DNA from: a bacterium
Lineage (GTDB): Bacteria > JAJVIF01 > JAGGVT01
Assembly (NCBI GenBank): GCA_021157815.1
Contig: JAGGVT010000192.1
Location: 1-13,909 of the forward strand
DNA: 13,909 nucleotides
Direction: 5' to 3'
Shown here: piece by piece, positions 1 to 13,909 of the stretch
Layout of the letters: every line of letters begins with the position of its first letter
Numbering within the stretch: the stretch's first letter is position 1
Notes under the pieces: generated by a model
The model's input: only the letters and a program-made list of their open reading frames with translations
What the model was told of the DNA's origin: nothing
Databases searched by the model: none
Program-made: the position numbers and the translations under genes

Positions 1-843
1 CAGAATGAGAATTCGACTGTGAACAACGAGTTCACCGGCAAGGTTACAGCATCGGCAAACCGTATATCCAATACGGATTCAGTTTCCAGCTCAAACCAGG
101 ATTCCAGCTCAGGTTCAAATTCATCCACTACCGGCAATCCGAGTTCGAGCAGGCAGGATATGTCTGAGTTTGATTTCAAGGTGGCCAGCCAGAAAAGCGA
201 ATCAGCACAGTTTGTTTCGAATGGCAGTTCATCGAAAGCTGCCGCGCAGCCTGCTGTCGATATGAATGCCCTTAATGCAGCTATCAGTACAAGCGACGGA
301 GCAATCAGATCTGACAGCACTGTTGTCGAGGTGAAGGAACCGGTTTCGATTCTTGGAAACGCTCCGGTTAGAATCGCGAGTGAAATCGCACAGGCTGAAT
401 CTGAGGGTATTCCCAATGGAGGCAAGGCTGTTTTGAAAATTGAGTTGAATCCGCCAAGGCTTGGCAGGATGAATATCGAGCTTGTCAAATCGGATTCAGG
501 AATGGATGTCAAACTGGTTGTAAGAACCATTTTTGCGAGGGAGCTTATCAACCAGCGCGGCGATGAGATTAAAACGGCGCTTCTGGAACAAGGTGTTGAT
601 ATCAGAAAGTTTGAGATTGTTGACGCCAACCAGAACCGGCAGGATTTCAACCGCGGCTCTTCAGGATTCGACACAGGCCAGATGCCTTACGAGAGAGGTG
701 GAGAGGAGGCCGGACAGGGAAGCGCTGAGCAACAGATTCACGGCATTGTCGATGATGAAATCGACAGCGCGACTGATTTCACACCATCTGATACGACAGA
801 ACCGTTGTCGGTCAGAGTGGGTGAATTAAACGTGCTGGCATAG
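1..843 (+). CDS. fliK: Flagellar hook-length control protein FliK, 5'-partial
   Basis: FliK is exported through the flagellar type III apparatus, measures the hook and switches export specificity from hook to filament substrates. The frame is open from base 1 with no stop before the first GTG at 19, so the gene almost certainly starts upstream of the window. Counting from base 1, the first ~100 residues are Ser/Asn/Gln-rich low-complexity sequence, as expected for the ruler part. Residues ~141-215 match the FliK C-terminal Flg_hook domain: the pattern LKIELNPPRLGRMNIEL, then a V-rich strand and an amphipathic helix ending in LLEQGVDIRKFEI. A polar tail follows. flgD starts 45 bases downstream on the same strand, so the two are probably co-transcribed. 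The domain call is firm; the N-terminal extent is unknown. Confidence 0.88.
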   Translation, partial: QNENSTVNNEFTGKVTASANRISNTDSVSSSNQDSSSGSNSSTTGNPSSSRQDMSEFDFKVASQKSESAQFVSNGSSSKAAAQPAVDMNALNAAISTSDGAIRSDSTVVEVKEPVSILGNAPVRIASEIAQAESEGIPNGGKAVLKIELNPPRLGRMNIELVKSDSGMDVKLVVRTIFARELINQRGDEIKTALLEQGVDIRKFEIVDANQNRQDFNRGSSGFDTGQMPYERGGEEAGQGSAEQQIHGIVDDEIDSATDFTPSDTTEPLSVRVGELNVLA

Positions 844-888
844 CTGTGAATTTGATTTTTATCTATTACTTATTTCAAGGAGTTAACG

Positions 889-1326
889 GTGATTACATCA
901 ACAGGCGTTATCGATACCATGAACTCGATTGGTGAGCAGAATTCCTCAACACCGGGTTCGGCGGTTGACAAGACAACGTTTCTGAAACTGATGGTCATGC
1001 AGTTACAGCATCAGGACCCCATATCCCCTATGGATTCCGATACGTTTATGACTCAGTTGGCGCAGTTTAACACACTGGAACAGCAGATCAACCTAAACGA
1101 CCAATTTGAGAGTTTCCTCGGATTCCAGGCGTTGACACAGGCAACCTCAATGATAGGCAAGGAGGTCCAGGCTATCGCGTCAGGTGAAGACGGAGCCGTT
1201 TTTGTCGACGGCATAGTTGAAGAGGTTATGCTCATTAACGGCACACCTGTGCTGAAACTGTCATCAGGCGATGAAGTGCCAATCCAGATGGTTGTCAGGG
1301 TTGGAACGGAACTTGGAGATTCATAG
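889..1326 (+). CDS. flgD: Flagellar hook capping protein FlgD
   Basis: FlgD forms the temporary cap at the tip of the growing hook and allows FlgE subunits to polymerise. The start is GTG, preceded by AAGGAG at 877-882 with a 6-base spacer. The N-terminal signature is clear at residues ~29-66: DKTTFLKLMVMQLQHQDP, then a Pro-Met-Asp turn and TQLAQFNTLEQ, which is the conserved export and cap core of the family. At 145 residues it is a short form, like that of Bacillus and unlike the ~230-residue enterobacterial protein; only a short beta-rich C-terminal part follows the conserved core. It sits between fliK and the TIGR02530-type gene, and its stop codon overlaps the next gene's ribosome-binding site, so the genes are tightly linked. 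Confidence 0.93.
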   Translation: MITSTGVIDTMNSIGEQNSSTPGSAVDKTTFLKLMVMQLQHQDPISPMDSDTFMTQLAQFNTLEQQINLNDQFESFLGFQALTQATSMIGKEVQAIASGEDGAVFVDGIVEEVMLINGTPVLKLSSGDEVPIQMVVRVGTELGDS

Positions 1327-1335
1327 GAGGGCGAT

Positions 1336-1734
1336 ATGATTCATCACATGACCCCTGGCCAGTTGAATGTCAATCAGGTGGAGCAAAAGCAGAATTCTGT
1401 CAAATCCGCCTCGAATGTCAAACAGACTCAACATCAGTTTAAAAACCTGTTGTCTGAGAAGCTGAACCAGGATCAGTTAAAGTTTTCCTCACATGCCAGC
1501 AAACGACTGGCAATGCGGGGAATCGAGCTTAGTACGGGCGATATTGAATCGCTGAAACACGCGGTTAATCTCGCTGAATCGAAAGGATCAAAAGACGCTC
1601 TTATCATGCATGAAAAAGCGGCTTTTGTGGTAAGTATCAGGAATCGAACTGTGATTACAGCTATCGATGACATGAACATGAAAGATCGAATTGTCACGAA
1701 CATCGACAGCGCGGTAATCGCGCGCAATTCATGA
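1336..1734 (+). CDS. Small flagellar operon protein (TIGR02530 / putative flagellar family)
   Basis: This 132-residue protein resembles the uncharacterised 'flagellar operon protein' family that lies between flgD and flgE in many Firmicutes, spirochaetes and related bacteria. The recognisable part runs from ~residue 35 to 125: FKNLLSEKL, then LKFSSHASKRLAMRGIEL, an AVNLAESKGSKDAL helix, a conserved AAFVVSIRNRTVITAID strand pair and a final NIDSAV. The first ~33 residues are Gln/Asn-rich and probably disordered. The start at 1336 has AGGAGG at 1325-1330 (5-base spacer) overlapping the flgD stop; a second ATG at 1348 is possible but poorly spaced. Its role in hook assembly is not established. 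The name rests on sequence pattern plus position. Confidence 0.82.
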   Translation: MIHHMTPGQLNVNQVEQKQNSVKSASNVKQTQHQFKNLLSEKLNQDQLKFSSHASKRLAMRGIELSTGDIESLKHAVNLAESKGSKDALIMHEKAAFVVSIRNRTVITAIDDMNMKDRIVTNIDSAVIARNS

Positions 1735-1792
1735 GGGAAATGCGCCGATATCACGAGCAATGGGATAGTTGCTGTCACTGATGATTAACACT

Positions 1793-1823
1793 GGGGATTC
1801 GGACCTCCATGAGGAGAGTCCCC
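1793..1823 (+). other. Imperfect stem-loop in the flgE leader
   Basis: GGGGA at 1793-1797 pairs with TCCCC at 1819-1823. Inside it, CCTC (1804-1807) pairs with GAGG (1811-1814) around a CAT loop, leaving an asymmetric internal loop. No T-run follows, so it does not look like an intrinsic terminator. It lies about 60 bases after the stop of the preceding gene and 19 bases before the tandem repeats. It could be an mRNA processing or stabilising element that separates flgE expression from the upstream genes. The structure is read by eye only. Confidence 0.4.
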
Positions 1824-1841
1824 AAGATGCTATGTCGCTGA

Positions 1842-1955
1842 ACAGCCTGAAGGTTGCATCACAGCCTGATAGCTGAAGTACAGCCTGATGGCTGATGTAC
1901 AGCCTGATGGCTGATGTACAGCCTGATGGTTGCAACACAACCTGATGGCTGAATG
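1842..1955 (+). repeat. Six tandem copies of a 19-bp hairpin-forming repeat upstream of flgE
   Basis: The consensus unit is ACAGCCTGATGGCTGATGT. Copies begin at 1842, 1861, 1880, 1899, 1918 and 1937; the third and fourth are identical and the outer copies diverge. Each unit contains CAGCC-TGAT-GGCTG, a 5-bp stem with a 4-base loop. GGCTG of one unit can also pair with CAGCC of the next across a 5-base ATGTA loop, so two folding registers compete. Variants in the first and fifth copies (GGTTG) keep the stem through a G-U pair. At the fifth/sixth junction GGTTG faces CAACC, a perfect match in the inter-unit register. The 19-bp period is not a multiple of three and the strand has stops, so it is not coding. 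The array ends 51 bases before the flgE start. Confidence 0.9.
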
Positions 1956-1988
1956 GCGGTTGGCACTATTATGTAATTGACTCAAATC

Positions 1989-1996
1989 AAGGAGGT
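1989..1996 (+). promoter_or_regulatory. Ribosome-binding site that fixes the flgE start
   Basis: AAGGAGGT is a near-perfect Shine-Dalgarno sequence. It lies 10 bases before ATG 2007 and inside the longer open frame that begins with TTG at 1977. It therefore argues that translation begins at 2007, not 1977. Confidence 0.8.
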
Positions 1997-2006
1997 AACT
2001 TCCACT

Positions 2007-4310
2007 ATGTCTGGAAGCGCCTTTTATGCTGCTATAACTGGTTTGCAAGCAAACCAGTCGCGGCTTAATGTAATCGCGAATAATGTCGCGAATATCAACA
2101 CCTACGGATTTAAGTCATCAAGAGTGACTTTTTCCGATCTTCTGAACCAGACTCTTGCATGCGCCTCATCCCCACAGGGGAGTCGAGGAGGCGTAAATCC
2201 GATGCAGGTCGGACTTGGTGTCAAACTTGCGTCCATCGACACCATCATGACTCAGGGTTCAATACAGAACACTGGCAACACGCGTGATCTCGCAATTGAC
2301 GGCGATGGTTTCTTCATTGTTGCGGGTGAAGGCGGTAACCGTTTCACAAGAACGGGTAACTTCTCAATGGATTTCAATGGCACTCTTCTGACCGTTGATG
2401 GTTTAAGAGTGCAGGGTTACTCCACACTCGAAGATGATGGGTTAAACATTGACACTAATAATGCAATTGGTGACATAGTTATCAATTTCGGGGAAAAGAT
2501 CCCGGCAAGAGCGACTGAGGAAGTACGCTTCAGGTCGAATCTTGATGCAGGAAGCCATATATTTGGAACAGCCGAGCTGACATCACCGGGCTCAACCGGA
2601 TTCACTCTCGCAGCTGGAACAATGTTACCGATAGCCAAATTTGAAGGGATCACAGTGAATGATGGCTCCGCTCCTCCGTTGGATGATTCAACAGCAGGAA
2701 ACAATGACCTTGTTATCAACGGGCAGGAAATAACCATCACATGGCCGGTCGGCTGGACATGGGGTGATTCCGCAACTAACGCGCAGTTCATCGCGGATGC
2801 GATCAACTCGCAGTCAACAACTGTTTTTGCATCTGTTGGAAACAGTGACAATTTAATAATTCACTCCATGACCGGAGGCGAGGAAAGTGATGTTATCATC
2901 GCCGGGGACAGTACAACTCCCGGATTCCTTGCCACAATCGGACTCACAGCCGGAACAACATCAGCGCCCGAGCCATCAGGCACACTTGCGGGACAGCATA
3001 AGATTACAGTTACTGAGGCCACACAGGCAGCAGGCACAACAAGCACACCGGTACAGGCAGGCGCGCTGGTAAGTGACACTTTCTACATCAACGACTACGC
3101 AATCACCTATGTCGCAACTGATGTAGAAAACACATCAGCTCAAAACGCACAGGTAATTGTGGACGCTATCAACGACACAGCCGGATTGAACCTCACTGCA
3201 ACCGCGAACGCAAATGGAACTATAACTCTGATAAGTGATTTTGCGGGAGAATCCAATATCATTGCGGTTGAAAACGAGGGTACAGCGCTTGGAGTAACCG
3301 GGCTTGACACACTGGGGTTACTGATGGACAACCCATTCCCGATAGGGCCGGGTACCGCTCTTGACGCTTATGTCGTCAATAACGGAACGGATGCGACAGT
3401 CTCAAACACATTCACATCAGATGATGAAACTGAAACATGGACACGCATGTACACTAACTCAACACCCTATGGTACAGAGTCAACTCTCGACTCATTGATG
3501 GATTTCATCCTTGGAGACAATCCGGCGCTAACGCTTATTCCCGGTGTAACGCTCACCGCGGATGAGCTAACTTCAGGTGAAGCGGTTATTACAACACATG
3601 ATGCCTTTGAACACTCAACAAGCATCAACGTTTATGACACCCTGGGAAACGCACATTTCCTGGCTGTTACATACAAACATGTCGGCGAGAATTTGTGGGA
3701 ATGGACAGCTGATCTTCCAGAGGAACCCAACCTGGCAATATCCAATGGTGAGGGTGAAGTCAGGTTTGACACCAACGGTATGGTTGCTACGCCAAATCCG
3801 TCAGAATCAATCATTTTTTCACCCGCCGGCGCTCAAGATGTTAGTGTAGATCTCATCTTTAATGGGATGGGCAACACACTGGATGGCATAACTCAGTTTG
3901 GCTCCGACACGACCACGCGTGCTGAATATCAGGATGGATACTCAACGGGAATTCTTCAAACCGTGGCTTTTGGACCAAACGGAAACGGAATTTTGTATGG
4001 CAGTTTTTCCAATGGGCAGGTACGTCCGATGGCTCAAATCGCACTCGCCAACTTCAATAATCCGGAAGGACTGGAACGCACGGGCAATAATGCATTTAAC
4101 GCGACTGCCAACTCCGGATTGCCGATCATTTCAGTCGCACTTCAAGGCGGCGCAGGTGGAATAATACCGGGCGCGCTTGAGCAGTCCAATGTTGACCTTT
4201 CAACCGAATTTACAAACATGATTGTGTCACAGCGTGGATTCCAGGCAAACTCCAGGGTAATCACAACTCAGGACGCGCTAATGGCTGAAGCTGTCAACCT
4301 TGTCAGATAA
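2007..4310 (+). CDS. flgE: Flagellar hook protein FlgE, enlarged
   Basis: FlgE polymerises into the hook, the universal joint between rod and filament. Starting at ATG 2007 the protein has 767 residues and opens with the classical rod/hook N-terminus (SAFYAAITGLQANQSRLNVI, then ANNVANINTYGFKSSR). The DGDGFFIV strand and RTGNFSMD motif of the basal-body family follow near residues 93-110. The C-terminus has the standard QTVAFGPNGNG, LANFNNPEGL, GALEQSNVDLS and TNMIVSQRGFQANSRVI elements. FlgE is often ~400 residues, and the extra length sits in the middle (roughly residues 170-520). There, residues ~235-300 and ~359-432 look like two hook-IN (Flagellin_IN-like) repeats: an IN-x-x-x-I strand, an A-x-x-I-x-DAIN helix, then strands ending near an I-x-V/A-G pattern. 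The gene is last in the hook cluster and is followed by a strong terminator. Confidence 0.95.
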   Translation: MSGSAFYAAITGLQANQSRLNVIANNVANINTYGFKSSRVTFSDLLNQTLACASSPQGSRGGVNPMQVGLGVKLASIDTIMTQGSIQNTGNTRDLAIDGDGFFIVAGEGGNRFTRTGNFSMDFNGTLLTVDGLRVQGYSTLEDDGLNIDTNNAIGDIVINFGEKIPARATEEVRFRSNLDAGSHIFGTAELTSPGSTGFTLAAGTMLPIAKFEGITVNDGSAPPLDDSTAGNNDLVINGQEITITWPVGWTWGDSATNAQFIADAINSQSTTVFASVGNSDNLIIHSMTGGEESDVIIAGDSTTPGFLATIGLTAGTTSAPEPSGTLAGQHKITVTEATQAAGTTSTPVQAGALVSDTFYINDYAITYVATDVENTSAQNAQVIVDAINDTAGLNLTATANANGTITLISDFAGESNIIAVENEGTALGVTGLDTLGLLMDNPFPIGPGTALDAYVVNNGTDATVSNTFTSDDETETWTRMYTNSTPYGTESTLDSLMDFILGDNPALTLIPGVTLTADELTSGEAVITTHDAFEHSTSINVYDTLGNAHFLAVTYKHVGENLWEWTADLPEEPNLAISNGEGEVRFDTNGMVATPNPSESIIFSPAGAQDVSVDLIFNGMGNTLDGITQFGSDTTTRAEYQDGYSTGILQTVAFGPNGNGILYGSFSNGQVRPMAQIALANFNNPEGLERTGNNAFNATANSGLPIISVALQGGAGGIIPGALEQSNVDLSTEFTNMIVSQRGFQANSRVITTQDALMAEAVNLVR

Positions 4311-4334
4311 TTCATTCCGGCATAAGTAAAATAA

Positions 4335-4358
4335 AAGGCGCCTCAATCGAGGCGCCTT
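4335..4358 (+). terminator. Intrinsic terminator between flgE and the convergent sensor gene, probably bidirectional
   Basis: AAGGCGCCTC at 4335-4344 pairs perfectly with GAGGCGCCTT at 4349-4358 around a 4-base AATC loop. TTGTTTATTTT follows on the + strand. An A-rich stretch (AAAATAAAA, ending where the stem begins) precedes it, giving a U-run for transcripts arriving from the - strand. It lies between two convergent stop codons (4310 and 4383) and can serve both genes. Confidence 0.92.
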
Positions 4359-4382
4359 GTTTATTTTGAATTCTAGTAAGTG

Positions 4383-7300
4383 TTAAACGGAAACTGCCAC
4401 TTCCATTGCGGATTCATCAACAGCTTCTTCAATCTGAAAGTTCTTCGTGACTTTAATTGAATTACCCACATCATTGAATTCAACATCATCCATCATCGAC
4501 CTCATAAGAAAAACACCACGGCCATGAGGCAAAAGCAGGTTCTCTTCAACAGTCGGATCAGGCAGTGCCTCGTGATCAAAACCGATTCCCTCATCCTTCA
4601 CAATCATGCTGAATTTATCATCAGTAATGAGATAGGAAATATTGATGTCCAGGTATGGGTCACCATGGTTTCCGTGTTTATGCGCGTTAGCAAGCGTTTC
4701 GTTCAAGGATAACCGGATGGCATAGATTTCGTTTCTTGATATTTTACGCTGCTTGGCACGTTCCATTATCTCTTCAATGAAATCATGTGATTCGTCATAG
4801 TGAATTACTCTGTTAATCCAGGGATTTGTCTTGATTCCAAGAACCGCCACGAGAATGTCATCGCGCATGTAACGTGCATCACCTATCGCCTCAAGCTCGT
4901 TGAAAATGTTATCTTTCAGTTCTGCGATGGATCTCAGACCATTGTTTTGAATCACATCAATCAGTCTTTCAAGGCCAAACATCTCGTTTTTGTTAATACG
5001 CGTTTCCGTTACGCCATCCGTATAGAGAATCAGGCGGTCACCCTCTTCCAATTTCATCTGCCCGGTCTGGAACATTCCATCCGGTAAAACGCCAAGAGGA
5101 ACACCGTCAACATCGATAGTAATACACTCGCCTGTGGATTCACGATATAAAATAGGAAGAACATGCCCTGCTTTCGCATAAGTCATAGTAAGGTCATCTG
5201 TGTGGATACGAGCATAGAAAGCGGTCGCGAACCAGCTCTGTTCCTTAATCTGGACTCTCAGTCCCTGATTGACAAGCGCCATGACCTTGCTCGGTGGCGT
5301 AAGGGATTTCGCCGCGTTTCGGAACATGCTTAAAATCGAGAAAGTCATGAGGGATGCTGGAATGCCCTTCGTCGCGACATCGCCAATCACGACACCGACA
5401 GATTTAGGGCCAAGCGTGAAAACATCGAAGAAATCACCCGCGAGTTCCATCGCTGGAACAAGCGAACACTCAAATTCGAGTTTACCCTGTTCGAAATTGT
5501 AGGGAATACGGTCTGATTGGAATTTCTTCGCCACCTCAAGTTGTTCAGTTCGCGCTCTTTCACGCTCGTTAATTTCACTGAATAACCTGGCGTTCGCAAG
5601 CGCGCTGGAGAGATAATTTGCAAACATATTGATGAACCGGATATCCTCCGTAGAGAAGAAATCCTGATGATGCTTGTAGAGCGCCAGAAGTCCCGGCCTG
5701 TCACGGCCTGTCAAGGGAATCCCGTAGAACGATTTATAATCCTCACCATAGACATCCCAAACCCAGTCCTCAACTTTTCCACTATCCTGCACCAGCAGAG
5801 ACTCATTAGTTTCAAGCACCTTTTGGACCCACAGGTCCTGATCGAGCTTGCTGAATGGCTTGATTTCCCATTCTTCATCAAGCGAGTAATTTATATACAT
5901 GGCGCCTTGTTCATCAGAGTAAACAAGCATCACACGATTAACATGCAGCAGGCTCTTCAGCTCTCGTAAAACACTTGGGATTAGTTTTTCCAGGTTTAAT
6001 TCACCGATTATTGTTTGGCCGATGGAATTGATTTTCTCAAGGATGTTGCTTCGCTTAATGCTGATCTCAAATAGATGAGCGTTGTGAAGAATGATTCCGG
6101 CATGCCTGACAAGGTTTCTCATGAATGAGCGTTCCCGTGATGACATCCATCCGATTTGATGTCCGCCTATCACTAGAACCGCTTTTGAATCACCGCTTAG
6201 CATGAACGGGATGAATAACAGTTCTTCAGGTTTCTTGTCAGCGGCAAAACACGTATCAAATCTTCTGCCTGACACAATGAATAACCTGTAGTCATTACAA
6301 ATTCGATTCAGATAATCGTTAAACAACGGATTTATCTCACAATGCTCCCGCCTATTGCATGACGATTTCGAACAAAACCACCCTTTCTCATTTTCGTCCC
6401 TTAGGAAGACATCCACAAATACAGTGGAATAATCGTGCTCAATCTTTTCCACAATAAAGTCAACATTTTCCTGGAAAGTTAAATTCTTGCCATTCCCATA
6501 AGAGATCATATTTATCAGAGCGAGTTCCTTGTTTCGCCTGGCAAGAATATCCATTGTCCGGCTGGCGTCCTGGTTCATCAATGCAAGCCTGTGCGAGTAG
6601 TTTTCAATCTCCAGATAATTATTCGACAAATCCTCCGCCATGCTGTTAAACGCCTTGCCAAGCATTCCTATTTCAGTTGATGAATGAATCACCACGCGAG
6701 TATCGAGTTCCCCTCTTCCTATACGCTGGACACCATCAGTGAGAATCCTTAATGGACTCAATATCAATCGAAGAAGGAGCATGAAAAGAATGAGCAGCGC
6801 ACCAAAGGTTAGGATTAACGTTACGGTCAAGCTCATTTCCAAATGCGACGCTTTTTCCATAACCTGCTGATTGCTTAATATCAATCCTGCATACAGACCC
6901 GAATCACCAATTGGGACGATGGATATTTTCCGATTTCCGATGCTTGCGTTAAAGTTTTTTTTCACGGAATCAGAATGCTTCTTTCCCATAGACTGCATGC
7001 TGATTTCCAGTAACCATTCATTGAATCCGCTGTTTGCGAGTTGTGATCTTTCTATGGCTCTGCCTTCAGAGGAATAAAGCGGATTCCCATTCTCATCGAA
7101 GATAAACACTTCACCACCATCGGATGTAAACGCTTCTTTCAGGTAACCGCCAATCTGATTGACTGGTCCGAAATAATCAATCGGGCCCTCGAATTGATCG
7201 TCGGTTTGCTGGATTTCGCCTATAAGTTTTTCGGCATTACTTGCTGCCAGCCTGGCTAATCTGTCGCGATACTCATTACTCTCCCTTTCAACAATTCGTG

Positions 7301-7439
7301 TTACCTGTCCACTAATCGCGGAAATATACAGAGCGCCGCTGAAAAACAGCAGGCAGTAGGTCGTAATGACAATCACCGATGAAAGGCTGTGCCATTTCGC
7401 GCCTTTTTGAGACCGTTTTTTAAAAAAACTTATTCTCAT
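4383..7439 (-). CDS. Membrane sensor with HAMP, two GAF-like regions, SpoIIE/PP2C phosphatase and anti-sigma-type kinase
   Basis: This 1018-residue signalling protein has a Lys/Arg-rich cytosolic start, TM1 at ~20-42, an extracytoplasmic sensor region (~45-195), TM2 at ~203-226 and a HAMP linker at ~227-280. A first GAF-like region (~310-455) and a second (~465-620) follow. The SpoIIE/RsbU serine phosphatase lies at ~640-870, with GDFFD (668-672), GDVATKG (686-692), AGH (757-759), LYTDGVTE (805-812) and the final DD at 860-861; these include the expected metal-binding aspartates. The C-terminus (~880-1000) is a GHKL kinase of the RsbW/SpoIIAB type: N-box with NE at 913-914 and N918, DEGIGFD (949-955) and GRG (973-975). 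By family knowledge the two catalytic parts would remove phosphate from, and add it to, a STAS antagonist. A GG-rich ribosome site is very close to the ATG (AAGGA, 1-base spacer), but no better start precedes TM1. The first GAF-like region carries five cysteines. The natural signal is unknown. Confidence 0.9.
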   Translation of the reverse strand: MRISFFKKRSQKGAKWHSLSSVIVITTYCLLFFSGALYISAISGQVTRIVERESNEYRDRLARLAASNAEKLIGEIQQTDDQFEGPIDYFGPVNQIGGYLKEAFTSDGGEVFIFDENGNPLYSSEGRAIERSQLANSGFNEWLLEISMQSMGKKHSDSVKKNFNASIGNRKISIVPIGDSGLYAGLILSNQQVMEKASHLEMSLTVTLILTFGALLILFMLLLRLILSPLRILTDGVQRIGRGELDTRVVIHSSTEIGMLGKAFNSMAEDLSNNYLEIENYSHRLALMNQDASRTMDILARRNKELALINMISYGNGKNLTFQENVDFIVEKIEHDYSTVFVDVFLRDENEKGWFCSKSSCNRREHCEINPLFNDYLNRICNDYRLFIVSGRRFDTCFAADKKPEELLFIPFMLSGDSKAVLVIGGHQIGWMSSRERSFMRNLVRHAGIILHNAHLFEISIKRSNILEKINSIGQTIIGELNLEKLIPSVLRELKSLLHVNRVMLVYSDEQGAMYINYSLDEEWEIKPFSKLDQDLWVQKVLETNESLLVQDSGKVEDWVWDVYGEDYKSFYGIPLTGRDRPGLLALYKHHQDFFSTEDIRFINMFANYLSSALANARLFSEINERERARTEQLEVAKKFQSDRIPYNFEQGKLEFECSLVPAMELAGDFFDVFTLGPKSVGVVIGDVATKGIPASLMTFSILSMFRNAAKSLTPPSKVMALVNQGLRVQIKEQSWFATAFYARIHTDDLTMTYAKAGHVLPILYRESTGECITIDVDGVPLGVLPDGMFQTGQMKLEEGDRLILYTDGVTETRINKNEMFGLERLIDVIQNNGLRSIAELKDNIFNELEAIGDARYMRDDILVAVLGIKTNPWINRVIHYDESHDFIEEIMERAKQRKISRNEIYAIRLSLNETLANAHKHGNHGDPYLDINISYLITDDKFSMIVKDEGIGFDHEALPDPTVEENLLLPHGRGVFLMRSMMDDVEFNDVGNSIKVTKNFQIEEAVDESAMEVAVSV

Positions 7440-7541
7440 TTCCTTATTAATAAAATCAACTTATATTTTCAATTTTTGCTTTATCTGAATGTAATTCGCT
7501 CGGATAATTAATAAAAGAAGCCCGTGTAATTGCAGGAAATC

Positions 7542-7570
7542 TTGAGTTTCAATTTGATTAGTTCTATTAT
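7542..7570 (+). promoter_or_regulatory. Candidate sigma-70-type promoter for argS
   Basis: The 232-base gap between the divergent sensor gene and argS is AT-rich and has no gene. On the + strand, TTGAGT (7542-7547) and TATTAT (7565-7570) are separated by exactly 17 bases, which would give a ~95-base leader for argS. In AT-rich DNA such matches occur by chance. I found no equally good box pair for the minus-strand gene. Confidence 0.35.
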
Positions 7571-7671
7571 TCTTCGATAAAATCTATATAAGGATTTAAA
7601 GGCCGCGATCTTGATATTTTCGCTTTGTCAGGTCGTGTGTTTTTGTATGTGTAATTTTTCAAGACGACGAT

Positions 7672-9699
7672 ATGGAAAACGAACTTAAAAAAATAATTGA
7701 AAGCGTAATTGCTGAGAAAAAATATCCCAAACCTGAGATACAGTTCAGGTCGATTCCCTTCAAGGGCGCATGGGGTATGGCATGCAGCTTTTTATTTCAA
7801 CTTCTCAACGAACTCAAGACACGTGATGAATCATTCGACAGGGATAAGGTTTCGCAGGAAATTCTTGAATCGATAAAGGAAAAGGCTTCATCAATTGAGG
7901 AACTGGAAAAGATTGAACTTGAAAAGGGATTTATAAACTTCCATTTCGTTCCGCAGTCAGCAGTTAAAAAAGTCATTTCAGAAATAATATCCAAAGGTGA
8001 TTTGTATGGGAAAGGCCCGGTTAGAGACGAAAAAGTCATGGTTGAATTTTCCCAGCCCAACACGCACAAGGATATGCATGTCGGACATTTGAGAAATATC
8101 TGCCTTGGAATCAGCCTTGTCAACATACTTCGATTCGCGGGATATGAAACAATCTCAGCGAATTATTACGGTGATATTGGAACACATGTAATCAAGTGCC
8201 TCTGGGGATACAAGCGATTCTACAAGGGAATGGAACCGCCATCCGGGCGCGGACGATGGCTTGGCGAGGTGTACGCGTTCGCTGAGAACAAATACAAGAT
8301 TTCCGAGCAGATGCGTAACGGTGCAACCGAATGGCTCAGAACATTCTTCACGCAGCCATCAAATAGCGCTGAACTGATAATCGCGCAGAAAACGCTTGAG
8401 TTCATGCGTGAGAATAATATTCTTCTGACTCTCGATCTTGATAAAAAAACGCTTTCGGAAAACATGGCAAGGACCCTGTCATACATCCGGGAAACGATGA
8501 AGAATATGCTCCACAATGGAAGGATGTCCGTTACCGACGTTCAGGCAATCAAGGACTCAATTAGACAGTTCGATGAGACAAATCCAATATGGGGCTACAT
8601 TGATGAAGTCATCGACCTTTACCAGGACTGGGAAAACCGGGAACCGGAGATTGTTGAGCTGTGGAAAATGACACGTGACTGGAGCCTCGCGCATTTCAAC
8701 AACATCTATAACGAATTGGGATGCAATTTCGATACTATTTTCTATGAAAGCGATCTCGAGAGACCAGGCAAGGAAATCGTGCAGGAACTTCTCGAACGGG
8801 GAATAGCCGAGAAGGATAAAGGCGCTGTAATTGTTAAAATCGATGAGAAACTAGGACTTGAGAAGGAAACATATCGTAACTGCATTATCCTGAAAAGCGA
8901 CGGCACATCGCTGTACGCCACAAAAGACCTTGCGCTTGCCAAAAAGAAATTCGAGGAATTCGGCATTGACCGTTCGATTTACCTTGTCGATGTCGGCCAG
9001 AGCTTCTATTTCCAGCAGCTATTCAAGATTCTTGAATTGATGGGTTTTGAGCAGGCAAAGAAATGCCATCACCTTGCGTATGGGCAGGTTACGCTTCCCG
9101 AGGGCAAGATGGCGAGCCGCCTGGGCAACGTCGTGCATTATACCGACCTGCGTAAAGAAATGATAAGCCTGGCGAAAAAAATCGTTCGAGTGAAAAAACC
9201 GGACGCTGGTGAGAATGTCTGGCGCAGCACAGCCGCAACAGTGGCTTTCGGTGCGTTGAAATACAACATGGTGAAAATCGATTCCGACAAGAACATGGTT
9301 TTCGACTGGGATGAGGCGCTGGATTATGAGGGCCGTACCGCGCCCTATATTCAATATGCCCACGCGAGAGCATGCAATATACTTGAAAAAGTCGGTGAGC
9401 TCAAACATGACAAAATCTGCCTGGAAGAAATCGGCGAACCTGAAATAGAACTGGCAAAGAAACTCGCTGAATTTCCATCGATAATCGAGCGATGCGCTCA
9501 GGAGGTTAAACCTCTCCCGCTCGCGACCTATATTTATGAACTTGCGCAAACCTTCAGCGACTTCTATCACCGCTGTCCGGTTATGCAGGAAAATAACGAG
9601 AGTATAAAGGCAACCAGAACCGCGTTGGTTCTTTGCACTAAAACCGTTCTTTCAAAAGGGCTTGGCTTGTTGGGTATTGATGCCCCAATCAGCATGTAA
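7672..9699 (+). CDS. argS: Arginine--tRNA ligase with a large internal insertion
   Basis: This enzyme charges tRNA-Arg with arginine using ATP in the cytosol. It is a class Ia synthetase. An N-terminal additional domain (~1-100) is followed by the catalytic core with VEFSQPNTHKDMHVGHLRN (HVGH at 136-139, the HIGH signature). KMASR at 479-483 is in the KMSKS position. The C-terminal DALR-type anticodon-binding helices end in LSKGLGLLGIDAPISM, a typical ArgS ending. At 675 residues it is about 100 longer than the usual ~560-580. The extra sequence lies at ~208-325, between GEVYAFAENKY and the conserved PEIVELWKMTRDWSL block. It is mostly helical and charged, and remains in frame with the same base composition as the rest. 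The ribosome-binding site is weak. Two small genes follow closely and are probably co-transcribed. Confidence 0.95.
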   Translation: MENELKKIIESVIAEKKYPKPEIQFRSIPFKGAWGMACSFLFQLLNELKTRDESFDRDKVSQEILESIKEKASSIEELEKIELEKGFINFHFVPQSAVKKVISEIISKGDLYGKGPVRDEKVMVEFSQPNTHKDMHVGHLRNICLGISLVNILRFAGYETISANYYGDIGTHVIKCLWGYKRFYKGMEPPSGRGRWLGEVYAFAENKYKISEQMRNGATEWLRTFFTQPSNSAELIIAQKTLEFMRENNILLTLDLDKKTLSENMARTLSYIRETMKNMLHNGRMSVTDVQAIKDSIRQFDETNPIWGYIDEVIDLYQDWENREPEIVELWKMTRDWSLAHFNNIYNELGCNFDTIFYESDLERPGKEIVQELLERGIAEKDKGAVIVKIDEKLGLEKETYRNCIILKSDGTSLYATKDLALAKKKFEEFGIDRSIYLVDVGQSFYFQQLFKILELMGFEQAKKCHHLAYGQVTLPEGKMASRLGNVVHYTDLRKEMISLAKKIVRVKKPDAGENVWRSTAATVAFGALKYNMVKIDSDKNMVFDWDEALDYEGRTAPYIQYAHARACNILEKVGELKHDKICLEEIGEPEIELAKKLAEFPSIIERCAQEVKPLPLATYIYELAQTFSDFYHRCPVMQENNESIKATRTALVLCTKTVLSKGLGLLGIDAPISM

Positions 9700-9732
9700 C
9701 GCCTGGTTCATTTCATATCGCTGGAGTAAAAA

Positions 9733-9939
9733 ATGCTTGATGAATATATTAATAAACCGGTTATTGTAAAACTTGTTACAGGTGAGATTCTTCCGGTTGG
9801 CATCCGCTTCTATGGCACGTCATCATTCAGCTCGGAGATGCTGTGGTTCGTTATCCCTAGAAAGTCAAATCCGGCGGAAAGTGAAAAGGAATTTCATGTG
9901 CCTGTCTCATCAATTGCCGTATTGGAGCTGGTAAAATGA
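9733..9939 (+). CDS. Small hypothetical protein, possible LSm/Sm-like fold
   Basis: This 68-residue protein has TGGAG at 9722-9726, 6 bases before the ATG. It has no signal peptide or membrane segment and is probably cytosolic. The order of elements resembles a minimal LSm/Hfq-type barrel. A short N-terminal helix (LDEYINKP) leads into a strand VIVKLVTGEILPVGIRFYG, which has the V-x-L-x-x-G-E-x-x-x-G layout of Sm1. After a hydrophobic strand (MLWFVIP) and a charged loop, the second block FHVPVSSIAVLELV resembles Sm2 (x-h-x-x-x-I-x-x-h). This is a pattern-level resemblance; I do not recognise a named family. Its stop overlaps the next gene's start by ATGA (9936-9939), so the two are translationally coupled. 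Confidence 0.75.
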   Translation: MLDEYINKPVIVKLVTGEILPVGIRFYGTSSFSSEMLWFVIPRKSNPAESEKEFHVPVSSIAVLELVK

Positions 9940-10331
9940 ATTTCTCAAACAGAAACAATTTCTTCATCGTGATTATTGCAACATTAATCATCGTGAGCGG
10001 ATTTGTGTTTTCCGTTTCCATCACCGGATGCGGTAAAACCGCGCCATTGAAAATTGATGATCTTAGCACTGTTATTCCGGGCGACAATCCGGATGAATAT
10101 GACGTTTATCGTGTTGTCGCTGTTAAAAAAGATGTCAACAAAAAGGAACTTGTTGGATTGATGGAGTATTTCACAAAGCAGTATCTCGATACAAACCGGG
10201 TCATGATATATGTTTTCAGCAGTTCAGCCGCCGCCCACCTCGGGCAGTCGGAATACATCGTCGCAACATACTTTCAGGATAAGAGCCTGAAAAAATACGA
10301 ACGCGAAATCCTTCTTGATCGACCTAAATAA
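9936..10331 (+). CDS. Small putative lipoprotein, function unknown
   Basis: This 131-residue protein has a short polar start, a hydrophobic stretch (~9-28) and a lipobox ITGC with Cys32, so it is predicted to be exported, lipidated and anchored in a membrane. The mature part (~100 residues) contains YDVYRVVAVKKDVNKKEL, a helix around GLMEYFTKQYLD, a strand MIYVFSSSAAAH and a YIVATYF strand. This suggests a compact alpha/beta domain that I cannot assign. Its start lies inside the end of the preceding small gene (ATGA overlap), and a terminator follows 39 bases after its stop, so it is last in the argS transcript. No function should be inferred beyond envelope location. Confidence 0.78.
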   Translation: MNFSNRNNFFIVIIATLIIVSGFVFSVSITGCGKTAPLKIDDLSTVIPGDNPDEYDVYRVVAVKKDVNKKELVGLMEYFTKQYLDTNRVMIYVFSSSAAAHLGQSEYIVATYFQDKSLKKYEREILLDRPK

Positions 10332-10370
10332 ACAAAGACGACTTCTGAAAAAAGTAGATTCTCATTGAAA

Positions 10371-10396
10371 CCCGGCGTCCCCTCGCCGGGGTTTTC
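10371..10396 (+). terminator. Intrinsic terminator after the lipoprotein gene
   Basis: CCCGGCG (10371-10377) pairs with CGCCGGG (10384-10390) around TCCCCT, followed by GTTTTCC. It has a GC-rich 7-bp stem and a short T-run on the + strand, 39 bases after the lipoprotein stop. It is one of three related hairpins in this gap. Confidence 0.72.
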
Positions 10397-10450
10397 CTTA
10401 ATCCCAATAAGAAATTGATCGATATTGTGGAAATCCAGTCACGTCCTAAT

Positions 10451-10511
10451 CCCGGTGAAGGGACACCGGGTTACATTTTCATTATCGTGACCCCGGGAAA
10501 TGGACACCGGG
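10451..10511 (-). repeat. Two further copies of the CCCGGYG hairpin, inverted, downstream of pilT
   Basis: CCCGGTG (10451-10457) pairs with CACCGGG (10464-10470). CCCGG (10492-10496) pairs with CCGGG (10507-10511). Read on the - strand, both begin CCCGGTGTCC and match the + strand terminator at 10371-10390, which begins CCCGGCGTCC. They lie directly after the pilT stop but lack a T-run. They could act as REP-like 3' end elements or as degraded terminators. Confidence 0.6.
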
Positions 10512-10519
10512 TTTGTATA

Positions 10520-11602
10520 TTAAGAATTACTGCTGCTGAGCAATGCGCGGAAGTCATCAGGACTTTGGCAGACGTTGATAGCGGTGTCCATGCTTATCTG
10601 TTCCCTTTTGACAAGATCCTTCAACGCCATATCGAGTGTTTGCATTCCCTGTTTGACCCCGGCTTCCAGAGCTGTTGCAATCTGATGCGTTTTCGCTTCA
10701 CGAATCATGTTTCTAACACCATGAGTCGCGACAAGACACTCAACAGCGACAACTCGACCGCCCCCTGCATGCGCGGTTCTTGGCAGAAGCGACTGAGAAA
10801 GAATTCCCTGGATAACGTTTGAAAGCTGAAGCCGTATCTGTGCCTGCTGTGCAGGCGGGAAAACATCTATCATACGGTCAATACTCGATGCGGCGCTCTG
10901 GGTATGCAGCGTGGCAAAAACAAGGTGCCCGGTTTCGGCGGCGGTGAGCGATGTTGAAATGGTTTCAAGGTCGCGCATCTCGCCAAGAAGGATGACATCG
11001 GGATCCTGTCGAAGCGCGCTTCTTAATGCCCTTTGGAATGAAACAGTATCAGAGCCAACCTCGCGCTGGCAGATTATCGCTTTTATATTGTCATGCTTGT
11101 ATTCAATCGGGTCCTCAACGGTAATGATGTTGACATCCTTGTTCTCGTTAATGTATTTAATCATCGAGGCAAGAGTTGTTGATTTACCTGAACCGGTAGG
11201 GCCTGTAACAAGCACCAGGCCACGCGGTCTCATGCTAAGTTCTTTTGACACCCACGGGATGCCAAGCTTGTCAATATCGGGAATTTCCTCCGGAATATGC
11301 CTGAAAGCAATACTTATATGGTCACGTTCGTAATATACGTTCACCCTGAAACGACCATACCCCTCAAGCGCGTAAGCAAGGTCAACATCGCCATTTTCCT
11401 CAAGAATATTTTTATGGTAATCAGTGAGAATGCTCATGCCCTGTTCTTTAGTACTTTCAGGAGTAAACATGGGATAAGTTGTGTCGCGAATCAACCGTCC
11501 ATGCAGCCTGAATATTGGGAATTCTTTCGTTCGGACGTGAAGGTCTGTTGCGCCATTATTCACGCATTTCTTTAGAGCTTCATTAAGGTCAAATTCAGGC
11601 AT
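10520..11602 (-). CDS. pilT: Type IV pilus retraction ATPase PilT
   Basis: PilT is a hexameric cytosolic ATPase that depolymerises type IV pili for twitching, adhesion and DNA uptake. The 360-residue length is typical. An N-terminal PAS-like domain (~1-100) includes GATDLHV and GRFRVN. The core has Walker A GPTGSGKST (134-142), the Asp box TVEDPIE (161-167), Walker B VILLGEMRD (203-211) and the His box TGHLVFATLHT (224-234). GVRNMIREAKTHQI at 295-308 corresponds to the AIRNLIRE motif that is diagnostic of PilT and needed for retraction. AGAGG lies 6 bases before the ATG. Its usual partners pilB and pilC are not in the window. It lies downstream of tRNA-Pro on the same strand, with a weak terminator between them. 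Confidence 0.95.
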   Translation of the reverse strand: MPEFDLNEALKKCVNNGATDLHVRTKEFPIFRLHGRLIRDTTYPMFTPESTKEQGMSILTDYHKNILEENGDVDLAYALEGYGRFRVNVYYERDHISIAFRHIPEEIPDIDKLGIPWVSKELSMRPRGLVLVTGPTGSGKSTTLASMIKYINENKDVNIITVEDPIEYKHDNIKAIICQREVGSDTVSFQRALRSALRQDPDVILLGEMRDLETISTSLTAAETGHLVFATLHTQSAASSIDRMIDVFPPAQQAQIRLQLSNVIQGILSQSLLPRTAHAGGGRVVAVECLVATHGVRNMIREAKTHQIATALEAGVKQGMQTLDMALKDLVKREQISMDTAINVCQSPDDFRALLSSSNS

Positions 11603-11635
11603 TTCAGACCTCTTTCATGGAATGGCAAATAAAAC

Positions 11636-11659
11636 TAATTGCCGGATGACAAAATCCGG
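11636..11659 (-). terminator. Weak intrinsic terminator between tRNA-Pro and pilT
   Basis: On the - strand CCGGAT and ATCCGG (11642-11647 and 11654-11659) form a 6-bp stem around a 6-base loop, followed by CAATTAGTTTTATTT. The stem is short and the U-run is interrupted, so read-through into pilT is plausible. I saw no strong pilT promoter in the remaining gap. Confidence 0.4.
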
Positions 11660-11693
11660 ACTGAAAAAACAATCGCAAAGCGGAAAATCAATA

Positions 11694-11769
11694 TCGGGGT
11701 GGTCAGATTCGAACTGACGACCTCCTGCTCCCAAAGCAGGCGCGCTAAACCGGGCTGCGCTACACCCCG
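11694..11769 (-). tRNA. tRNA-Pro, anticodon UGG
   Basis: The - strand sequence folds as a full cloverleaf of 76 bases. The acceptor stem is CGGGGTG/CACCCCG with discriminator A, and the D-arm has a GCGC stem. The anticodon arm CCTGC-TTTGGGA-GCAGG places TGG at positions 34-36. A 5-base variable region AGGTC follows, and the T-arm GTCAG-TTCGAAT-CTGAC has the invariant TTCGA. The 3' CCA is not encoded, so it must be added by the CCA-adding enzyme. UGG can read most or all proline codons. Confidence 0.97.
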
Positions 11770-11791
11770 ACAAGTCTTTCTAAAACGCTAC

Positions 11792-11820
11792 ATTATATCC
11801 CCGAGAGGGCATCTGGTAAA
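11792..11820 (-). promoter_or_regulatory. Promoter of tRNA-Pro
   Basis: On the - strand TTTACC (-35, 11820-11815) is followed after exactly 17 bases by a perfect TATAAT (-10, 11797-11792). The -10 box ends 22 bases before the tRNA 5' end, so transcription would start ~15 bases upstream of the mature tRNA. This shows the tRNA has its own promoter although the TPR gene lies just upstream on the same strand. Confidence 0.8.
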
Positions 11821-11842
11821 GAAAAAACATTCCAGTAAATAT

Positions 11843-12658
11843 TTATTCCAGTTTCATCAGTGCCTTTTTTGCCCTATCGCTGAATTCCACAATATCACTT
11901 TCCGCCACGCGTTTATAGTATTTCCTGGCTCTTTCAACATCACCAGTTTCAACAGACCAGTCCGCCAAATCCAGCCAGCTGAGCAAATCATCAGGATAGA
12001 CAACAAGGAAAATAGCCAGATATTCACGCGCTTCATCAATTTCACCCTCAGAATACAATAAATCTGCAAGCCTTCGATAAAGCAAAGCGTTGGCGGGTTC
12101 AAGTTCGGATGCTTTCCTGTAATACAGTTTCGCCAGTTCCTTTTTGTCGCCGTCCGGCGGATTATAGCCTTCCACCGTTATCATGTTGCCTAGCTGAAAA
12201 TATGCCTCGGAGGATAGAATTTCAGAACCGCTTTCAGCAATATCCAAAAGGTCCTCGTATGCTTTGTCCTTCTCATCGTCCTTATATGCTGCAAGAAGCA
12301 AGGCACGGTCAAGGCGCGCTCGTTCAGCAATCAGTAAATCATCACCTGCGATATACTTCTCAAGAACATTGATTGCGTCATCAATCATTCCCTGATTTTC
12401 ATATTCCTGAATAAGCTGGAATGCAACAGTATAATCAATGGGATTCTCTTTGTGTTCGTTCTCAAGCCTCTTGAGATTGCTTTTTGCTTCGGCGGAATCG
12501 TGTTTTTCGGATTCAGTTATCGAATGAGAATCCGAAACGGATGCGTCTGCCTTTGAAACTTGTGAATCGCCGGTGGTTTCACTGGCGCATGAAATTAAAA
12601 CACACGTTGCAATCAAAGGGATTATCAAGCGAATAAAGCGGTACATTACCATCGACAT
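11843..12658 (-). CDS. TPR-repeat lipoprotein
   Basis: This 271-residue protein has a hydrophobic signal (~8-23) and a lipobox LISC with Cys24, so it is predicted to be lipidated. A Ser/Asp/Glu/Lys-rich linker (~25-60) is followed by tetratricopeptide-like helical hairpins to the end. The clearest are around YENQGMIDDAINVLEKYI, ALLYRRLADLLYSEGEIDEA and LLSWLDLADWSVETGDVERA. Such proteins act as envelope scaffolds, for example in pilus or outer-membrane assembly; no specific partner can be named. ATG 12658 overlaps the stop of the STAS gene by one base (TGATG), indicating translational coupling. TTG at 12661 is an alternative start, as are the ATGs at 12652 and 12646. No clear Shine-Dalgarno sequence was found. 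Confidence 0.85.
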   Translation of the reverse strand: MSMVMYRFIRLIIPLIATCVLISCASETTGDSQVSKADASVSDSHSITESEKHDSAEAKSNLKRLENEHKENPIDYTVAFQLIQEYENQGMIDDAINVLEKYIAGDDLLIAERARLDRALLLAAYKDDEKDKAYEDLLDIAESGSEILSSEAYFQLGNMITVEGYNPPDGDKKELAKLYYRKASELEPANALLYRRLADLLYSEGEIDEAREYLAIFLVVYPDDLLSWLDLADWSVETGDVERARKYYKRVAESDIVEFSDRAKKALMKLE

Positions 12659-13113
12659 CAACTGTTTAAGATGTTCTTCTGCAGGTTGTTAATTGCATCT
12701 TCCTCATCTTGAAAAATCCTGAAGACTGAATCCAAGTGAGTAATCTTGAAAAGGTTGCTGACATTATTAGATGGATTAATTATCCCCAGTGAACCCGCAT
12801 TCTGTATGCATGCTTTCAATCCACTGACAAGAATACCCAACGCTGCTGAATCCATGAACCTGACCTTTTCAAGGTCCATAATAATATTGTAATACCCGGT
12901 ATCAACCTGATCGCGAAGTTTCTCTTTTAAAAACGATACATTGAAACTGTCGATATCACTTTGCGGACGGATAATTGAAACATTATCCCTTATCTGCACA
13001 TCGATATTCATAGCTCGCATTCTCCGGGTTGATGGGTAATCTTTACGCTCCCTCAGATATTCACCCAGTCTGGATTCAATCATATTTGATTCTATCAAAT
13101 TTTCGCTCACCAT
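12658..13113 (-). CDS. STAS-domain anti-sigma factor antagonist (SpoIIAA/RsbV type)
   Basis: Proteins of this family bind and sequester an anti-sigma kinase when unphosphorylated, and are switched off by phosphorylation of one serine. The STAS domain spans ~35-145: MNIDVQIRDNVSIIRP, then SDIDSFN, a helix, YNIIMDLEKVRFMDSAALGI, SLGIINPS and a final THLDSVFRIF. RFMDSAALG aligns with the FMDSSGLG phosphosite of SpoIIAA, so Ser89 is the predicted target. From ATG 13113 the protein has 151 residues and a polar 34-residue N-terminal extension, with AGAGG 4 bases upstream. Met35 (ATG at 13011, with GGAG 10 bases upstream) would give a 117-residue protein of normal family length. The choice between the two starts is open. 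It is translationally coupled to the TPR lipoprotein gene. Confidence 0.88.
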   Translation of the reverse strand: MVSENLIESNMIESRLGEYLRERKDYPSTRRMRAMNIDVQIRDNVSIIRPQSDIDSFNVSFLKEKLRDQVDTGYYNIIMDLEKVRFMDSAALGILVSGLKACIQNAGSLGIINPSNNVSNLFKITHLDSVFRIFQDEEDAINNLQKNILNS

Positions 13114-13126
13114 GCACCCTCTGAAT

Positions 13127-13155
13127 TTAATAGTCTAACAATATTATCCTTTCAA
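13127..13155 (-). promoter_or_regulatory. Candidate promoter of the STAS-TPR operon
   Basis: On the - strand TTGAAA (13155-13150) and TATTAA (13132-13127) are 17 bases apart. The predicted transcript start would be only ~7 bases before ATG 13113. If the promoter is real, that leaves no room for the upstream ribosome site and favours the internal start at 13011. Confidence 0.35.
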
Positions 13156-13290
13156 CGAGGCTGGAATTTTCATCAGGACTGAATCGATATCGAGATGCGT
13201 TAACTTAAATCATCTGGAATATGGCTGCCCAAATGCCAAATATTTAATATCGGATGTTAAAAAACAAGTGAACTCCTTCACAAAGAAGCA

Positions 13291-13311
13291 GCACCTCCAA
13301 AATGGAGGTGC
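13291..13311. repeat. Perfect 9-bp inverted repeat upstream of the STAS gene
   Basis: GCACCTCCA (13291-13299) and TGGAGGTGC (13303-13311) are exact complements around AAA. On the - strand the hairpin is followed by TGCTTCTTTG, only partly U-rich. It lies ~180 bases upstream of the STAS start and could be a weak terminator for a transcript coming from the right, or a dyad operator. Confidence 0.6.
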
Positions 13312-13591
13312 CTATAAGAGGGACCACTGGCTTCAAATTTATGCTTCCTTACATTGTGAATTTTACCACAAGCGAAAAAAGAAATGCAACCTTTTATTTG
13401 AAATCTTCAGGATTTTTCTGCCAGTATTTATCGGTTATTATTATTACAGTTTCAATAACGTCAGTTTTTAACATTGTGATATTACAGAAGCTGCGTTTGA
13501 AAAGTACTGCGTTTTGCATATTTCGTAAAAAATAGCAGAGGGTTTAAGACGTGTCGGAAAAGGAAGTTTTTCTATCTCATCCCCCCCTTAA

Positions 13592-13622
13592 TCCCCCCGC
13601 GAGCGGGGGGAGATTTTTTTTT
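13592..13622 (+). terminator. C/G-run hairpin with T-run, terminator-like repeat
   Basis: TCCCCCCG (13592-13599) pairs with CGGGGGGA (13604-13611) around a CGAG tetraloop. A run of nine T (13614-13622) follows after GA. A further seven-C run lies just before at 13581-13587. It has the form of a strong + strand terminator, but no + strand gene ends here. Similar C-run/G-run hairpins with this CCCCTTAATCCCCC layout occur as dispersed intergenic repeats in many bacteria, so a repeat or the scar of a lost gene is possible. Confidence 0.65.
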
Positions 13623-13636
13623 ACATTTGCTTACAT

Positions 13637-13668
13637 TAGTGTCCGGTTAAGTTAGAGACCAATAACCG
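13637..13668. mobile_element. Possible insertion-sequence terminus
   Basis: TAGTGTCCGGTTAAG (13637-13651) resembles, from memory, the outer ends of some IS4-related elements. An inverted pair CGGTTA/TAACCG (13644-13649 and 13663-13668) follows. No transposase frame is visible before the window ends, so this could be the left end of an element running off the window, a solo end, or a coincidence. Confidence 0.25.
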
Positions 13669-13909
13669 AGTTGCTGATTAATAGAGAATATACCGGCTTG
13701 TTGATATTTATCAGACATGAATTGAAAGTGAATATCGAATCGTTCTATCCGTAAAAAGGGGCATTCCCCAATCATGGGGTACGTCCACATAAGACTTCAA
13801 TCCTGACGTTATCAATATACTATGCTGTAAACCCTTATTTATACTGTGTTTATTTGCATGGTTGGGACATCCATGATAAGTATTTGTCAATAGGGTCACA
13901 AGATCTCCC

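What the first reader, a model, noticed from the sequence alone, without database searches (positions are those of the whole stretch)
1842..1955. Hairpin-forming 19-bp tandem repeat array in the flgE leader
Six head-to-tail copies lie directly upstream of the hook gene inside an otherwise tight flagellar operon. Each unit forms a 5-bp hairpin, and neighbouring units can pair in an alternative register. Substitutions in the first, fifth and sixth copies tend to keep pairing (G-U pairs, and GGTTG facing CAACC), which argues for RNA-level selection beyond recent slippage. Copy number could vary between strains and tune the level of FlgE, the most abundant hook subunit.
Basis: seen in the sequence. 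Interest (0 to 1): 0.62.

Follow-up and report, generated by a model that had tools for sequence, protein, structure and literature searches.

The report
Conserved RNA hairpin before hook gene
The repeat array is real but found only in this genome, and it sits beside a small RNA hairpin that is conserved in front of the same flagellar hook gene in dozens of bacterial families, is absent from Rfam, and was found only where a small flagellar protein gene, its likely partner, lies just upstream.

Summary
The array is confirmed: six 19-bp units at 1842-1955, single-locus, between flg_new (TIGR02530) and flgE. It is absent from the held relatives. It folds best as one long hairpin. Its substitutions preserve pairing no better than random ones, and copy number barely changes predicted Shine-Dalgarno access, so RNA selection on the array and copy-number tuning are not supported. 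The leader itself is under RNA-level selection. The hairpin just upstream (P1, 1792-1824: stem, 5' GGA bulge, CCUC-loop-GAGG, 3' A, stem) is shared with two relatives. A covariance model from those three sequences found P1 in flgE leaders of other phyla. A refined model hits 53 of 74 flg_new loci, in the flg_new-flgE gap, with extensive compensatory changes. It hits none of 17 flgE loci lacking flg_new. A second hairpin (P2, loop GAnYGAYnGA) follows P1 in 32 of 42 longer leaders; the window lacks it and carries the array there. No Rfam family matches. flg_new is predicted to have a RelE/ParE-like fold (moderate Z). Most likely P1/P2 is a post-transcriptional control site for flgE, probably read by flg_new, and the array is a lineage-specific, mostly tolerated hairpin spacer.

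The parts
1..1326 (+). fliK (1-843, 5' end outside the window) and flgD (889-1326)
   Evidence: Pfam Flg_hook, FlgD, FLgD_tudor
1336..1734 (+). flg_new, TIGR02530/PF12611 small flagellar protein; candidate RNA-binding partner of P1/P2
   Evidence: NCBIfam TIGR02530, 106.7 bits over cut-off 83.2; predicted core matches RelE/ParE-type folds, Z 4-5.9
1792..1824 (+). P1, conserved hairpin: TGGGGATTC-GGA-CCTC-CAT-GAGG-A-GAGTCCCCA; GGA bulge 1801-1803, opposing A 1815
   Evidence: models R2/R3; covariation; folds alone at -19.4 kcal/mol, z -3.3
1842..1955 (+). Six tandem 19-bp units (starts 1842, 1861, 1880, 1899, 1918, 1937); fold as one long hairpin; lie in the interval where most relatives have hairpin P2
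1825..1841 (+). 5' flank of the array, predicted to pair with the 3' flank and extend the long hairpin (weak)
   Evidence: duplex energy -12.2 kcal/mol, 2.3% of shuffles as good
1953..1970 (+). 3' flank of the array, pairing partner of 1825-1841 (weak)
1991..1995 (+). Shine-Dalgarno GGAGG of flgE
   Evidence: read directly
2007..4310 (+). flgE, flagellar hook protein (767 aa)
   Evidence: Pfam and NCBIfam FlgE matches

Best explanation
The 272-nt gap between flg_new and flgE is a structured mRNA leader. Its conserved core is hairpin P1, a member of a widespread RNA element that lies between flg_new and flgE, usually followed by a second hairpin, P2. Most likely mechanism: (a) P1 (+P2) forms in the operon mRNA (shown by covariation). 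(b) A protein recognises the invariant GG(A) bulge and opposing purine of P1, and the P2 loop (inferred). (c) That protein is flg_new, encoded immediately upstream and predicted to have the RelE/ParE-type fold (inferred from co-occurrence and fold). (d) Binding or cleavage sets flgE translation or mRNA stability relative to flgD/flg_new, matching hook-protein supply to assembly (inferred). In this lineage P2 is not recognisable, and a tandem-duplicated 19-bp palindrome fills that interval and folds as one long hairpin between P1 and the ribosome-binding site. It is best read as a tolerated lineage-specific spacer, not as the regulatory element.
For: P1: R2, built only from the window and two relatives, finds 21 further flg_new loci; R3 finds 53 of 74, one each, in the flg_new-flgE gap and on the coding strand. 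Unfitted descriptor: GGA/A fits 22 of 44 leaders, against a mean of 0.41 for 256 bulge combinations. Covariation: 96.6% of cells paired, 8 of 10 pairs changed on both sides, 0 of 500 shuffles reach the score. P2: 32 of 42 leaders against 3.0 in shuffles. Link to flg_new: 0 hits in 17 flgE loci without it. Fold: RelE/ParE/HigB chains lead the VIA-align list; weak DUF4258 and RegB hits. Array lineage-specific and not selected for pairing.
Against: No expression, binding or RNA-end data. RelE-like Z values (4-5.9) are in the range where only a common arrangement may be shared, and Foldseek gave no E<=0.001. The folded part of flg_new is not basic (median net charge 0), unlike many RNA-binding proteins. 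Most loci without flg_new are from distant clades, so shared inheritance may explain the co-occurrence. P1 and P2 do not obviously mask the SD.
Confidence: 0.52

Rival explanations
1. P1/P2 is a target of the CsrA-FliW system (translational repressor and its flagellar antagonist), not of flg_new.
For: csrA and fliW are present in all four genomes of the phylum, adjacent by coordinates. P1 has an invariant unpaired GG(A), and flgE mRNA co-precipitates with CsrA in Campylobacter jejuni (PMC4894983 Table 1).
Against: The CsrA consensus is A-N-GGA in a hairpin loop (PMC4894983); in P1 the GGA is an internal-loop bulge preceded by CU, CC or UC, and the A is C or U in 11 of 53. G002 has csrA and fliW but no P1. 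CsrA does not explain P2 or the link to flg_new.
Confidence: 0.13
2. P1/P2 is a processing or stability element (RNase site or protective hairpin) that uncouples flgE mRNA from the upstream genes, with no dedicated regulator.
For: It is intercistronic and lies 18-89 nt before the flgE start in most loci. Two hairpins flank a junction between a weakly and a strongly needed product (inference).
Against: Invariant bulge, opposing purine and P2 loop letters over distant phyla imply specific recognition. General RNases would not explain the absence where flg_new is missing.
Confidence: 0.2
3. The array has a function of its own: as an RNA rheostat, or as tandem DNA operators of a sigma-54 activator.
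For: Palindromic units; the array folds 4.7 sd below shuffles; TTGGCAC lies just 3' of the array at 1957; rpoN is present.
Against: SD access hardly depends on unit number; substitutions are not pairing-preserving; the -12 GC of a sigma-54 promoter is missing after TTGGCAC and no exact site lies in this operon; the array is absent from the three held relatives.
Confidence: 0.08
4. The conserved block encodes a leader peptide (..SDLPEES..).
For: The window and G003 have a short ORF in the same frame.
Against: G001 has no start codon in that frame. Third codon positions of the block are invariant among the three. Members in other phyla share structure with covarying stems, not a peptide.
Confidence: 0.02

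Closest known systems
Termite-flg (RF01729) and flg-Rhizobiales (RF01736) RNA motifs
   Same: By name and general knowledge, structured RNA motifs linked to flagellar genes; listed in PMC2864571
   Different: No match of any leader tested to these or any Rfam 15 family, even at E<=1 to 3; restricted to termite gut and Rhizobiales respectively, whereas P1 spans at least 38 families
CsrA-FliW control of flagellin leaders (hag, flaA)
   Same: Two-hairpin leader with GGA before a flagellar structural gene; csrA and fliW present in these genomes
   Different: GGA lies in an internal loop without the A-N before it; the target is hook, not flagellin; absent from G002, which has csrA and fliW
RelE/ParE/HigB toxin superfamily and T4 RegB endoribonuclease
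   Same: Predicted fold of flg_new; weak DUF4258 and RegB profile hits
   Different: Single flagellar-operon gene with no antitoxin partner seen; low sequence identity (about 10%); activity unknown
REP/tandem palindromic intergenic repeats
   Same: Short palindromic tandem units in an intercistronic gap
   Different: Single locus, not dispersed in the genome

Membership tests
flgE-leader RNA element P1 (defined here) | Stem with 5' GGA bulge, CC..GG apical stem and 3' purine, between flg_new and flgE | tested here: met
   Window 1788-1824: R3 39.5 bits, E 7.5e-9, but the window is in the training set; unfitted descriptor hit
flgE-leader RNA element P1/P2 (defined here) | Second hairpin P2 with loop GANNGAY after P1 | tested here: not met
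   No P2 in the window; 32 of 42 longer leaders have it
Any Rfam 15 family, including Termite-flg and flg-Rhizobiales | Covariance-model match | tested here: not met
   Only implausible sub-threshold matches (miRNA, snoRNA, lncRNA) or none in the leaders tested
CsrA-regulated leader | A-N-GGA in a hairpin loop, near the SD | tested here: not met
   P1 GGA is an internal-loop bulge preceded by CU/CC/UC; consensus from PMC4894983
CsrA-regulated leader | csrA (and fliW) in the genome | tested here: met
CsrA-regulated leader | CsrA binding in vitro | not testable with these tools
   needs gel shift
RelE/ParE superfamily (for flg_new) | RelE-type fold | tested here: inconclusive
   VIA-align Z up to 5.9, 71 residues at 3.4 A; Foldseek no E<=0.001; DUF4258 best E 0.0012
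RelE/ParE superfamily (for flg_new) | Ribonuclease active site and activity | not tested
   Invariant S51, H53, R57, R61, K83, T108, T121, D124 are candidates only
TIGR02530 flg_new | NCBIfam model over cut-off | tested here: met
   106.7 bits over cut-off 83.2
REP-type dispersed repeat | Many copies in intergenic sites of the genome | tested here: not met
Variable-number tandem repeat | Copy number varies between strains | not testable with these tools
   no genome nearer than another family is held

The most novel reading that the evidence does not exclude
TIGR02530 (flg_new) is a RelE-fold RNA-binding or RNA-cleaving protein that specifically recognises the P1/P2 element in the adjacent flgE leader. 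Together they would be a previously unrecognised, widespread post-transcriptional checkpoint on hook-protein synthesis: a toxin-type fold turned into a one-target regulator of flagellar assembly.
Probability: 0.4. Interest if true: 0.9.

Novelty: new variant of a known kind. Interest (0 to 1): 0.77.

Why it matters
An RNA element conserved in at least 38 bacterial families at one fixed position, next to a protein family named in NCBIfam and Pfam only as a flagellar protein of unstated function, turns both into a direct question: does flg_new read P1/P2 to set hook-protein synthesis? From general knowledge, post-transcriptional control of flagella is best known for flagellin and FlgM; a dedicated, widespread one for the hook would be new.

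Tried and rejected
Array as selected RNA: not supported by substitution and permutation tests. SD sequestration by P1's CCUCC: summed pairing probability with the SD 0.007 or less in the three leaders. Sigma-54 enhancer array: no proper -12 element here. Leader peptide: no start codon in G001. Derivation of the array from the P3 stem of G001/G003: local alignment not significant (31 of 300 shuffles as good); only a CAACC at the same distance from the ATG. P1 in viral contigs: none. One-mismatch P1 core matches in four other genomes: ORF lists of those loci show no flagellar gene, judged unrelated. PDB sequence search with flg_new: nothing. Foldseek on flg_new: no E<=0.001. Literature: nothing on TIGR02530 or an flgE-leader RNA among held papers; the 2017 list of 224 structured RNAs is not held, so novelty is judged against Rfam 15 and held papers only. 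Full-leader model R1 matches the window only over P1 (19.2 bits).

Full report
Observation. It occurs nowhere else in the genome as an array, and the outside 1-mismatch single units lie in long open frames. The folding optimum is one long hairpin pairing units 1-6, 2-5 and 3-4 (-47.1 kcal/mol) rather than six local hairpins (-34.2). Stem substitutions (C to T in units 1 and 5, G to A in units 2 and 6) fold no better than random transitions (31% as good), and the real unit order folds worse than about 96% of permutations. SD and start-codon accessibility is nearly the same with 0, 2, 4, 6, 8 or 12 units.

Relatives. The held phylum has three other genomes, none of the same family. G001 and G003 have flg_new-flgE gaps of 252 and 264 nt without tandem arrays. 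G002 lacks flg_new and has a 66-nt gap. The window, G001 and G003 share one block, TTCGGACCTCCNNNAGGAGAR, found without mismatch only there in 385 genomes. Its flanks pair in all three with compensatory changes (GGAUU/AGUCC, GGUU/AGCC, GGUU/AACC). G001 and G003 also share downstream helices with double changes.

A widespread element. A covariance model of the block from these three sequences (R2) hit flgE leaders of Lachnospiraceae. I therefore collected flg_new loci with a profile search (70 of 385 genomes) and fetched the downstream gaps. A descriptor (stem, GGA, apical stem, loop, A, stem) fits 22 of 44 leaders; the 256 bulge combinations average 0.41 and the next best reaches 5. R2 alone finds 24 loci at E<=0.5 in 196 kb, 21 of them outside its training set. 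The model rebuilt from these (R3) finds 53 of 74 loci, one each, between the flg_new stop and the FlgE start and on the coding strand (in L060 and L177 my script mis-set the FlgE start, and in L148 and L167 the upstream frame). Many of the remaining loci show variants by eye, such as GGC or GGU bulges or interrupted stems. By genome handle these loci represent at least 38 families, besides named Lachnospiraceae and a Solirubrobacteraceae MAG.

Covariation. In the 24-sequence alignment 96.6% of cells pair and 8 of 10 pairs change on both sides; no shuffle reaches the observed covariation score, and sliding the partners by one column collapses it. With 53 sequences, 94.4% are paired and 82 cells are double-changed, against 18.6 in shuffles. 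The innermost pair of the outer stem is U-G, U-A or C-G, which points to RNA rather than a DNA operator. Conserved letters: GG of the bulge in all 53 (third position A in 42), CC/GG of the apical stem, and a purine opposite (A 39, G 14). The alignments were fitted to the model, so the unfitted descriptor test is the independent support.

P2. After P1, 32 of 42 longer leaders have a second hairpin with loop GANNGAY (typically GAnYGAYnGA) and freely varying stems; shuffles give 3.0 on average, 7 at most. The shortest leaders lack P2. The window lacks it and carries the array in that interval. In G182 (L137) the whole P1-P2 module is present twice, and G201 has two flg_new loci each with a P1 (L133, L139). 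From P1 to flgE is 18-89 nt in most members; the window (182), G001/G003, L115, L116 and L174 are long.

Link to flg_new. R3 finds nothing (E<=1) in 17 flgE loci, 198 kb, in which a profile finds no flg_new. Two contrasts fall within clades: G002 against G000/G001/G003, and Butyrivibrio L033 against the Lachnospiraceae L024/L025/L028. The other loci are distant, so shared inheritance is a confounder. The flg_new core is predicted well (mean pLDDT per 10 residues mostly 83-93 between residues 51 and 130). VIA-align puts RelE, ParE, HigB, YoeB and YafQ chains in nearly all of the top 33 rows (Z 4-5.9), a consistent but moderate signal. Pfam gives weak DUF4258 hits in 5 of 9 members and one weak hit to T4 RegB, an endoribonuclease. 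Twelve residues are invariant in 33 sequences, including S51, H53, R57, R61, K83, T108, T121 and D124. The folded part is not basic overall, which counts mildly against RNA binding.

Interpretation. Shown: the array; P1 and P2 as conserved structured RNA; their position; no match in Rfam 15. Inferred: control of flgE; recognition by flg_new; the array as a tolerated hairpin spacer in P2's place. CsrA-FliW is present in all four genomes and remains a rival, but P1's GGA context differs from its consensus (PMC4894983), and G002 has the pair without P1.

Limits. No genome of the same genus or family is held, so array variability is untested. The genome is a 221-contig draft, and array size rests on its assembly. 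R3 was not run on whole genomes, so P1 sites outside flgE leaders are untested except by sequence pattern and with R1 in four genomes.

Noticed in passing
L137 (G182:C82, minus strand, about positions 1759-1930 of the reverse strand); L143 (G316) similar: The whole P1-P2 module occurs twice in tandem in one flgE leader, which suggests the element duplicates as a unit.
   Followed up: partly
L133 (G201:C327) and L139 (G201:C217): One genome carries two flg_new genes on different contigs, each followed by a P1 hairpin and a FlgE-like start.
   Followed up: partly
window:1973-1982: AATTGACTCA just before the Shine-Dalgarno resembles the P2 loop (GAnYGAYnGA), but no supporting stem was seen; possible remnant or chance.
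   Followed up: partly
L060:3625-3685 and the matching stretch of L061 (P3 region downstream of P2): G001 and G003 share a third, junction-like structure (ACCGG...CCGGU) with compensatory changes that is absent from the window and not seen by eye in compact leaders.
   Followed up: partly
L061:4648-4753 (G003:C398): A 33-bp tandem repeat, 3.2 copies at 98% identity, on the same contig as the flagellar operon of the relative G003.
   Followed up: no
window:4383-7439 (-): Large HAMP-GAF-SpoIIE phosphatase with a C-terminal HATPase domain, convergent with flgE; a STAS-domain protein lies at 12658-13113 (-), so a partner-switching module may flank this flagellar operon.
   Followed up: no
L115, L116, L174: Three further leaders have more than 200 nt between P1-P2 and flgE; whether these inserts are structured was not examined.
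   Followed up: no
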